From: Marispirochaeta aestuarii
GTDB taxonomy: Bacteria; Spirochaetota; Spirochaetia; JC444; Marispirochaetaceae
Length of the DNA stretch: 64,000 nucleotides
Direction of reading: 5' to 3'
NCBI RefSeq assembly: GCF_002087085.1
Contig: NZ_MWQY01000005.1
Coordinates: forward strand, 62,001-126,000
The notes below the pieces were generated by a model. That model was not told where the DNA came from. It saw only the letters and a list, made by a program, of their open reading frames with translations, and searched no databases. The position numbers and the translations under genes are program-made. Position 1 is the first letter of the stretch. Each line of letters starts with the position of its first letter. Shown here one piece after another: positions 1-64,000 of the stretch.

Positions 1-1
1 G

Positions 2-829
2 GGTATAGCCTACGTACCCCATGGTCCCGTCAACGAGGTGGAGCCCCATTTTTTCGCCCTCTTTGCACGGAACATGATTCCCTCCCTGCCGGACTATGTA
101 AGCTTTATCCGTTTTGATCTCCCCTGGCAGATATCTGCTGCAGAGGAGAGAAAAGGCTACCTCAAATCCCCTTTTAAAAAAGCCCCCGTTGATGTGCAGC
201 CTCCCGACACAGTGGTCCTCTCTCTGAAGGAGAGCGAGGAGGATATTCTTGCGGGAATGAAAAAGAAGACCCGCTACAATATACGGCTGGCGGGCAAAAA
301 AGGGGTTTCCGTTCGCAGCGGCAGCATAAAGGACCTGGAAACCTGGTACGACATCTATCGGGAGACCGCCGGGCGGGACGGCATCAGCATCCACTCCCTG
401 GACTATTACCGCAGGGTTTTCCAGGAAGGACTGAAACGCAAGAACCCCTCTGTTCGTCTTCTTCTAGCGGAGCTTGAGGGGGAGGTTATCGCCGGGAACA
501 TCGTTGTTCTCCATGGAAAATCATCCACCTACCTCTACGGCGCCTCCCGGTCGGTACACAGGAACTGCATGCCCACCTATCTGCTGCAGTGGGAAGCGAT
601 CCGCCTTGCAAAACAGCACGGCTGTGAAAGCTACGATCTCTATGGAATCCCGCCCTATGAAGACGAGGACCATCCCATGAGCGGGCTCTACCGGTTTAAA
701 ACGGGATTCGGCGGCCGGATAATAAACCGTGCGGGCTGCTGGGATTTTCCCGTTCGCCCGGGCGCCTATACACTCTACCGAGCAGCGGAGAAGGCCAGAA
801 ACTTCTACTATAAACGTCTTCGCCGCTGA
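2..829 (+). CDS. FemAB/FemX-type peptidoglycan bridge aminoacyltransferase (5' truncated)
   Basis: The reading frame is open to the window edge and begins in the middle of the motif YVPHGP, so the true start lies upstream; 276 residues are visible. Proteins of the FemAB family move amino acids from aminoacyl-tRNA onto the peptide of lipid II to build interpeptide bridges, in the cytoplasm at the membrane. Family signs are the N-terminal YVPHGP, a central KKKTRYNIRLAGKKG stretch, and the C-terminal YGIPPYE followed by LYRFKTGFGG. These fit the two GNAT-like folds of the family. It converges on murD, another cell-wall gene, with no spacer. The exact amino acid used cannot be read from the sequence. 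The family assignment is secure. Confidence 0.85.
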   Translation, partial: GIAYVPHGPVNEVEPHFFALFARNMIPSLPDYVSFIRFDLPWQISAAEERKGYLKSPFKKAPVDVQPPDTVVLSLKESEEDILAGMKKKTRYNIRLAGKKGVSVRSGSIKDLETWYDIYRETAGRDGISIHSLDYYRRVFQEGLKRKNPSVRLLLAELEGEVIAGNIVVLHGKSSTYLYGASRSVHRNCMPTYLLQWEAIRLAKQHGCESYDLYGIPPYEDEDHPMSGLYRFKTGFGGRIINRAGCWDFPVRPGAYTLYRAAEKARNFYYKRLRR

Positions 830-2212
830 TCAGAGTCCGCCCGTCCCGGCAAGACTGCGGACATAGTCCCTGAAAAGGTCTCCCCGGTGAAACTCGTTTC
901 TGAACATCCCGAAGGAAGCGCATCCCGGCGAAAGCAGTACCACATCCCCCGGACGGGCCTCTGCCCGCACCTGCATAAGGGCTTCCTCCAGGGATTCAAA
1001 GGGTCCCCGATGCCTGATACCGGCTTCTTCCGCCGCAGCTTCAAAACGGGGCGTTGCGTTTCCTTTCAATAAATAAAGCCCCGCCACCCTGCGCAGGGCA
1101 TCGGAAAAGCCGGTAAAATCCAGTTCCTTGTCCGTACCTCCGGCAATCAGCCGTACGGGAGCATCAAAGCTGGCAATTGCAGCAGCCGCAGCCTCAGGGA
1201 TTGTGGCGGCGCTGTCGTTTACATACAGTACGCCGTCGATTCGGGCCACCTCTTCCAGACGGTGGGGAATGCCGTGAAAATCCGCAAGTCCGGACTTGAT
1301 GGTTTCCACCGGAACCCCGGAGGATGCGAGCATTACCGCTGCGGCCAGCAGGTTGAGCCGGTTGTGAGCGCCGGGAACTGCAAGAGTTTCCGGCAGGATT
1401 TCCACTTCCTTGCCCTCCCTGCGCAGGAATCCCCTGGTCCCTTTAAGAAAACCACCCTCCAGCGCTGCGGGAAGTTGATTATTGGAAAAGTAGAGGACCC
1501 TGGCTCGGGACTCCCCGGCATATTTCCGTCCGTAAGGGTCGTCATAGTTGAAAACCGATACATCGTTACTGTCCTGATTGGAAAATATCAGGGCCTTGTC
1601 GGCAACATAATCCTCGAAGCTGTCATAACGGTTCTGGTGATCATGCATTATGTTGGTGATCATGCTGTACCGGGGCTTCAATACCTCCCGGGGAAGACAG
1701 TCCGCCAGCTGCCAGGAAGAGAGCTCCAGAACCACCGGTGCATCCTTCTCTTTGAGGCTGCCGTTTATCATATCCCTGAGCAGGAAATTCAGGGGACTGA
1801 TGGTGATGTTTCCTCCCAGGTCGGTTTCGCTTTTGATTGTCGACAGAACATGGTGCACCGCGCTGGCCGTAGTAGACTTACCCTTGGTCCCGGTTATGGC
1901 GAAGACTTCGCGGCCGCTGAGGCCCAGGAAAACAGCGATATCGCTGCTCACGTGGTGTGCGGCCTTCAGGTATTCCGAACCCGAGGGTACCGCCGGGTTC
2001 TTTATGACCAGATCGGCTCCGGAAAAGTCCTCCAGGCGATGTTCTCCCAGGCGATATTCGATTTCCAGGTTCTTCAGGTCGCTCAGGGAAGCGGAAAGTT
2101 CCTCGGAACTTCTCAGGTCGGTGACCAGCACCCGCGCTCCAAGGCTGGCGAAAAAACGGGCGGCTGCGGCACCGCCGCCGTGGAGTCCCAGACCCATAAC
2201 GGTTATCCTCAT
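830..2212 (-). CDS. murD: UDP-N-acetylmuramoylalanine--D-glutamate ligase MurD
   Basis: MurD adds D-glutamate to UDP-MurNAc-L-alanine using ATP, the second amino-acid step of cytoplasmic peptidoglycan precursor synthesis. The N-terminus MRITVMGLGLHGGG is the UMP-binding Rossmann domain. The ATP loop GTKGKST is at residues 108-114, and NIMHDHQNRYDS and NDSAATIPEA are typical Mur ligase central and C-terminal motifs. The length of 460 residues matches the family. I chose the ATG at 2212 because it starts directly with the glycine-rich motif. A TTG 36 bases upstream is in frame but would extend further into the preceding gene. The gene overlaps the end of the upstream unknown gene, so the two are probably co-transcribed. 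Confidence 0.93.
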   Translation of the reverse strand: MRITVMGLGLHGGGAAAARFFASLGARVLVTDLRSSEELSASLSDLKNLEIEYRLGEHRLEDFSGADLVIKNPAVPSGSEYLKAAHHVSSDIAVFLGLSGREVFAITGTKGKSTTASAVHHVLSTIKSETDLGGNITISPLNFLLRDMINGSLKEKDAPVVLELSSWQLADCLPREVLKPRYSMITNIMHDHQNRYDSFEDYVADKALIFSNQDSNDVSVFNYDDPYGRKYAGESRARVLYFSNNQLPAALEGGFLKGTRGFLRREGKEVEILPETLAVPGAHNRLNLLAAAVMLASSGVPVETIKSGLADFHGIPHRLEEVARIDGVLYVNDSAATIPEAAAAAIASFDAPVRLIAGGTDKELDFTGFSDALRRVAGLYLLKGNATPRFEAAAEEAGIRHRGPFESLEEALMQVRAEARPGDVVLLSPGCASFGMFRNEFHRGDLFRDYVRSLAGTGGL

Positions 2213-2225
2213 GCCGGGAATATCT

Positions 2226-3284
2226 TCAAGTTGCAGATTCAAGCACAAACTCCTTCATGTCGTGTTCATTCAGATAGCGTTTAAAACGGATCTCCTTCCA
2301 TAGGCCGTTCCAGACAGGCGGTATCCGTTCTTTCAGGGAGGTGAAAATCGGAAGCTCCGGACTGAAGGACTCTTTTTTCAGATGATTCTGTATCTCTTCT
2401 ATCTCCGGCTCTATAAACTCGAGAGCCCTCTTCAGGCGGGGGACCCCCCGGCGTCGTCCTTCAGGATCGGGATCCAGAAGGGCATGACAGAGGGAACGGT
2501 ATTTACAGGTAAAAGGGTAGTAGGGGTAAAGGCTGGTCTCCCGGGGAATGAACAGACGGGAAAAGAACTTCGTCAATTCATGATCGATCCATATGCCCTG
2601 GACAAAATAGCCCCTGCCGGTTTCTCCTATCCAGGTCTGGGAGATAATCTGTCTGACAATAAAACCGGTGACCCTTCGTTCGTCCAGGAGTATTTCATCC
2701 AGGGGGATCAGATCACAGTCCAGATAGATATTCCGGGTACGGTAACGAGGGGTACGGTCATTGCCGCCATGATCGATCATTTCGCCGTCATGAGTCCGAA
2801 AGCTCAGGTCCAGTCGTCCAAGATACAGAAATGAGAGCTTGTTGAGGCGGAAAACCTGAAAAAAACAGGGACGAAGGACTTCTGAGGCATCAAAATAGTA
2901 GCTGGTCTCATGGAAAAACCCGGGAATAAGGGGAAGCAATGCTTCAATTACCTGCCGTACAGGCGCAAGGTACTCCTCTTTCGGGGTGCTGCGGCGAATG
3001 TCATGATGGATGGGAATTCCTGGAACCTCGATTTCTTCGGGCAATTTAAGAAAAAATTCCTCGTTCTGGTTGAAATGCTGAGGCAGCACAAGGCTTTCGG
3101 ATGATAAGGAACGGATCATTTCGTTGATCCGGGAATCAGTATACCGGACCGGTATTGTATTGACGGTGGTATCCACTGTGCACATCATACTGACATCCCG
3201 GGCGAAATTCAACAACAATAACAATTCCGGTAAAGCCTTCGGGGGGCCTTGACTTTGGCGTCGAATACCCTGCATACTCCTCAT
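2226..3284 (-). CDS. conserved-looking protein of unknown function
   Basis: I do not recognise this family. The protein is up to 352 residues, soluble, with no signal peptide or membrane span. It is rich in aromatic and acidic residues, with a PFTCKYRSLC segment and several predicted beta-rich stretches in the middle. The start is uncertain. The first 30 residues have a low-complexity look, and the in-frame ATG codons near 3191 and 3188 are plausible alternatives, but none has a clear Shine-Dalgarno sequence. The gene runs directly into murD with overlap, so it may be expressed with a cell-wall gene. The long continuous frame on the same strand as murD, with no stronger frame opposite, supports it as real. 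Confidence 0.6.
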   Translation of the reverse strand: MRSMQGIRRQSQGPPKALPELLLLLNFARDVSMMCTVDTTVNTIPVRYTDSRINEMIRSLSSESLVLPQHFNQNEEFFLKLPEEIEVPGIPIHHDIRRSTPKEEYLAPVRQVIEALLPLIPGFFHETSYYFDASEVLRPCFFQVFRLNKLSFLYLGRLDLSFRTHDGEMIDHGGNDRTPRYRTRNIYLDCDLIPLDEILLDERRVTGFIVRQIISQTWIGETGRGYFVQGIWIDHELTKFFSRLFIPRETSLYPYYPFTCKYRSLCHALLDPDPEGRRRGVPRLKRALEFIEPEIEEIQNHLKKESFSPELPIFTSLKERIPPVWNGLWKEIRFKRYLNEHDMKEFVLESAT

Positions 3285-3297
3285 AACTTGTTTAGTA

Positions 3298-3326
3298 TCT
3301 TAGGATTATGTATTGCATGATTCTCG
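3298..3326 (+). promoter_or_regulatory. candidate promoter for the 29-residue basic protein
   Basis: TTGTTT at 3298-3303 and TATTGC at 3321-3326, separated by 17 bases, lie about 55 bases before the GTG start of the mini gene. The -35 match is fair and the -10 is moderate. Confidence 0.4.
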
Positions 3327-3381
3327 AATGAGCGGGAATCCGGATACAAACCCAAACTAAAAGAGAAAGGAGCCGGTTGCT

Positions 3382-3471
3382 GTGCCTTGCGGACGAAAAA
3401 GAAAGCGACATAAGATTGCGACCCATAAGCGGAAAAAAAAGCTTCGGAAGAACCGACACAAGAAGAAATAA
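3382..3471 (+). CDS. 29-residue basic mS38/COX24-like (AURKAIP1 domain) small protein
   Basis: A GTG-initiated frame encodes MPCGRKRKRHKIATHKRKKK followed by LRKNRHKKK. More than half of the residues are Lys, Arg or His. This pattern (MPCG-KRKRHK-ATHKRKK-LRKNRHKKK) is the short protein annotated in Bacteroidetes and spirochaetes as an AURKAIP1/COX24-domain protein. It is related to the C-terminus of mitochondrial ribosomal protein mS38 and to mycobacterial bS22. The likely role is therefore a small-subunit ribosomal protein bound to rRNA, by homology only. A strong Shine-Dalgarno AAAGGAG at 3366-3372 sits nine bases before the GTG. The gene is too short for usual gene finders. It is followed at once by a large hairpin (3472-3523) and then the FlgH-like gene. 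Confidence 0.85.
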   Translation: MPCGRKRKRHKIATHKRKKKLRKNRHKKK

Positions 3472-3523
3472 CAAGGTTGACAAGGGATTGGCCGTCCGCA
3501 GGGATGCCAATCCCCGAACCTTG
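3472..3523 (+). promoter_or_regulatory. two-tier RNA stem-loop between the mini ribosomal-type gene and the FlgH-like gene
   Basis: The outer stem CAAGGTT (3472-3478) pairs perfectly with AACCTTG (3517-3523). The inner stem GGGATTGGC (3484-3492) pairs perfectly with GCCAATCCC (3506-3514). The bulges are five and two bases and the apical loop is 13 bases. The structure begins one base after the TAA of the mini gene and ends 13 bases before the ATG of the next gene. No U-tract follows on either strand, so it does not look like a standard intrinsic terminator. A processing signal, translational control element or transcript-stabilising structure are the alternatives. Confidence 0.6.
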
Positions 3524-3536
3524 ATGGTTCTCCCAT

Positions 3537-4316
3537 ATGAGACGTTTGACAGCCCTTCTATCAGCATTAATCCTTTGTACTGCCTTACTTGGTGCTGATA
3601 GTCTTGTACCCCCCGATTTCCCCGGCTATCTGAGCGCCGCCGGATCTCTGCAGGTTGGAGATCTGGTGGGGGTAAGAATAGATTCTGAAACTTCCATGAC
3701 CTATACCTCATCTTTCAGCACCGCCGGAAGCGTTTCTCTTACCTTTACAGGAGGCGAGGGAGATGGACTTTTCAATTTTCTTCCTTCCGGCTCCAGTCAA
3801 AACCAGTCCACCGCAGACGGCGAAGAGGAAAGCATTCTGTCTACCCGGCTGGGGGCGCGTATTGTGCAGACCGGACCTTCCGGTGCCGTTTTCCTGCGGG
3901 GCAGCAGAGAAACGCGGATAGACCGGGCAGTTCAGCGTGTGGAAATAGAGGGCTGGGCAAATATTCGTGACCTGGACGAGGATGCTACAGTCGACTTCGA
4001 TAAGCTGGCCGATTCGGTTCTGGTTTTCTCCAGTTTTATCCGCGGAGATGAACAGGTTATTACTGATACAGACCTTCAACGCCCGGAAGAGGCACAGGCT
4101 CCACCGGAAGAAGAAGCGGCGGCAGGGCAGGAGCTTCCACTGCTGCCGGAAGGCGAAGAGGTGCCGGAAGCCCTGAACGAAATACCTGCAGAAAATTTAC
4201 CTGTGGAGACGCAGCAGACAGGAAGTGCGTATACCTTGTCCGAAGATACCCGCCGGAGACTGCTTCTTGAATATATAAATAATATGATATATCTGTTGTT
4301 TTCTCCTGCAGAATAG
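3537..4316 (+). CDS. FlgH-like flagellar L-ring family protein, exported
   Basis: The 259-residue protein starts with a signal peptide (MRRLTALLSALILCTALLGA). The segment LQVGDLVGVRIDSETSMTYT matches the FlgH core where the family has VGDiltV-I-E. VEIEGWANIRDLDEDATVDF then KLADS matches the L-ring VRP-DI-NtV-S-IADA region. FlgH builds the L-ring around the flagellar rod in the outer membrane, although spirochaete flagella are periplasmic and often lack a typical ring. An acidic, proline-rich tract at about residues 185-230 replaces the usual ending, followed by a hydrophobic C-terminus. No Shine-Dalgarno sequence precedes the ATG; the upstream hairpin occupies that space. An unrelated periplasmic protein is possible. 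Confidence 0.55.
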   Translation: MRRLTALLSALILCTALLGADSLVPPDFPGYLSAAGSLQVGDLVGVRIDSETSMTYTSSFSTAGSVSLTFTGGEGDGLFNFLPSGSSQNQSTADGEEESILSTRLGARIVQTGPSGAVFLRGSRETRIDRAVQRVEIEGWANIRDLDEDATVDFDKLADSVLVFSSFIRGDEQVITDTDLQRPEEAQAPPEEEAAAGQELPLLPEGEEVPEALNEIPAENLPVETQQTGSAYTLSEDTRRRLLLEYINNMIYLLFSPAE

Positions 4317-4349
4317 CAGTATCTTACAAAGTATGACTGGAGAAGCTGT

Positions 4350-6290
4350 ATGGATGATTCCCTGTTAAATACAATAAACGGTCCTGAAGATCTTCGTAAG
4401 CTGGAAAAGAACAGTCTCCCCCGGCTTGCCCAGGAGATACGGGAACGCATTATAAGCGTTGTAAGCAGAAACGGCGGACATCTGGCCAGTAACCTTGGGG
4501 CTGTTGAGTTGAGCATGGCCCTGCACCTGGTTTTTGAATCACCGAAGGACAAGCTGATCTGGGATGTGGGACACCAGTGTTATACACACAAGCTCCTGAC
4601 CGGCCGAAACAAAAGTTTTGACGGTATCCGTAAAAAAGACGGTATAAGCGGATTTCCAAAAAACAGCGAGAGTCGCCACGATATCGTGGAAACCGGGCAT
4701 GCATCGACTTCCATCTCCGAGGCCCTGGGGGTTCTGACCGGTCAGGAAGTGGCAGGAGCTGACGGGGCAGTGGTCGCGGTAATAGGCGATGGTGCAATGA
4801 CCGGAGGCATGGCCTTCGAGGCTTTGAATCATGCCGGCCATCTGAAAAAACAGCTGATAGTCGTACTGAACGACAACACCATGTCCATCAGCAAGAACGT
4901 CGGCGCCCTTACGGTCAGCGGTAAATGGCTTTTATCCAGTTATTTGAGCCGGCTCTTCGCTTCCAAGAGGTATCAGAGGCTGCGAGAAAAGTTTGACCAG
5001 GGAATAAAGGGACTTCCCCTTATCGGTATGAAGCTCTTTGATCTCAGTGTACGCATACGGAAGGGTTTCAAGGCGGTTCTCTATAAAGAGAGTATTTTTT
5101 CGGATCTCGGTTTTGAATACGTCGGACCCATCGACGGTCACAGCATAACAAAGCTGAAAGAGGTTTTTGAAGAGGTCAAAAAGATCGGCCGGCCGACGGT
5201 TGTCCATGTGGTAACCCAGAAGGGCAGAGGATACGAGCATGCCGAGGGTAACCCGACGCTTTTCCACGGGATTGCCCCCTTTACCGTCGAAGACGGAAAG
5301 CTGACCGAGAGGGCTTCCTACTCCTTCACAGCGGCTTTTTCCGACAGCATCCTGCGGAACGCCGAATCCGACAAGCGAATCACGGCTATAACTGCAGCCA
5401 TGTCCAAGGGAACAGGTCTGCATGCCTTCCAGGAGCGCTTTCCTGATCGATTCTTTGATGTGGGAATTGCAGAGGAGCACGCAGTAGCTTTCGCGGCTGG
5501 ACAGGCACGCTCCGGATGCCGTCCGGTTGTGGCCATCTATTCCACCTTTATGCAGCGCACCGTGGACCAGGTTATTCACGACATCGCCCTTCCCGGCCTT
5601 CCGGTCGTCATTGCCATGGACAGGGCAGGACTGGTCGGAGATGACGGTGAAACCCATCAGGGTATTTACGATATCGCCCTCTTCAAGGCTGTTCCCAATA
5701 TGACGATCCTCGCTCCAGGCTGCAGGCAGGAGATGGCAGCCGCCATGGATTATGCTTTCAGACTGAACAGCCCCTGCATGCTCCGCTATCCCAAGGGAAG
5801 CGCCCTGGGATGGGAGGATCTTGCCGATCCCTGGGAGACCGGCAGAGGGAAGCTCATAAGTGAAGGACCATCCAATACTCTGCTGATAAGTCCCGGCAGT
5901 CTTCTGAAGGAGGCCCGTTCCGCCACGGCAGGACTTCGGGAAGAGGGAATCTACTGTGACATATACAATCTTCGCTTTATCAAGCCCCTGGACGAGGATT
6001 ATCTTGCAGAGCTGCTTGATTCCTATTCCAACGTAATATGTATCGAAGATGCAGCCCGCATCGGCGGTATCGGTGAGACCCTGGCTTCCATCGTTCAGCA
6101 GCGCCAGCTGAACTGCGGTTTCGCATATTACGGTCTTCCGGATACCTTCTATGCCCAGGGGACCCGGGAGGAGCTGCTCGCGGAGTTCGGACTCGACGCG
6201 GCCGGGATAATCGGCCATATAAGAAAATCAGAAGAGTCAGAGCTCGCCCTCTACAGTTATAACCGCAAACAGAAAGCCGAGGGAGCCTGA
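4350..6290 (+). CDS. dxs: 1-deoxy-D-xylulose-5-phosphate synthase
   Basis: Dxs condenses pyruvate and glyceraldehyde-3-phosphate, with thiamine diphosphate, to DXP, the entry to the MEP isoprenoid route and a precursor of thiamine and pyridoxal. The 646-residue length is typical. The thiamine pyrophosphate motif GDGAMTGG is at 146-153 with NDNTMS near 174, DVGHQCYTHK with the catalytic His is near 72-80, and the transketolase pyrimidine-domain motif DVGIAEEHAV lies in the second half. A Shine-Dalgarno GGAG lies seven bases before ATG 4350. The gene is 33 bases after the FlgH-like gene on the same strand and may share its transcript. The identification is firm. Confidence 0.97.
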   Translation: MDDSLLNTINGPEDLRKLEKNSLPRLAQEIRERIISVVSRNGGHLASNLGAVELSMALHLVFESPKDKLIWDVGHQCYTHKLLTGRNKSFDGIRKKDGISGFPKNSESRHDIVETGHASTSISEALGVLTGQEVAGADGAVVAVIGDGAMTGGMAFEALNHAGHLKKQLIVVLNDNTMSISKNVGALTVSGKWLLSSYLSRLFASKRYQRLREKFDQGIKGLPLIGMKLFDLSVRIRKGFKAVLYKESIFSDLGFEYVGPIDGHSITKLKEVFEEVKKIGRPTVVHVVTQKGRGYEHAEGNPTLFHGIAPFTVEDGKLTERASYSFTAAFSDSILRNAESDKRITAITAAMSKGTGLHAFQERFPDRFFDVGIAEEHAVAFAAGQARSGCRPVVAIYSTFMQRTVDQVIHDIALPGLPVVIAMDRAGLVGDDGETHQGIYDIALFKAVPNMTILAPGCRQEMAAAMDYAFRLNSPCMLRYPKGSALGWEDLADPWETGRGKLISEGPSNTLLISPGSLLKEARSATAGLREEGIYCDIYNLRFIKPLDEDYLAELLDSYSNVICIEDAARIGGIGETLASIVQQRQLNCGFAYYGLPDTFYAQGTREELLAEFGLDAAGIIGHIRKSEESELALYSYNRKQKAEGA

Positions 6291-6294
6291 AACG

Positions 6295-6323
6295 AAAAAA
6301 GGGGGCCGTAAGCGGCCCCCTTT
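6295..6323. terminator. intrinsic terminator between convergent dxs and ilvC
   Basis: GGGGGCC (6301-6307) pairs with GGCCCCC (6314-6320) around a six-base loop. Six A residues precede it and three T residues follow it on the plus strand. On the minus strand the stem is followed by T6, so it is a good terminator for ilvC and probably also acts for dxs. Confidence 0.8.
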
Positions 6324-6344
6324 GCACATTCCGTCCTCCAGGTA

Positions 6345-7814
6345 CTAATATCGCAGACTCTTCATGGAAGTCATGAATCCCCGCAGTCTGGCGCCCACGG
6401 TTTCGACGGGGTGGTTTCTGATTTCCCTGTTTACCCTGATCAGTTCTACATTGTCCACGTCGTTACTGCCGCCTTTAAAACTCTTTCCCGCAACATCGGT
6501 ATCGATTTTTTTCATGAAGTCCTGCAGCAAAGGAACGCAGTCGTTTGCAAAGAGGTAACAGCCGTACTCAGCGGTGTCGGAGATTACCTTGTTCATTTCA
6601 TACAGCTTCTTACGGCCGATAAGATTCGCGATCAGCGGTACCTCATGAAGGGATTCATAATAGGCCGATTCCGCCTTTATTCCGGAAGAGGTCATGGTTT
6701 CGAAGGCCAGCTCGACTCCGGCTTTTACCATGGCTACCATGAGGACTCCGTGGTCGAAATACTCCTGCTCGCTGATCTCCATGGTCCCGGTAGGGGCTTT
6801 TTCAAAACCCGTACTGTTGGTTTCTTCCCTCCAGCGTAGAAGGTCTTTGTCGTCGTTTTTCCAGTCCTCCATCATGGTGGAGCTGAACTTTCCGGACATT
6901 ATGTCGTCCATATGCTTCTGATAGAGAGGAGTCATAAGCTCCTTCAGCTCCTCGGAAAGTTCGAAGGCCCTGATCTTGGCGGGATTGGAGAGGCGGTCCA
7001 TCATGTTGGTTATGCCACCGTGCTTCATGGCTTCGGAAACAGTCTCCCATCCGAACTGTACAAGTTTACAGGCGTAATCTTCCTTGATGCCTTTTTCGAC
7101 CATCTTGTCAAATATAAGAATGGAACCGGTCTGGAGCATGCCGCAGAGAATGGTCTGTTCTCCCATGAGGTCGGATTTTACCTCCGCAATAAAGGAGGAC
7201 TTGAGTACCCCCGCCCGGTGTCCACCTGTACCGGCGGCATAGGCCTTGGCCAGTTCAAGCCCTTCGCCCTTCGGATCGTTTTCCGGATGAACCGCGATCA
7301 GGGTGGGAACGCCGAAACCTCGTTTGTACTCTTCCCTGACTTCTGAACCCGGGGATTTGGGGGCGACCATTATGACCGTGATATCCTCACGGATCTGTTT
7401 TCCCTCTTCCACGATATTAAAACCGTGGGAATAGAGGAGGGCAGCTCCCTTTTTCATGAGGGGCATGATGGTGTCTATAACGGCTGAGTGTTGTTTGTCA
7501 GGGGTAAGATTGGCCACAAGATCAGCCTGGGGAATCATTTCGTCATGGGTGCCTACGGCAAAACCGTTCTCCGTGGCATTGATAAAAGACTGACGTTTCC
7601 GGCTGATTGCCTCCGCCCTCAGGGCGTAGGAGACGTCAAGGCCGGAGTCGCGGAGATTGAGTCCCTGATTCAGCCCCTGGGCACCGCAGCCCACAATCAC
7701 GATCTTTTTTCCCTTCAGCTTTTCAACTCCGGAAAATTCCGCGGAGTCCATGAAGTCGCAGGTGCCCAGCTGTTCGAGCTGTCTGCGCAGGGGAAGTGAA
7801 TTAAAATAGTTCAT
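6345..7814 (-). CDS. ilvC: ketol-acid reductoisomerase, class II (long form)
   Basis: IlvC isomerises and reduces acetolactate or acetohydroxybutyrate with NADPH and Mg2+ in valine, leucine and isoleucine synthesis. [18 protein letters not shown] near residues 42-59 is the nucleotide-binding loop. The 489-residue length, with a duplicated C-terminal helical domain, is the class II (E. coli-like) form rather than the 330-residue class [20 protein letters not shown] and [14 protein letters not shown] are conserved IlvC motifs. The gene stands alone, divergent from the double ATPase protein, with its own sigma-70-type promoter. leuCD lie elsewhere in the window, so the branched-chain pathway is dispersed. 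Confidence 0.96.
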
Positions 7815-7855
7815 ATTTACTACCTTTTTCCGTTCAGAGTTTATATACGTAAACT

Positions 7856-7884
7856 AGCATAAGCGTATGCAGAGACCCTGTCAA
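7856..7884 (-). promoter_or_regulatory. sigma-70 type promoter for ilvC
   Basis: On the minus strand TTGACA (7884-7879) and TATGCT (7861-7856) are separated by 17 bases, ending about 40 bases before the ilvC ATG. The -35 is a perfect consensus. No T-box or leader peptide was found in the short leader. Confidence 0.75.
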
Positions 7885-7978
7885 TATTGAAAATATTGCA
7901 AAAATAACAACGCAACGATGCGTAATATGCAACTAAAACTATTGCAGTATCTTGGCCACATGTGTTCTACTTTTCCCG

Positions 7979-9436
7979 ATGGAAAAGGACGATTTTCTGG
8001 TACGGGTGAGGAATGTTTCATTCATTACTCAGGAGCGGGGCGGACAGAACTTTCCCGACTGCGATATTCGCTTCGGCAGATGTACTGTGCTGTACGGACC
8101 CAACGGCAGCGGAAAAACCTGGTTCAGCAGGGTACTGGCCGGCGAGATCGAGCCGGCGGTGGGCATACGTACAGAGGCGCCGGAACTGAAGGGCAGGGTG
8201 GAGCTCGTCTCCTTTGAAACGGGCTTACGCCTCATAGAGGCTGAGAAACACCGGGATGAGAGCGATCTCAACGGCGGCGCCGCGGATCTGGGACGTCCGG
8301 TTAAGGAGTACCTTGGAACAGAAGATAGGATCCCATCCCGGTTCATGGGACTTATTCAGCGTTTTCGTATTGATACCCTGCTCAATCGGGGGCTGCGGGC
8401 CCTCTCCTCCGGGGAGCTGAGGAAGGTCCTTATTCTGCATGCTCTCATCGACGAGCCGCTGCTTCTGATTCTCGATGATCCCTTCGACGGCCTGGATATT
8501 GACGCCAGGCAGGAACTTACCGATTTTCTTGAGCACCTTCTCGACCAGTGCTCCCTTGTTATTGTAAGCGGACGGCGCCGGGAGGCTCCGGAATATACCG
8601 ACCAGTTTCTGGAACTCTCCGCACCGTCCGGGGCTGCCTGTTCCTCGTCCCCGGACTTCCGGAGGAACGAGAACAGGAAGCTCTGGGACAAGATTCGCTC
8701 CCGCAGTGGCGATAATGGGAATGAAAATAAAAACGCTACCTCCCTTCTGGAAATGAAACAGGTCAGCGTCTCCTACAGGGAAGAAGTCATACTCCGGGAT
8801 ATTAACTGGCGGGTACTCTCCGGCGAAGCTTGGAAGATCTCCGGTCCCAACGGAGCCGGTAAAACCACCCTTATGGAACTGGTCAATGGTGATAATCCCA
8901 AGGCCTACGGCCAGGAGATATACCTTTTCGGCAGGCGAAAAGGCTCCGGTGAGAGCGTCTGGGAGATCAAGAAAAGGATCGGGCATGTATCTCCCGCCCT
9001 CCATATGCGGCAGCTCATGGGGATCCCGCTTATGGACGTGGTACTCTCAGGTTTTTTCGATACCCTGGGCCTTTACGACAAAGCGAAGGATATTCAGATT
9101 GATGAGGCCCGGGAATGGTCCAGGCTGTTCGGCCTGGAGGGCTATCTGAATGCGACGATGCGGCAGGTCTCTTTCGGAATTCAGCGGGTGGCCCTGATTG
9201 TACGGGCCCTGATCAAACGACCGGAACTTCTGCTTCTGGACGAACCCTGCCACGGTCTCGACGATCATAATACCGGAATGGTACTGAATGCGGCGCAACT
9301 GATTGCCGAGCACAGGATTGCAACCCTTTTATACGTGAGCCATGATCCTGATCATCAGGTCCCCGCAATTACCCATAACCTGGTGCTGAAGACCCATGGA
9401 GAGGGCGGCTACACCGCCGAGGTCCGGGAACTCTAG
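7979..9436 (+). CDS. double ATP-binding-domain ABC protein, ModF/PhrA-like
   Basis: Two ABC ATPase domains lie in one 485-residue chain with no membrane part. Walker A motifs are YGPNGSGKT in the first half and SGPNGAGKTTL in the second. The signature loops LSSGELRKV and VSFGIQRVA and the Walker B segments LLILDDPFDGLD and LLLLDEPCHGLDD complete both sites. The arrangement matches ModF/PhrA of E. coli, a soluble two-domain ATPase linked to molybdate genes but with no firmly assigned role. No molybdate transporter or permease is nearby. I chose the ATG at 7979 because the family begins near the first beta strand; an ATG at 7952 is also in frame. Neither has a convincing Shine-Dalgarno sequence. 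Confidence 0.8.
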   Translation: MEKDDFLVRVRNVSFITQERGGQNFPDCDIRFGRCTVLYGPNGSGKTWFSRVLAGEIEPAVGIRTEAPELKGRVELVSFETGLRLIEAEKHRDESDLNGGAADLGRPVKEYLGTEDRIPSRFMGLIQRFRIDTLLNRGLRALSSGELRKVLILHALIDEPLLLILDDPFDGLDIDARQELTDFLEHLLDQCSLVIVSGRRREAPEYTDQFLELSAPSGAACSSSPDFRRNENRKLWDKIRSRSGDNGNENKNATSLLEMKQVSVSYREEVILRDINWRVLSGEAWKISGPNGAGKTTLMELVNGDNPKAYGQEIYLFGRRKGSGESVWEIKKRIGHVSPALHMRQLMGIPLMDVVLSGFFDTLGLYDKAKDIQIDEAREWSRLFGLEGYLNATMRQVSFGIQRVALIVRALIKRPELLLLDEPCHGLDDHNTGMVLNAAQLIAEHRIATLLYVSHDPDHQVPAITHNLVLKTHGEGGYTAEVREL

Positions 9437-10593
9437 AAACGGAAACCGGCACCGATCATGATGCTGGTGATATCCAGATCCTCCGGTTCCGGAAAGATTT
9501 CGTCCGTGGAGAGTTCCGGGACATAGGTATAGTTCATGCGGGCGGAAAGGCACAGATCGCTGAGGTAAAAATCGAGGCCTCCTTCGAAGCTGATGCCGAA
9601 GCCCTCCTCCATCCATCCTTCACCGGGGTCCCAGTTGTCTCCCAGGGTAAAAATGACGTAGTTCAACCCGCCGCCGAAAAAGAGGGACGAAAAGCCTCCC
9701 ACAGGAAGCAGCATGCCGAAGCTCAGTCGCAGATCAAGAACAGAAAAGTCTTCCGCCTCGTAGCCGTCATCTCCCTCAAAATCCTGCCATCCGTAGCCCA
9801 TACTCGTGGCGAAATAGAAGTTGTTGGTCATGTCGAGAAGGAGATGCATGTCGAATCCGTTGGTCGGCAGATCATAGGAAAATGGATAGGAATAATTATC
9901 CTCCACCATATCGATGGCAGTACCGGCAAAGCGGGGCAGCATCCATGAGAATGTCAGGTGGGACCGCCTCGGTTTTTTTACGACTGGCTGCTGAACCGAC
10001 GGAGAAGCTTGAACCTCCTGCCGCGACTCCTGGGGCTCGGGTTGTTCCTGTCGGGGGGGGGTGGTTTCGCGCCGGGGGCTCTCTTCGGCAAAGACAGTGC
10101 CGGTAATTTCTGTCTCCGGCTGATCCCCCCGAAGACTCTGCACCAGCTGTTTGCCCACCCGGCTGGAAAGCTCGAAGATTACGGCCGTTGAGCCCTCCGC
10201 TTCGGCGGAGGTCTGGGCGATTATGCGTCCGGTTTCCACGCTGATAATTTTGGCGCTGATGACATAGAACAATTCGATGCGGGTTACCCTGGAAACACAG
10301 ACATAATCGGCACCCAGAAAATCCCCCGCTTTTTTTACGTCCGCTTCACTAACCAGCCCGGACAACTGGAACTCCTGCTCGTTGAGAATCTGCTCCACGT
10401 AGGTACGGTCGAGTATTTCGTAGAGATTCGAGGACACAAGTTCTTCCGCGATTTTGTCGGCTATCGTCACACTGAGGGCGGAATATACGCCTTCACCGGT
10501 AACGGCGTTGGGAATTGCCATGGTTTCAGACCAGCCGGCAAGACATACAAACAGAAAAAGGAATGGGGTAAAAAGAAGTTTTCTGAGACCCAT
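9433..10593 (-). CDS. CsgG-like N-terminal domain fused to an outer-membrane beta-barrel-like C-terminus
   Basis: The 386-residue protein has a signal peptide (MGLRKLLFTPFLFLFVCLAG). Residues 30-150 (SVTIADKIAEELVSS, LYEILDRTYVEQILNEQEF, GADYVCVSRVTRIE, SVETGRIIAQT) resemble the CsgG/LpoB-type periplasmic fold often seen in exported spirochaete proteins. A proline- and glutamate-rich linker at about 170-210 leads to a C-terminal part of alternating aromatic strands that ends in IGAGFRF, the terminal-aromatic signature of outer-membrane barrels. It probably sits in the outer membrane with a periplasmic head; its role is unknown. A Shine-Dalgarno AGGTGG lies three bases before the ATG. It overlaps the end of the convergent ABC gene by four bases. 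Confidence 0.65.
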   Translation of the reverse strand: MGLRKLLFTPFLFLFVCLAGWSETMAIPNAVTGEGVYSALSVTIADKIAEELVSSNLYEILDRTYVEQILNEQEFQLSGLVSEADVKKAGDFLGADYVCVSRVTRIELFYVISAKIISVETGRIIAQTSAEAEGSTAVIFELSSRVGKQLVQSLRGDQPETEITGTVFAEESPRRETTPPRQEQPEPQESRQEVQASPSVQQPVVKKPRRSHLTFSWMLPRFAGTAIDMVEDNYSYPFSYDLPTNGFDMHLLLDMTNNFYFATSMGYGWQDFEGDDGYEAEDFSVLDLRLSFGMLLPVGGFSSLFFGGGLNYVIFTLGDNWDPGEGWMEEGFGISFEGGLDFYLSDLCLSARMNYTYVPELSTDEIFPEPEDLDITSIMIGAGFRF

Positions 10594-10626
10594 CGGCCAC
10601 CTACCTTACGCCATGATCTAATATAT

Positions 10627-10655
10627 AGAATAGGCCATGAAGGGGGCCAGCACAA
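10627..10655 (-). promoter_or_regulatory. promoter for the CsgG-like gene
   Basis: On the minus strand TTGTGC (10655-10650) and TATTCT (10632-10627) are 17 bases apart and about 35 bases before the ATG. Confidence 0.5.
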
Positions 10656-10695
10656 GAAATTACTGAAAATAATACTGCATAACTGAGATATCTTT

Positions 10696-11688
10696 TTACG
10701 CGGTGCCCCGTTTTATGAGTTCCGGGTAGAGAAGGGTATGGGAGGGCAAATCCCGGCCAAGAAGAATGTCCGCAATGGCCCTGGCAAGCATGATGCCGGT
10801 CATCTCCTCTTTATTATCGATTACCGTCATTGGCGGGTTGGATATCCGGGAGAAGATGGTGTTGTTGAATCCGATTACCTGAACGTCCCGGGGAATTACT
10901 CTGCCCATCCGCTCGAGCTCCTGCATTGCCCCAAGGCAGGTAATGTCGTCACAGCCGATAAGGGCCGAATAGTCCACGTTGCGCCGGGAAAGTTCCCTGA
11001 TTGCAGCGATGCCGCCGTCCAGTCCGCTTTCTGTCTTTACAACCAGGTTTCTGTCATAGCTGATACCGTATTCCTTGAGCTTTTTACGGTATTCGCTGCG
11101 TTTCTGTTTTCCAACCAGGGTATCGTAGTCCTGGATATAGGCAATACGGCGGATTTCCTTATCCTGAACAAGGTAATCCATCGCAAGGTCTATGCCATGG
11201 GACTCTTCCGACGATATATTGTAGATGTTCGGCCCGGTGAGTATTGTGTTGTGCATAACTATGGGAGTGTCGGATAAATATCGCTTAATGCTTTCCGCCG
11301 TTTCATCGGAGGATAAGACAGAACCGACCATTATGACCCCGTCAACCTGCTTTTCCGCAAGAACACGAATGTAATCGAACATCTTTTTTTTGTCGTAGCC
11401 GGTGTTGCAGAGAATGGTATTATAGCCGCTGGCGCTCAGTTTCTGTTCGATTGTAAAGGCAATATTCGCATAGTGCAGATGCCGTACATCCACCGCCAGA
11501 ACAGCGATCACGTTGGTCGATTTGTTGACAAGGCTCTTTGCGACCGCACTGGGAACATAATTGTGTTTCTTTAATACCCCGAGGACCCGTTCCTTGGTGG
11601 CCTTTCGTACATTCGGATGATTGTTCAATACCCGGGAAACGGTAGAAATTGAAACTCCCGCTTCCTTTGCCATGTCGTAAATATTCAC
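10696..11688 (-). CDS. LacI-family transcriptional regulator
   Basis: The 330-residue regulator has the LacI helix-turn-helix at its N-terminus (IYDMAKEAGVSISTVSRVLN) and a periplasmic-binding-protein-like effector domain from about residue 60 (INVIAVLAVDVR-type strand, VDGVIMVGSVLSS, YSALIGCDDITCLGAM). It starts with GTG behind GGGAG. It lies downstream of the TRAP transporter and dehydrogenase genes on the same strand, separated from dctP by a strong hairpin, so it is the natural candidate to bind the two GAAAGCGCTTTC palindromes at the head of this locus. LacI proteins of this type respond to a sugar or sugar acid. The effector is unknown. Confidence 0.9.
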   Translation of the reverse strand: MNIYDMAKEAGVSISTVSRVLNNHPNVRKATKERVLGVLKKHNYVPSAVAKSLVNKSTNVIAVLAVDVRHLHYANIAFTIEQKLSASGYNTILCNTGYDKKKMFDYIRVLAEKQVDGVIMVGSVLSSDETAESIKRYLSDTPIVMHNTILTGPNIYNISSEESHGIDLAMDYLVQDKEIRRIAYIQDYDTLVGKQKRSEYRKKLKEYGISYDRNLVVKTESGLDGGIAAIRELSRRNVDYSALIGCDDITCLGAMQELERMGRVIPRDVQVIGFNNTIFSRISNPPMTVIDNKEEMTGIMLARAIADILLGRDLPSHTLLYPELIKRGTA

Positions 11689-11824
11689 GTTGCTCCCACA
11701 ATGATAGACTATTCCACTCTTCAGGACAGCGTACAGTTTTGTGCGACCATGATAAACCTAAGGCGTATGCTTTGACAACCAAAAGGTTCGGCGAAAGGGA
11801 ATGCCTTACCGGTGACCTTACATG

Positions 11825-11855
11825 AATCGGGGCAGATCTTTCGTCTGCCCCGATT
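11825..11855. terminator. 12-bp inverted repeat between dctP and lacI
   Basis: AATCGGGGCAGA (11825-11836) pairs perfectly with TCTGCCCCGATT (11844-11855) around seven bases. There is no long T-tract on the minus strand, so it may be a partial terminator or a 3'-end stabiliser that lets the transporter mRNA exceed the regulator mRNA. Confidence 0.6.
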
Positions 11856-11879
11856 CCTTAGTCTCAATTACGGGAGATC

Positions 11880-12875
11880 CTATTTTGCAGCGGAAAGAAC
11901 CGCATCAATAAGACCGTTCTTGTACTTATCTTCGTACTCGTTCCACAGGGAGCTGGTGGCTTTGCGGAATGCATCAAGGTCCGCAACGTCGTTGAACTCA
12001 ACGCCTTCCGCCTTGAGGGCATCTATCGCCTTCTGAGTATTTTCCGCCCAGATGCTTCGTTCGTAGGCTACTGCTTTCTGGGCTTCTTCGGTAATGATCT
12101 TTTTCTGATCATCAGAAAGCTTTCCCCAGGTTTTTGCGGAAATGGCAAAAAGGTCGGGGGTCATGAAGTGGCGTGTCCAGGAGACGTAATCGGTAACCTC
12201 ATACAGTTTGAGGGTGTAGAGGGTGATGGGGCTGTTTTCCCATCCGTCGAGAACTCCCTGCTCGAGGGCAGAGTAAACATCAGCCTGACTCATGGGAGTT
12301 GCAATGGCTCCCATGCGATTGATTCCTTCCAGGGTGATGTTGGTGGGAATGGTCCTGATCTTGAGTCCGTTCAGGTCAGAGGGCCTGTTAATGGGGCGGA
12401 CGTTGTTCATCAGACTTCGGGACCCGCCATAGAAGTATCCGAGGGGGACAAATCCTTTTTTCAGCAGGGCCTCTGCAAGAATGTCTCCGGCTTTGCCGTT
12501 CAGGGACGCATAGAGGTGGTCTTCGCTCTGAAAGAGAAATGCCAGGGCGAGTACTTCCATTTCAGGAACATAGTTGGCAAAGGCACCGGCAAACTGATTA
12601 CACATATCGATGGTTCCAAGCTGCACACCTTCAACCATCTCTTCGTTGCCGCCGAGCTGGCTGTTGGGGAAAAGCTCTACTTTTACCTGACCGGCGGTCC
12701 GTTCGGCAACACCCTTGGCAAACTGCTGGAGAGCCATGTTCATGGGGTGATCCAGGGGAAGGGTATTTGTTACCCTGAGGGTCATAGCCTTCTGACCGGC
12801 GTCCTCTCCCTGTCCGTTGGCGAACACGAATGCTCCGATAAGAAGCACGACAAGAACAATACCTAGTTTCTTCAT
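11880..12875 (-). CDS. dctP: TRAP transporter solute-binding protein DctP
   Basis: The 331-residue periplasmic receptor binds an organic acid, usually through a conserved arginine, and delivers it to the DctQM permease. A signal peptide (MKKLGIVLVVLLIGAFVFANG) is followed by DctP-family motifs: NTLPLDHPMNMALQQFAKGV, NSQLGGNEEMVEGVQLGTID, GLKIRTIPTN and DVYSALEQGVLDGWENS. The Arg in LKIRTIPT is the usual ligand-carboxylate contact. GGAGG lies four bases before the ATG. The gene follows dctM by 18 bases on the minus strand. The ligand cannot be read from the sequence, but the neighbouring dehydrogenases suggest a sugar acid. Confidence 0.93.
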   Translation of the reverse strand: MKKLGIVLVVLLIGAFVFANGQGEDAGQKAMTLRVTNTLPLDHPMNMALQQFAKGVAERTAGQVKVELFPNSQLGGNEEMVEGVQLGTIDMCNQFAGAFANYVPEMEVLALAFLFQSEDHLYASLNGKAGDILAEALLKKGFVPLGYFYGGSRSLMNNVRPINRPSDLNGLKIRTIPTNITLEGINRMGAIATPMSQADVYSALEQGVLDGWENSPITLYTLKLYEVTDYVSWTRHFMTPDLFAISAKTWGKLSDDQKKIITEEAQKAVAYERSIWAENTQKAIDALKAEGVEFNDVADLDAFRKATSSLWNEYEDKYKNGLIDAVLSAAK

Positions 12876-12893
12876 ATATCCTCCGAAGAAAAT

Positions 12894-14177
12894 TTATTTA
12901 ATATACCCGGTTAATTCGGGTATCCAGAGCGAGAGTGCAGGTATGAAGGTGACAAAAAGAAGGACCAGTACCATGGCGCCCAGATAACGCAGATAGGTAC
13001 CCATCATGTCGCTTAACTTTGCCCCTGAAATACCTGAGGCTACGAACAGCGCTACTCCGACGGGGGGAGTACACTGTCCTACCGCCATGTTAACGATGGC
13101 CATTACGCCGAAATGAATGGGATGGACTCCCAGTTCCTGAACCACGGGCCAGATAATGGGAACAACAATTATGATAATCGCTGAAGGATCCAGAAAGGTT
13201 CCCAGAACAAGAAAGAGAATGTTAATCAGAATCAGCAGAATCCAGCGGTTGTCCGTCAGGGATACCAGAAAGTTTGCAATCTGGGATGGAATCTGTTCCG
13301 CTGCAAGCACCCAGCCGAAGCTGGCGGCAGCTGCAATGGTAAGAACAACGACACCGGTGGTGAGAGCCGATTTTACCAGAACATGGGGCAGATCCTTGAA
13401 GCTGAGCTCCTTGTAGACAAAAAAGCCGATGATGAAAGCATACAGCGCGGCAATTACCGAAGCTTCGGTGGCGGTAAAGATTCCCGCTGTGATTCCTCCG
13501 ACGATTATTACCACTGTAAAGAGGGCCAGGAATGAATCTGCGAAGGATCTGAGCATCTCCCTGAAACTGGCCCGGGGTTCGGGATCTATCTTGCGGATCT
13601 TGGTATAGATAATATTTACAGCCATGAGGGACACACCGATCAGTATTCCGGGAATGATTCCACCCATGAACATTCCGCCGATGGAGATACTGGCGGTTAC
13701 GCCGAGGATGATCATGGGAATACTGGGAGGAATGACTATTCCGATGGACCCGGCGGTGGCCATAACGCTGGTGGCAATATCCTTTCCGTAGCCCTTGCGC
13801 TTCATCGCGGGAATAAGGAGACTTCCAACAGCCGCGGTATCCGCCGCTGCAGCACCGGAAAGTCCTGCAAAAAACATGGCGGCCATTACGCTCGCATTGG
13901 CAAGACCTCCACGGATATGACCGATTATATTTGAGGCAAAGGTTACCAGACGTCTGGATATTCCGCCGCTGTCCATGAATCCCCCGGCAAGAATAAAGAA
14001 GGGAACGGCTATCAGGCTGAAATTACTGCTGGCTCTGAACATTTTTACCACAATGGCAAAAAGGTCGATGTCGCTGAAAAAGAACATTGATACGACCGTG
14101 GAAATGAGCAGTGAAAAGGAAACCGGGGCCTCGAGAATCAACAGAATAATGAAGGTCAGAAACAGTGTTGCAATCAT
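12894..14177 (-). CDS. dctM: TRAP transporter large permease DctM
   Basis: The 427-residue inner-membrane protein has about 12 hydrophobic segments and carries sodium-driven solute uptake with DctQ and DctP. DctM motifs include FFILAGGFMDSGGISRRLV, SVMATAGSIGIVIPPSIPM and MAVGQCTPPVGVALFVAS. The start ATG overlaps the dctQ stop as ATGA, behind GGAGG, which indicates translational coupling. The length and topology are those of the family. Confidence 0.95.
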   Translation of the reverse strand: MIATLFLTFIILLILEAPVSFSLLISTVVSMFFFSDIDLFAIVVKMFRASSNFSLIAVPFFILAGGFMDSGGISRRLVTFASNIIGHIRGGLANASVMAAMFFAGLSGAAAADTAAVGSLLIPAMKRKGYGKDIATSVMATAGSIGIVIPPSIPMIILGVTASISIGGMFMGGIIPGILIGVSLMAVNIIYTKIRKIDPEPRASFREMLRSFADSFLALFTVVIIVGGITAGIFTATEASVIAALYAFIIGFFVYKELSFKDLPHVLVKSALTTGVVVLTIAAAASFGWVLAAEQIPSQIANFLVSLTDNRWILLILINILFLVLGTFLDPSAIIIIVVPIIWPVVQELGVHPIHFGVMAIVNMAVGQCTPPVGVALFVASGISGAKLSDMMGTYLRYLGAMVLVLLFVTFIPALSLWIPELTGYIK

Positions 14178-14701
14178 TCCAGGTCCTCCAGTGCTTCAGA
14201 TTCGATGTTCAGATACACCTCGGTGGTCTTCTCTACACCGTGAATCAGAATAAAAGCCCCGCTGATGGGCATAGACAGGTAGGCCCAGAACATCGAAATG
14301 GGAAGAATATTCATGCGCTGAATATGATTCGCGATGGCAAGACGGGTTCCCATGTACAGAAGAAAAACGGCGAACAGGCATATGAGAACCCATATTACAA
14401 GACGAACCGTTTTTAACAATTTCTGAGAAAAATGTTTTGTTACAAGATCAACGGAAAAGTGGGAATTGGTATAGATGGCCATACTCGCTCCCATAAAACT
14501 TGCCCAGGTAAAGGAGTAGGTGAGCAGTTCCTCTGACCAGCCTATGGGGGCTTTCAGAATAAAACGGGAAAATACCTGGAGAAATCCGAAAATGAGCATT
14601 CCCACCATCAGGATTATCAGGCTTGTCTTTTCAATCAGCAGAATTATATGGTTTACCCGTCCCATGATTCGTAAAACGGGGCCATTATCGCCGGATGACA
14701 T
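14174..14701 (-). CDS. dctQ: TRAP transporter small permease DctQ
   Basis: The 175-residue protein has four hydrophobic segments (near IILLIEKTSLIILMVGMLIF, LLTYSFTWASFMGASMAIY, LVIWVLICLFAVFLLYMG and FWAYLSMPISGAFILIHG), as in the DctQ family, which supports the DctM subunit. I chose the ATG at 14701 because AAGGAGGTG lies three bases before it; a longer frame starting at 14764 has no such signal. It lies ten bases after the Ldh_2 dehydrogenase gene and overlaps dctM by four bases. Confidence 0.92.
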   Translation of the reverse strand: MSSGDNGPVLRIMGRVNHIILLIEKTSLIILMVGMLIFGFLQVFSRFILKAPIGWSEELLTYSFTWASFMGASMAIYTNSHFSVDLVTKHFSQKLLKTVRLVIWVLICLFAVFLLYMGTRLAIANHIQRMNILPISMFWAYLSMPISGAFILIHGVEKTTEVYLNIESEALEDLE

Positions 14702-14711
14702 GGGCACCTCC

Positions 14712-15728
14712 TTATTTTTTTCCTTTAAGGTAGTTGTATATGCCTGAGGGTATGTCGATACCATCAGAGAGGCTGCGTTTCATTGCAGCGGCTTCCAGTT
14801 CGCCAGGAACCATTACCTTCTCATGACCGGGAGCTGGGGGCTGAGAATGGAGTTCGTCTATCATAGCCTGCGCTGTAGAGAAGACGGCGGGACCGGTAAA
14901 GATGGAAGGATCTATAACAAGGTGAAATCCGGAAAGGTTACGGAAGGATTCAAGGTCACTGTACATCGGCTTCACATGGGGGCCGAAAACCCCGCCGACC
15001 AGCAGGCCCGTCAAAGCTTCCACCATCATGTTGATGCCGTAACCCTTGTATCCTCCGAAGGGAAAAAGTGAATAAGCCGCATTGGCGTCGGTAGTGAACT
15101 CGCCGTCTTCGGTTACCGCCCATCCTTCCGGTATTTTTATTCCTTTTTCCCGGGCATAGAAGATCTTGCCGAAGGCCACTTCGCTGGTTGCCATGTCAAG
15201 AAGAATGGAACCGCTTTCACCCGGAAAACCAAAAGCGAAGGGGTTTGTACCAAAGAAACGTTTTTTCCCGCCGAAGGGAACGACCGCGGAATCGGTGTTC
15301 GCTGAAACCATGGAAGCCATCTTTTCTTCCAGCGCCATATTGACGTAATAGGCAAGGGCGCCGCAGTGGCTGCTGTTCTTTACGCCGATGAGGGCGATTC
15401 CCTGATCCCTGGCGATTTCAATGGCTTTTTCAGTGGCCATTTTTGCAGCGATATGGCCCATACCCCCGTCTGCATCGATGAGACCAACAACCGGCCTGAT
15501 CTCTTTCACGGATAAATCGGGTTCAAGGTTGATTCCGCCCTTGATAATTCTTTCGACGTAATGTTCGACCCGCAGAACTCCGTGGGAGTGGGTGCCCCGT
15601 AAATCTGCAAAAACAAGGATTCCGGCAACTGTTTCTGCATCGGGGACTGTCATTCCCGCCTCACATAGACGCATAACGGCAAGATTTTTCAGCTCTTCTG
15701 CCTGCACTCTGATCATTTCATCTGACAT
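14712..15728 (-). CDS. Ldh_2-family NAD(P)-dependent 2-hydroxyacid dehydrogenase (AllD/YiaK type)
   Basis: The 338-residue enzyme belongs to the malate/L-lactate/ureidoglycolate dehydrogenase family. It resembles AllD in FADLRGTHSHGVLRVEHYVE, HCGALAYYVNMA, PFGGKKRFFGTNPFAFGFPG, DMATSEVAFGK and GYKGYGINMMVEAL. Members reduce 2-oxoacids or oxidise 2-hydroxyacids with NAD(P)H; YiaK (diketogulonate reductase) in E. coli also sits beside a TRAP transporter. Here it is the first gene of the dctQMP operon and diverges from an idonate-dehydrogenase-like gene, so a sugar-acid substrate is more likely than ureidoglycolate. I chose the ATG at 15728 with GGAG six bases upstream; a longer frame would run through the operator at 15752-15767. 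Confidence 0.85.
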   Translation of the reverse strand: MSDEMIRVQAEELKNLAVMRLCEAGMTVPDAETVAGILVFADLRGTHSHGVLRVEHYVERIIKGGINLEPDLSVKEIRPVVGLIDADGGMGHIAAKMATEKAIEIARDQGIALIGVKNSSHCGALAYYVNMALEEKMASMVSANTDSAVVPFGGKKRFFGTNPFAFGFPGESGSILLDMATSEVAFGKIFYAREKGIKIPEGWAVTEDGEFTTDANAAYSLFPFGGYKGYGINMMVEALTGLLVGGVFGPHVKPMYSDLESFRNLSGFHLVIDPSIFTGPAVFSTAQAMIDELHSQPPAPGHEKVMVPGELEAAAMKRSLSDGIDIPSGIYNYLKGKK

Positions 15729-15751
15729 CCTGTACTCCGGTTGAAAATAAC

Positions 15752-15767
15752 TTGGAAGCGCTTTCAA
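15752..15767. promoter_or_regulatory. LacI-type operator O1 downstream of the Ldh_2/TRAP promoter
   Basis: TTGGAAGCGCTTTCAA is a 16-bp palindrome with one mismatch, centred on the GC-GC core typical of LacI-family sites. It lies between the promoter and the ATG of the Ldh_2 gene, about 25 bases into the transcript, a position suited to repression. Confidence 0.75.
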
Positions 15768-15785
15768 TTAAAACTTCGTAGATGT

Positions 15786-15814
15786 ATCATAATACGAGTT
15801 CTCTGGTTTTGCAA
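15786..15814 (-). promoter_or_regulatory. promoter of the Ldh_2-dctQMP operon
   Basis: On the minus strand TTGCAA (15814-15809) and TATGAT (15791-15786) are exactly 17 bases apart. Operator O1 follows about 19 bases downstream of the -10. Confidence 0.7.
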
Positions 15815-15938
15815 GGAAAAAGTTGAAATTCGAAAAGAAGCCTTCATAACGAGTTTCCAGGCGTACAAACCTCCGAACATCGGTGGATTATCCATAAAAA
15901 ACCCGGTTTCATCATTCGGCAGGGAAGGGAAAGCTGTA

Positions 15939-15967
15939 TCGACAACTGTATTTTTCTCTGGTATAGT
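15939..15967 (+). promoter_or_regulatory. promoter of the idonate-dehydrogenase-like gene
   Basis: TCGACA (15939-15944) and TATAGT (15962-15967) are 17 bases apart on the plus strand. Operator O2 lies about 40 bases downstream of the -10, between the promoter and the ATG. Confidence 0.6.
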
Positions 15968-16005
15968 ATAGATGTAAAGCACATCAAGGGCGTAAAATTT
16001 GTTAC

Positions 16006-16022
16006 TGTAAAAGCGCTTTCAT
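16006..16022. promoter_or_regulatory. LacI-type operator O2 before the idonate-dehydrogenase-like gene
   Basis: The core AAAGCGCTTT (16010-16019) is a perfect palindrome, and the flanks GTA and CAT give a wider imperfect match to O1. It lies 18 bases before the ATG and just upstream of the Shine-Dalgarno sequence. Confidence 0.72.
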
Positions 16023-16037
16023 TTAAGGAGAAGGGTT

Positions 16038-17069
16038 ATGGATGCATATGTTCTTCATGGACCGGGAGATTTACGCAGAGAACAGCGGCAGGAGCGAAAA
16101 CCCGCCGCCGACGAGGTTCTAATCGATGTAAAACGGGTAGGAATCTGCGGTTCTGATATTCACTATTACCAGCATTTTAAAATAGGGCAGTTTATTCCCC
16201 GGGCACCACTGGTCCTTGGCCATGAGTTCGCAGGACTCGTGGTCGAAGTCGGACCGGACGTAAAAAACATCAAGGTCGGAGATCGGGTGACGGCGGAACC
16301 TTCCATCGAGTGTGGAAAGTGCAGGTACTGCAGAGCAGGACGATACAACCTATGTACAAATCTTCGATTTTTAGGTACCGCCGCCACTGTGCCGCATATT
16401 GATGGAGGATTTGCCGAGAAGGTCCTGGTCCCCGAAAGTCACTGCTATATTCTGGACGATTCACTGGATTATGGTGCAGGAGCAATGATCGAGCCTTTGG
16501 CGGTGGGAGCGAATGGAGTTATGCGTGCGGGCACGGTTGCCGGATATCGCGTTCTTATTGTCGGAGGCGGAACAATAGGACAGATGGTCCTGGGGGTTGC
16601 AAGTGCCCTTGGCGCCACCGACATTACCCTGGCCGATCCGGCGGAATATCCCCGGGAATTTGCCTTGTCCCATGGCGCCAGCGCGGCAATTGATCCCACC
16701 GAAAAGGGGATCGGGGAGAAACTTTTTGCCCAGGGGGGATTCGATGTGGTCTTTGAGGCCTCCGGCGCACCTGCGGGACTCAGTTTCGCATATCAGACAG
16801 CAGCCCGGGGAGGCAGGATAGTCCAGATAGGAACCCAGCCTGACAGCGTAGCCTTGCCTGTTAATCTCGTGATGTCCAGGGAGCTTACGGTTTTTGGTTC
16901 CATGCGCTACGCCCATGTGTATCCCATGGTGCTGGATCTGATCCGTTCGGGAAAAATCGCAGTTAATGATCTGATCTCCGCGGTTTATCCCTACGATAAG
17001 ATGCAGGAAGCGATGGACCGGGCGATTTCAAAGGATAAAGTCGTTAAAGTCCAGGTCGAAAGAGCATAG
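16038..17069 (+). CDS. zinc-dependent medium-chain dehydrogenase, L-idonate 5-dehydrogenase/sorbitol dehydrogenase type
   Basis: The 343-residue MDR enzyme probably oxidises a polyol or sugar-acid hydroxyl with NAD(P)+. Catalytic zinc ligands are Cys in VGICGSDIHYY, His-Glu in LGHEFAG and a later Glu in IEPLAVG. The structural zinc site is the CGKCRYCRAGRYNLC cluster. The cofactor loop is VGGGTIGQM. LRFLGTAATVPHIDGGFAE resembles IdnD more than generic alcohol dehydrogenases. A Shine-Dalgarno AAGGAG lies before ATG 16038. It is divergent from the Ldh_2-TRAP operon, and both sides carry the same operator, so they likely form one regulon for sugar-acid uptake and oxidation. Confidence 0.85.
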   Translation: MDAYVLHGPGDLRREQRQERKPAADEVLIDVKRVGICGSDIHYYQHFKIGQFIPRAPLVLGHEFAGLVVEVGPDVKNIKVGDRVTAEPSIECGKCRYCRAGRYNLCTNLRFLGTAATVPHIDGGFAEKVLVPESHCYILDDSLDYGAGAMIEPLAVGANGVMRAGTVAGYRVLIVGGGTIGQMVLGVASALGATDITLADPAEYPREFALSHGASAAIDPTEKGIGEKLFAQGGFDVVFEASGAPAGLSFAYQTAARGGRIVQIGTQPDSVALPVNLVMSRELTVFGSMRYAHVYPMVLDLIRSGKIAVNDLISAVYPYDKMQEAMDRAISKDKVVKVQVERA

Positions 17070-17076
17070 AAGCTAT

Positions 17077-17106
17077 CAGGGAGCATTATTCCAATAATGC
17101 TCCCTG
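17077..17106. terminator. bidirectional hairpin between the dehydrogenase and histidine kinase genes
   Basis: CAGGGAGCATTATT (17077-17090) is mirrored perfectly by AATAATGCTCCCTG (17093-17106). The central A/T pairs would open to form the loop. It lies between two convergent genes. The T-tract is poor, but the A/T-rich top and the position suit a shared terminator. Confidence 0.65.
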
Positions 17107-17115
17107 CATTCGAAA

Positions 17116-18507
17116 TCACACCGTAAACTCAAGCGTGTAGCGGGTACCTCCGGTGGAATCAACACGTATGGTTCCGTCGATCTGCTTCGTGAGCAGTTTG
17201 ATCAGTTCAAGACCAAACCCTGATACAAGCTCCAGGTCGTCAGGTGCAGGCAGACCGATTCCGTCATCGGCATAGACGATATTAATTGTTCCATCCTTGC
17301 GGAAAGCCTTCAGGGAGATTCTTCCGTCGGTTTTTTCTGTGAAGGCGTATTTCATGGAGTTGGTAAACATTTCACTGATCATAATTCCGATGGAAGAGAG
17401 GATTTTCGTGTCCAGTACGATATCTTCAATATCTATCTCCGTTTCAATCGCTTTTCCGGAGGAATATTGTGTTCGAAGGTCATCGATAAGGGAGGGTAGA
17501 AAAACCTTGATACTGAGCCTGGTAAAGCTGTCCGAACGGTACAGCTTATCGTAGAGAACCATCATACCCTGAATCCGGTTTGCGGCATCCTGCAGGATTT
17601 CCGGGCATGATTTGTCGCTTTTCAGTTTACTTTGAATTGATAATAAACTCCGAATAACACCCATATTGTTCTTTATACGATGATGGGCCTCTTTAAGCAG
17701 GATTTCTTTTTCATGGAGAAGAGAAGCTATCTGCTCTTCCGCCTTCTTGCGTTCCGTAATGTCCCGGGCGATACTGAGTATTGCCCGGCGTCCGCCGTAG
17801 GTTATAAGGGTGGAACAAATTTCCACCGGAATTGTGTGTCCATGTTTTGATTTATGGCTTGTCTCAAACACCTGAATTTTGTCTTCCGGGGCAGTACGAA
17901 TGAGCTCGCTTATACTATCTCTGGTCATGGATGCATCAATATCAACGGGACCCATGGCACTCAGCTCTTTGCGGCTATACCCCAATTGACGCACAGCCGT
18001 TTCGTTGAAATCAATAAAATTTTCATCAAAGCCGATTACCCATACCGATTCATTCATGGCGTTTATTATGGAACGGTAATTGATCGAATCCTTGCATTCG
18101 TCCCTGTCCGCTTTTCGCTGGCTGTGTAAACGAAGAGCAGTCTCAATTGAGACGCTTAAGAGATCTGCTGTGCTGTCTGTCCCGACATAGCCGTAGGTTT
18201 GTATATTCCTGGACATGGGAATCAGCGCTGCAGCCTCGGGAGGTACCATAAGGATCAGCGGTGCATCATAATGCCTGGTAAACCGGGATGCAGCGCGGAT
18301 TCCATCCTTTCCGCCGCCCATGTACAGGTTCAGCAGAATAATATCTATTTTCTTATGCTTTGCGAGGTAGTCTTCAGCCTGGGGCAAGGTATCGGAGGAA
18401 AGTACACTGAAGCCGGTACCAAGGAGGGCCTCTCTTGTCATTTCGGCAGAGTGTGCCAGGTCGTCAACCAGGAGAATTGTTATTTTTTCGGCGGGTATCA
18501 TTCTCAT
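17116..18507 (-). CDS. sensor histidine kinase with N-terminal pseudo-receiver and PAS domain (HisKA_2 type)
   Basis: The 463-residue protein has no membrane segment. Residues 8-125 form a receiver-like domain that keeps the acidic pair (VDD, 14-16) but has Asn 60 in LLNLYMG where the phospho-acceptor Asp should be. It also lacks the usual Thr/Ser and Lys-Pro, so it is unlikely to be phosphorylated. A PAS domain follows at about 145-255 (ending ARDITERKKAEEQ). The HisKA_2 segment EAHHRIKNNMGVIRSLLSIQ holds His 275/276. An HATPase domain has SEMFTNSMKYAF, YADDGIGLP and SGFGLELI. The cognate regulator is not in the window. It is divergent from a diguanylate cyclase gene, which may link the two. 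Confidence 0.88.
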   Translation of the reverse strand: MRMIPAEKITILLVDDLAHSAEMTREALLGTGFSVLSSDTLPQAEDYLAKHKKIDIILLNLYMGGGKDGIRAASRFTRHYDAPLILMVPPEAAALIPMSRNIQTYGYVGTDSTADLLSVSIETALRLHSQRKADRDECKDSINYRSIINAMNESVWVIGFDENFIDFNETAVRQLGYSRKELSAMGPVDIDASMTRDSISELIRTAPEDKIQVFETSHKSKHGHTIPVEICSTLITYGGRRAILSIARDITERKKAEEQIASLLHEKEILLKEAHHRIKNNMGVIRSLLSIQSKLKSDKSCPEILQDAANRIQGMMVLYDKLYRSDSFTRLSIKVFLPSLIDDLRTQYSSGKAIETEIDIEDIVLDTKILSSIGIMISEMFTNSMKYAFTEKTDGRISLKAFRKDGTINIVYADDGIGLPAPDDLELVSGFGLELIKLLTKQIDGTIRVDSTGGTRYTLEFTV

Positions 18508-18525
18508 TGGCCCTGTATTAGGATG

Positions 18526-18549
18526 AATAATGACAGCTTTATCATTATT
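18526..18549. repeat. 8-bp inverted repeat between the divergent kinase and cyclase genes
   Basis: AATAATGA (18526-18533) and TCATTATT (18542-18549) form a perfect dyad with an eight-base spacer, in the short gap between the two divergent genes. It could be an operator or a transcript hairpin. Confidence 0.5.
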
Positions 18550-18635
18550 GAAGTATTCGAAGAATTATAGCATTATTTCGGAAGAAATGTACACAAAAGG
18601 TGATAAACTGCACAAAGGAGATAGATGCATCTGAC

Positions 18636-19739
18636 ATGCTGCAGCCTAAACAGATTTTTCCGGATGATACTTCCTATTTTCTCCACAGACTGGAGAGTAA
18701 TGTTTTTCTCTACACCCGTATTTTGTTTATCCTCGGTATCAGCAGTTTCGGGTTTCTCCTGAGAAATGCCCTTTTTTACCTTCCATATTATTATATCGCG
18801 AGATTCTATTTTTATATTTATCTGCTCGGATGCATAACATTGCTTCCGATATGGGCTGTTGTCTCCTCTCTGTTTAAAAAACGAAAATATACGGCAGTAA
18901 ATAATTTGATTGTTATTTCCGCTTGTGCAGTTTATATACTGCTTGTGCTGCTCTCGGTATTGGATTCGGTTCGGATTGTAGTCAATGAACCGTCTAATGA
19001 TTTCAACTTTACCGGGTATCTTTTAGGTCTTTTTATTATAGGTTTTGTTCTGCGCCTGGACTGGAAGCTTTCCTTTGCCGTCTATACAGCAGGTATCGGT
19101 CTTTTTCTGACGCTCTACTATTTCTATTCTCCCCGTGTTCTTTCCATACCATCGGTGTTACCCTTTATTGCAGTGAACATTCTCGTCCTCTATTTTTCCT
19201 ATTCCCGGGAAAAGTTCTATAAAATTCTCCATGAGGACAAGACTGATTTGTTGAATCAGACATTCAGGGACAGTCTTACACAGAGTTTCAACCGCAGATA
19301 TATGAAACGGGCTGTACATCAGAGCTTTGCCCATAAGATAGGAGCAAGCGTTCCGTTCTGCTGTATTTTCACAGATATCGATTTATTCAAAGATATAAAC
19401 GATAAGTATGGACATGATACAGGTGACATGATTCTCATTGAATTCTCAAAGATATTGCAGACCGAAACCAGGAGTATGGACTCAGTGATACGATATGGGG
19501 GTGAGGAATTTCTGATTCTTCTTTCGAACACCCGGCTGGAAGAGGCCAGGGGAATTGCTGATCGCATGCGGCGCGGTATCGAGGAAACCAGTTTCTGTGA
19601 AAACAGAGTCAATGTAACCGCAAGCTTTGGTGTTACAGAGGCAGATGACAGGGATACGGAAGAAAGCATCATTCAGAGAGCGGATTCCCTGCTTTACAAG
19701 GCGAAACGGGAAGGGAGAAACAGGGTCTGTGCAGGATAA
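18636..19739 (+). CDS. membrane diguanylate cyclase (GGEEF)
   Basis: About six hydrophobic segments fill the first 200 residues (for example ILFILGISSFGFLLRN, LIVISACAVYILLVLLSVL, YLLGLFIIGFVLRL and LPFIAVNILVLYFSY), followed by a GGDEF domain. The domain makes cyclic di-GMP from two GTP. The active motif is RYGGEEFLILL, and the inhibitory site RSMD lies exactly five residues before it, so product feedback is expected. The start is uncertain. ATG 18636 is used here; AAAGGAG at 18614-18620 is 15 bases away. A GTG at 18600 in the same frame would add 12 residues. The sensed signal is unknown. Confidence 0.9.
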   Translation: MLQPKQIFPDDTSYFLHRLESNVFLYTRILFILGISSFGFLLRNALFYLPYYYIARFYFYIYLLGCITLLPIWAVVSSLFKKRKYTAVNNLIVISACAVYILLVLLSVLDSVRIVVNEPSNDFNFTGYLLGLFIIGFVLRLDWKLSFAVYTAGIGLFLTLYYFYSPRVLSIPSVLPFIAVNILVLYFSYSREKFYKILHEDKTDLLNQTFRDSLTQSFNRRYMKRAVHQSFAHKIGASVPFCCIFTDIDLFKDINDKYGHDTGDMILIEFSKILQTETRSMDSVIRYGGEEFLILLSNTRLEEARGIADRMRRGIEETSFCENRVNVTASFGVTEADDRDTEESIIQRADSLLYKAKREGRNRVCAG

Positions 19740-19766
19740 GAAAAGAATTTCGATTATTCTGTCGAG

Positions 19767-19795
19767 GTGGGTCCATATCTGGGTCCACTTTTTTT
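19767..19795 (+). terminator. intrinsic terminator of the cyclase gene
   Basis: GTGGGTCCA (19767-19775) pairs with TGGGTCCAC (19780-19788) with two G-U pairs and a TATC loop, followed by T7. Confidence 0.85.
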
Positions 19796-19799
19796 CTAA

Positions 19800-19825
19800 T
19801 AAAAAAACCGGATCGAATGATCCGG
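19800..19825 (-). terminator. intrinsic terminator of tRNA-Leu(GAG)
   Basis: CCGGATC (19808-19814) and GATCCGG (19819-19825) form a seven-pair stem with a four-base loop. On the minus strand it is followed by seven or eight T residues. It sits back to back with the plus-strand terminator of the cyclase gene. Confidence 0.85.
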
Positions 19826-19856
19826 ATTAATTCTTTATCCTGTAAGGATTTCTCCT

Positions 19857-19940
19857 TGCGGCGAACTGGACTTGAACCAGCACGGCATTGCTGCCACTAG
19901 CCCCTCAAGCTAGCGTGTCTACCAATTTCACCACCGCCGC
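19857..19940 (-). tRNA. tRNA-Leu (anticodon GAG)
   Basis: The 84-base class II tRNA has acceptor GCGGCGG pairing with TCGCCGC and discriminator A. The anticodon stem CTAGC/GCTAG encloses the loop TTGAGGG, giving GAG. There is a long variable arm and the T-loop GGTTCAAGTCC. CCA is not encoded. Confidence 0.95.
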
Positions 19941-20019
19941 AAAATGTACGCAGATAGTACCGATTTTGCGGCAGGGTGTCAAGCATATTCAGGCAGGAAA
20001 TTTCCTTAATCTCCGGTCT

Positions 20020-21813
20020 TTACTGCAGTTCTCCCAGCTTGTCGACCAGCCCTTCAAAACGCTTCATGGCGTTTCTGACGGGATCCGGCGAGGACATATC
20101 CACACCGGCAAGCTGCAGGGATTCCAGAGGATACCGGGAACCTCCGGACTTCAGGAATGACAGGTAGTCCTCCCGTTCACGGTCGCCTCCGGACAGGACC
20201 CTGTCGGCGAGGGCGATGGCAGCGGAAAGTCCGGTGGCGTATTTATATACATAGAAAGCACGGTAAAAATGGGGAATCCTCAATCCTTCGATGTCGGAAA
20301 CCTCTTCCAGCTTCATCTCGGGACCGAAGTATTCTTCCATAAGCCTGCGATAGGTACTTCGCAGAGATTCCAGGGTAAGGGGAGTGCCCTCTTCTCCCAT
20401 TTTGTGGACCAGATGCTCGAACTCCGCAAACATGGTCTGCCGGAAGATTGTTGCGACTATCTCGTCTATCTGTTTACCCACAAGATAGGACTTCATCTCT
20501 TCGCTTTCAGCTCTGTCCATCAGGTATTTGCCCAGAAGCTGTTCGTTGAAGGTGGAGGCAACCTCGGCTTCAAAAATGGTGTAGTCGTAATGCTGAAAAG
20601 GGTTGTTCCGTACGCTGTACCAGGAGTGCATTGAGTGGCCGCCCTCATGGGCCAGGGTAAAGACGTCCCTGAATACATCATCCTTGTAATTCATGAGGAT
20701 GTATGGTTCTCCGTGGTAACTGCCTGCAGAGAAGGCGCCGGAACGTTTTCCCTTGTTTTCGTAACGGTCGACCCAGCGCCCGAGGAGTCCCTGTTTCAGG
20801 GTGTCGCAGTACTCATCTCCCAGGGGAGCAAGGGCCGGGATGATGGTATCAACAGCCTCTTCATAGCTGTGCCGGACACGTATTTTCGGCGTAAGGGGAA
20901 CGTAGACGTCCCAGTGACGCAGCGTATCGATTCCCAGTTTCTCCCTGCGAAGGGAGTAGTACCGGTGCAGTACCGGCAGGTTTTCATGAATCACCGCAAT
21001 AAGGTTATCGTAGACCTCCTCGTCAACCTTATCGGGAAACAGAGCGGCAGCCCGGGCAGAGGGATAATTCCTTACCTTCGCCCTGTAGATATCCAGATGC
21101 ACGCTGCCGGAATAAAGGGCTGCCAGGGTGTTTTTATGGGCCTGGTAATGCCCGTAGAACTGACGGTAGGCCTTTTCCCGCAGGTTGCGGTCAGGATCCA
21201 TCAGAAAAGCCGAAAAGGTGCTCTGGGTAAGAGGTTTCGGTCCCTCCTCCGTTTCAATTTCTCCAAAATCAAGATCCACGTCGGTAAGGGCCTTGAAGCT
21301 TTTGGATGCAGTCTGGTTGGCCTCGGACTGCATGGAAAGAAGGCGCTCCTCTTTTTCACCCAGGGTGTGGGGTTTGAAACGGAGCATCTTGCCCAGCATA
21401 ATGCTATATTCAGCGACCCCGGGATCTTGCAGAAAACCTTCCATGACAGTGTCGGGAAGGGCGAGAATCTCGGGACGGAAATAACTCATGGCACTGTTCG
21501 ATTCCGTTGCAGCCCGCATAAAGCGGGCAAAACGTGCCTGGTGTTCATCACTGCCTCCGTCCTCCGAAGTCCGCAGATAGGCATAGGAGCCGAGGCGTTC
21601 CCCGAGCTCCTCGTGTTGAATCAGTGTTTCCAGGACCCTGGAGAGGTGTTCCGCCGAGTTCCCGAGGCTTCCTTTGAAGGATTCAATTTTTTTTATCTGT
21701 CCGGTAAACTCTTCAAGGGATTCTTCCCAGTCCCGGGAAGACGGAAAAAGTCCGCCCAGGTCCCAGGTATATGCTTCATTGATCTCTTCGCGCTTTGGTA
21801 TGGTATGCGACAT
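20020..21813 (-). CDS. pepF: oligoendopeptidase F (M3 zinc metallopeptidase)
   Basis: The 597-residue cytoplasmic M3 peptidase cleaves short peptides. The zinc motif HEGGH is at 389-393 in the context FTLAHEGGHSMHSWYS, with the third ligand Glu in the downstream FEAEVASTFNEQLL segment, exactly the PepF pattern. I chose the ATG at 21813 because AAGGAG lies six bases before it; the in-frame ATG at 21837 would add eight residues with no such signal. The methyltransferase and rdgB genes are just upstream on the same strand, with a gap of ten bases, so co-transcription is likely. Confidence 0.95.
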   Translation of the reverse strand: MSHTIPKREEINEAYTWDLGGLFPSSRDWEESLEEFTGQIKKIESFKGSLGNSAEHLSRVLETLIQHEELGERLGSYAYLRTSEDGGSDEHQARFARFMRAATESNSAMSYFRPEILALPDTVMEGFLQDPGVAEYSIMLGKMLRFKPHTLGEKEERLLSMQSEANQTASKSFKALTDVDLDFGEIETEEGPKPLTQSTFSAFLMDPDRNLREKAYRQFYGHYQAHKNTLAALYSGSVHLDIYRAKVRNYPSARAAALFPDKVDEEVYDNLIAVIHENLPVLHRYYSLRREKLGIDTLRHWDVYVPLTPKIRVRHSYEEAVDTIIPALAPLGDEYCDTLKQGLLGRWVDRYENKGKRSGAFSAGSYHGEPYILMNYKDDVFRDVFTLAHEGGHSMHSWYSVRNNPFQHYDYTIFEAEVASTFNEQLLGKYLMDRAESEEMKSYLVGKQIDEIVATIFRQTMFAEFEHLVHKMGEEGTPLTLESLRSTYRRLMEEYFGPEMKLEEVSDIEGLRIPHFYRAFYVYKYATGLSAAIALADRVLSGGDREREDYLSFLKSGGSRYPLESLQLAGVDMSSPDPVRNAMKRFEGLVDKLGELQ

Positions 21814-21823
21814 ACAATTCTCC

Positions 21824-22573
21824 TTATTTTCTGGCAATGCTTATCAGCCTTTGTGCGTTATGATCATAGGGACGTCCGTCAAATCCCCCTTTAATGCAGA
21901 CACTTTCAAAACCGCAGTTCAACAGGAGTTCCTTCAGTTCCAGTGCCGAGTAGATACGGTGGGAGAACCGGAAATTGTAATTTTCCTTCGGGCCCTTCAG
22001 GCTCCATATATTATTGAGGGTGGAAAAATCATCTTCGATTGTATATTCTCCCCGCACCGTGTAGCCGTCCATTTCATACTCTTCGGCGGCTACAAAGTCC
22101 CTGGACAGGATTTCCTTCCCGTTAACATCGATTACAAAAGCTCCTCCGGGCTTTAGAGATTCCCTTATATTCTCTATATAACGAAGCTCTTCCTGCTGAT
22201 CGGAAAAGAACCCGAAGGATGTAAACAGGTTAAGGGCCAGGTCGTAGTAATCCGGTCTCCGGAAAAACCGTACATCCTGCAGCATAAACTCTATATCCAG
22301 CTCTTCTGCAGCCGCGGTTTCCCGGGCTGCTTCAATGTAGCCCCTGGTCCGGTCTATAGCGGTTACCTGGTAACCGCGGCGGGCGAATTCCAGGGAGTGG
22401 CGACCCACACCGCAGCAGGAATCGAGGACCCTGCTGCCGGCTTCTGTACAGGTCATGCTTATAATCGATGCAACCTCTCCGGGGGTTTCCGCCCAGCGCT
22501 GGGGATCAAACATGACGGGAGCAAAGCGCAGCCAGAATTGATCGTCCTCAAACCACTCCAAGATCATCTCCAT
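21824..22573 (-). CDS. class I SAM-dependent methyltransferase
   Basis: The 249-residue protein has the class I motif VLDSCCGVGRHSLEFARRGY followed by VTAIDRT, and a later LNLFTSFGFFSDQQEE motif seen in small-molecule methyltransferases. The acceptor is unknown. The start is inferred. The frame is open further upstream, but the family usually begins near MILEWFED, so the ATG at 22573 is used; this overlaps the end of rdgB by 26 bases. The Shine-Dalgarno sequence is weak. Co-transcription with rdgB and pepF is likely. Confidence 0.8.
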   Translation of the reverse strand: MEMILEWFEDDQFWLRFAPVMFDPQRWAETPGEVASIISMTCTEAGSRVLDSCCGVGRHSLEFARRGYQVTAIDRTRGYIEAARETAAAEELDIEFMLQDVRFFRRPDYYDLALNLFTSFGFFSDQQEELRYIENIRESLKPGGAFVIDVNGKEILSRDFVAAEEYEMDGYTVRGEYTIEDDFSTLNNIWSLKGPKENYNFRFSHRIYSALELKELLLNCGFESVCIKGGFDGRPYDHNAQRLISIARK

Positions 22574-23156
22574 AGGACTGCAGGAATTTTCGCAGTGCAG
22601 AACCCGCTTTTCCCCGGTGGGAGATCCTGTTCTTCTCCTCTTCAGAAAGCTCCGCCATGGTCCTTCCTGTTTCAGGTATGAAAAAAACGGGATCATAGCC
22701 AAAACCGCCGCTGCCCCGGGGAGCCTCGGCGATTATACCCCGGCAGGTTTCCTGAAAAATAAAATACCGTAAATCATCGATGTAAAAAACGAGGGAGCAG
22801 ACAAAAGCTGCATTTCGGTTTGTCTTTCCCTGAAGATTGCGCAGGAGTAATTCGTACTTTTCCTGTGAAGAGAGGCTCGTTCCCTCATCTTCTCCGTAGC
22901 GGGCGGAGCGGATGCCGGGAGCACCGTCCAGGGCTTCCACGCAGAGGCCTGAATCATCGGCAATAACCGGACGACCCTCTGCCCGGGCGTGCAGAAAAGC
23001 AGCCTTGATAAGACTGTTTTCACAGAAGCTCGCACCCGTCTCTTCACATTCAAAAGAGGTCCCCAGATCCTCGGGTATCACTATACGGTGCTCAGGCAGG
23101 ATAGCCTGGAATTCATCCCGTTTGTGCCTGTTGCCTGTTGCCAGTAATAATTCCAT
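22548..23156 (-). CDS. rdgB: XTP/dITP diphosphatase (HAM1/RdgB family)
   Basis: The 202-residue house-cleaning enzyme hydrolyses ITP, dITP and XTP to monophosphates and keeps deaminated purines out of nucleic acids. The N-terminal LLATGNRHKRDEF, central VIADDSGLCVEALDGAPGI then SARY, and C-terminal FGYDPVF and HRGKA are all family signatures. I chose the ATG at 23156 because the family begins directly with the first strand. No clear Shine-Dalgarno sequence precedes it; TACAGT ends six bases before the ATG and could be a -10. Confidence 0.93.
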   Translation of the reverse strand: MELLLATGNRHKRDEFQAILPEHRIVIPEDLGTSFECEETGASFCENSLIKAAFLHARAEGRPVIADDSGLCVEALDGAPGIRSARYGEDEGTSLSSQEKYELLLRNLQGKTNRNAAFVCSLVFYIDDLRYFIFQETCRGIIAEAPRGSGGFGYDPVFFIPETGRTMAELSEEEKNRISHRGKAGSALRKFLQSYGDDLGVV

Positions 23157-23194
23157 GGACCTACTGTACAAAAAAAACAGCGTATCGTGAAGCT

Positions 23195-24073
23195 TTATTG
23201 TGAGGATACCTCTTTATCTCCGGCTTTAATCAAGGCTGTTCGAAGATAATGGAGACCGGAATCAACTGATCCCTTCGGTATGGAAAGTACCCTGGCTATC
23301 TCGGAATGGGTCGGGGCCATGGGTACATTGTGCAGTTCCTTCGTTAAGGCTCTCATTCGTCTGCGGGCAGCATGGTAACGCCGGTGGTACTGCTGACGTT
23401 CCTCGGTGACAAAGCAGTTGTCGCCGGCATTCTGATACATATGGGCCCGGGCCATATTTTCTTTTCGTAAAAGACTGAGCCGTAAATGACGCCTGCTTCT
23501 GGCATGCATACTGTCGCGCAGATGTTCAATCTTTTCATAGAGCCAGTTGTAGCTGACCCCTGTCGCTTCCGCGGTCTTTCTGATGTGGGCTGGAGAACAG
23601 AACCAGGCGTTTTTACAGACAAGACAGAGGAGTCTTCGGCGGAGATATTCAAGCTGTATTTTCCGCTTGTCATCGACGGAAAAATACTCTCGGTACTCAG
23701 GATCTATTGCTGTATCGCTGTCCGATGGCAGCTTATCGACAGCTTCCGGTTCAAGACCATCGAAGTACATCTTTTCGCTGTAATTCCTCAAGGTCTGTTG
23801 TCGTTTACTGTTGTAAAAATAGGTACATGTGGCCCGGCGTATGGACATATGGAGATATACCTCAAAAGGACTGCCGCGGTATACGAAGGAATCGATCATT
23901 TTCGGAATGCGTCGATAGATTTCGCAGAAGATCTCGGAGGCGGTGTCCGCTTCCTCCTTGAATTTATTATGCAGAAAATTATAGGAGAAGATGGAGATTT
24001 GGTTGATTACATGGGTTCTTGAAACCCGTCCTTCCTGGTACGCGAGAATGATCGGGGTCAATTTTTCTTTCAT
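23195..24073 (-). CDS. divergent sigma-70-like factor / DNA-binding protein
   Basis: The 292-residue protein looks like a remote sigma factor. Residues 40-100 (ASEIFCEIYRRIPKMIDSF then YRGSPFEVYLHMSIRR) resemble sigma region 2. A middle helix-turn-helix lies in IRKTAEATGVSYNWLYEKI. A C-terminal helix-turn-helix is THSEIARVLSIPKGSVDSGL, like region 4. An unusual insertion with many Arg and Tyr residues (RQQYHRRYHAARRRMRAL) lies between them. It could be a specialised sigma factor or a DNA-binding regulator derived from one. GAGG lies before the ATG. Its target promoters are unknown. Confidence 0.6.
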   Translation of the reverse strand: MKEKLTPIILAYQEGRVSRTHVINQISIFSYNFLHNKFKEEADTASEIFCEIYRRIPKMIDSFVYRGSPFEVYLHMSIRRATCTYFYNSKRQQTLRNYSEKMYFDGLEPEAVDKLPSDSDTAIDPEYREYFSVDDKRKIQLEYLRRRLLCLVCKNAWFCSPAHIRKTAEATGVSYNWLYEKIEHLRDSMHARSRRHLRLSLLRKENMARAHMYQNAGDNCFVTEERQQYHRRYHAARRRMRALTKELHNVPMAPTHSEIARVLSIPKGSVDSGLHYLRTALIKAGDKEVSSQ

Positions 24074-24157
24074 ACACTTTCCTCATTGGATACTGCCCTC
24101 CCGGACCAACATAAAAGCAAAGTGCGTGCCAAAGGTTTTAAATGTGGTGTTTAGATT

Positions 24158-24195
24158 AAAAAAAGGCAGTCTCCCCCCAGAAACGGAAACTGCCT
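24158..24195 (-). terminator. intrinsic terminator of the ior/paaK operon
   Basis: On the minus strand GGCAGT and ACTGCC form a stem with a long loop, followed by T7. It lies about 65 bases after the ACT-protein stop codon. The plus strand shows the run of A at 24158-24164. Confidence 0.75.
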
Positions 24196-24261
24196 GTTAC
24201 AATCAGTTACAAAAGAGTGAAGAATTCCCCGGATGAAGCGTTTACATACAGACCGGAGAAC

Positions 24262-24678
24262 CTAAAAATTCTTTATTGCCGTTAATTTATGCTCCCTGAA
24301 AATCTTGTTTCCATGTTCAGTATCGTCAACCTTGAAAATTACCACCGCCTTGTTGTTCTTGTTTTCCAGGGATGAATACAAATATTCAATATTGACGCCG
24401 GTCTTGTGGAAGAGCTCCATAATCTCGGCAAGTCCTCCCGGCCGGTCCTCCAGTTCAATGGCAAATACGTCGGTAACCTTTGCGGTGAATCCCTTTTTAT
24501 CCAGGGCGTCCAGGGCTTTGTGGGGATTGTCTACCACTATCCGTAAAATACCGAAGTCAGCGGTATCGGCAATTGTTGCGGCCCTCATATTCACGCCGGC
24601 ATCACCCAGGGTCTTGGTTACCTCCGCGAGACGGCCGGATTTATTTTCCAGAAATACGGAAATCTGCTGTATTGTCAT
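24262..24678 (-). CDS. tandem ACT-domain protein
   Basis: The 138-residue protein consists of two ACT domains (QISVFLENKSGRLAEVTKTL and FAIELEDRPGGLAEIMELF), folds that bind amino acids to regulate metabolism. Such a protein is often found next to phenylacetate-CoA ligase and indolepyruvate oxidoreductase genes. Here it is the last gene of that operon, 17 bases after the first ligase, with AGGAGG before the ATG. It probably senses an aromatic or branched-chain amino acid. It could control enzyme activity directly, but its partner is unknown. Confidence 0.85.
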   Translation of the reverse strand: MTIQQISVFLENKSGRLAEVTKTLGDAGVNMRAATIADTADFGILRIVVDNPHKALDALDKKGFTAKVTDVFAIELEDRPGGLAEIMELFHKTGVNIEYLYSSLENKNNKAVVIFKVDDTEHGNKIFREHKLTAIKNF

Positions 24679-24695
24679 TTCTTCCTCCTGCAGGC

Positions 24696-25997
24696 TTATA
24701 TCTGCCGTTTATCTATTACACGGGTTGCTTTGCCGATGCTTCTCTCCAGGGATTTTGGTTCCACCAGTCTGATAATCGCACCGATTCCCAGACTTGAGCG
24801 GATCTCTTCGGAAATCTTGCTGCGGATTCTCTCGAGTCCCTTTGTTTCGTCGCTGAAGAAGCTCTCTTCCACTTCAACACGGATCTCTACCTCATCAAGA
24901 TGAGTACTCCCGCGGTCGACGACGATCTGATAATGGGGCTGGGTTTCTTCAATCCGGATGAGTACTTCCTCAATCTGGGAGGGGAATATATTGACCCCAC
25001 GGATTATCAGCATGTCGTCGGTCCGTCCCAGAAGGCGGTGCATCTTTATTGTTGTTCTGCCGCAGGAACAGGTCTCCCGGTACAGATAGGTGATATCCCG
25101 GGTGCGGTAGCGCAGTATGGGGGTACCTTCCTTGGTAAGGGTTGTAAAAACCAGCTCTCCCTTTTCTCCCGGGGGAAGGACCTCTCCGGTTTCAGGATTT
25201 ATTATCTCGGGATAGAAAAAATCTTCATTGATGTGGAGCCCGTCCTGGACTTCGCATTCCGCTGCAACCCCCGGGCCGATAATCTCGGTAAGCCCGTAGA
25301 TATCATGGGCTGTAAGGCTGAGCTTGTTTTCGATCTCCCGCCGCATGTTGTCGCTCCATGGTTCCGCCCCGAAGCAGCCGGCCTTCAGGGGCAGGGACCT
25401 GAAGTCTATGCCTTCCTCTGCCGCGGTCTCTGCAAGAAAAAGCGAATAGGAGGGGGTACAGGTCAGAAGGGTGGTGCCGAAGTCCCGCATGATCATGAGC
25501 TGACGCTTGGTATTGCCGGCGGATATGGGAATAACGTTTGCTCCCAGCATCCTGGCCCCATAGTGGACGCCCAGTCCTCCGGTGAAAAGGCCGTAGCCGT
25601 AGGCGTTCTGTATAACGTCCCCGGGGCCTGCTCCGGCCATGGCGAGGGTTCTGGCCATGGCGTGGGACCAGGTTTCTATGTCCCGCCGGGTATAGGCTCC
25701 GACTACCGGGGTTCCCGTTGTTCCCGAAGAGGTATGAACCTCGACTATTTCCGATTCGTCCACCGCAAGCAGGCCGTAGGGATAGGTTTCCCTGAGCTCC
25801 TGCTTGGTGGTAAAGGGTATTTTGCTAATATCCTCGAGACTGTTGATGTCCGAAGGCCGAATCCCCGCCTCGTCAAACTTTCGCCGGTAAAAGGGCACCC
25901 GGATATAGAGCCGGGTAACCAGTTCCTGCAGTCGCTGGAGCTGCAGTGCCCGAAGCGATTCCGGATCGCGGTATTCAGCGGATCTGTCCCAAACCAT
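24696..25997 (-). CDS. phenylacetate-CoA ligase (PaaK family), copy 1
   Basis: The 433-residue AMP-forming ligase activates an arylacetate with ATP and CoA to arylacetyl-CoA. The adenylation motif SSGTTGTP is at 90-97. [14 protein letters not shown], the later [12 protein letters not shown] and the C-terminal [20 protein letters not shown] are typical of PaaK. It is the fourth gene of the iorA-iorB-paaK-paaK-ACT operon and follows the second ligase by 15 bases. Whether it works in arylacetate assimilation or in catabolism cannot be told from the sequence. Confidence 0.92.
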
Positions 25998-26012
25998 TTT
26001 TCCTCCTCTTTG

Positions 26013-27305
26013 TTACATTCTGGGGCGTTGGTCCAGTACCCGTACTGCCTTGCCCTCGGCAACAGGCAGGAAACCGGGTTCATGAAGCTCCACCGTGGGA
26101 TTGATACTGATGGAGACCTTCAGGTTTTCTGCAATTCTGGAACTCAGGGCCTTCAGGTCTCTGGTGTCGTCGGTAAAAATGTTTTTTCCGACCTCGGTTT
26201 TTACAATCAGTTTGTCCAGAGCGCCCATCTTCTGAACAACAATCTGGTAGTTTGTGCCTATCTCGGGCATGGCCATGATTACCTCCTCGATCTGGGAGGG
26301 AAAAACATTCACGCCGTTGATGATCAGCATATCGTCGGTGCGCCCGGTAAAACGCTGAATCCTGCGATGGGTCCGTCCGCAGGGACACTTATCCGGATAT
26401 ACTGCGGTGATGTCCCGGGTGCGGTAGCGGAGGAGGGGGGTGGCCTGACGGCACAGGGTCGTAAGCACCAGTTCGCCGTATTCTCCGTCCTCGACCTGAT
26501 CGAGGCTCTCGCGGTCGATGATCTCCATGATGTAGTTGTCTTCCCACACGTGCATCCCCTGCTTGAAAACACATTCGAAGGCGACCCCGGGACCGTTCAT
26601 CTCGCTGAGGCCGTAGGAATTGTACACGTCTATGGAAAAGAGCTCTTCGATCTTCCGGCGGATATCCTCACTGTGGGGTTCCGCACCCACCAGCGCCTTT
26701 TTCAGGGCCAGATCCTCAAGCCTGATGCCTTCCGCCTCCATCCGTGAGGCAAGATGCAGCATATAACTGGGGGTTGCATGGACGACGGTTGTGCCGAAGT
26801 CCTTCATGAGTTTGAACTGTCGTTTGGTGTTGCCGGAACTGGCGGGAATTACCAGGAGACCTGCAGCCTCCGCGCCGTAATGGAGTCCCAGGCCTCCGGT
26901 AAAGAGGCCGTAGGTCATCATGTTCTGAAAAACATCCCTGCGCTGTGCACCGGTACAGAGAATGGAACGGGCCGAAAGGGCGGTCCAGGCATCGAGGTCA
27001 TGCTGATTATGATAGATGACCGTCGGCGTTCCGGTGGTTCCGGAGGATGCATGCAGACGCACAACATCGTCCAGGGGTATGGAGAGCATCCCGTAGGGAA
27101 AGGCGCTTCTGAGGTCATCCTTGCTCGTGTAAGGTATTTTCTTCAGGTCTTCCAGGGATTCGATGTCTTCGGGCCTGCTTATGCCGATTCCACCGAGACG
27201 CCGGGAGTAAAAAGGAGTCTTGAGGGCATGTCCCACGGTTTCCCGCAGTCGTGCAAGTTGAAGTTTTTCCAACTCCTCCCTGGGAACGGTTTCGACGGCC
27301 GTCAT
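26013..27305 (-). CDS. phenylacetate-CoA ligase (PaaK family), copy 2
   Basis: A second PaaK of 430 residues, with SSGTTGTP at 87-94, the block YNSYGLSEMNGPG and the C-terminal [20 protein letters not shown]. It is clearly paralogous to copy 1 but differs along most of its length, so the two probably prefer different acids (for example phenylacetate, indoleacetate or hydroxyphenylacetate). Its start overlaps the stop of iorB (ATGA), showing translational coupling with the oxidoreductase that makes or uses the same acyl-CoA. Confidence 0.92.
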   Translation of the reverse strand: MTAVETVPREELEKLQLARLRETVGHALKTPFYSRRLGGIGISRPEDIESLEDLKKIPYTSKDDLRSAFPYGMLSIPLDDVVRLHASSGTTGTPTVIYHNQHDLDAWTALSARSILCTGAQRRDVFQNMMTYGLFTGGLGLHYGAEAAGLLVIPASSGNTKRQFKLMKDFGTTVVHATPSYMLHLASRMEAEGIRLEDLALKKALVGAEPHSEDIRRKIEELFSIDVYNSYGLSEMNGPGVAFECVFKQGMHVWEDNYIMEIIDRESLDQVEDGEYGELVLTTLCRQATPLLRYRTRDITAVYPDKCPCGRTHRRIQRFTGRTDDMLIINGVNVFPSQIEEVIMAMPEIGTNYQIVVQKMGALDKLIVKTEVGKNIFTDDTRDLKALSSRIAENLKVSISINPTVELHEPGFLPVAEGKAVRVLDQRPRM

Positions 27306-27886
27306 GATCCGGCTCCGCAGGCCTCCGCCAGGCTGAGTTCAAAGGCCCTGCGGTTCGCCTCCTGCACCTTTTCTCCCTTGGATCGGAAGCGTTCGTCGAT
27401 GGCGGCAATGAAGTTCTCCCTGCTTATGGGTATTGATTCGGAAGCAGCTCCGATCATGACGATGTTAACCGCCTTGAGGCTTCCGGACTCCCGGGCAATG
27501 CTGCGGGCATCGACAATCCGTGCCCCGGGCTGGGAAAGTATTTCTTCCCGGATTTTATCCATACCGGGATAGACCGGAATATTCTCCACCCCCTCAGCGG
27601 CGCTGATGAGACTCCCCGAAGGGGAGAGGTAACTGATGTGCCGCAGGGCCTCCAGGGGTTCCATGCTCAGGAGCAGATCTCCTCCCGCAAGAGGGATAAG
27701 GTCCGAATCTATGGGTCCGTCGGACAGGCGCAGGTGCGAAACCACCGCTCCTCCGCGCTGGGACATCCCGTGAATTTCCGACTGGCGGACCGTCAGCCCC
27801 TGCTTCAGGGCGGCGGAAGCTATGATGGCGGCGACGCTCAGGGTTCCCTGTCCGCCGACGCCTGCAAGAATTATGTCGTATTTCAT
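27302..27886 (-). CDS. iorB: indolepyruvate oxidoreductase subunit beta
   Basis: The 194-residue gamma-type 2-oxoacid oxidoreductase subunit pairs with IorA. GVGGQGTLSVAAIIASAAL and EIHGMSQRGGAVVSHLR are the CoA/acceptor-domain motifs. The complex interconverts aryl-pyruvate plus CoA with arylacetyl-CoA plus CO2, passing electrons to ferredoxin. The start overlaps the iorA stop by one base. Confidence 0.93.
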   Translation of the reverse strand: MKYDIILAGVGGQGTLSVAAIIASAALKQGLTVRQSEIHGMSQRGGAVVSHLRLSDGPIDSDLIPLAGGDLLLSMEPLEALRHISYLSPSGSLISAAEGVENIPVYPGMDKIREEILSQPGARIVDARSIARESGSLKAVNIVMIGAASESIPISRENFIAAIDERFRSKGEKVQEANRRAFELSLAEACGAGS

Positions 27887-29508
27887 TACGCCTGTCCCTC
27901 CTGGGCAGCCTTCTTTTTATCCCGCTTTGCAGTTTCGATGCATTCCCGGATGGATACAATCACCGAAAGTCCGGGGTGATCGATCTCTTCTGCAATTATG
28001 CGTCGGTTCTCTTCGGCGTTCTTCTTCAATGGGGTTATGCTGCGAATGTGTGCAGGATCGATCTCCAGTCCCTCTATCATGCGGTGTACCCGCGAGGTGG
28101 GAAGAATCGTCTCCTGGCCCCCGGTCATTCCGACGGTTCCGTTGTCAAGAATAACGACCGTCATGGGGGTATCCGCCGCTGCGGCGTCGACAAGGGAGGT
28201 TATCCCAGAATGTAAAAAGGTACTGTCTCCGATGGTAGCTACTACCCGTTGTACTCCGGCTTCAGCGGCTCCCTTGGCCATACCTATGGAGGCTCCCATA
28301 CAGACAATGGTTTCAATGGCCCGATAGGGCGGCAGGGCCCCCAGGGCATAACAGCCGATATCGGAGGTAACAACCGCATGGGAATCATCCCCGATTGCCT
28401 CGTTTATAGCCTGGTAGGTATCGATATGGGGGCAGCCCTGGCATAACTGGGGAGGCCGTCCGGGAAGCTCCATTCCGGGCTCGGAACGAAGCTGACGAGC
28501 CTCGAGGCCCAGGGCCCTGCGAACCGCATCAGGGGTAAGCTCTCCCGTCCGGGGAAGGGTTCCGTCGAGTTTACCGCTGATTGTTATATCCTGCTCCAGA
28601 ATCCCCTTGAGCTTCTCTTCTATGAGGGGGTAACCCTCTTCGATTACGATTATCCGTTCACAAGCGGCGGCAAGGGTCCTGATTTTATTCCGGGGAAGGG
28701 GGTAAGCACTTATATGCAGCCTGGGAATCTCAGAACTCAGTTCGGGGAGGTTTTCATCGTAGTAATTTCTCCCCAGACCGCTGGTTATGATTCCCAGGGG
28801 ATATTTTTTCCCTCCCCGGGCATTTTCCAGCGGATTTCTGGCGGAATCCCCGGCCCAGGCGAGCATCTCCTTCTCTTTTTCCAGCAGATCCAGGTAGTTC
28901 TGCCTGGCTGTGGCGGGAAGCAGCATCCAGCCCCGTTTTTCCTCCGGTTTGCTCAAGGAGTTTTCATCCCGTTTTGCCCCCACCTTGACAATCGCCCGGG
29001 AATGGGCGAGACGGGTAACGAGGCGCAGCATGACGGGAATGTGAAACTTCTCGGAAAGCTCGAAAGCCTCAAGGGTCATTTCGTAGGTTTCCTGCTGGTT
29101 TCTCGGCTCGAGGCATATAATCTTGGCGAATTCTGCAAAAAACCGGGAGTCCTGCTCATTCTGGGAACTGTGCATCCCGGGATCATCGGCAACGGCAAGT
29201 ACGAGACCTCCCCGTATATTCAGCAGTCCTGAATTTACAAAAGGGTCTGCGGCCACATTCAGGCCCACATGTTTCATGGTTACCAGTACACGTTTTCCCA
29301 CGAAGGAGACCCCCAGGGCGTCCTCATAGGCGGTCTTTTCGTTGGAACACCAGGCAGCATGGGGTGCTCCGTGACGTGTTTTGTAATCAATAAGGAATTC
29401 TAAAATTTCGGTGGATGGTGTGCCCGGATACCCGTAGGCGGCGCTGATGCCGGCATGAACGGCACCTAAAGCAACCGCCTCGTCCCCTAAAAGGACGATG
29501 TCGCTCAT
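27886..29508 (-). CDS. iorA: indolepyruvate oxidoreductase subunit alpha lacking the C-terminal ferredoxin domain
   Basis: The 540-residue thiamine diphosphate subunit oxidises aryl-pyruvates to arylacetyl-CoA, or the reverse. The N-terminal GYPGTPSTEI and CSNEKTAYEDALGVSF belong to the pyrimidine domain; the C-terminal GDSTFLHSGIT and LDNGTVGMTGGQ hold the cofactor. The C-terminus stops at SIRECIETAKRDKKKAA, where longer IorA proteins continue into a two-cluster [4Fe-4S] ferredoxin domain, so that module is missing. Similar short forms are known in other anaerobes, so electron transfer probably uses a separate ferredoxin. I chose the ATG at 29508 with AAGGAG six bases before it. It is the first gene of the operon. 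Confidence 0.93.
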   Translation of the reverse strand: MSDIVLLGDEAVALGAVHAGISAAYGYPGTPSTEILEFLIDYKTRHGAPHAAWCSNEKTAYEDALGVSFVGKRVLVTMKHVGLNVAADPFVNSGLLNIRGGLVLAVADDPGMHSSQNEQDSRFFAEFAKIICLEPRNQQETYEMTLEAFELSEKFHIPVMLRLVTRLAHSRAIVKVGAKRDENSLSKPEEKRGWMLLPATARQNYLDLLEKEKEMLAWAGDSARNPLENARGGKKYPLGIITSGLGRNYYDENLPELSSEIPRLHISAYPLPRNKIRTLAAACERIIVIEEGYPLIEEKLKGILEQDITISGKLDGTLPRTGELTPDAVRRALGLEARQLRSEPGMELPGRPPQLCQGCPHIDTYQAINEAIGDDSHAVVTSDIGCYALGALPPYRAIETIVCMGASIGMAKGAAEAGVQRVVATIGDSTFLHSGITSLVDAAAADTPMTVVILDNGTVGMTGGQETILPTSRVHRMIEGLEIDPAHIRSITPLKKNAEENRRIIAEEIDHPGLSVIVSIRECIETAKRDKKKAAQEGQA

Positions 29509-29555
29509 GGTTGACTCCTTCAAGTAAATCCTGTCTGGATAGCTGATCGCCGACC

Positions 29556-29585
29556 ATTGTATGACACATCCTTCCGGGGGGTCAA
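29556..29585 (-). promoter_or_regulatory. promoter of the iorA operon
   Basis: On the minus strand TTGACC (29585-29580) and TACAAT (29561-29556) are 18 bases apart and lie about 50 bases before the iorA ATG. The aminotransferase upstream therefore need not share this promoter. Confidence 0.65.
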
Positions 29586-29621
29586 GAATAGATTTTAACC
29601 ATGACTGAAGTTACATTACTT

Positions 29622-30803
29622 TTACTTAAACTGGCGAAGCACCTTTTTGAACCCCTCCGCCGAACCTTCTATCGTGGCATCATCGACGCAGAAGGCGATG
29701 CGGAAGAAACCTTCCCGTCCGAAACCGCGGCCCGGTACGGTAAGAATGCGTTCCTGCTGCAGTGCCTGGACAAGCCTTAGATCATCGCCTCCCGGTGCCT
29801 TGGGAAAGAGGTAAAAGGTCCCGGCGGGTCTGGTGAACTCGTAACCCGCATCTGCGAGAACATCGCAGATCATGTCGCGTTTTCGTCGGTATACCTCTAT
29901 GTCGGCACTGACCCCCTGGAGTTCTCCCACGATACGCTGCATAAAGGCCGGGGCATTGACGTAGCCCAGTATCCTGTTGCAGAGGATTGCCGCATTTACC
30001 AGGTTTTTCATATCCTCGGCTTCAGGATGTATAGCAAGCCAGCCGATACGTTCCCCGGGTATCGAAAGGTCCTTGGAGTAGGATGTCGCTATCAGGCTGT
30101 GGGGATAGGCCTTGAAAACGCTGCCGGGTTCGACCTCCCCGTAGACAATCTTGCGGTAGGGTTCATCGGATATAAGATAGATGGTCCTGTTTATCTCCCG
30201 GCTCCTGGCGGTAAGCATTTCGCCCAGGCGGTCCAGATACTCCTGGGTATAGACCGTACCGGTGGGGTTATTGGGAAAATTTATGATAAGTGCCGCAGTT
30301 CGGGGACCGATCTCTTCGGCCAGACGTTCGATGTTGGGTAGAAAATCGGGACCCGTGGGGACGGTATTGAGGATTCCCCCATGGTTGTCGCAGTAAAACT
30401 GGTACTCCATAAAGTAGGGGCTGGGGCAGAGAATGTAATCCCCATGGTTTATAAGGGATTTGAGGGCGACATTCAGGGCTCCGCCGGCTCCCACGGTCAT
30501 GATCACGTTACCTGCATCCAGGGGAATTCCGTATTCACCGCTTATATAAGCCGCAACCTTCTCCCGTACAGCAGGGTATCCCGCATTGGGCATATAGGAG
30601 TGGAGTCCTGAGGAGGTTTCCGCTGCCTGACGAGACAGGGCTTCCTGAAATTCCCGTGGCGGCTCAAGATTGGGATTGCCGAGACTGAAATCAAAGACAT
30701 TGTCATTACCATGTTCTGCTTTCAATTTTGCCCCGGCTTCGAACATGCGTCGAATCCAGGATGATTTCTCCATTGTGGACAGGATCTTGCGGGAAATCGC
30801 CAT
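29622..30803 (-). CDS. PLP-dependent aminotransferase, class I/II
   Basis: The 393-residue fold type I aminotransferase has the PLP lysine (K244) in SYSKDLSIPGERIGW, with the NFPNNPTGTV and ISDEPYRKIVY cofactor contacts before it. Class I/II members convert amino acids to 2-oxoacids and back. It lies directly upstream of iorA on the same strand (with its own promoter region between), and would supply or use aryl-pyruvates made by IorAB. An aromatic or aspartate-type specificity is inferred from context only. AAGGAG lies before the ATG. Confidence 0.9.
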   Translation of the reverse strand: MAISRKILSTMEKSSWIRRMFEAGAKLKAEHGNDNVFDFSLGNPNLEPPREFQEALSRQAAETSSGLHSYMPNAGYPAVREKVAAYISGEYGIPLDAGNVIMTVGAGGALNVALKSLINHGDYILCPSPYFMEYQFYCDNHGGILNTVPTGPDFLPNIERLAEEIGPRTAALIINFPNNPTGTVYTQEYLDRLGEMLTARSREINRTIYLISDEPYRKIVYGEVEPGSVFKAYPHSLIATSYSKDLSIPGERIGWLAIHPEAEDMKNLVNAAILCNRILGYVNAPAFMQRIVGELQGVSADIEVYRRKRDMICDVLADAGYEFTRPAGTFYLFPKAPGGDDLRLVQALQQERILTVPGRGFGREGFFRIAFCVDDATIEGSAEGFKKVLRQFK

Positions 30804-30921
30804 ATATACTCCTTCTTATCTCCGCTAAAAATACCCGGATAACAGTCATTGAATCAAGCGGGGAAGATGCCAGTTTCTGGAGAAAAAAGAGAAATATTCA
30901 TTATTTTGTTAATAAATAATC

Positions 30922-30950
30922 TTGCCCTCCCTGTACAGGCTGGGTAATTT
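30922..30950 (+). promoter_or_regulatory. bcp promoter with a palindrome in the spacer
   Basis: TTGCCC (30922-30927) and TAATTT (30945-30950) are 17 bases apart. The spacer carries a perfect 10-bp palindrome CCTGTACAGG at 30930-30939, a possible operator for a redox or stress regulator. Confidence 0.5.
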
Positions 30951-30984
30951 TAAATCGAAATAAAAACTGCTGCAAGGAGAGGTT

Positions 30985-31437
30985 ATGGTCGAAGAAGGCA
31001 CGATAATGGAGGATTTCAGCCTGCAGGACAGCGAAGGCAAGGATGTATCCCTCTCTGATTTTTCCGGTAAAAAAGTTGTGGTTTATTTTTATCCGAAGGA
31101 CAACACCCCGGGCTGCACCAGGGAGGCCTGCAGTTTCCGGGACAACTACGACGCCATCCTTGACAGGGGGGCGGTGGTTCTGGGGATCAGCACAGATTCG
31201 GTAAAGTCCCATGGAAACTTTAAAAAGAAGTACGATCTTCCTTTCATTCTTCTCAGCGATCCTGATAAAACGGTTCTGAAGCGTTTCGGCGCCTGGGGAG
31301 AGAAAAAGATGTACGGAAAGAGCTACGAGGGTATACTCCGGTCGACCTTCATTCTCGATGAGAACCGGAAAGTCCTGAAGGTCTTTCCGAAGGTCAGTCC
31401 TGCAGATCACGGCACCGAGATTCTCGAGTACCTGTAG
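30985..31437 (+). CDS. bcp: thiol peroxidase, BCP/PrxQ family
   Basis: The 150-residue peroxiredoxin reduces hydrogen peroxide and organic hydroperoxides with thioredoxin. The peroxidatic Cys 44 is in DNTPGCTREAC, and the resolving Cys 49 lies four residues later, the two-cysteine alpha-helix form. The closing FTLID-type segment here is STFILDENRKVLKVF. GGAG lies before the ATG. It is transcribed alone, convergent with a UMF1 permease gene. Confidence 0.95.
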   Translation: MVEEGTIMEDFSLQDSEGKDVSLSDFSGKKVVVYFYPKDNTPGCTREACSFRDNYDAILDRGAVVLGISTDSVKSHGNFKKKYDLPFILLSDPDKTVLKRFGAWGEKKMYGKSYEGILRSTFILDENRKVLKVFPKVSPADHGTEILEYL

Positions 31438-31440
31438 CTC

Positions 31441-32760
31441 CTATTCCAGGTACTCCTCGGCCATGCGTTCTCCCTCCTGCTGGTCGACCCGGGCAAAGAG
31501 GATGCCCCCGGCCAGAAAGAGAAGAATGATGGAAAGAATCCCCAGACGGTTGCTCCCGGTAAGGATGGTAACGCTTCCCATCATGAAGGGGCCCAGGACG
31601 GCGGCAAATTTTCCAAGCATGTTAAAGAAACCGTAGAACTCTCCGGCCCTTTTTTCCGGAATAATGCGGGAGTAGAAGCTTCTGCTCAGGGCCTGAATAC
31701 CGCCCTGAAAAAGTCCCACCAGAGCGGCCAGCATGAAGAAGTGGGCCTCCGTCTTCATGAAATATCCGAGCACCGCGATCATGCAGTAGGCAAAGATGGC
31801 TGTTATTATGGCCCGTTTTATTCCCACCTTGCGGGCAAAAAGATTGTAGAGCAGGGCCCCGGGAAAGGCGATAAACTGGACCATAAGGAGGGCGGTTATC
31901 AATGCCCCGCCGCTGAAGCCCAGGGAGCTCCCGTAATCCACGGACATGCGGATTATTGTGTCCACTCCGTCTATATAGAACCAGTAGGCCAGCAGGAACA
32001 GTCCCACCACCTTCAGGTGGCGTATGTGGTTGATAGTCTCCCTGATCTGCCTCCAGCCTCTGACCACAGCGGATGAAAAACCCTCCCGTTTTCCGGTACG
32101 AGGCTCGGGAACAAATAGAAAAAGCGGAAGGGAAAAGAGTGCCCACCAGAGGGCAACGGAGAGAAAGGCGAGGCGTATGGCGGTGTTCCCATCGGGAATA
32201 CCGAAGAGCTCGGGTCTCTGGAACATGATTACATTTACGAGAAAAAGCAGCCCGCCTCCGATGTAACCCAGGGCAAATCCCAGGGAGGATACGTAATCCA
32301 CCTTTTTGCGGGATGCCACGCTTACAAGGAGAGCATCGTAAAAAATATTACCCCCGGAAAATCCTACGGTACCCAGAATATAAAGAACAGCGGCAAGCTG
32401 CCAGTTGCCCTGCCTGACAAACCAGAGGGCTCCGGTGGACAGAATACCGAGATACGCAAAAGCAAAGAGCATACGTTTTTTCAGGGAACCTTTGTCAGCT
32501 ATGGCTCCGAGGATCGGAGCCGAGAGGGCCACAATAATGGATGCGATTGACACCGATGAGCCGAGATAAAAGGTGCTGGCCTGGGGATTCGCGGGGTCCG
32601 ACCAGTAAGCCTTGAAAAAGAGAGGAAAGAATCCTCCCATAACCGTGGTTGCAAAGGCGCTGTTTCCCCAATCATAGAGGGACCAGCTTATAATGCCTTT
32701 ACGGCTGTCCTGCCCGGCGGGCATACCGGAATTTTTCAATGTCGTCTCCTTCTCTGTCAT
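31441..32760 (-). CDS. UMF1-family MFS permease
   Basis: The 439-residue protein has about 12 hydrophobic segments. WSLYDWGNSAFATTVMGGFF is the signature of the UMF1 group of MFS transporters (related to yeast Atg22), whose bacterial substrate is not well established. FFKAYWSD and the central GFSGGNIFYDALLVSVASRKK support the assignment. The start is uncertain: TATAAT overlaps the ATG at 32760, and an in-frame ATG at about 32724 is the alternative. It converges on bcp with four bases between the stops. Confidence 0.8.
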   Translation of the reverse strand: MTEKETTLKNSGMPAGQDSRKGIISWSLYDWGNSAFATTVMGGFFPLFFKAYWSDPANPQASTFYLGSSVSIASIIVALSAPILGAIADKGSLKKRMLFAFAYLGILSTGALWFVRQGNWQLAAVLYILGTVGFSGGNIFYDALLVSVASRKKVDYVSSLGFALGYIGGGLLFLVNVIMFQRPELFGIPDGNTAIRLAFLSVALWWALFSLPLFLFVPEPRTGKREGFSSAVVRGWRQIRETINHIRHLKVVGLFLLAYWFYIDGVDTIIRMSVDYGSSLGFSGGALITALLMVQFIAFPGALLYNLFARKVGIKRAIITAIFAYCMIAVLGYFMKTEAHFFMLAALVGLFQGGIQALSRSFYSRIIPEKRAGEFYGFFNMLGKFAAVLGPFMMGSVTILTGSNRLGILSIILLFLAGGILFARVDQQEGERMAEEYLE

Positions 32761-32853
32761 TATTATAACAGAGAGGGCTAAATACAGGGAGATAAATAAA
32801 ATAAAGGGCGCCTCTGAAAATTTGAGGATGCCCGACAGTATTTTCCCCCTCCC

Positions 32854-32881
32854 TTGATTGAAAAAGAATCGCCTCTATGGT
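32854..32881 (+). promoter_or_regulatory. promoter of the glycerol-1-phosphate dehydrogenase gene
   Basis: TTGATT (32854-32859) and TATGGT (32876-32881) are 16 bases apart, ending about 20 bases before the ATG. Confidence 0.5.
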
Positions 32882-32902
32882 AATCAGAAAGGTGGAGGGT
32901 CT

Positions 32903-34222
32903 ATGAGCTATTATCAACGCTATCTCGAGGTACATCCCCTCGATGTGTGCCCTGAAATCCTGATTTCTTCCGATGCCGTGTTGCATCTGCAGCGGAAACT
33001 TTCCGAAAGTGCCGGGCCTTCCCTTATACTGCTGGATCCCGATACGGAAAAAGCCGTATCCGCCTATCTGAACCCGGGAGACCTGGAAACCCGGGGAGAT
33101 CCTCTTTACCGGTTGCCGGCAAATCCTCTTCCCAGCCTCGAACTGGTAAAGGAGATTGCCCGGGAAGCTGAGGAAAGAAAGGTAAAGCGTATAGTGGGTA
33201 TCGGCAGCGGCGTTATCAGCGATTGTGCGAAGCAGGCCGCCTTCGAGGCCGGAATCGACAACTGGTGCCTGATGACAGCCGCCTCCGTGGATGCCTTTAC
33301 CTCGGGTACTGCCGCCATCCGGGTGGAGGGGTATCATGAGTCCCTTCCCACCAGACCGACGGAGGCCGTATTCTGCGATCTGCGGATTCTTGCGGAGGCG
33401 CCCCGGCGTTTGACCCTCTCCGGGCTTGGAGACATGGCGGGAAAGTTCATTGCCGTCCCCGACTGGCGCATGAGTTCCATGGTTACGGGAGAGTTTTTTA
33501 ACGAAGATGCGGCGAATTTTGCCTCAGGATCCGCCAGTCTGGCCCTCAGGGATATCGACAGCATTCTCTCCGGATCAGAAAGGGGATGTACGAATGCCGC
33601 AGATGCCCTGCTGACATCCGGTCTCATAATGCAGAGTCTGAAAAGCTCACGCCCCGCTTCGTCGACGGAACATATTCTGGCACACTTCTGGGAGATGGAG
33701 CATCTGGTGAAGAACCGGGAATGGGACCTGCACGGCGTTCTGGTAGCCGCGGCCTCCCGTTTTGTTATTTCCGCCTACCGCGAAATTCTTGCCCTGATTA
33801 CCGGTTCTGATCCGAACCTGGAACGGGCTCGGCAGCTCTTTGCCGGTGCTGCAGCTCTTCCTGATGCTCCCTGGCTTTCCGAAAAAACCAGGATAAAACT
33901 GGCAAGGGAGCTGAAAGAACGGGACAACAGTCCGCAGGGGCATGCAAACAGGGTGGAGAAGCTTGTGCCCCTGAGATATGAGCTGAAGAATATATATACA
34001 TCCTTCCTCGATACCGCAGAAGAGGGTCTTGAAGGTCTGTATAAAGCCGGACTTCCCCTGGATCTGGGGTCCCTTGGAATCGACAGGGAACGCGGGCGCT
34101 TCGGACTCAATAATGTCCGCTTCCTTCGCAACCGCTATACCCTTCTGGACGTCGCCCGGGACCTGGGTTTTGACAGGGAAGCCGAAGAAATTATCAACCG
34201 GGCCTACGACTCATCCTTTTAG
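32903..34222 (+). CDS. sn-glycerol-1-phosphate dehydrogenase (AraM/EgsA family)
   Basis: The 439-residue metal-dependent dehydrogenase reduces dihydroxyacetone phosphate to sn-glycerol-1-phosphate, the archaeal-handed backbone. GIGSGVISDCAKQAAFE and LMTAASVDAFTSGTAAI are the nucleotide-binding and substrate motifs, and HILAHFWEMEH carries metal-binding His residues. In bacteria AraM-type enzymes work in pathways such as heptaprenylglyceryl phosphate synthesis; no PcrB-like prenyltransferase gene is in the window. I chose the ATG at 32903 because GGTGGAGG lies four bases before it; an ATG at 32858 is in frame without such a signal. It converges on leuD. Confidence 0.88.
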   Translation: MSYYQRYLEVHPLDVCPEILISSDAVLHLQRKLSESAGPSLILLDPDTEKAVSAYLNPGDLETRGDPLYRLPANPLPSLELVKEIAREAEERKVKRIVGIGSGVISDCAKQAAFEAGIDNWCLMTAASVDAFTSGTAAIRVEGYHESLPTRPTEAVFCDLRILAEAPRRLTLSGLGDMAGKFIAVPDWRMSSMVTGEFFNEDAANFASGSASLALRDIDSILSGSERGCTNAADALLTSGLIMQSLKSSRPASSTEHILAHFWEMEHLVKNREWDLHGVLVAAASRFVISAYREILALITGSDPNLERARQLFAGAAALPDAPWLSEKTRIKLARELKERDNSPQGHANRVEKLVPLRYELKNIYTSFLDTAEEGLEGLYKAGLPLDLGSLGIDRERGRFGLNNVRFLRNRYTLLDVARDLGFDREAEEIINRAYDSSF

Positions 34223-34239
34223 TCGGCTGTATCCGGATC

Positions 34240-34836
34240 CTAGGTGAAGGAGTAGTGCAGGGAGCCTTCCACCTTCTCAATCTCGTCCTTTGCCTGAAGA
34301 AGCAGCGAGGTCGAATCCCAGCTTCCGTCCAGCATCGCCCTGCGATAGGTTTCCGGCATTGAGGCTTCGACCTGATAGTCCCCTGCTCTGATTGTCATGT
34401 TTTCGAGGTCGATCTGTATTTCGATTCCCGGATCTGCGGCCACCAGTTTTTGAAGCTGAAGCGCAGCCTCTTCGGATACCGTGACTGTCGGCATTCCCAG
34501 GGCGCTGCAGTTTCCGGCAAATATCTCTGCAAAGGATTCCCCCACAAGAGCGCCGATACCGAAATCCCTCAGGGCCTGGGGGGCGTGTTCCCGGGAAGAT
34601 CCGCAGCCGAAGTTTTTGTTTACCACCATGATTGATGCACCCGTGTAGCGGGGGCTGTTCATGGGATGATCCTTCGGTTTTCCCTCTTCGTCGTAGCGTT
34701 CGTCGTAGAAGGCGTAGGCCCCCAGGCCCGAGAAGGTCACACTCTTCATGTAGCGTGCCGGAATAACACGGTCCGTATCTATATCGTTGCCCTGGATCGG
34801 CAGGGCTTTGCCGGAAATGGATGTAATCTTCTTCAT
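34240..34836 (-). CDS. leuD: 3-isopropylmalate dehydratase small subunit
   Basis: The 198-residue swivel subunit of isopropylmalate isomerase, in leucine synthesis. The motifs GNDIDTDRVIPARYM and NFGCGSSREHAPQAL are characteristic. It follows leuC by 17 bases on the minus strand and ends 17 bases from the convergent dehydrogenase gene. AGGGAG lies nine bases before the ATG. Confidence 0.95.
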   Translation of the reverse strand: MKKITSISGKALPIQGNDIDTDRVIPARYMKSVTFSGLGAYAFYDERYDEEGKPKDHPMNSPRYTGASIMVVNKNFGCGSSREHAPQALRDFGIGALVGESFAEIFAGNCSALGMPTVTVSEEAALQLQKLVAADPGIEIQIDLENMTIRAGDYQVEASMPETYRRAMLDGSWDSTSLLLQAKDEIEKVEGSLHYSFT

Positions 34837-34853
34837 CTGTTCAGCTCCCTTGA

Positions 34854-36248
34854 TTAAAGACTCTCACGGATATCTACCACCTGCCCGGCCAGGGCTGCGG
34901 CGGCTACCATTGCCGGGCTCATCAGCAGGGTGCGCCCGCTGGGAGATCCCTGGCGGCCGATGAAATTGCGGTTCGAAGAGCTGGCGGAAATCTCCGGACC
35001 CCGGAGTTTGTCAGGATTCATGGCAAGACACATCGAACAGCCGGCTCCCCGCCACTCGAATCCAGCCTGGGTAAAAATCCTGTCCAGACCCTCGGCTTCA
35101 GCCTGTCGGGCGATGCTCATGGAACCCGGGACAACCATGCCCCGCACCTTTGATGCAATCCTCCTGCCCTTGACAATGGCCGCGGCCTCCCGCAGGTCGC
35201 TTATTCGGCCGTTGGTGCAGGAGCCGAGAAATGCCACATCTATGGGGGTACCCTTTATGGCGTTTCCGGGACGAAACCCCATATGCTCATAGGCCCGTGC
35301 GGCGACCTCCCGCTCATCCCGGCTCATCCCATCGGGATCGGGAAGGGGGCGGTCAACTTCGAGGGCCTGCCCGGGGTTTATTCCCCAGGTCACCATGGGC
35401 GCAATGCTTCCGCCGTCTATCAGGTACTCATCGTCATAGGTGGCATCGGCATCCGAGGCGTAGCTCTGCCAGCGTTGTACAGCTTCGGAGAAATCTTTGG
35501 GGGCGTAGGGACGTCCCTTTATATAATCGAAGGTAGTGGCGTCGGGATTCACGTAACCGAAGCGTGCTCCGCCTTCTATGCTCATGTTGCAGATTGTCAT
35601 CCGCTCTTCCATGCTGAGGGCTTCGATGGCCTCGCCGGCATACTCGTAGGCGTAGCCCAGACCTCCCTTGACGCCCAGGTCACGGATAATGCGGAGGATT
35701 ATATCCTTGGCATAGACTCCCGGACCGAGTTTTCCGTCGATCCTGATTCGACGGATCTTGGGCTTCGATATGGCCATGGTTCCTGAGGCAAGGATGTCCC
35801 GGATCTGGGATGTGCCGATTCCGAAGGCGATGGAACCGAAGGCCCCGTGGGTGGAGGTATGGGAATCACCGCAGGCGATGGTCATCCCCGGCTGGGTCAG
35901 TCCCATTTCGGGCCCGACAATGTGAACGATTCCCTGGCGGCCGGATTTGAGGTTGAAAAAGGTGATACCGAACTCATCTGTGTTCTTTTCCAGCTCGGCC
36001 ATCATCTTCTCGGCCAGTTCATCCTGGAAGGGGCGCTGCTGGTCCCTGGTCGGTACAATATGATCGACGGTTGCAAAGGTTCTTCCGGGAAACTTGACAC
36101 CCAGCCCCATGGTCCGAAGCATGTCGAAGGCCTGGGGAGATGTTACCTCGTGAATAAGGTGCAGCCCGATCAGCAGCTGATCCTGTCCTGAAGGCAGGGT
36201 ACGTACAAGATGATGTTCCCAGACCTTGTCCAGCAGGGTTTTTGCCAT
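34854..36248 (-). CDS. leuC: 3-isopropylmalate dehydratase large subunit
   Basis: The 464-residue aconitase-family subunit carries a [4Fe-4S] cluster and isomerises 2-isopropylmalate to 3-isopropylmalate. The cluster cysteines are in [12 protein letters not shown] and the paired CSMC of [28 protein letters not shown] and [18 protein letters not shown] are also diagnostic. The strong Shine-Dalgarno AAGGAGG lies four bases before the ATG. leuA and leuB are not in the window. Confidence 0.96.
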
Positions 36249-36325
36249 AGTGCCTCCTTGAATGGTGCATATGTGATGGTTAAAGATTATAAATATTATC
36301 AGAAAAGTCCAGAAGATTTTGCCCT

Positions 36326-37336
36326 TCAGCCGGAGGATTTCATCGCCTTATCCAGAAGTGGAAGAAGTCTGAGTTCAAGCTCTTCCCGTTTCCCGGTAAA
36401 GCTGAAGCCTGCTGCTTTCTGATGCCCCCCGCCGCCGAAACCGGAGGCAATTGCCCCGACATCGAGATCGTAAAGCGACCTGAGCCCCGCACTGCAGCGG
36501 CCCGGCCCTTCTTCACGTATTACAGCTGCCGCTTCGCAGCCTCTGGTGCCAAGAAGGAGCTGATACAGCATATCGGAATCCCTGGCTGCCGGACCCAGTT
36601 CCTCCAGATCCTTCAGGGATTCCCAGGTATAGATAAGCCTTCCTTCCGACAGCGGACGGGCCCGTTCAAGCATCCTTCCCAGGAGTACTCTGGATGAGAA
36701 TGGACGGTTACCGTACATTCTTGCGAAGGTCTTTTTTGGAGAAGCCCCCGCTTCAATGAGTCTTGATGCGCTCCTGAAGGCGGGTGCGCCGTTTTCGCTG
36801 AGGTGGCGGAAAAACCCGGTATCCGTTGCAAGACCGAAAAAGAGCTGTCCTGCGGCACCGGACTCGATGGGTGTTTCAAAGCTTTCTATCAGTCCCTGAA
36901 TCATCAGGGTGACGGCGGGGCACGAGGAATCCACCCATCGGAGATCGCCGAAGAGAGTCCCCGAGGCATGATGATCGATAACGCAAAGCGGCAGGCCTTC
37001 TATGTCATCTTTCAGATCCCCAAGTCTGTCCGGGGTCGAGCAGTCCAGAACAACAACTGCAGTATCTCCCCGGGGATTGTTTTTCTCAGGATCCGGTATT
37101 CGTTTCTGGAAGCGCGGAGCCAGGTCTTCAATCTCAGGCCTGGAAAAAGGTCCCGGGGAGTAGAGCTGAGCGGACCAGCCCCTGGAAATAAGAAATTCCG
37201 CCAGGGCCAGCTGAGAGCCGAGGCAGTCTCCGTCGGGTTCGGTATGTCCCAGGATCAGGAAATTCCGGTGGCTGCGGAAAAAATCGAGAATCTCTCCTGG
37301 GGGTACATAGCCTTTATTATCTGAAGGGTTGATCAT
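36326..37336 (-). CDS. DHH/DHHA1 phosphoesterase, NrnA-like nanoRNase/pAp phosphatase
   Basis: The 336-residue cytoplasmic enzyme resembles NrnA, which degrades short oligoribonucleotides and in some species dephosphorylates pAp. The metal motifs are [29 protein letters not shown] and VIDHHASG. The DHHA1 substrate motif is [13 protein letters not shown] near the end. All catalytic signatures are intact. It lies 18 bases after an M24 peptidase gene on the minus strand, with AAGG before the ATG. Confidence 0.9.
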
Positions 37337-37354
37337 AGCTGTCCTTGTGGCTTC

Positions 37355-38521
37355 TTAAAATAGAACCGTTAGGTTCTGCTGAACCGGACCGCCGGATATT
37401 ACGGGAACCCCGTTTTTTATGTATACGTTTATCTCGGTCCGCAGCCCGAACTCCTCCAGGTATAATCCAGGCTCCACGGAGAAGCAGGATCCTTCCATAA
37501 AGGGCCGTGTATCGGGGAACTCGACGCTGTCAAGGTTGACGCCGTATCCGTGGGGCTCGGTGTCTATTCCATGTCCGGTACGATGACGTATGCCCCTCTG
37601 GAAACCCGATTCTATAAGAATCTTTCGCGCGGTCTCGTCCGCCTCCGCGCCGGAAACCCTGCGGCGGGGAAGCTCATTCTTAAGAAAATCGACAACTCCG
37701 TCCCTGGCGTTTTTTATTGCGGAAAAAGCGGAAGATATTCCTTCAGGAACTTCCTTCCCGGTAAATAGTACCCAGGAGATGTCCGCGTACACGGCGCCGG
37801 GGGTCTTCTCCTTAGCCCAGAGGTCCAGCTGAACAGGCATATCCTTTTCTATTCCGGCCCCGCCGTTTTGCGGCATGTAATGGGGGTCCCTGGAGTTTTT
37901 CCCGGCGGCTACAATAGGCGGATGGTTGTATACGAGTCCCCGCTTATTGAACTCCTCCAGAATCCAGCTCTGAATATCCCCTTCGCTGCACCTGTTTCCG
38001 CCGGCGAGGGCGGTGGAAAGACGTTCCCGGCAGACGGATACAATTTTGTACAGATGAGCTGCACTCCGCTCGTGGGAGGCTATGTCAGCGTCCTTCAGGA
38101 GCCCTTTGACCTTCTGAATGAGGGTTCCCGACGAGGAGATGCTTATACCGGCCTCCTTCAGGAGCAGGGCCGTTCCATGATCAAGAAAGGAGAAAATGGA
38201 CAGCTCCGGAGAGAACTGGGCTGCCAGGTAGAGGCCATCGTACTTCTTCAGGAGACTCTTCAGTTCGGAAAGGGAAGTATAGACGTGCTCAGTGCCGGGA
38301 AGGCCTGAAAGGTAGTTTTTCTCCACGGCATGGGTGATTTTTATGCATCGCTCAGGGTCGGAAAAAAGAATATAAAACCAGCGCCGCGTGTTGACCGCAT
38401 CCTTCGGGAGTCCGAGAAGGTCCTCCGCCAGGGGGTCGCGGTGCTGGAAACCGTAAAACAGCCAGCCGTCAACATCCTCCGCGCCGACGGCTTCGCGCAT
38501 TCCTGCCAGGTTGTCAGTCAA
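37355..38521 (-). CDS. M24-family aminopeptidase (Xaa-Pro type)
   Basis: The 388-residue protein has an N-terminal creatinase-like part and a pita-bread metallopeptidase domain. All five metal ligands are present: Asp in VQLDLWAKE, Asp in YADISW, His in RTGHGIDTEPHG, Glu in FSVEPGLYLEEFG and Glu in RTEINVYI. It probably removes N-terminal residues next to proline. The start is uncertain. TTG at 38521 follows the preceding stop by six bases, and the ATG at 38500 is an alternative. It lies between a small exported protein gene and the DHH gene, all on one strand. Confidence 0.85.
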   Translation of the reverse strand: MTDNLAGMREAVGAEDVDGWLFYGFQHRDPLAEDLLGLPKDAVNTRRWFYILFSDPERCIKITHAVEKNYLSGLPGTEHVYTSLSELKSLLKKYDGLYLAAQFSPELSIFSFLDHGTALLLKEAGISISSSGTLIQKVKGLLKDADIASHERSAAHLYKIVSVCRERLSTALAGGNRCSEGDIQSWILEEFNKRGLVYNHPPIVAAGKNSRDPHYMPQNGGAGIEKDMPVQLDLWAKEKTPGAVYADISWVLFTGKEVPEGISSAFSAIKNARDGVVDFLKNELPRRRVSGAEADETARKILIESGFQRGIRHRTGHGIDTEPHGYGVNLDSVEFPDTRPFMEGSCFSVEPGLYLEEFGLRTEINVYIKNGVPVISGGPVQQNLTVLF

Positions 38522-38527
38522 AACGGA

Positions 38528-38947
38528 TCAGAATTGCAGGTCGTCAAGAGTCTCAACATCAAAGCGGTCGGCATAGGCTTCCGGATTCCGCATTATCCCC
38601 CAGCTCAGATGATTTTTATCTTCCCGCAGATACAGCCGGACATGGCTGAACTCGCCGTTTTTCCAGAAAATGGAAAAATAGGGAAAAGCCGGATTTTCGT
38701 CCATGACGAGTTCTCCTTTCCCTCTGTTTCCTGCTCCCGGTTCGTACTGAAACCAATCTACCGGAACATACATATCAGCAAGTTCCATGTTGGTACGCCG
38801 ATAGATAATTCTGTAACCGTCACGGTGGGCGTATACCCTGGTGATGGGAAGGGATTTAAAGAAGAATTCTGATTCATCCGCCACCGCAGAGACGGCAAAC
38901 AGCGTCAGGAGTAACACGGCGATAACAAGGACGAGTTGTTTTTTCAC
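38528..38947 (-). CDS. small exported protein of unknown function
   Basis: The 139-residue protein begins with a GTG behind AGGAGG. A signal peptide (MKKQLVLVIAVLLLTLFAVSAVA) leads to a mature domain rich in Tyr, Phe and Arg (ITRVYAHRDGYRIIYRRTNM, WFQYEPGAG). I do not recognise the family. It lies 70 bases after lon but has its own promoter, and the downstream M24 and DHH genes probably share this transcript. Confidence 0.75.
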   Translation of the reverse strand: MKKQLVLVIAVLLLTLFAVSAVADESEFFFKSLPITRVYAHRDGYRIIYRRTNMELADMYVPVDWFQYEPGAGNRGKGELVMDENPAFPYFSIFWKNGEFSHVRLYLREDKNHLSWGIMRNPEAYADRFDVETLDDLQF

Positions 38948-38971
38948 AATAGAACCTCCTGTTCTCTCAGT

Positions 38972-39001
38972 ATTATACATAGCCGATATCGTGAAAATCA
39001 A
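38972..39001 (-). promoter_or_regulatory. promoter of the small exported protein gene
   Basis: On the minus strand TTGATT (39001-38996) and TATAAT (38977-38972) are 18 bases apart, with the GTG start about 25 bases downstream. Confidence 0.65.
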
Positions 39002-39017
39002 GCAATAAAACCGGCTC

Positions 39018-41387
39018 TTACTCACTGTACTCGGTAAAAAGGATACCCAGGGCCTCCCGGATGGAAGATGCGTACCTCAGTTTCAGTTTACCCGTTACTT
39101 CCCGGGGAAGATCCAGGGCATCCTTCCGGTTCCGTTCCGGCAGAAGCACCTCGTTAAGGTCGTTGCGGTAGGCGGCCAGGACTTTTTCCTTGACCCCTCC
39201 AATGGGAAGCATGAGTCCGGTAAGGGTTATCTCTCCGGTCATGGCGATCCCTTCCCGTATCAGATGGCCGGTGAAGGCACTCAGCATTGCCGAGGTAAGG
39301 GTTATACCGGCGGAAGGACCATCCTTGGGTATGGCCCCTTCGGGCACGTGGATATGAATGTCCCGTTCCTTCGCGAAAGCGGTGTCGAGACCAAGTTCTT
39401 CAGCATGGGTCCTCAGGAAGGAGAGGGCAGCACGGGCTGACTCCTTCATGACGTCTCCCAGACTGCCGGTCAGAATCAGTTCCCCCGAGCCTTCAAAAAC
39501 GCCGACCTCCACGGGAAGCAGGGTGCCGCCCATCTCAGTCCAGGCCAGGCCCAGGGCTATACCGGCCCGCCGCTCCTTGTGAAGGTCATTCCGCTGGTAC
39601 CTGGGCTGGCCAAGGTAGGAACGTACTTTTTTTGGAGTGATCTGGACGGTAAAATGCTCCTGTTCCCGTTTTTCTTCCCGGGTATAACCGCCTTTTACGG
39701 CTTCCCTGGCGGTTTTCCGTATTACCGTGGCGATTTCCCGCTCAAGGTTTCGCACCCCGGATTCCATGGTGTAGGAGTTGATAATCTCCATAAGCGCCTT
39801 GTCCTGAAACTTCACATCCGCCCAGGAGAGGCCGTTCTCTTCCAGCTGCTTGGGAACAATGAAACGCTTGGCGATTTCCGCCTTTTCGTAATCCGAATAC
39901 CCCGGAACCTCGATGATTTCCATGCGGTCAAGCAGGGGATAGGGAATCGAGTGGGTGGAGTTGGCCGTCGTTATGAACATGACCTCCGAAAGGTCATAGG
40001 GGACCTCGAGATAATGGTCGACAAAGGAGTTGTTCTGTTCCGGATCAAGAACCTCCAGCATGGCGGAAGCGGGGTCGCCCCGGAAGTCGGAATTGAGCTT
40101 GTCAATCTCATCGAGCAGGAAAACCGGGTTTATGTTCTCCGCCCGTTTCATCCCCTGGATGATTTTCCCCGGCAGTGCGCCGACATAGGTTTTGCGGTGG
40201 CCCCGGATTTCCGCCTCGTCCCGCACGCCCCCCAGGGATATGCGGATAAACTCACGGTTCAGAGCCCGGGCGACGGATTTGCCAAGAGAGGTTTTACCCG
40301 TACCCGGCGGACCGACAAAGCAGAGGATGGGCCCTTTGAGCCGGGGATTCAGCTGCCGGACGGCGATAAAGTCAAGGATACGTTCCTTGGGTTTTTTCAT
40401 GTTGAAATGATCTTCATCGAGGATTCGCGCAGCCGCTTCTATATCGCGGTTATCCTCCGAACGGGAGCTCCAGGGAAGATCGGCGATCCATTCAAGATAT
40501 GTACGGAGCACACCGGATTCCGGAGACATGGGCTGCAGCTTGCCAAGGCGGGCTGACTCTTTTTTGGCCTTGTCCAGAACCTCCTGGGGAGGTTGACGTT
40601 CTTCGATGCGGGTAAGCAGCTCATTGGTGCCGCTGGAATCCTGGTCGTCCCGCCCGAGTTCGCGGTTGATCTCCTTGAGCTGTTCATTGAGAAAGTATTC
40701 GCGCTGGTTTCGTTCAAGCTTTTTCTTGACCTTGGAGGTAATCCTGCTCTGAATCTGAAGAACCTGGTTCTCTCCCTCCAGCGCTACAGCGAGGATTTCC
40801 AGGCGCTCCTCCGGATCCGAAGATGAAAGCAGCTCGATCTTCTTTTCAACCCTGAAGGGAACATGGGCGCACACAAGATCCACCAGCTTGTCCGGATGCT
40901 CGGCCTTGCGGATGTCTTCCTGGGAGTCCTTGGGAATTTTCTTGTTTATGGTGCCGTAGGCGCCGAAGGCATCCTGAACGGTATTCATCAGGGCCGCGAT
41001 GGTGGGATTCAGCTCCACAGAGGACTCGATAAGCGAAAAAGAGGCGGTGGGGTAGCCCTTTCTGTCGAAGGTCCGGGTAAGCCGGGCCCGATGTTTGCCC
41101 TCGGCAAGGACCCTGACAGTCCCGTCGGGAAGCTTGAGCATCTGAAGGATTTTCGCCACCGTACCGGTTTCGTGATAATCAGTCTCCTCCGGCGGTTCGT
41201 TCAGGTTTTTCTGATAGGCGAAAAAGACCATCCTGTCCGAAGCCATCGCGGCCTCAAGGGCCTTGTTTTTGGGGCCCTTTTCGGCAAAGAAGGGAATGAC
41301 CATGTAGGGAAAAACAACAAGCTCCCTCATGGGTATGAGAGGGAGCTCCTGTTTCGGAGAAAAAATCGGCAGTTTGTTCAGCTTCAT
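39018..41387 (-). CDS. lon: ATP-dependent protease La (LonA)
   Basis: The 789-residue LonA protease degrades misfolded and regulatory proteins. The N-terminal substrate domain begins [20 protein letters not shown]. The ATPase motif is [20 protein letters not shown] with Walker [12 protein letters not shown]. The catalytic Ser lies in [11 protein letters not shown] and the Lys in [14 protein letters not shown], about 40 residues further on. The start overlaps the clpX stop as ATGA, so the two are coupled. It is the last of tig-clpP-clpX-lon. Confidence 0.97.
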
Positions 41388-42625
41388 GCGCTTTTTCTGT
41401 TAAGCAGTATTTCCGGCTTTTCTTCGCCCCTGATTACGTCTCCGGTGATTACGACCTTCTTCTCTCCGCTTATGGAGGGAATATCGTACATGATATCCAT
41501 CATGATATTCTCGACTATGGAACGAAGTCCCCGGGCACCGGTCTTGCGGTCCAGGGCCTGCTGGGCGATAGCGTCGATTGCTTCGTCGGTAAAAATAAGG
41601 TCGACCTCGTCAAGCTTCATGAGGGACTTATACTGCTTGACGATGGAGTTCCTGGGTTCGGTTATGATACGCCGGAGGTCCTCTTTCTCAAGGTTGGTCA
41701 GGTTCACGGTTATGGGGAGCCGTCCGATAAACTCGGGGATCAGACCGAACTTTATCAGATCGTCGGGATGCAACTTGGAGTAGAGGTCCGCCAGGTCTTT
41801 ATCTTCCGATGAACGGACATTGGCACCGAAACCCATGGGATGCTCCAGGGTCCGGGATTCGATTATCTTGTCCAGACCGACGAAGGCGCCTCCGCAGATA
41901 AAGAGGATGTTGCTGGTATCGATCTTGAGCATCTCCTGGTTAGGATGCTTTCTGCCTCCCTGAGGGGGCACGGAGGCAACCGTTCCCTCGATAATCTTGA
42001 GGAGGGCCTGCTGAACCCCTTCGCCGGAGACGTCCCGGGTAATGGAGGCGTTTTCGCCCTTGCGGGAGATCTTGTCGATTTCGTCGATGTAGATAATACC
42101 CCGCTCAGCGGCGGCGATATTGTTCCCGGCGTTCTGGATCAGCTTGAGAAGAATATTTTCGACATCTTCTCCCACATAACCCGCCTCGGTAAGGGTCGTG
42201 GCGTCGGCGATGGCAAAGGGCACCTTGAGTTTCTTGGCCAGAGTCTTGGCCAGCAGGGTCTTGCCGGTACCCGTGGGTCCGGTCATGAGGACATTGGCTT
42301 TTTCCAGCTCAACCTCGTCGTCAATAATGCCCTTGTGGGTAATGCGGCGGTAGTGGTTGTAGACGGCCACGGAGAGAACCTTTTTCGCCGTTTCCTGACC
42401 GATCACATAGTTATCCAGGTAGCTTTTTATATCCTGGGGGGTAGGTACATCATCGATAAACTCGGAGGTAAGGACGTCTTCCTCTTCGTCGAGGATTTTT
42501 TTGCATACATTGACGCATTCGTCACATATAAAAACCCCCGGCCCGGCAATGAGCCGTCGGGCGATATCGGCGCTCTTACCGCAGAAGGAGCATACCTTCA
42601 GTCCGTCGTTACGTGTTTTTGCCAT
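41384..42625 (-). CDS. clpX: ATP-dependent Clp protease ATP-binding subunit ClpX
   Basis: The 413-residue AAA+ unfoldase feeds substrates to ClpP. The N-terminal zinc-binding domain has [14 protein letters not shown] and [10 protein letters not shown]. Walker A is [12 protein letters not shown], Walker [11 protein letters not shown], and sensor 2 [12 protein letters not shown]. The IGF-type loop that contacts ClpP is [13 protein letters not shown] in this region. I chose the ATG at 42625 with AAGGGG five bases upstream. It overlaps the end of clpP by 17 bases. Confidence 0.97.
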
Positions 42626-43232
42626 TTCCACCCCTTATAAGAACGCTGTCCACAAGACCGTAGTCAACAGCTTCCTGAGCTGAGAGAAAATAGTCCCGCT
42701 CCAGATCCTTCTCTATTACGGAAACAGGTTTTCCTGTGTGCTGACTGAAGTATTCGATGAGCATACGCTTGAGCCGTACAATCTCCCGGGCCTGAATACC
42801 GATATCGGAGGCCTGTCCCTGTACACCGCCCCAGGGCTGGTGAATAAGGATACGGGAGGAGGGCAGGGCAAAACGCTTGCCGGCGGTACCGCAGGTCAGG
42901 AGCATTGCCCCCATGGAGGCTGCCTGGCCAAGACAGATGGTCTGAACATCCGCTTTTATATGCTGAATAGTGTCATAGATCGCCAGGCCGGCGGTAACCG
43001 ATCCGCCTGGAGAGTTGATGTAGAGACTGATATCCCGTTCAGGATCCTGGGATTCGAGGAACAGAAGCTGTGCCACGACGAGGTCGGCGCTGATATCGTT
43101 AATCTCTCCATCTATAAAGACAATCCGGTCCTTTAAGAGCCGGGAGAAAATGTCGTAGGAGCGCTCCCCGACGCCCGTCTGTTCAACAACAATCGGAACC
43201 AGGGTATTCATCTGTTCATTCATATATCTCAT
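42609..43232 (-). CDS. clpP: ATP-dependent Clp protease proteolytic subunit ClpP
   Basis: The 207-residue serine peptidase forms the proteolytic barrel for ClpX. The catalytic Ser is in [14 protein letters not shown], the His in [11 protein letters not shown], and the Asp in [15 protein letters not shown]. The N-terminus [19 protein letters not shown] is typical. It follows tig by 29 bases, with AAGG before the ATG. Confidence 0.97.
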
Positions 43233-43261
43233 GTATCCTTGACGTTTCGTGTCTTATCAAT

Positions 43262-44611
43262 TTACTTATTTCTGTTCATTACGTCCACATAGGACTCTTT
43301 TTTCCCTTTCTTGACCTCAGAGATTTCCAGAAGCCGGTCGAAGAGTTTGCGGTTCAGAAGGTCGGACCTCAGATACTCTTCCATGTTGTTGTTATCAACA
43401 TACTCCCTGGTCTGTTCAAGGGTCATATCGCTCCGTTCAGCCTGTTCAGCGAGTTCCTTCTCGTAATCCTCGTCGTTTACCTTAATATCTTCGGCTTCAA
43501 TGAGTTTTCCTATAACTAGTTGTGCCTTCAAAGATTTCTCAGCATCATCCCGCCATTCGGCAAGAAGGGCAGCTTTGTCCTTCCCCTGAATCGAAAGGAG
43601 CTGCAGAAGCTGATCCTCGGACATTCGGGACTGCATCTGGAAATTTCTCCAGGAGTTTTCCAGCTCTGCGGCGACCATGGATTCGGGTACATCGATCTCC
43701 GATTTTTCAACGATCTGTTCAAGGAGGGAGTCTATTTTGATGGATCTCAGGCGCTGCTCGAGACTGCTCTCGAGTCGTTTCTTTATGTCGTCCTTCAGGT
43801 CTTTCAGGGTTTCGAACTTCTCGTTCACGTCCTGGGCCAGTTCATCGTCCAGAGCGGGGAGCTGCTTCTCCTTGACAACCTTGAGGCTGACCTTGATGGT
43901 CTTCTCGCTGCCCGCAAGCTCCTGGTACTCGAAATCTTCGGGGAAGCTCTTCTTTATCTCTTTTTCTTCCCCGGTTTTCATGCCGACAAGATCGTCGTCG
44001 ATCTTGTACATGTTGTAGCCGGAACCCACGGTAAAGACAAAATCCTCCCGCCGGGTACCTTCCACCTCCTGGCCGTTTTCATCCAGTTCGACGTAATCGA
44101 CGGTAACAATATCGTCCTTCTCGACGGGCTTTTCCTTTTCCATGACAACAGAGTTCTGGTCGCGGATCTTTTCAAGCTCCTCGTCGATCTCCTTCTTTCC
44201 GACCTTGACCTCCGGCTCTTCCACGGTCAGGCCCTTGTATTCTCCCAGTGTGATATCGGGAAAAACGTCATATTTAACGGAGAAGGTAAAGTCCTCATCC
44301 TCGTTGACGAGAGCCTCGTCCTGAAGTTCCGGGGTGGAGTAGGCAATGGGACGCTCCTCGATTTCTTCAAAAAGCTCCTTGAGGCTCTCTTCAATGACCT
44401 TCATGGAGGTTTCATAGCGTATACTTTCACCGTATTTCTGCAGAAGAATGCCTGCAGGGACCTTTCCTTTACGGAATCCCTTGACGTGGGCTGTTTTGCA
44501 GTATTTATCCACAAGCCCGTCGAACTCTTTGCGCACGTCTTCTTTGGCCACTGTAACCGTAAGTTTTACAGCGGACTTTTCCAGTTTTTCAATTTCCTTA
44601 TTCGCAACCAT
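43262..44611 (-). CDS. tig: trigger factor, ribosome-associated chaperone and prolyl isomerase
   Basis: The 449-residue chaperone binds nascent chains at the ribosome exit. The ribosome-docking signature is VKGFRKGKVPAGIL near residue 39. The FKBP-like domain includes VEKDDIVTVDYVELDENGQE, and a helical C-terminal chaperone domain follows. It is the first gene of the clpP-clpX-lon operon, the common bacterial arrangement. GAGG lies five bases before the ATG. Confidence 0.97.
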   Translation of the reverse strand: MVANKEIEKLEKSAVKLTVTVAKEDVRKEFDGLVDKYCKTAHVKGFRKGKVPAGILLQKYGESIRYETSMKVIEESLKELFEEIEERPIAYSTPELQDEALVNEDEDFTFSVKYDVFPDITLGEYKGLTVEEPEVKVGKKEIDEELEKIRDQNSVVMEKEKPVEKDDIVTVDYVELDENGQEVEGTRREDFVFTVGSGYNMYKIDDDLVGMKTGEEKEIKKSFPEDFEYQELAGSEKTIKVSLKVVKEKQLPALDDELAQDVNEKFETLKDLKDDIKKRLESSLEQRLRSIKIDSLLEQIVEKSEIDVPESMVAAELENSWRNFQMQSRMSEDQLLQLLSIQGKDKAALLAEWRDDAEKSLKAQLVIGKLIEAEDIKVNDEDYEKELAEQAERSDMTLEQTREYVDNNNMEEYLRSDLLNRKLFDRLLEISEVKKGKKESYVDVMNRNK

Positions 44612-44637
44612 CTTAACCTCACAAACAAGCAGTCATT

Positions 44638-44663
44638 GTATTCCCGACTTTAACGGGGAATAC
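44638..44663. promoter_or_regulatory. stem-loop in the tig leader
   Basis: GTATTCCCG (44638-44646) pairs with CGGGGAATAC (44654-44663), with one bulged base and a seven-base loop, in the untranslated leader of tig. It does not match CIRCE or the CtsR repeat. It could be an mRNA hairpin or an operator for the proteostasis operon. A TATACT -10 lies just upstream on the minus strand. Confidence 0.5.
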
Positions 44664-44688
44664 CCTATTGAGTATAATTAGGGAGTAC

Positions 44689-44722
44689 AAAAAAAGCGAT
44701 CTGGAGACAACCAGATCGCTTT
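44689..44722 (-). terminator. intrinsic terminator of the tRNA cluster
   Basis: AGCGATCTGG (44695-44704) pairs with CCAGATCGCT (44711-44720), and on the minus strand the stem is followed by a run of about eight T residues. It lies directly after tRNA-Gly. Confidence 0.85.
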
Positions 44723-44731
44723 ATCAAATAG

Positions 44732-44803
44732 AGCGAGAGACGGGACTTGAACCCGCGACATCCACCTTGGCAAGGTGGAGCTCTACCACTGAGCTACTCT
44801 CGC
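44732..44803 (-). tRNA. tRNA-Gly (anticodon GCC)
   Basis: The 72-base tRNA has acceptor GCGAGAG/CTCTCGC, discriminator T and D-arm GCTCAGTGGTAGAGC. The anticodon stem CCACC/GGTGG encloses the loop TTGCCAA, giving GCC. The T-arm is GCGGGTTCAAGTCCCGT. CCA is not encoded. Confidence 0.96.
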
Positions 44804-44821
44804 GCGAATTGCAGGATCTAT

Positions 44822-44903
44822 TGCGAGAGAAGGGACTTGAACCCTTACACCTTTCGGCACTAGATCCTAAGTCTAGCGTGTCTGCCAATTCCACCACTCT
44901 CGC
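44822..44903 (-). tRNA. tRNA-Leu (anticodon TAG)
   Basis: The 82-base class II tRNA has acceptor GCGAGAG/CTCTCGC with discriminator A. The anticodon loop CTTAGGA between CTAGA and TCTAG gives TAG. A variable arm and the T-loop GGTTCAAGTCC are present. It lies 18 bases upstream of tRNA-Gly. Confidence 0.95.
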
Positions 44904-44914
44904 GATGGAGCCCC

Positions 44915-44942
44915 ATTATACACACTAAACTGTTTTCGTCAA
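44915..44942 (-). promoter_or_regulatory. promoter between tRNA-Lys and tRNA-Leu
   Basis: On the minus strand TTGACG (44942-44937) and TATAAT (44920-44915) are 16 bases apart, directly before tRNA-Leu. Upstream, CCCGGG repeats (44944-44972) form a long-loop hairpin that may end the preceding tRNA transcript. Confidence 0.7.
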
Positions 44943-44981
44943 CCCGGGCTATTTTTGTTTTTTACCCCGGGTTTCCGATAT

Positions 44982-45054
44982 TGAGCCGTGAAGGGATCGA
45001 ACCTTCGACCCGCAGATTAAGAGTCTGCTGCTCTGCCAGCTGAGCTAACGGCCC
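44982..45054 (-). tRNA. tRNA-Lys (anticodon CTT)
   Basis: The 73-base tRNA has acceptor GGGCCGT/ACGGCTC with one G-U pair and discriminator A. The anticodon stem GCAGA/TCTGC encloses CTCTTAA, giving CTT. The D-arm is AGCTCAGCTGGCAGAGC. Confidence 0.95.
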
Positions 45055-45061
45055 AATTGAT

Positions 45062-45135
<74 letters not shown>

Positions 45136-45183
45136 ATTCAAAGGCTCCTTCCGGTGCAAAATTCCAACAGGAATAAAGCAAAG

Positions 45184-45256
45184 GGTGGGCAACGGGATTT
45201 GAACCCGCGACACCCAGAACCACAATCTGGTGCTCTACCACTGAACTATGCCCACC
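45184..45256 (-). tRNA. tRNA-His (anticodon GTG)
   Basis: The 73-base tRNA has acceptor GTGGGCA/TGCCCAC with an encoded extra G at the 5' end opposite discriminator C, as required for histidine tRNA. The anticodon stem CCAGA/TCTGG encloses TTGTGGT, giving GTG. A TTGACA lies about 35 bases upstream and may be its promoter. Confidence 0.95.
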
Positions 45257-45310
45257 GTGAACGTGGTGCAAAGATGCCTAAAAAAGGAAAAAATGTCAAT
45301 AGAGGCGCTT

Positions 45311-47542
45311 TCAAAAATCCTCTATTTTTATCTTGCCCGTACCTGCCGGCATGCGGCAGGCAAGCAGCAGGTAGGTCCTCTTCCACGGGACCTTTTTCTC
45401 CGCCAGTTGTCTCGATGCAGTCTCCTTGAGGGTTCTCAGTTCCCCGGGAAGGAGGAACTCCCCCAGCCGGGCGCCGAATCCCCCGGATCCCGGATCGAAC
45501 CAGGAGTGTATCAGCTTTTCCGTCAGGGTCTGTTCGAAGCGGTGTTCCCGTTTTTCCAGAAGATCTGGAACGAATCCGTATTTTTTCAGCTGCTTCCCGA
45601 TGTCCTCACTGCTCCAGTTGACCAGAGGATTGTCAGGATCCGCGTATATGGCCTCTTCCGCCTGACGGAATTTCGCAAGGATCTCCGGATCCGCCACCCC
45701 GCCGGATAGAAGTTCCGAAAGCCTGGATCCTTCCCGGGGCATAATCTCTGCAAGAATCAATCGTCCCCCGGGCTGCAGGCAGGAGGCGCTGTGCCGGAAG
45801 AGAAGCTCCCGGTCAGGACTCCTTATGAGGCTGTCCCGTCCCATCAGAACCTCAAAGCGTCTTTCCCCTGGCTTCAGCATGTCCAGGGCATCAGGGAAGG
45901 GGGCAGCAAGAAAAAGAGGACGCTCCGGGGCCGGCAGTTCCGACGCCAGGTGTTCAAGGACTTCGCGCCTGGATGTATCCGCGGCGCATACAACGATGCC
46001 CCCCTCGGGACATCTGCGCAGGGCTTCGGTCATGAAAAGTCCGTTTCCAGGGGCGATGTCCAGGACCCGCCAGTGGCGCTGCCACTCAAAGAGATCGAAG
46101 AGGCCGTCCCTCAAGGCTTTCTGCATGGCCGCGGCTCCGCTTACCGTACGGTTTGCCCAGCGCTCGCGCCGCCGGTCCCCGGGACTGTAGGTAAGAACCT
46201 CCGGAGAGTCCTCCAGGGAGGCGGCAATCTGCTCCTCCCTGCGCTGCTGCAGGAGAGGCTTCAGGGCCCCTTCATGGCCCAGGTCTCCCGGCATGTAAAA
46301 GACCCTCCCTGTCAGGGCCGCGGGCAGATACTGCTGGGCCACCCAGTGGTCCCGGTAGGCGTGGGGATACTGATAGCCCTGGCCATGACCGAAGGCTTTG
46401 GCATCCCGGCCGGGGTCTTTCAGGTGTCTGGGGATATCCCCGATATTCTCCTCTTCCAGGGAATTCAGGGCATCAAAGTAGCCCAGGCAGGAGTTGGATT
46501 TCGGCGCGGTCGCCAGGTAGAGTACCGCCTGGGCCAGGTGGTACTGTCCTTCCGGAAGCCCGACCCGGTCAAAGGCCGCTGCGGCGGACTGAACGAAAAC
46601 AAGGGCCCGGGGATCCGCCAGGCCGATATCCTCTGATGCGGAGATGAGCATTCGCCGGAATATGAATCGGGGATCCTCCCCGGCCTTGACCATTCTGGCC
46701 AGCCAGTAGAGGGCCGCATCGGGGTCCGATCCCCGGACCGATTTGATAAAGGCGGATATGGTATCAAAGTGATAATCCCCCTCCTTATCGTAGAGCACCG
46801 CCTTGCGCTGGATGCTCTCCTCGGCAACCTCGAGATTTACACGGATTTCCGTCCCTTCCGGGGGAGGAAAGGATTCCGGTGTGGTCTCCACCGCCAGCTC
46901 CAGGGCGTTCAGCAGGGTGCGGGCATCGCCGTTGGCCACCTGCACCAGATGATCCAGGGCATCCCGGTCAATGCTGACGCGGAAGCGGCCGTATCCCCGT
47001 TCCGGATCCTCAAGAGCCATCTCCGCCACCCGATAGAGGTCCTGATCGCTCAGGGGTTTAAGCTGGAAAATCCGGCTCCGGCTGACCAGGGCGGAATTGA
47101 CTTCAAAGTAGGGATTCTCCGTGGTCGCACCGATCAGAATCACTGTTCCGTTCTCCACCCAGGGAAGCAGGGCATCCTGCTGGGCCTTGTTCCAGCGGTG
47201 GACTTCATCGATAAAGAGGGTTGTCCGGCGACCGTAGTATTCCCGCTTTTCCCTGGCCTCGTCTATGGACTCCCGCAGCTGTTTGACCCCGGAGAGTACG
47301 GCGTTCAGGGTAATAAAGTGGCTTTTTGTGGAACCCGCGATCACTCTGGCCAGGGTTGTCTTTCCGGTTCCCGGGGGGCCGTAGAATATGAGGGAGGAGA
47401 GCTGGTCCGCCTGGATTACCCTTCGCAGCAGACGCCCGGGGCCGACAATGTGGTCCTGGCCGGCAAACTCGTCCAGGGTCCTCGGGCGCATGCGATCAGC
47501 CAGGGGGGCGCTTGATGTATTATCTGAAGAAAAGAGCTCCAC
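45311..47542 (-). CDS. RarA/MgsA AAA+ ATPase fused to a C-terminal methyltransferase-like domain
   Basis: This is a 743-residue fusion. Residues 1-430 are a complete RarA, the replication-fork recombination ATPase: YGPPGTGKT at 54-62, Walker [10 protein letters not shown] at 108-116, [20 protein letters not shown], and the C-terminal [20 protein letters not shown]. Residues 450-743 add a domain with SAM-methyltransferase motif I (VLDIAPGNG, 493-501), then [17 protein letters not shown]. RarA proteins are normally about 430-450 residues, so the second half is extra. It starts with GTG, and LarA lies 16 bases upstream. The methyl acceptor is unknown, and the domain may be inactive. Confidence 0.85.
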
Positions 47543-47558
47543 AGCCTGAGCCCCCGTA

Positions 47559-48824
47559 TCAGGATACCAGGGACGGGACGGTAACCCCGCCTTCGGGCAT
47601 TATCCGTATCGCGGCATTCTTCCCGTGACGGCGGAGGGCCCTTTCCAGGGCTTCCCGGGGGCTTTCCGCCTTTTCCGCGAAGAGGCTGGAGGTGACCTGC
47701 TCCGATGCCGACGATACCAGGATAACCTGTTTTTCCGCCGCCACCTTGGCGAAACAGTAGGCCTTGTGCCCCCCCATGACAAAGTTCTCTCTGACCTCCT
47801 GCATGATGCCTTCGGGGGAGAGTCCCTTCTTCATGAAGTTCTCGAAAACCTCATCCCCGTAGGCTCCGCTGCATTCGGCAAGAAGAATGATGGTTCCCCC
47901 CCGCCGGGTGGCCTTGTCTGCATGATCCAGAGCCTTCTGGGCCTGGTAGATATTGATGTCCCGGGGAAAACCGCTTGCCGAAACGACAGTGATGTCCGCA
48001 AGTTCCGGGATCTTCGTAATGTAGAGCTCCTCGGATTTTTCCACCGCAGCATACCAGGCTTCCTCCAGGTCACCTGCGTAGACATTGATGACTTCGCCGT
48101 CATCGTTGCTTACAGCGTTGAGGATAAAATCAACCTTTGCCATACGGGCGGCCTGAATCATCTCCAGACTGATGGGATTCTCGCGTATGGGGGGAAGGTC
48201 GTCCATAAGTTCAACCATCCGGGCATGGTTCAGCTGCACCGTGGATTTGCCTGAAACCCCCGGGAGGATCGATTTTCGTCCCCCGGAATAGCCGGCAAAA
48301 AAGTGGGGCATAACCACCCCGATGGTAATAAGAAAGTCCGCCTCGTCGACCGTGCGGTTCAAAAGGAAATCGTATCCCGAGGGGAGCCGTCCTTTGTGCA
48401 CCAGGTTTGCCTCGTCCTCGGCGTCATGGCAGATTATCCGGTAATTCTCCACCAGATCCTTTCCGTAGGCCTGAAGGTTCTCTTCCGGCGTGTGGGGGCT
48501 GTGGATGCCCGTGGCGGTAATCAGGGTAATATTTTCCCGGGGCGTACCGGCATCCTCGATAGTCCGCAGGAGGGGCGGCATAAGAACGGAGTAGGGGGTC
48601 GGGCGGGTTATATCGTTGACGACAATAACCAGCCGTTCCGGACTTCTTTTCCGGATCAGGGTTTCCAGGGCTGCGGTACCCAGAGGGTTTCTCAGCACTC
48701 TTTCCACCGCTGACGAGGTATCTTCCAGGGGCGGCTGATTTCCAGGATGGATAACATCGAGTATCTGCGTGTCATCTATCTCCAGGGGCAGGGTGCTTTT
48801 ACCGTATTTGAGGTCAAAGTGCAC
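47559..48824 (-). CDS. LarA-type nickel-pincer racemase/epimerase family protein
   Basis: The 421-residue protein matches lactate racemase LarA. D71 and R74 in VVNDITRPTPYS, H108 in TATGIHSPHT, H174 in VMPHFFAGYSGG and K184 in GGRKSILPG fall at the positions of the active-site and cofactor-anchoring residues of the Lactobacillus enzyme, so the site looks intact. Many LarA homologues act on other 2-hydroxyacids. The cofactor genes larB, larC and larE are not in the window. I chose the GTG at 48824 with GGAGGA four bases upstream. rarA follows 16 bases downstream. Confidence 0.88.
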   Translation of the reverse strand: MHFDLKYGKSTLPLEIDDTQILDVIHPGNQPPLEDTSSAVERVLRNPLGTAALETLIRKRSPERLVIVVNDITRPTPYSVLMPPLLRTIEDAGTPRENITLITATGIHSPHTPEENLQAYGKDLVENYRIICHDAEDEANLVHKGRLPSGYDFLLNRTVDEADFLITIGVVMPHFFAGYSGGRKSILPGVSGKSTVQLNHARMVELMDDLPPIRENPISLEMIQAARMAKVDFILNAVSNDDGEVINVYAGDLEEAWYAAVEKSEELYITKIPELADITVVSASGFPRDINIYQAQKALDHADKATRRGGTIILLAECSGAYGDEVFENFMKKGLSPEGIMQEVRENFVMGGHKAYCFAKVAAEKQVILVSSASEQVTSSLFAEKAESPREALERALRRHGKNAAIRIMPEGGVTVPSLVS

Positions 48825-48903
48825 AGGTTCCTCCTTACTCTCCTCCTGTGTATCTGATCTGATACTAAACGATTCTGCGCCGCCTTTCCATACTATCATG
48901 GCA

Positions 48904-49488
48904 ATGCATCGGTCTGCCGATAATCGAAGGGTGATAAGCGCCATCCTCAAGAAAGCTGTGGTCCCCGTTCTTCTTCTCCTGGCATGCATGCAGCTCAGTG
49001 CCCAGGAGGATTCGGCTCCGGAGCCTCTTCCCCGGGGATTCGATACCCTTGAACTTGGAATGTCCATGGCGGACATAAAGAATGAACTTCTTTCCAGCGA
49101 TGATTTTCTCTACCGGGGTGATCCGGATGTGTCCCTGCTGGAGCGGGAAAACCTCAGTCTCATGGAGGTGGAGGGTTTCGGTTTCTTCGCCTCGGCCCAG
49201 TTTCAGTTCAGCCAGGATGACCGCCTCTATGCGATGCTGCTGGTTATGGATCCTGAGAATATCGATTATTACTCCGTTTATTCGACCCTGACGGAGAAAT
49301 ACGGAAATCCCGCTGATCTTTCTCCCCAGAGGGCCTACTGGGAAAACGAGAATGTAAGAATCTCCCTTGAGCGGCCGGTAATGCTGCGCTATATTGACAG
49401 GGCACTTTTTGACGCCATCAGGCAGGAGGGAGAGACCCTTGAGTCATACGAAAGAATCAGCCGGGAAGAGTTCCTTTCCCGGTTTTAG
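48904..49488 (+). CDS. small exported, lipoprotein-like protein of unknown function
   Basis: The protein is about 195 residues long. A hydrophobic N-terminal segment ending VPVLLLLAC, with a Cys in a loose lipobox, is followed by a mature part that includes GFDTLELGMSMADIKNELL and YSVYSTLTEKYGNP. This resembles the short helical periplasmic proteins often seen in spirochaetes, but I do not recognise the family. The start is inferred. ATG 48898 and ATG 48904 are both in frame; the latter lies seven bases after a TACTAT element and may be leaderless. It is divergent from the LarA gene, and a DUF192 gene follows by 25 bases. Confidence 0.6.
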   Translation: MHRSADNRRVISAILKKAVVPVLLLLACMQLSAQEDSAPEPLPRGFDTLELGMSMADIKNELLSSDDFLYRGDPDVSLLERENLSLMEVEGFGFFASAQFQFSQDDRLYAMLLVMDPENIDYYSVYSTLTEKYGNPADLSPQRAYWENENVRISLERPVMLRYIDRALFDAIRQEGETLESYERISREEFLSRF

Positions 49489-49513
49489 AAGCCGGGCTGC
49501 TCAGGGCTTCACC

Positions 49514-49921
49514 ATGATCATATTTCTGCTGTTTGCCGCCATGGGCAGTTCCTGCGCTGCAGGAGAAGAGACCCTGGAAATCCGAATAAAGGGAAAGACC
49601 TTTTACGTCGAAGTGGCTGACTCACGGGAGGAACGAAGCCGGGGTCTGATGTTCCGGGAAACCCTGCCGGATGACAGGGGTATGCTGTTTGTCTTTCCCC
49701 ATGACCAGACCTTGAGTTTCTGGATGAAAAATACGGAAATCCCCCTCTCCCTGGCCTATATCTCCAAGGACGGCACCATAAAGGAGATCCACAATCTGGT
49801 TCCCCACAACGAACAGCCGGTCCAGTCAAGCCACTCCGTACGCTACGCCCTGGAGCTTAAGCGCGGGGCCTTTTCGGAAGCGGGAATAGTTGTGGGCGAC
49901 AGGATTGAAGGGCTTCCCTGA
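49514..49921 (+). CDS. DUF192-family exported protein
   Basis: The 135-residue protein has a short N-terminal signal (MIIFLLFAAMGSSCA) and the DUF192 core: RIKGKTFYVEVADSREERS, RGLMFRETLPDDRGMLFVFP, MKNTEIPLSLAYISKDG and ALELKRGAFSEAGIVVGDRI. The function of the family is not established. It probably shares a transcript with the exported protein upstream and converges on xseB. Confidence 0.85.
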   Translation: MIIFLLFAAMGSSCAAGEETLEIRIKGKTFYVEVADSREERSRGLMFRETLPDDRGMLFVFPHDQTLSFWMKNTEIPLSLAYISKDGTIKEIHNLVPHNEQPVQSSHSVRYALELKRGAFSEAGIVVGDRIEGLP

Positions 49922-49923
49922 CG

Positions 49924-49951
49924 AAGGGTCAGGCTTTTATTCCTGATCCTT
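49924..49951. terminator. hairpin between the DUF192 gene and xseB
   Basis: AAGGGTCAGG (49924-49933) can pair with CCTGATCCTT (49942-49951), with one G-U pair and an eight-base loop. It overlaps the stop codon of xseB and lies between convergent genes. Confidence 0.55.
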
Positions 49952-50185
49952 TCCTGAATTCAGTTCGGGAAACAGCTCCAGTACGGGTTTTTCTTCCTCG
50001 GAATCCGCCTGGTTTACAAGGATTTCGATCTTCCTTTCGACCTTTGCCAGGTCAGTCTCCAGAGCCCGGGCCAGTTTTATTCCCTCTTCAAAAAAGGCCA
50101 TGGCCTCGTCAAGATCGACCTCTTCGTCGTGGATTTTTTCGCTCAGCTCTTCAAGCCTTTTCAGTCGTTCTTCAAATCCCTTCAT
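49937..50185 (-). CDS. xseB: exodeoxyribonuclease VII small subunit
   Basis: The 82-residue subunit of exonuclease VII has FEERLKRLEELSEKIHDEEV then DLDEAMAFFEEGIKLA, a characteristic helical pattern. It assembles with XseA, which carries the catalysis. It overlaps xseA by 14 bases, with GAGG before the ATG. Confidence 0.93.
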   Translation of the reverse strand: MKGFEERLKRLEELSEKIHDEEVDLDEAMAFFEEGIKLARALETDLAKVERKIEILVNQADSEEEKPVLELFPELNSGKDQE

Positions 50186-51413
50186 TCTTTTCCTCTTTGT
50201 CCGGGGAAATAAGTGTATCTATGGTTGCCTCCAGACTGCCTCTGAAAAGGCGAACCGAAATTCCGTCTCCCGGTGCCGCCTCTGTACTGTCTGTCAAAAT
50301 TCTGCCCCCGTGTTTTACCATGGCGTAGCCCTTTTGCATTATGAGTCCGGGAGAGCCTGAACGGAGACGTTCGCTGCTCAGGGCAATCCGATGGGAGTAA
50401 TCCTTCAGACGCTGCCGCAGGGCGTCGATGATCTCCTCTTTGTCGTCATCCAGGCGCTGAAGTATGGGTTGAATCTTCTGCCTCAGGGTTCTTTCCATGT
50501 ACTCCGGCGAGAAGCGCTGAACAAGCATGCCGGCCCGGCCTGTCCTTGCCCTGATGCCGCTGAGAAGATGACGCAGGGATGATCGTGCCCGGTTCAGAAG
50601 TTCATCCCTGGAGGCTGAGACAATTTCCGCAGCCGCCGAGGGCGTCGGGGCCCGCAGGTCCGCGGCGAAATCGCTCAGGGCCCAGTCAATCTCGTGCCCC
50701 ACCGCGGAGATTACCGGTATTCCTGACTCGGCGACGGCTCTGACGACGCTCTCCTCGGAAAAGGGCAGCAGGTCTTCCAGGGAACCGCCGCCCCGGCCGA
50801 TGATCAGCACATCTCCCAGTTCGTGAATATTCGCCGTCCTGATCCCCCTGACAATCTGCTCAGCAGCCCCTTCGCCCTGGACGGCGGCGGGCAGAATGGT
50901 AACGGATACCCCGGAATGTCTCCGGCGGAGGACCTGCAGGATGTCCCGGACAGCCGCCCCCGTGGGGGATGTAACCACGGCGATGCGGGCGGGAAAGAGG
51001 GGCAGGGGACGTTTTCGCTCCTGGTCGAACAATCCCTCCACGGCAAGGCGTCGCTTGCGTTCCTCCAGCATTGCAAGGATCTCGCCCTCGCCGGCCAGGA
51101 CCATGCGGCTCACAACGATCTGGTAATTTCCCCGTCTGGCATAGACGGATAGGTCGCCGTTGATCCGTACTTTCTGGCCGTCTCTGGGAGAAAAGGAGAG
51201 CCGGGCAGCGGCATTGCGGAACAGAACGCAGGCTATCATGGCATCCTGATCCTTCAGGTTGAAATACACGTGACCGCTGGAGGCGGGCCGATAGTTCGAT
51301 ACCTCACCTTCCACCGAGAGGCCCCGGAAGCCCCCCTCCAGGGTCTCCTTGATGAGTCCGGTAATCTGGCTGACCGAGAGTACCGGAAGCTCCCGGGTGT
51401 TCATATCCATCAT
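50172..51413 (-). CDS. xseA: exodeoxyribonuclease VII large subunit
   Basis: The 413-residue nuclease degrades single-stranded DNA from both ends to oligonucleotides. The OB-fold N-terminus has VEGEVSNYRPASSGHVYFNL, and the catalytic domain has VVTSPTGAAVRDILQVLRRR, IIGRGGGSLEDLLPFSEE and VGHEIDWALSDFAADLRAPT. The gene overlaps xseB. Confidence 0.95.
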   Translation of the reverse strand: MMDMNTRELPVLSVSQITGLIKETLEGGFRGLSVEGEVSNYRPASSGHVYFNLKDQDAMIACVLFRNAAARLSFSPRDGQKVRINGDLSVYARRGNYQIVVSRMVLAGEGEILAMLEERKRRLAVEGLFDQERKRPLPLFPARIAVVTSPTGAAVRDILQVLRRRHSGVSVTILPAAVQGEGAAEQIVRGIRTANIHELGDVLIIGRGGGSLEDLLPFSEESVVRAVAESGIPVISAVGHEIDWALSDFAADLRAPTPSAAAEIVSASRDELLNRARSSLRHLLSGIRARTGRAGMLVQRFSPEYMERTLRQKIQPILQRLDDDKEEIIDALRQRLKDYSHRIALSSERLRSGSPGLIMQKGYAMVKHGGRILTDSTEAAPGDGISVRLFRGSLEATIDTLISPDKEEKNEGI

Positions 51414-51433
51414 GCTGTTCCCCTGTTCATCTT

Positions 51434-51988
51434 TCAGCGTCCCTTTACGGCAGGTTTTCTGACCCGCAGTTCCCAGTGAATCCGCTCCTCAATACTGTCC
51501 CACCAGCCGTCCCGGGGCCGGGAACAGCGATACTCCACCAGGACGGCGGAAAATGAGGCCGACCGCAGCTGCCCGTCGGGGGGATAAATATCCGAAAGAA
51601 GGGTATCGGATAAAGGAAAAGCCGCACCTCCCCGGCAGAGAAAGAGCCCCGGGAAAAGCGGAAAAAGCAGTTTTTCGTCATCCCGGTACTGAGCATACCC
51701 GAGGGGAAGTTTCTCTGTCAAAGTGTTCAGGGCCCTCCTGTTCCCCAGGGGGAGATACCAGTTTTCCCGATACTCCAGGGGGTGCAGAAAGCTCAGAGCC
51801 TCATCCAGGCGCAGTTCTTCAGGCGGATCCACAGGCTCGCTGCAGCTGCAGAGGGGAAGAATGGGCAGAACTCCGGAGGCCGAGGGGTTTCCGGTTTCTC
51901 TGAAGATACGATCCTGATACTTCTGAACAGAGGCGAGCATGCTTCCCGGCGGGAGGAGCCCCAGTACAATACTTCTGAGCTGCTTCAT
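51434..51988 (-). CDS. protein of unknown function, 184 residues
   Basis: I do not recognise the family. The protein is rich in Leu, Pro and Arg, with a LPILPLCSCSEPVDPPEELR segment and a C-terminal WELRVRKPAVKGR. It has no signal peptide or membrane span. The ATG has no Shine-Dalgarno sequence. Instead CACAAT ends seven bases before it and TTTACC lies 17 bases further upstream, so the mRNA may be leaderless. It lies 20 bases before xseA on the same strand and diverges from the next unknown gene. Confidence 0.6.
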   Translation of the reverse strand: MKQLRSIVLGLLPPGSMLASVQKYQDRIFRETGNPSASGVLPILPLCSCSEPVDPPEELRLDEALSFLHPLEYRENWYLPLGNRRALNTLTEKLPLGYAQYRDDEKLLFPLFPGLFLCRGGAAFPLSDTLLSDIYPPDGQLRSASFSAVLVEYRCSRPRDGWWDSIEERIHWELRVRKPAVKGR

Positions 51989-52047
51989 TACAGGGATTGT
52001 GCCACAGCATCTTTCAAGGGTAAAGCCAGTTGTGATACTATACCCCC
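51989..52047. promoter_or_regulatory. compact divergent promoter pair with leaderless starts
   Basis: On the plus strand TTTCAA and TACTAT (52036-52041) lie 18 bases apart, with the -10 six bases before ATG 52048. On the minus strand TTTACC and CACAAT are 17 bases apart, with the -10 seven bases before the ATG at 51988. The two sets overlap in 59 bases, and neither gene has a Shine-Dalgarno sequence. Confidence 0.5.
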
Positions 52048-52824
52048 ATGAAAAGACGAGTAGAAAAAATTGCCCGGGACCTGAGCGACCGGCTTGCAGC
52101 CTGGGAAGGGGTGGATACCATTACCCTTGCCGAGTTTGCCGAAATGGATCCGACGGACCCTTATTTCTTCATGAGTTTTGACGTTTTTTATCGCGGGTCC
52201 CTGCCGGATCTTAACCAGAGAATTCAGACCTTTTCCGATGCCGGGGCCTTTGAATCATCCAATGTTTCGAGCAAGGACAGGTTCATTATCGATTCTGTTC
52301 CCGTCAGGGTGGAATACAAGGATATCGACCGTATCGATTCAGACCTTCGGCATGCCGACGAACGGCTCTGGATCTTCCGTCAGTCGGGAACCTACATTTT
52401 CTACCGTCTGTCCACCTACCGGGTACTCCATGCAAAAAGCGACTGGATTGAAAAAACCCGGGAAAAACTCAAAAACCTGCCGAAGGAGTTCTGGAAGGCT
52501 CTGGAGGAGAGCAGTTTCGCCGCCGCTGAGCATTACCTGTCGGATCTGCAGGCGGCGGTAATCCGGGATGACTGGCTCTTCTATAGTATTTCCATGGCAG
52601 GGTACCTGAAAAACCTTTCCTCCGTCATGTTCGTCCTGAACAGACGCTTTGAACCTTCCGGAAGAGATCTTTACCGGCGGGTCCTGGAACTCCCTGATTT
52701 ACCTGAAAACTTCCGCGGACGTTTTTACAGTATCGTTCACGAAAGTGATGAGTTTCCGCCGTCCCGAAAACAGGAGTTGGCGGAACTCCTTCTGAAGAGT
52801 ATCTTACCCATGATGTCGGAATGA
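52048..52824 (+). CDS. conserved hypothetical protein, possibly nucleotidyltransferase-like
   Basis: The 258-residue soluble protein has DPYFFMSFDVFYRGSLP, KDRFIIDSVPVRVEYKDID and MFVLNRRFEPSGRDLYRRV. The spacing recalls small nucleotidyltransferase-like proteins, but I cannot confirm a catalytic Asp pair, so this is only a suggestion. The ATG appears leaderless. The stop overlaps the start of the next gene, so the two are coupled. Confidence 0.6.
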   Translation: MKRRVEKIARDLSDRLAAWEGVDTITLAEFAEMDPTDPYFFMSFDVFYRGSLPDLNQRIQTFSDAGAFESSNVSSKDRFIIDSVPVRVEYKDIDRIDSDLRHADERLWIFRQSGTYIFYRLSTYRVLHAKSDWIEKTREKLKNLPKEFWKALEESSFAAAEHYLSDLQAAVIRDDWLFYSISMAGYLKNLSSVMFVLNRRFEPSGRDLYRRVLELPDLPENFRGRFYSIVHESDEFPPSRKQELAELLLKSILPMMSE

Positions 52825-54485
52825 GTACGAAAGCGAACACCGGTTTCATTATATTTTCCTCTCTCCTGGGCATACTTTTTTTAAGCCTGGTTTTCCCCGG
52901 TTGTGTTCACAACAGGGTGGAAGGCTTTTACTTTATCGAGTATTCGGGTCTGAAGCGGGAGCTCGTGGCCGATTCCAAAGCCCCGGATCAGAACGGCAAC
53001 GATCTGATTTCAGTGAACGGCAGGCTCTCGACCCCGTTTTACAGTCTCAGGCAGGGGCTGGAGATCCGTGAACCCGGTCGTTCCTTTTTTATTGTCTACT
53101 GGGCCGATTGTCCCCTGGACCTCCGTTTGAAGATCGACGGAGAGTACGTGCTGGTGGATCTGCCGAATCTCGACGCCCGGGAGGTGGAGTTCCGCTATCC
53201 CCTGGACAGGAATGCCCTTTTTGAAGGCTTTCAGCTGGAAACCGATGCACCCCGGGGCTCCCTGAAAATTATCGGAAGCGGCGTCGAGGACAGCTTTACC
53301 GGTGCCGATTTTACCGGCAACCCTGCACTCATAGGTCACGGAATCAAGGTCCTCTCCCATACCGGTACCGATCGTGCTGAAGTTCTGGTTTCCACTGAAC
53401 TTGCGGGTCCCTCCGGGGCGGATATCCTGCAGATTGGAATGAGAACGGATTCTACCGGTCCCCTGCTGCTGGAGCTGAAGGACGGGGATGGAATGACCCG
53501 GGAAATGGAGCTTCGCCGGCCTGAAAACTACAGGCAGCTGAGTCTGTATATTCCTGCCCTCGGCTTCATGCCCGGCAGCATTACCCTTCACGGACAAAAT
53601 ACCCGCATCGAGACCTTCGGTCTGCATAAGACACCCTCTGTACCGGATCCCGTTTCCATGGATTTCGCTTCGATTCTGCGTTATCCCCGGGAAAAATGGC
53701 GCCGAAGCGAGTTCGAACTTTTCAGGTGGACCGTGGAGCCGAAGGTCCTGGTATTTGATTTTTCCGACTACAGTACCCAGGCTGCTTTTCTCAAGCGGCT
53801 GGCCTTTTTCGTGGAAAAAGACGGCTTCCAGGGAAGGCTGCTGACGGACTCCGAGCTTCATGAACTCCACGGATGGAATGCCCACGACTATCGGGCAGAG
53901 GACCTGGCACGCTTCTTTACCGCGGCGGAGGAGTCAGGCTTTGTCCTCAACGCCGAGGAACTCGAACTGAGGGAGATACTCCTCTCCGAAGGCATCCTTT
54001 CAGGGGATGGCGGCGGAGGGTATCGCTTTCATACAGGTGCCGTAATATCCATAAGCAGGGAATCCGTGGATTACCTGCGGCGCCTTTTTCTGACCCATGA
54101 GGGGTTTCACGGCCTCTTTTTTACCGACCCCGGCTACAGGGAACATACCGCCCGACTGTGGGAAGGTTTTTCCCCGGTGGAGAAGGAGTTCTGGCGGGTT
54201 TTCCTTCGCTGGCGGGGTTACGATCCGGAAGACAGCTACCTGGTTCAGAACGAGCTGCAGGCATATCTTCTTCAACAGCCGGTCTTCCGGGCAAACACCT
54301 ATTTTATCGATCACACCCTGCCGCGTATGGCCAGGCTGTACCCTCAGTCTGCCGGGCTGATTGATGAACTGACTGCGAATTTTCCAAATCACTTTGAGAA
54401 TTCCGCAGCCTTCCTGGAGGAATATGTTTACTCCTCTCTGGGTTTGCGGGGCGGCGATCTGGAAAACCTGAAATATCTCTATTAA
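52821..54485 (+). CDS. large exported lipoprotein with a C-terminal HEGFH metallopeptidase-like motif
   Basis: The 554-residue protein has a lipoprotein-like N-terminus: a hydrophobic signal ending LSLVFPGC. It continues with beta-rich stretches that resemble carbohydrate-binding or sandwich folds. Near the C-terminus, THEGFHGLFF gives HExxH at 426-430, and QNELQAYLLQQP supplies a Glu (E478) 48 residues later, the pattern of gluzincin peptidases. Catalysis is predicted, not proved. I do not recognise the whole protein. It follows the unknown gene upstream by overlap and ends before the nrdJ promoter. Confidence 0.65.
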   Translation: MSTKANTGFIIFSSLLGILFLSLVFPGCVHNRVEGFYFIEYSGLKRELVADSKAPDQNGNDLISVNGRLSTPFYSLRQGLEIREPGRSFFIVYWADCPLDLRLKIDGEYVLVDLPNLDAREVEFRYPLDRNALFEGFQLETDAPRGSLKIIGSGVEDSFTGADFTGNPALIGHGIKVLSHTGTDRAEVLVSTELAGPSGADILQIGMRTDSTGPLLLELKDGDGMTREMELRRPENYRQLSLYIPALGFMPGSITLHGQNTRIETFGLHKTPSVPDPVSMDFASILRYPREKWRRSEFELFRWTVEPKVLVFDFSDYSTQAAFLKRLAFFVEKDGFQGRLLTDSELHELHGWNAHDYRAEDLARFFTAAEESGFVLNAEELELREILLSEGILSGDGGGGYRFHTGAVISISRESVDYLRRLFLTHEGFHGLFFTDPGYREHTARLWEGFSPVEKEFWRVFLRWRGYDPEDSYLVQNELQAYLLQQPVFRANTYFIDHTLPRMARLYPQSAGLIDELTANFPNHFENSAAFLEEYVYSSLGLRGGDLENLKYLY

Positions 54486-54486
54486 T

Positions 54487-54502
54487 ACACCCTATATAGC
54501 GT
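54487..54502. promoter_or_regulatory. NrdR-like box 1 upstream of nrdJ
   Basis: ACACCCTATATAGCGT resembles the 16-bp NrdR consensus (ACACwATATATwGTGT). Its start lies exactly 32 bases before that of box 2, matching the three-turn spacing seen in NrdR-regulated ribonucleotide reductase promoters. Confidence 0.65.
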
Positions 54503-54518
54503 CATCTTGTAAAAAAAT

Positions 54519-54534
54519 GCGCCACATATAGCGC
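54519..54534. promoter_or_regulatory. NrdR-like box 2 upstream of nrdJ
   Basis: GCGCCACATATAGCGC has the same CATATA-GCG core as box 1. It ends nine bases before the -35 element, so binding could block RNA polymerase. No nrdR gene is in the window. Confidence 0.65.
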
Positions 54535-54542
54535 ATTAACCC

Positions 54543-54571
54543 TTGCCAGGGGAATGTTTTTTTCGTATCTT
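54543..54571 (+). promoter_or_regulatory. nrdJ promoter
   Basis: TTGCCA (54543-54548) and TATCTT (54566-54571) are 17 bases apart, about 30 bases before the ATG. Confidence 0.6.
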
Positions 54572-54601
54572 GTGAGTTCGCGAGAAAAAAGCGGAGGGGA
54601 T

Positions 54602-57600
54602 ATGAAGATTACACGACTGTTTACCGGCACGTCCGGTGATCCCTACGAGGGAATAGAATGGAGCTCCCGGGAATCTGAAATCAGGAATCCCGACGGCGGT
54701 CTGATTTTTCAGCAGAAGGATGTGGTAGTTCCTTCCGGCTGGTCCCAGATAGCCACGGACATCATGGCCCAGAAATACTTTCGCAGGGCCGGAGTTCCCG
54801 ATGGCCGGGGCGCAACGGGAGGAGAGAACGACGCCCGGCAGGTCTTCCATCGCCTGGCCGAAGCCTGGCGTAACTGGGGAGAGAAGGCCGGGTATTTCGA
54901 CACCCCGGAGGACGGTAAAGCCTTCTACGACGAGGTCCGCTACATGCTCGCCCGTCAGATGGGAGCCCCCAATTCACCCCAGTGGTTCAATACAGGGCTT
55001 TACGACGCCTACGGAATCGAAGGTCCTCCCCAGGGGCACTACTACGTTGATCCCGATTCGGGTAAGCTGAAAAAATCCTCCAGTGCATATAAACGCCCTC
55101 AGCCCCATGCCTGTTTTATTATGGATGTGGAGGACAACCTTGTAAGCGACGAAGGCATTCTTGACCTGGTCACCAGGGAAGCCCGGCTCTTCAAGTACGG
55201 ATCCGGGACCGGTTCGAACTTTTCGAAAATCCGCGCCGAAGGAGAACCCTTAAGCGGCGGCGGGGTATCCTCCGGACTGCTCTCCTTTCTCAAGATAGCC
55301 GATCGTTCCGCCGCGGCAATAAAAAGCGGCGGTACGACCCGCCGGGCGGCAAAAATGGTCATCCTTGATTCGGACCATCCGGATATCGAAAAATTCATCG
55401 ACTGGAAGATGAAGGAGGAGTACAAGGTCGCCTGCATGACCGCCGGCAGCAGAAAGATTTCCTCCCATGCCGCAGCTCTTTTGAGTGCTGTACGGGACTA
55501 CAGGGGAAACGAAGCCGACCGGACCGATCCGGACCTCAACCCTGCCCTGAAAACGGCGATAAAGGCCGCCCTTGAAGACGAGATCCCCCAGCCCTTCATC
55601 TACCCCCTGGTCAGGATGGCCGATGAAGAGGGGGAACTCCCGGAGTTTGAGCTCTTCGATACCGACTGGCAGGGTGAGGCATATACGACCGTCAGCGGAC
55701 AGGCATCGAATAATTCGGTCAGAATTACCCAGGAGTTCATGGAGGCGGTTCTTGAGGACCGGGATTATGCCCTTACTGCCCGTACCGGCGGGGAGGCGGT
55801 TAAAAACGTTCGGGCACGGATCCTCTGGGACCAGATCGCCAGGGCTGCCTGGAAATGCGCCGATCCGGGACTGCAGTTTCATTCCACCATAAACGAGTGG
55901 CACACCTGTCCGGCGGGAGGAGAAATACGGGGCTCCAATCCCTGCAGCGAGTACATGTTTCTGGATAACACCGCCTGCAATCTTGCATCCCTGAACCTGA
56001 TGCGCTTTTATGATCCCGATTTCGGAACCTTCATGGTGGATGAGTTCCGGCATGCCGTTCGCCTCTGGACCCTGATCCTGGAAATTTCCGTCTACATGGC
56101 CCAGTTTCCATCGGAAGAGGTGGCACGCCTGAGCTACGAGTACCGTACCCTCGGTCTGGGCTTTGCCAATCTGGGAACCCTCCTGATGGTAATGGGAAAG
56201 GCCTACGACAGCGACGAGGGACGCGCCATCGGCGCCGCCATATCCGCGATCCTCTCCGGCGAGGCCTACGCCTTTTCCGCGGAACTCGCCGCCCAGGCGG
56301 GGCCCTTTCCCCGTTTCAAGGATAACCGGGAGGCCATGCTCAGGGTAATCCGCAACCACAGAAGGGCGGCCCTTGACAGTGAGGAAGGGGAATACGAAGG
56401 GCTGTCGGTCTATCCCGCGGGAATCGATGAAGAAAAATGCCCGAGCTATCTGCGGGATGCCGCAGTATCCGCCTGGGACCGGGCGCTGGAGCTCGGAGAG
56501 GCCCACGGATACCGAAACGCCCAGGTCTCAGCCATTGCTCCCACGGGTACAATCGGACTTCTGATGGACTGCGACACAACCGGTATTGAGCCGGATTTTG
56601 CCCTGGTCAAGTTCAAGAAGCTGGCCGGAGGGGGCTATTTCAAGATCATAAACCAGTCCATACGGCCGGCCCTGGCCGCTCTGGGCTACGAGGATGACCG
56701 GCAGGAGGATATCATAGACTATTGCCTGGGTCACGGAACGCTTACGGGAGCTCCGGTGATCAACCGGGAGAGTCTGGCGGAAAAGGGCTTCGGCCCGGAC
56801 GAGCTGGATACGATTGACGGGGCGCTGAAATCCGCGGTCTCTTTAGGCGGCTGTTTTCAGCCCTATCTTCTGGGGGAGGATTTTTACCGGAATGTTCTGA
56901 AGATCCCCGCCGCCACCTACAATCTGCCGGGATTTGACCTGCTGGCCCATCTTGGTTTCTCACCCCTTGAGATAGAGGCCGCCGAGGATTATGCCTGCGG
57001 AACCATGACCCTCGAGGGAGCCCCCCATCTCCGGGAAGAAGACCTTTCCGTTTTCGATACCGCCTCGCCGGGAGGACGCAGGGGCCGAAGAAGTATTCCC
57101 TGGCAGGCTCATGTGGAGATGATGGCGGCAGTTCAGCCCTTTATCTCCGGCGCCATATCCAAAACCATTAATATGCCTGCAGGGGCGACCATCGAGGATG
57201 TAAAGGGTGCTCATTTTATGGCCTGGAAGCGGATGCTGAAATCCATCGCCCTGTATCGGGACGGGTCGAAACTCAGTCAGCCCCTCTCATCCCTGAGCCC
57301 CGGTGCCGACAAGGTGGCGGATGCAATCCTGAGGATAAGCCGTGAGAAGGGATCGGAACAATCCCGGCATGCCGAGGCACCCGTCAACAGCCAGATCGCA
57401 CGAGGTCGGAAACTGCTTCCAAATCGAAGGGACGGCTATACCCAGAAGGCCAAGATCGGCGGTCACAGCCTGTTTTTACGCACCGGCAATTACAGTGACG
57501 GAAGCCTGGGGGAGATTTTTCTCGACATGCACAAGGAGGGGGCAGCCTTCCGCTCCCTGCTGAACAGCTTTGCCATTGCCGTCTCTCTGGGGCTTCAGTA

Positions 57601-57991
57601 CGGGGTTCCCCTGAAGGAGTATGTGGATGCCTTTACCTTTACCCGCTTCGAGCCCAACGGTATTGTCCAGGGACATGACAACATTAAAATGGCCACCTCG
57701 GTTCTGGATTTCATTTTCAGGGACCTGGCCCTGACCTATCTTCATCGGACGGACCTGGCCCAGGTAAAACCTGCGGACCTTGATTCCACCGAAACCACCG
57801 ACAGCCACATCAGCAATAACGGGGGACACAGCTCGGCGGAAGTTGTTTCTGATTCCGGAAGATTTGCCCGGGAGGCGCGTTTCCGCGGTTACGAGGGGGA
57901 TCCCTGTCCGTCCTGCGGGCATTTTACCCTGGTACGGAACGGAACCTGCCTGAAATGTGAAACCTGCGGAGGAACAACCGGCTGCAGCTGA
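54602..57991 (+). CDS. nrdJ: adenosylcobalamin-dependent class II ribonucleotide reductase
   Basis: The 1129-residue class II reductase makes deoxyribonucleotides from ribonucleotides, using a B12 radical and working with or without oxygen. The motifs APNSPQWFNTGLYDAYG, SGTGSNFSKIRAEGEP, NPCSEYMFLDNTACNLASLN and APTGTIGLLMDCDTTGIEP match the large NrdJ subgroup. The C-terminus CPSCGHF plus KCETCGGTTGC carries a paired Cys motif, as in the large B12-dependent family. I chose the ATG at 54602 with GGAGGGG upstream; an ATG at 54554 in frame would lie in the promoter. Two NrdR-like boxes precede the gene. Confidence 0.95.
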   Translation: MKITRLFTGTSGDPYEGIEWSSRESEIRNPDGGLIFQQKDVVVPSGWSQIATDIMAQKYFRRAGVPDGRGATGGENDARQVFHRLAEAWRNWGEKAGYFDTPEDGKAFYDEVRYMLARQMGAPNSPQWFNTGLYDAYGIEGPPQGHYYVDPDSGKLKKSSSAYKRPQPHACFIMDVEDNLVSDEGILDLVTREARLFKYGSGTGSNFSKIRAEGEPLSGGGVSSGLLSFLKIADRSAAAIKSGGTTRRAAKMVILDSDHPDIEKFIDWKMKEEYKVACMTAGSRKISSHAAALLSAVRDYRGNEADRTDPDLNPALKTAIKAALEDEIPQPFIYPLVRMADEEGELPEFELFDTDWQGEAYTTVSGQASNNSVRITQEFMEAVLEDRDYALTARTGGEAVKNVRARILWDQIARAAWKCADPGLQFHSTINEWHTCPAGGEIRGSNPCSEYMFLDNTACNLASLNLMRFYDPDFGTFMVDEFRHAVRLWTLILEISVYMAQFPSEEVARLSYEYRTLGLGFANLGTLLMVMGKAYDSDEGRAIGAAISAILSGEAYAFSAELAAQAGPFPRFKDNREAMLRVIRNHRRAALDSEEGEYEGLSVYPAGIDEEKCPSYLRDAAVSAWDRALELGEAHGYRNAQVSAIAPTGTIGLLMDCDTTGIEPDFALVKFKKLAGGGYFKIINQSIRPALAALGYEDDRQEDIIDYCLGHGTLTGAPVINRESLAEKGFGPDELDTIDGALKSAVSLGGCFQPYLLGEDFYRNVLKIPAATYNLPGFDLLAHLGFSPLEIEAAEDYACGTMTLEGAPHLREEDLSVFDTASPGGRRGRRSIPWQAHVEMMAAVQPFISGAISKTINMPAGATIEDVKGAHFMAWKRMLKSIALYRDGSKLSQPLSSLSPGADKVADAILRISREKGSEQSRHAEAPVNSQIARGRKLLPNRRDGYTQKAKIGGHSLFLRTGNYSDGSLGEIFLDMHKEGAAFRSLLNSFAIAVSLGLQYGVPLKEYVDAFTFTRFEPNGIVQGHDNIKMATSVLDFIFRDLALTYLHRTDLAQVKPADLDSTETTDSHISNNGGHSSAEVVSDSGRFAREARFRGYEGDPCPSCGHFTLVRNGTCLKCETCGGTTGCS

Positions 57992-58010
57992 GTACTTTAC
58001 AAAAAAATGC

Positions 58011-58025
58011 CAATCTGATAGATTG
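58011..58025. promoter_or_regulatory. dyad at the rpmB promoter
   Basis: CAATCT and AGATTG form a perfect dyad with a GAT spacer. It overlaps TAGATT (a -10 candidate 17 bases after TTTACA) and lies about 37 bases before the rpmB ATG. It may be an operator or a leader structure. Confidence 0.4.
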
Positions 58026-58061
58026 CATTGCACTATTTTTAACTGAATCGAGGTGGAGACA

Positions 58062-58250
58062 ATGGCCCGAAGATGTGATATCTGCGGAAAAGGAACTGTT
58101 GCGGGCAACAACGTGAGCCATGCGCACAACAAAACCCGCCGCGTATGGAAGCCGAATATCGTCAAGGTAAAGGCCCTTGTCGGAACAGGTAAGAAGACCC
58201 TGCGGGTTTGCACCAGCTGCCTGCGTTCCGGTAAGGTCGTTAAGGCTTAA
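58062..58250 (+). CDS. rpmB: 50S ribosomal protein L28, zinc-ribbon form
   Basis: The 62-residue protein of the large ribosomal subunit has the zinc pattern CDIC near the N-terminus and CTSC near the C-terminus. This marks the zinc-containing version rather than the paralogue used under zinc limitation. [12 protein letters not shown] is the conserved core. I chose the ATG at 58062 with GGTGGAG upstream. The gene stands alone. Confidence 0.95.
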
Positions 58251-58285
58251 TCGGCAGGCGTCGCCCTGGGACCGTTTCCGGTGCG

Positions 58286-58320
58286 GGGCGGCTCGCCGCG
58301 GGTTTCCTTACTGAACCGCA
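58286..58320. terminator. weak hairpin downstream of rpmB
   Basis: GGCGGC and GCCGC, in a G/C-rich arm framed by GGTGCGG and CCGCAC, give a possible structure between convergent genes. There is no T-tract, so the call is tentative. Confidence 0.3.
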
Positions 58321-58327
58321 CGACAAG

Positions 58328-59089
58328 CTAAAACGAGATAGAGAGTCCGTCCCAGGCGGGCTCTATTTTTTTGGGCAGCATTTCAAGAAGTTCCATGTGA
58401 CTGTGATCATGGCACAAATGAGTCAGCCAGGTCTGTTCAGCGCCGATTTTTTCGGCCTCCGCCACAGCTTCGTCTATCGAGAAATGGGTCGGGTGGGGAC
58501 GTTTGCGGAGCGCTCCGATAATCAGTTTCCTGAGTCCCTTCAACAGAGGATACGACTCCTCCGGTATTCGTGAACAGTCGGTAATATACGCAAGCTCCCC
58601 GATCCTGAAACCATAGATCAGCAGCTCTCCGTGAAAAACCGGCACAGGTACAATCCTGATACCTTTGATTGTGATGCCGTCGGCTGGAAGGGGGTGCAGT
58701 TCGATTTTCGGACGTCCTCCGCCTTTCTGTCCCGGCGAGGTGGAGAATATATAATCAAAGCGCTTTTCAATATCCCTTTGTGTGGATTCTCCCGCATATA
58801 CCGGCATGGGCCTGTCCTTCGTCAAGGGCCGGATATCATCAAGTCCGTGAAGATGGTCCGCATGGGAGTGAGTGTACAGGATCGCATCAAGACATGTGAT
58901 TCCTTCGCGTATCGCCTGTATCCGGAATTCCGTACTTGTGTCTATCAGTATGTTGACTTCCTTGTCTCGTATAAAAAGAGAGGCCCTGCTGCGTTTGTCC
59001 CGGGAGTCATCGGATCGGCAGACCCGACAGGAACATCCAACGACAGGAATCCCGTGGGATGTCCCGGATCCCATAATAATCGCTTCCAT
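58328..59089 (-). CDS. metallo-beta-lactamase fold hydrolase, PhnP-like
   Basis: The 253-residue protein resembles PhnP, the phosphoribosyl cyclic phosphodiesterase, although no other phosphonate gene is near. The zinc motif is ILYTHSHADHLHGLDDI (HxHxDH). The N-terminal GSGTSHGIPVVGCSCRVC is characteristic of the PhnP group, with Cys residues that bind a structural metal. HFSIDEAVAEAEKIGAEQTW precedes the C-terminal THLCHDHSH. The substrate in this organism is unknown. It lies downstream of recQ with 34 bases between them. Confidence 0.85.
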   Translation of the reverse strand: MEAIIMGSGTSHGIPVVGCSCRVCRSDDSRDKRSRASLFIRDKEVNILIDTSTEFRIQAIREGITCLDAILYTHSHADHLHGLDDIRPLTKDRPMPVYAGESTQRDIEKRFDYIFSTSPGQKGGGRPKIELHPLPADGITIKGIRIVPVPVFHGELLIYGFRIGELAYITDCSRIPEESYPLLKGLRKLIIGALRKRPHPTHFSIDEAVAEAEKIGAEQTWLTHLCHDHSHMELLEMLPKKIEPAWDGLSISF

Positions 59090-59123
59090 GGATCAGGATA
59101 GTACCAGAGAAAAGCTTCAAGGC

Positions 59124-60665
59124 TCAACTCATCTCTTTCAGAATGTTCTTTCGTGACGGTCCCGCGGATAAACGACGGGACAAGCGTTTTCTGTACAGCG
59201 CTCCGCAGGACAAAAGACTGCCGACAGCCTCCTGACACCAGTTGTAGTCCCAGGTTCCGAGGATTCCGAAGGAGCTGCTCCTTCCGGCGGCTCCGCCAAG
59301 ATGTTCCGGCCTGTAGCCTTTGACGATATCCGAAACCTCCTTGCAGCTGAGCATGGAACTGTATTCCCTTACGAGTCCGACTATCTCATCAGATCCCCTG
59401 GGGATGAACTCTATCGAACCGGTACAGACATCGCAGATGCCGCAGGCTGCATGCTCTTCATGGGGTGAAAAGAGACTCATCAGGGATTTCCGTCTGCAGC
59501 GCTTGTTTGAGAGAAAAGCCTTGACGAGGGTTCCGTACCGCGTATCCCTGGATGATTCAAACTTCATGGCCAGATCGGAGGGTTCGAAAAGGACAACGGC
59601 CCGGCAGGGTTTTCCATCCCGCCCGGCACGTCCGGATTCCTGTACATAGGCTTCCACCGAGGGGGGCAGCCCCCTGTGAACGACACTGCGGATCCCCGCG
59701 CAGTCAACGCCGAGCCCAAAGGCGCAGGTGGCGCAGAGGATCAGATCTCCCCCCTGCATGAACCAGTTTTCTACCTGCTGTTTCTCCTCCTTCGAAAGTC
59801 CGGCATGATAAAATTTAACCCTTTCTGCCGCATCTGAGGAACGGCTTGCCAGGAGCCGTGCGGTATCTTCCGCATCCCTGCGCCGGCGGCAGAAGATTAT
59901 CATGGGAGTCTTCAGGCAGGATTCTGCAAGATATACAAGGTCGGCCTCCGGGCTGATGCTCGGTATGGCGCTGAAGGCTATGTTCTCCTTCGCCGGAGAT
60001 CTGGAGTACAGGCTGTAACCCTGGTTTCCAAAAATGAGTCCGGCCATCTGGGGGAGCAGTTCGGGAGAAGCCGTGGCGGTAAAGGCGCTGACCCGCCGGG
60101 GATCAAGCTCCCTGACGAAGCTGCAGACCTCAACATAGGCGGGACGGAAGCTCAGGCCCCATTCAGCGCTGGTGTGGGCCTCATCAAAGACAAGGTGCCG
60201 GGGAGGACTTTTCCGTAAGGCCTTTTGGATATCCAGGTCCAGAATACTTTCCGGGTTTGCCAGAAGTACCCGGACCTCCCCGTCGGCAGCCTCTGATATG
60301 GCGGCCAGCTTCTCCCGTTTTGACGTCCCCCCGACAAGGGGAAAAACGCGGACGCCGGCCTTCCTGAAACGCTGCAGCTGGTCGCTGATAAGGGCGTTCA
60401 GCGGATAAATGATAAGGCTGTAGCCGGGTATGACAAGGGCCGGAAGCATGTAACATATACTCTTTCCGGCACCGGTTGGAAGCAGAATAAGACCTCTGGA
60501 CGGTGCTTCGGAGCCCGCCCCCGTGACGGGTACACCGCAGGCAACACAGATCTCCTCGATTATGGCCCGCTGATAGGAAAAAAGACTCGTAAGGCCGAAA
60601 TTCTGCAGATAATCTTCAGGATTCGTCGTTTCCGAAAGGCTGTCTTGTTTTATTGAGTCGATCAT
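59124..60665 (-). CDS. recQ: RecQ-family ATP-dependent DNA helicase
   Basis: The 513-residue 3'-5' helicase works in recombination and fork repair. Walker A is LLPTGAGKSICYMLPAL, motif II VFDEAHTSAEWGLSF (DEAH; most RecQ have DEAHCISQWG), and the zinc-binding cluster KRCRRK plus CGICDVC is present. The RQC part is short and no HRDC domain is seen, so this is a short RecQ. The gene has no Shine-Dalgarno sequence at its ATG. Confidence 0.92.
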   Translation of the reverse strand: MIDSIKQDSLSETTNPEDYLQNFGLTSLFSYQRAIIEEICVACGVPVTGAGSEAPSRGLILLPTGAGKSICYMLPALVIPGYSLIIYPLNALISDQLQRFRKAGVRVFPLVGGTSKREKLAAISEAADGEVRVLLANPESILDLDIQKALRKSPPRHLVFDEAHTSAEWGLSFRPAYVEVCSFVRELDPRRVSAFTATASPELLPQMAGLIFGNQGYSLYSRSPAKENIAFSAIPSISPEADLVYLAESCLKTPMIIFCRRRRDAEDTARLLASRSSDAAERVKFYHAGLSKEEKQQVENWFMQGGDLILCATCAFGLGVDCAGIRSVVHRGLPPSVEAYVQESGRAGRDGKPCRAVVLFEPSDLAMKFESSRDTRYGTLVKAFLSNKRCRRKSLMSLFSPHEEHAACGICDVCTGSIEFIPRGSDEIVGLVREYSSMLSCKEVSDIVKGYRPEHLGGAAGRSSSFGILGTWDYNWCQEAVGSLLSCGALYRKRLSRRLSAGPSRKNILKEMS

Positions 60666-60851
60666 GCTGTATAAAACTGCAGTAACCGTCGTCTGATTTT
60701 TGAACAGGGTAAGGGATAAAATGCTGATACAGGTGAGTATCTTACAAATAATTCAAGAAATCGATGTATGATTAAAAATAATCTTCCTGCTTACTTGAAA
60801 AAATTATAATATTTACCTAATCTGAGGCAGAAACTTCTACAAGGAGGGCGC

Positions 60852-61340
60852 ATGGCGGCGGGCCACGAAATTGATGAACTGGACCTGAATATTATTCGCA
60901 TTCTGCAGCAGGACGCGCGTCGTCCATTTCAGGAGATTGCCAGGGACCTTTCGGTTTCCGGAGGAACAGTCCATGTGCGATACAACAAGTTACGGGAACT
61001 TGGCATTATAAAGGGTTCCCGGATTATCGTGGACATGCAGATGCTCGGTTTCGAGGTATGCGCCTTCGTCGGTATCAACCTCCACAACGCCCGGGACTAC
61101 AATATCGTTGTTCAGAAACTCAAGGACTTTGATGAAATAATCGAGGTTCATTCCACCACCGGGGCGTATAACTTTTTTATTAAAGTCGTTGCCAAGAACA
61201 CCCGGGGACTTCACAATTTTCTTACCGACCGGCTTCAGGAAATGCCGGAAATCCAGTCCACCGAAACCTTTATCTCCCTCGACCTGCCGGTTGACCGCGA
61301 GATACCTATAGACAAGAATCAAATAATAGGGTACGCCTAG
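60852..61340 (+). CDS. Lrp/AsnC-family transcriptional regulator
   Basis: The 162-residue regulator has an N-terminal helix-turn-helix (DELDLNIIRILQQDARRPFQ, EIARDLSVSGGTVHVRYNKL) and a C-terminal ligand-binding RAM domain (EVHSTTGAYNFFIKVVAKN). AAGGAGG lies before the ATG. It is divergent from recQ, and proA follows by 42 bases, so it could act on proline genes, although no ligand is known. An A/T-rich promoter region lies upstream. Confidence 0.92.
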   Translation: MAAGHEIDELDLNIIRILQQDARRPFQEIARDLSVSGGTVHVRYNKLRELGIIKGSRIIVDMQMLGFEVCAFVGINLHNARDYNIVVQKLKDFDEIIEVHSTTGAYNFFIKVVAKNTRGLHNFLTDRLQEMPEIQSTETFISLDLPVDREIPIDKNQIIGYA

Positions 61341-61382
61341 AACGGACAGGTTATCCCGAAATCTATCTGACAGGTATCTTAT

Positions 61383-62681
61383 ATGAATAATCCGAAGATG
61401 TACGAAGCTGCCCGAAATGCACGAAAAGCAGCTGTTGATATGGCTGTTCTGACGGGCGAGCAGAAGAACAGGGCCCTTGCCGGCATCATAGCGGTTCTGC
61501 AGGAAAATGCACAGACAATCTTTGACGCCAATACCAGGGATATCGCTCAGGCTCAAAAGGACGGCGTTCCCGCGCCTCTACTGAAACGCCTGGTCTTCGA
61601 TGCGAAAAAGCTGGATGGGGCGATCCATGGCATCAGGGCACTCATCGGCCTCGATGAACCCGTAGGCCGGCTGCAGCTGGCAACCGAGCTCGATGAAGGG
61701 CTCGAGTTGCACCGGATAAGCTGCCCCATCGGTGTCATCGGAATGATTTTTGAGTCCCGCCCCGACGCCCTGGTACAGATTTCCACTCTCTGTCTCAAGA
61801 GCGGAAACTCCGTGCTCCTGAAGGGAGGCAGGGAAGCCCTTGAAACCAACCGTGTTCTTGCCTCATGTATTGCCGAAGGGGCCGCCAGGGAAGGACTGCC
61901 TGAAGGGTGGATTTACAATATTGAATCCAGGGAGGAGGTTGCCCAGATGCTTTCCATGGACAACGAGATTGACCTCCTTGTCCCCCGGGGATCCAACGAG
62001 TTCGTCCGTTATATAATGGATAACAGCCGAATACCCGTCATGGGCCACGCCGACGGAATCTGTCATACCTATATTCATGCCTCTGCGGATCCGGGAATCG
62101 CGGTACGGGTTGCGGTGGATGGAAAGGCCCAGTACGTTGCTGTCTGCAATGCCACGGAAACCATCCTAATCGACAGATCCGTTGTAAAAATCATTCTGCC
62201 TCTGCTTGTTAACGCCCTGGAGGCGGCGGGCGTCAGGATAAAGGCCTGTGCAGTATGCAGAGAGCTTATACCCGGCCTTGAAGAAGCGGTGGAGGAAGAC
62301 TGGAGCACCGAGTATCTTGATCTGATCGTATCCGTAAAGGCGGTGGAGGGTCTGGAAGAGGCGGTTGATCATATCAACCGCTACGGTTCCGGGCATACCG
62401 ATGCAATTGTGGCCAGCGATACGACGGCATCGGATTTTTTTACCTCCCGGGTGGATTCGGCCAATGTCTTTGTAAACTGCAGCACCAGGTTCTCCGACGG
62501 TTTTCGCTACGGTTTCGGCGCCGAGGTGGGAATCAGCACCGGAAAGCTCCATGCCCGGGGCCCGGTGGGACTGGAAGGCCTGTTGACCTACAAGTACAAG
62601 CTGACAGGCACGGGCCAGATTGTTGCAGATTACGCTTCGGGTAAAAAGCATTTTACCCATCGAAAGCTGGATATTAACTGA
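61383..62681 (+). CDS. proA: gamma-glutamyl phosphate reductase (glutamate-5-semialdehyde dehydrogenase)
   Basis: The 432-residue enzyme reduces gamma-glutamyl phosphate with NADPH to the semialdehyde, the second step of proline synthesis. SCPIGVIGMIFESRPDALVQ, LKSGNSVLLKGGREA and DLLVPRGSNEFVRYIMDNS are conserved, and the catalytic Cys is in IKACAVCRE or the later VFVNCSTRFSDGF. The stop overlaps the proB ATG by one base (TGATG), so the two are translationally coupled. The gene order proA-proB is the reverse of the common proBA. Confidence 0.96.
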   Translation: MNNPKMYEAARNARKAAVDMAVLTGEQKNRALAGIIAVLQENAQTIFDANTRDIAQAQKDGVPAPLLKRLVFDAKKLDGAIHGIRALIGLDEPVGRLQLATELDEGLELHRISCPIGVIGMIFESRPDALVQISTLCLKSGNSVLLKGGREALETNRVLASCIAEGAAREGLPEGWIYNIESREEVAQMLSMDNEIDLLVPRGSNEFVRYIMDNSRIPVMGHADGICHTYIHASADPGIAVRVAVDGKAQYVAVCNATETILIDRSVVKIILPLLVNALEAAGVRIKACAVCRELIPGLEEAVEEDWSTEYLDLIVSVKAVEGLEEAVDHINRYGSGHTDAIVASDTTASDFFTSRVDSANVFVNCSTRFSDGFRYGFGAEVGISTGKLHARGPVGLEGLLTYKYKLTGTGQIVADYASGKKHFTHRKLDIN

Positions 62682-63790
62682 TGCGTGATTTTTCTTACTG
62701 TAAACGGGTTGTCGTCAAGATAGGGACCAATCTGCTCTCATCCCCTGAGGGAGTACGGGAAGACTTTCTCGAAAGAGTTGCCAGGGATATCTGCGTCCTC
62801 CGGGAAAAAGGGCTGCAGGTGGTCGTTGTAACCTCCGGAGCCGTAGGAATGGGGGCCAGGGAACTCGGATTAAGCGGCAAGGTCACCAGGATAAATATGC
62901 GCCAGGCCTGTGCAGCCATCGGTCAACCCCTTCTGATGCAGTCATACCGCTCGGTATTCGGCAGGCTCGGGGTCAATATCGCCCAGTTGCTTCTTACTCC
63001 GGAGGTCCTCAATAACAGGAAAAGCTATCTTACCCTGCGGGATTCCCTGGAAACCCTGTTTTCCCTTCGGGTGCTTCCTGTTGTGAATGAGAACGACAGT
63101 GTCTCCACCAGTGAAATAGGCAATGCCTTTGGAGAGAACGATCGCCTGAGTGCTCTTGTGGCCAGTAAGATCGACGCCGATCTTCTGATTCTTATGACCG
63201 ATATCGACGCTTTATACGATGCCGACCCTCGAAGCAACAGCGAGGCAAAGCCGCTGAGTATAGTGGAGGAGCTTACTCCGGAAATTCTGGCAGCCGCCGG
63301 CAGTGCCGGCAGCGCACATTCCACCGGGGGCATGCGCACAAAACTTGATGCTGTCAAGATCGCCCGCCGGGCCGGCTGCAGGGTTGTGCTTGCCCACGGA
63401 AACACCGAAAACATGCTGGAAAGAATCATCGCGGGAGAGGCAATCGGAACGCTGTTTCTCGCCCGGCCCAGAATAAAGAACCGCAAACGCTGGATCCTCT
63501 ACAGCTGGCCGGAAGGTTTCCTGCGGATCGACGAAGGTGCAGCCAGTGCTCTTCGGGAGCACAAGAGCCTGCTGCCCAGGGGACTTACCGCCGTTGAGGG
63601 TAATTTTCCAGCCGGCGCCGTGGTCCAGATAAATGATATTGCCAAAATCATTTCAAATTTCTCGTCCACTGAACTGCAGAAGCTTATTGGGCTTCACTCC
63701 TCCAGGATCACCGAAATCCTCGGTAAAGAAGCGCCGGTGGTAATAGCCCGCCCGGAGGAGACGGTATTCCTGGATGAAAAGGATGACTGA
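62681..63790 (+). CDS. proB: glutamate 5-kinase with PUA domain
   Basis: The 369-residue enzyme phosphorylates glutamate, the first and feedback-controlled step of proline synthesis. KRVVVKIGTNLL, VVTSGAVGMGARELGL, FGENDRLSALVASKIDADLL and LMTDIDALYDADPR are kinase motifs. The C-terminal PUA domain (SLLPRGLTAVEGNFPAGAVV) gives the full-length form. Translationally coupled to proA. Confidence 0.96.
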   Translation: MRDFSYCKRVVVKIGTNLLSSPEGVREDFLERVARDICVLREKGLQVVVVTSGAVGMGARELGLSGKVTRINMRQACAAIGQPLLMQSYRSVFGRLGVNIAQLLLTPEVLNNRKSYLTLRDSLETLFSLRVLPVVNENDSVSTSEIGNAFGENDRLSALVASKIDADLLILMTDIDALYDADPRSNSEAKPLSIVEELTPEILAAAGSAGSAHSTGGMRTKLDAVKIARRAGCRVVLAHGNTENMLERIIAGEAIGTLFLARPRIKNRKRWILYSWPEGFLRIDEGAASALREHKSLLPRGLTAVEGNFPAGAVVQINDIAKIISNFSSTELQKLIGLHSSRITEILGKEAPVVIARPEETVFLDEKDD

Positions 63791-63848
63791 AGGAGACCCG
63801 CAGGTGCCTTGAGGAAGGTCGCCTTTAATAACTACTCTTTTTTCCATA

Positions 63849-63864
63849 TCCTGAGTCGTCAGGA
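63849..63864. repeat. perfect 6-bp hairpin after proB
   Basis: TCCTGA (63849-63854) and TCAGGA (63859-63864) pair around a GTCG loop. It is preceded rather than followed by a T-run (63834-63843), so it may form part of a promoter or leader for the next gene. Confidence 0.4.
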
Positions 63865-63968
63865 TTTTCCGCGATCCTCAACTCTTGTTACGACAAGCGT
63901 ATGCGGGCACTATAAAAATTTTCCTTCCTGACTATGGAAAAAATACCACGCTTTTAGAGGTGCCCGGA

Positions 63969-64000
63969 TGTTATCCGAGGGAGAGAAGGGCGAGGCTTTC
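63969..64000 (+). CDS. possible start of a further gene (3' truncated)
   Basis: An ATG at 63969 follows GAGGTG by five bases, and a TATAAA with a weak -35 lies upstream. Only the first 11 codons (MLSEGEKGEAF) are visible, so no function can be suggested. Confidence 0.4.

Follow-up and report, generated by a model that had tools for sequence, protein, structure and literature searches.

The gap between a small ribosomal-protein gene and a gene of the flagellar L-ring protein family in Marispirochaeta contains a 52-nt hairpin (3472-3523), and there is good evidence from comparison of three genus sequences, with covariation from one divergence, that it is a selected RNA structure. Based on its structure, its position flush with the upstream stop codon, its conservation in the genus with compensatory changes, the lack of a U-run behind it and the lack of a Shine-Dalgarno (SD) sequence before the downstream gene, we favor, at about an even chance of being right, the hypothesis that it serves the bS22 transcription unit as an intercistronic 3'-end and insulator element. 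Taken by itself, the hairpin is well conserved yet of an ordinary kind, and the larger point is the recurrence of the bS22-flgH pair with a gap that varies from lineage to lineage. The window is the whole 64,000-nt stretch of DNA that was analysed, and positions are counted from its first base. Its relevant features are as follows.

3249-3278, plus strand: possible promoter of bS22, a weak sigma70-like match (9 of 12 positions; consensus scan only, with about as many sites as in shuffles)
3368-3372, plus strand: SD sequence of bS22, AGGAG, 9 nt 5' of the GTG (sequence)
3382-3471, plus strand: bS22 gene, GTG start, 29 aa, TAA stop at 3469-3471
3472-3478, plus strand: outer stem, 5' arm CAAGGTT, directly adjoining the bS22 stop
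3484-3492, plus strand: inner stem, 5' arm GGGATTGGC (sequence, fold, genus comparison)
3494-3505, plus strand: apical stem GTCC/GGAT with loop GCAG (minimum-energy fold)
3506-3514, plus strand: inner stem, 3' arm GCCAATCCC (sequence, fold, genus comparison)
3517-3523, plus strand: outer stem, 3' arm AACCTTG, no U-run after it (sequence, fold)
3537-4316, plus strand: flgH-like gene (flagellar L-ring protein family; PF02107, E 3.1e-14), ATG without an SD sequence
4350-6290, plus strand: dxs, 1-deoxy-D-xylulose-5-phosphate synthase (PF13292, E 8.7e-115), the next gene 3' of flgH

The frame at 3382-3471 translates to MPCGRKRKRHKIATHKRKKKLRKNRHKKK. An earlier sequence-only reading had called this mini gene ribosomal-type, and we can now be more specific: by sequence similarity it is bS22, a known ribosomal protein. 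Profile searches of Pfam and NCBIfam gave no match to it, and phmmer aligned 28-29 residues with chains of solved ribosomes (7jil_5, 9i5v_10 and 8fmw_V; E 8e-09 to 1.9e-08), whose names are S22/L38, AURKAIP1/COX24 domain protein and bS22. Of the 394 class genomes, the window's own among them, 369 encode the protein, and among the matches listed its identity to the window copy is 83-100%. According to a passage of PMC10618245, the bS22 of Borrelia likewise starts with GUG, was unannotated and was recognised through a ribosome structure. Divergent from bS22 lies a 352-aa frame (2226-3284, minus strand) that matches no Pfam or NCBIfam model.

The sequence-only reading had described two perfect stems of 7 and 9 pairs, without a U-tract, exactly between the two genes. 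Both stems are present and perfect in the window (3472-3478 with 3517-3523, and 3484-3492 with 3506-3514), the inner one is capped by a 4-bp apical stem (3494-3497 with 3502-3505, one pair being G-U), and the T runs of the tail ATGGTTCTCC are all 2 or shorter. The placement holds on the upstream side, where the hairpin starts with the first base after the bS22 TAA, but is slightly generous on the other, where it ends 13 nt before the flgH ATG at 3537, the intervening sequence being ATGGTTCTCCCAT. The 60 nt after the bS22 stop fold at -30.3 kcal/mol versus -17.3 +/- 3.1 kcal/mol in dinucleotide shuffles, and sliding 60-nt windows fold as well in 17 of 12,788 cases (64 kb, both strands). A 91-nt fold gives -32.8 (z -3.73). 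Across 464 kb of the same genome, with open frames of at least 100 codons counted as genes, 154 genes are followed by a gap of 40 nt or more, and 10 of these have a hairpin of -25 or better at the 3' end; thus, the window hairpin is strong, not unique. Such hairpins are commoner at 3' ends than in intragenic windows (3/335; Fisher p 0.0009). The genome has further strong, U-poor hairpins where genes end, at 17070-17115 of the window and at the ends of C1:73341-75281 and C1:241879-242220; an example between convergent genes is CAGGGAGCATTATTGGAATAATGCTCCCTG.

Two other kinds of element were considered. A repeat or REP-like element is rejected, as the 4.21 Mb genome holds a single copy of the junction and a single copy of the spaced inner-stem motif. 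A DNA operator is disfavored: the distance between the inner arms differs by 3 bp (13 nt in the window's genome, 16 nt in its congener G001), which argues for RNA rather than a DNA operator. Rfam has no match for the hairpin, and the six matches in the window at gathering score are all tRNA. Five tRNA genes are clustered at 44732-45255 on the minus strand.

The comparison set comprised the window's genome (G000), the genus genomes returned by the searches (G002 and G001) and a family-mate (G003). The hairpin is kept in all three genus genomes, 0 nt after the bS22 stop and without a U-run behind it, and the bS22-flgH gap measures 62-65 nt. The FlgH-like product of G000 is identical to that of G002 at 181 of 253 positions and to that of G001 at 116 of 255; the four-fold silent sites of flgH are identical at 50 of 97 and 17 of 68, the latter being the chance level. 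In G001 all 18 bases of the inner stem GGGATTGGC/GCCAATCCC are those of G000, and the third and fourth outer pairs have changed on both sides, from A-U and G-C to G-C and A-U, so that 2 of the 5 anchored outer pairs carry double changes. Given that the silent sites of G001 are scrambled and the stems are kept, the structure appears to have been selected as RNA. In G002, which is closer to G000, the seventh outer pair is lost and the inner-stem bulge is shifted, as judged by eye. The 60-nt folds have z scores of -4.24 (G000), -3.91 (G002) and -4.44 (G001), with 1, 0 and 0 of 1000 shuffles as good, and in 78-nt folds the outer-stem probability of the first base is 0.97, 0.77 and 0.97, respectively. 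The family-mate G003 lacks the window's hairpin. An exact search for the spaced inner-stem motif, which misses G002 and whose reversed control matched one genome (G122), found it in 2 of 394 class genomes, G000 and G001, both times at the bS22-flgH junction. For the sequence-only reading, stems that relatives do not conserve, or that lack compensatory changes, would have been the refuting result, and it did not occur. As three of three genus genomes keep the stems and G001 adds two double changes, the hairpin may reasonably still be taken to act in processing, in forming the 3' end or in coupling or decoupling the genes.

If the hairpin is the 3'-end and insulator element of the bS22 unit, bS22 would be made abundantly and flgH sparsely. 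Polymerases that pass the bS22 stop would enter the poorly translated, C-rich start of flgH and may in part be ended by Rho. Exonucleases working 3' to 5' would next degrade the RNA as far as the hairpin, which would protect a short, stable bS22 mRNA. In the full-length RNA the hairpin behind the stop would hinder terminating ribosomes from restarting at flgH, leaving flgH weakly expressed. In keeping with such a scheme, the window hairpin is GC-rich, stands behind a gene and has no U-tract, and a Rho RNA-binding domain is encoded in all three genus genomes. In each of them C exceeds G by 10 in the 114 nt around the flgH start, an excess that 27 of 370 gene starts in G000 reach and that falls in a stretch that is also signal-peptide-like coding sequence. 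Hairpins that are GC-rich and lack a U-tract have been described at RNA ends that were trimmed following Rho termination (PMC13289151, in part), 623 likely Rho events have been mapped in Borrelia according to an excerpt of PMC10319736, and a library screen, as summarized in part of PMC12548453, found that predicted structure directly after the stop codon correlates negatively with coupling. Several points count against the 3'-end reading. G000 and G001 share every base of the inner stem, which is more than a plain stabilizer needs, though G002 departs from it. Whether the outer stem is predicted also depends on how much sequence is folded: the 60-nt fold of G002 has a small hairpin GAACC/GGTTC in its place, and in the 100-nt fold of G000 the 3' arm of the outer stem pairs instead with the downstream GGTTC. 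Finally, when U-poor strong hairpins are counted separately, their excess at 3' ends falls short of significance (5/154 versus 3/335 intragenic windows, p 0.12).

The gene pair itself extends far beyond the genus. A FlgH-like match was found in 16 of 78 genomes searched, the window's included, and bS22 lies just upstream in all 16. In a set of 80 chosen loci, a FlgH-like frame follows bS22 in 31, from 12 families; the model used to find these frames was itself made from six of them. The gap differs between families, and none of the other 28 flgH-adjacent gaps read holds a sequence like the window hairpin. A hairpin of -22 kcal/mol or better begins within 8 nt of the bS22 stop at 10 of 79 usable loci (G000, G001, G002, G207, G225, G011, G147, G354, G069 and G375), a set in which some genomes are GC-rich and part of the stems are coding sequence. 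None of the ten has a TTTT tail by the script's test. Those adjacent to flgH are in G000, G001, G002, G207 (family f29) and G225 (family f35); the hairpins of G207 and G225 are strong, U-less and, by eye, unlike the window's in sequence. It would therefore be too strong to claim that a stop-flush bS22 hairpin is private to the genus, since similarly placed hairpins occur in G207, G225 and others. These unrelated stop-proximal hairpins fit a general role at the end of bS22 better than a specific binding site.

The comparison of gaps also bears on whether the hairpin is instead a U-less intrinsic terminator or attenuator, in which the hairpin itself would pause and partly stop polymerase and set the bS22:flgH ratio without Rho. 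Hairpins with T runs stand in the bS22-flgH gap of G015 and G003 and, by eye, after bS22 in G146 and G010, where no FlgH-like frame was found downstream, and these favor a terminator, as does the very stable GC-rich stem. A GC-rich hairpin is thus in place, but no U-tract directly follows it in any of the three genus genomes, although terminators with a T run do occur in G000, one of them between dxs and the gene at 6345-7814 that converges on it. We regard this alternative as unlikely.

Translational coupling would make use of the same position differently: the stem would bring the bS22 stop near the flgH ATG, and terminating ribosomes would restart there. As the sequence-only reading had noted, the FlgH-like gene has no SD sequence. 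Reading the sequence upstream of flgH gave no SD-like string in G000, G002 or G001, and the position of the ATG is kept in G002 and G001. In 464 kb of G000, 183 of 369 gene starts (the longest possible start of each gene being taken) have an SD-like string before them, versus 64 at a control offset, so that the SD-less flgH is notable, not rare. Coupling is also favored by the distance of 0 nt between stop and hairpin, by the 62-65 nt gap, and by G037 and G063, from other families of the class, in which bS22 and flgH are 1 nt apart. In G231 (L103) and G195 (L098), moreover, the predicted fold has two tiers, starts directly at the bS22 stop and includes the SD of flgH as well as its ATG, a layout that would suit ribosome-dependent unfolding. 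However, the window hairpin covers neither SD nor ATG, and 65 nt is long for reinitiation. The negative correlation in the library screen (PMC12548453, in part) also speaks against coupling, and we doubt that coupling is the explanation.

A switch acting on flgH, in which an RNA-binding protein or a small RNA would recognise the conserved inner stem, is quite unlikely. It would account for the 18 of 18 identical bases in G001 despite randomised silent sites, and none of the other genomes among the 394 has the exact spaced motif. In another order, 12 of 21 genomes have in this gap a hairpin of another kind, in which the flgH SD is buried, and this too speaks for a switch. However, the inner stem has changed in G002, the closer relative, the window hairpin leaves the SD and ATG positions uncovered, and Rfam offers no match. 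Autoregulation, in which the bS22 protein would bind the hairpin and repress its own operon like classical ribosomal-protein operons, was the part of the sequence-only reading that found no support and is very improbable: although bS22 is a basic protein in the 16S rRNA pocket of h2, h27, h44 and h45 (PMC10618245, in part), it is class-wide and highly conserved whereas the hairpin is recognised in one genus only (369 of 394 genomes versus 2 of 394 for the exact inner stem, a search that misses G002; G003 lacks the hairpin), and the hairpin lies after bS22, away from its ribosome-binding site. A 16S rRNA search of the window's assembly gave no match.

The SD-burying hairpin belongs to the order of G231, for which 26 genomes were available, 22 of them with a flgH match and 21 of these with bS22 upstream. 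In 12 of the 21 the 3' arm of the hairpin is the flgH SD and the string GATAAT lies in or next to the loop; the other nine lack it. These 12 are distributed over families f37 (7), f39 (3) and f32 (2), at loci L103, L098, L093, L068, L074, L156, L157, L100, L060, L064, L071 and L067. Among the eight distinct sequences 46 of 48 cells are paired and 1 of 6 pairs shows a double change, from A-U to G-C in f32; the covariation score is equalled or exceeded in 54 of 500 shuffles. A looser form of the pattern matches at other places too in 15 of 17 genomes, in some cases well paired (G036). GATAAT resembles a promoter -10, possibly a sigma28 one, and part of PMC9481697 gives CCGATAA as the -10 and TTAA as the -35 of Treponema denticola flaB2. 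By eye, the promoter-like spacing at flgH is variable. A scan for TAAA-N14-16-CCGATAA matched in 5 of 5 genomes, in part no more commonly than its reversed control, and flagellin upstream regions carry TAAA-N16-(C/T)CGATCA, not GATAAT, in only 3 of 21 cases (G000, G002 and G133). One flagellin gene each of G000 and G002 (L229 and L230) has a sigma28-like TAAA-N16-CCGATCA upstream. TAAA-N16-CCGATAA also occurs on the opposite strand about 80 bases upstream of a flagellin match (G000:C14:11173-11199, minus strand; G002:C3:878292-878318, minus strand). In the f29 genomes G124, G207 and G036 (L087, L088 and L084), a GATA(T/C)TA block precedes the flgH SD with no pairing 5' arm, by eye; the DNA motif may predate the hairpin.

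From its sequence, the SD-burying GATAAT hairpin seems a more interesting lead than the window hairpin, with a possible promoter-in-a-hairpin control. We tentatively suggest, as an idea with a fairly low chance of proving correct, that the bS22-flgH gap is an old control point, rebuilt differently by different lineages so that the abundant ribosomal-protein message does not drive the flagellar-ring gene. In f32, f37 and f39 it would have become an SD-locking hairpin with a promoter-like GATAAT, such that read-through transcripts would be silent and translation confined to RNA that starts within the hairpin, the logic of T4 gene e on a cell chromosome; in Marispirochaeta it would have become the flush hairpin.

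The downstream gene is of interest in its own right. Its product scores 53.4 bits against PF02107 (cut-off 27) and so belongs to the FlgH family, and all nine NCBIfam FlgH equivalog models listed score far under their cut-offs for it. FlgI (PF02119; L129) is encoded on another contig, beside apparent flgG, flgA and flgJ genes (named by eye); flgH is therefore separate from that cluster. A review (PMC7693769, in part) states that the L ring is absent from spirochetes, with which a spirochete genome that holds both a FlgH-family gene (3537-4316) and flgI stands in contrast. The finding points to a member of the L-ring protein family in organisms said there to have no L ring.

If the 3'-end and insulator reading is true, the hairpin would add another example of a small ribosomal-protein gene being cotranscribed with the gene of a scarce structural protein whose output does not rise along with it. 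In addition, bS22 and flgH as neighbors in 12 families, with differing RNA between them, form a compact natural series for testing the effect of the gap on expression ratios.

Among known systems, ribosomal-protein autoregulatory leaders also place a ribosomal-protein gene beside a structured RNA, as bS22 is placed here, but the window hairpin is downstream of the gene and limited to the genus. In the rpsU-dnaG-rpoD operon of E. coli an abundant small ribosomal protein comes first and a scarce product next, with a classical terminator between them. The order of bS22, hairpin and flgH is alike, although the genes are others and the window hairpin has no U-run. The leaders of T4 gene e, soc, 49 and I-TevI, as described in part of PMC3014915, bury the SD in long transcripts and have a promoter-like hexamer upstream of or in the loop; they resemble the SD-burying hairpin of the other order, where the promoter is putative, and not the window's, which buries no SD. 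The window hairpin is like the 3' hairpins attributed to Rho plus trimming in a passage of PMC13289151, whose case organism may, judging from that passage, be E. coli: it is GC-rich, stands behind a gene and has no U-tract, in a genome where Rho is present, and the excess of C over G downstream of it would fit as well, though it would also fit signal-peptide coding sequence. It differs from them in being flush with the stop codon and in lying within a recurring gene pair.
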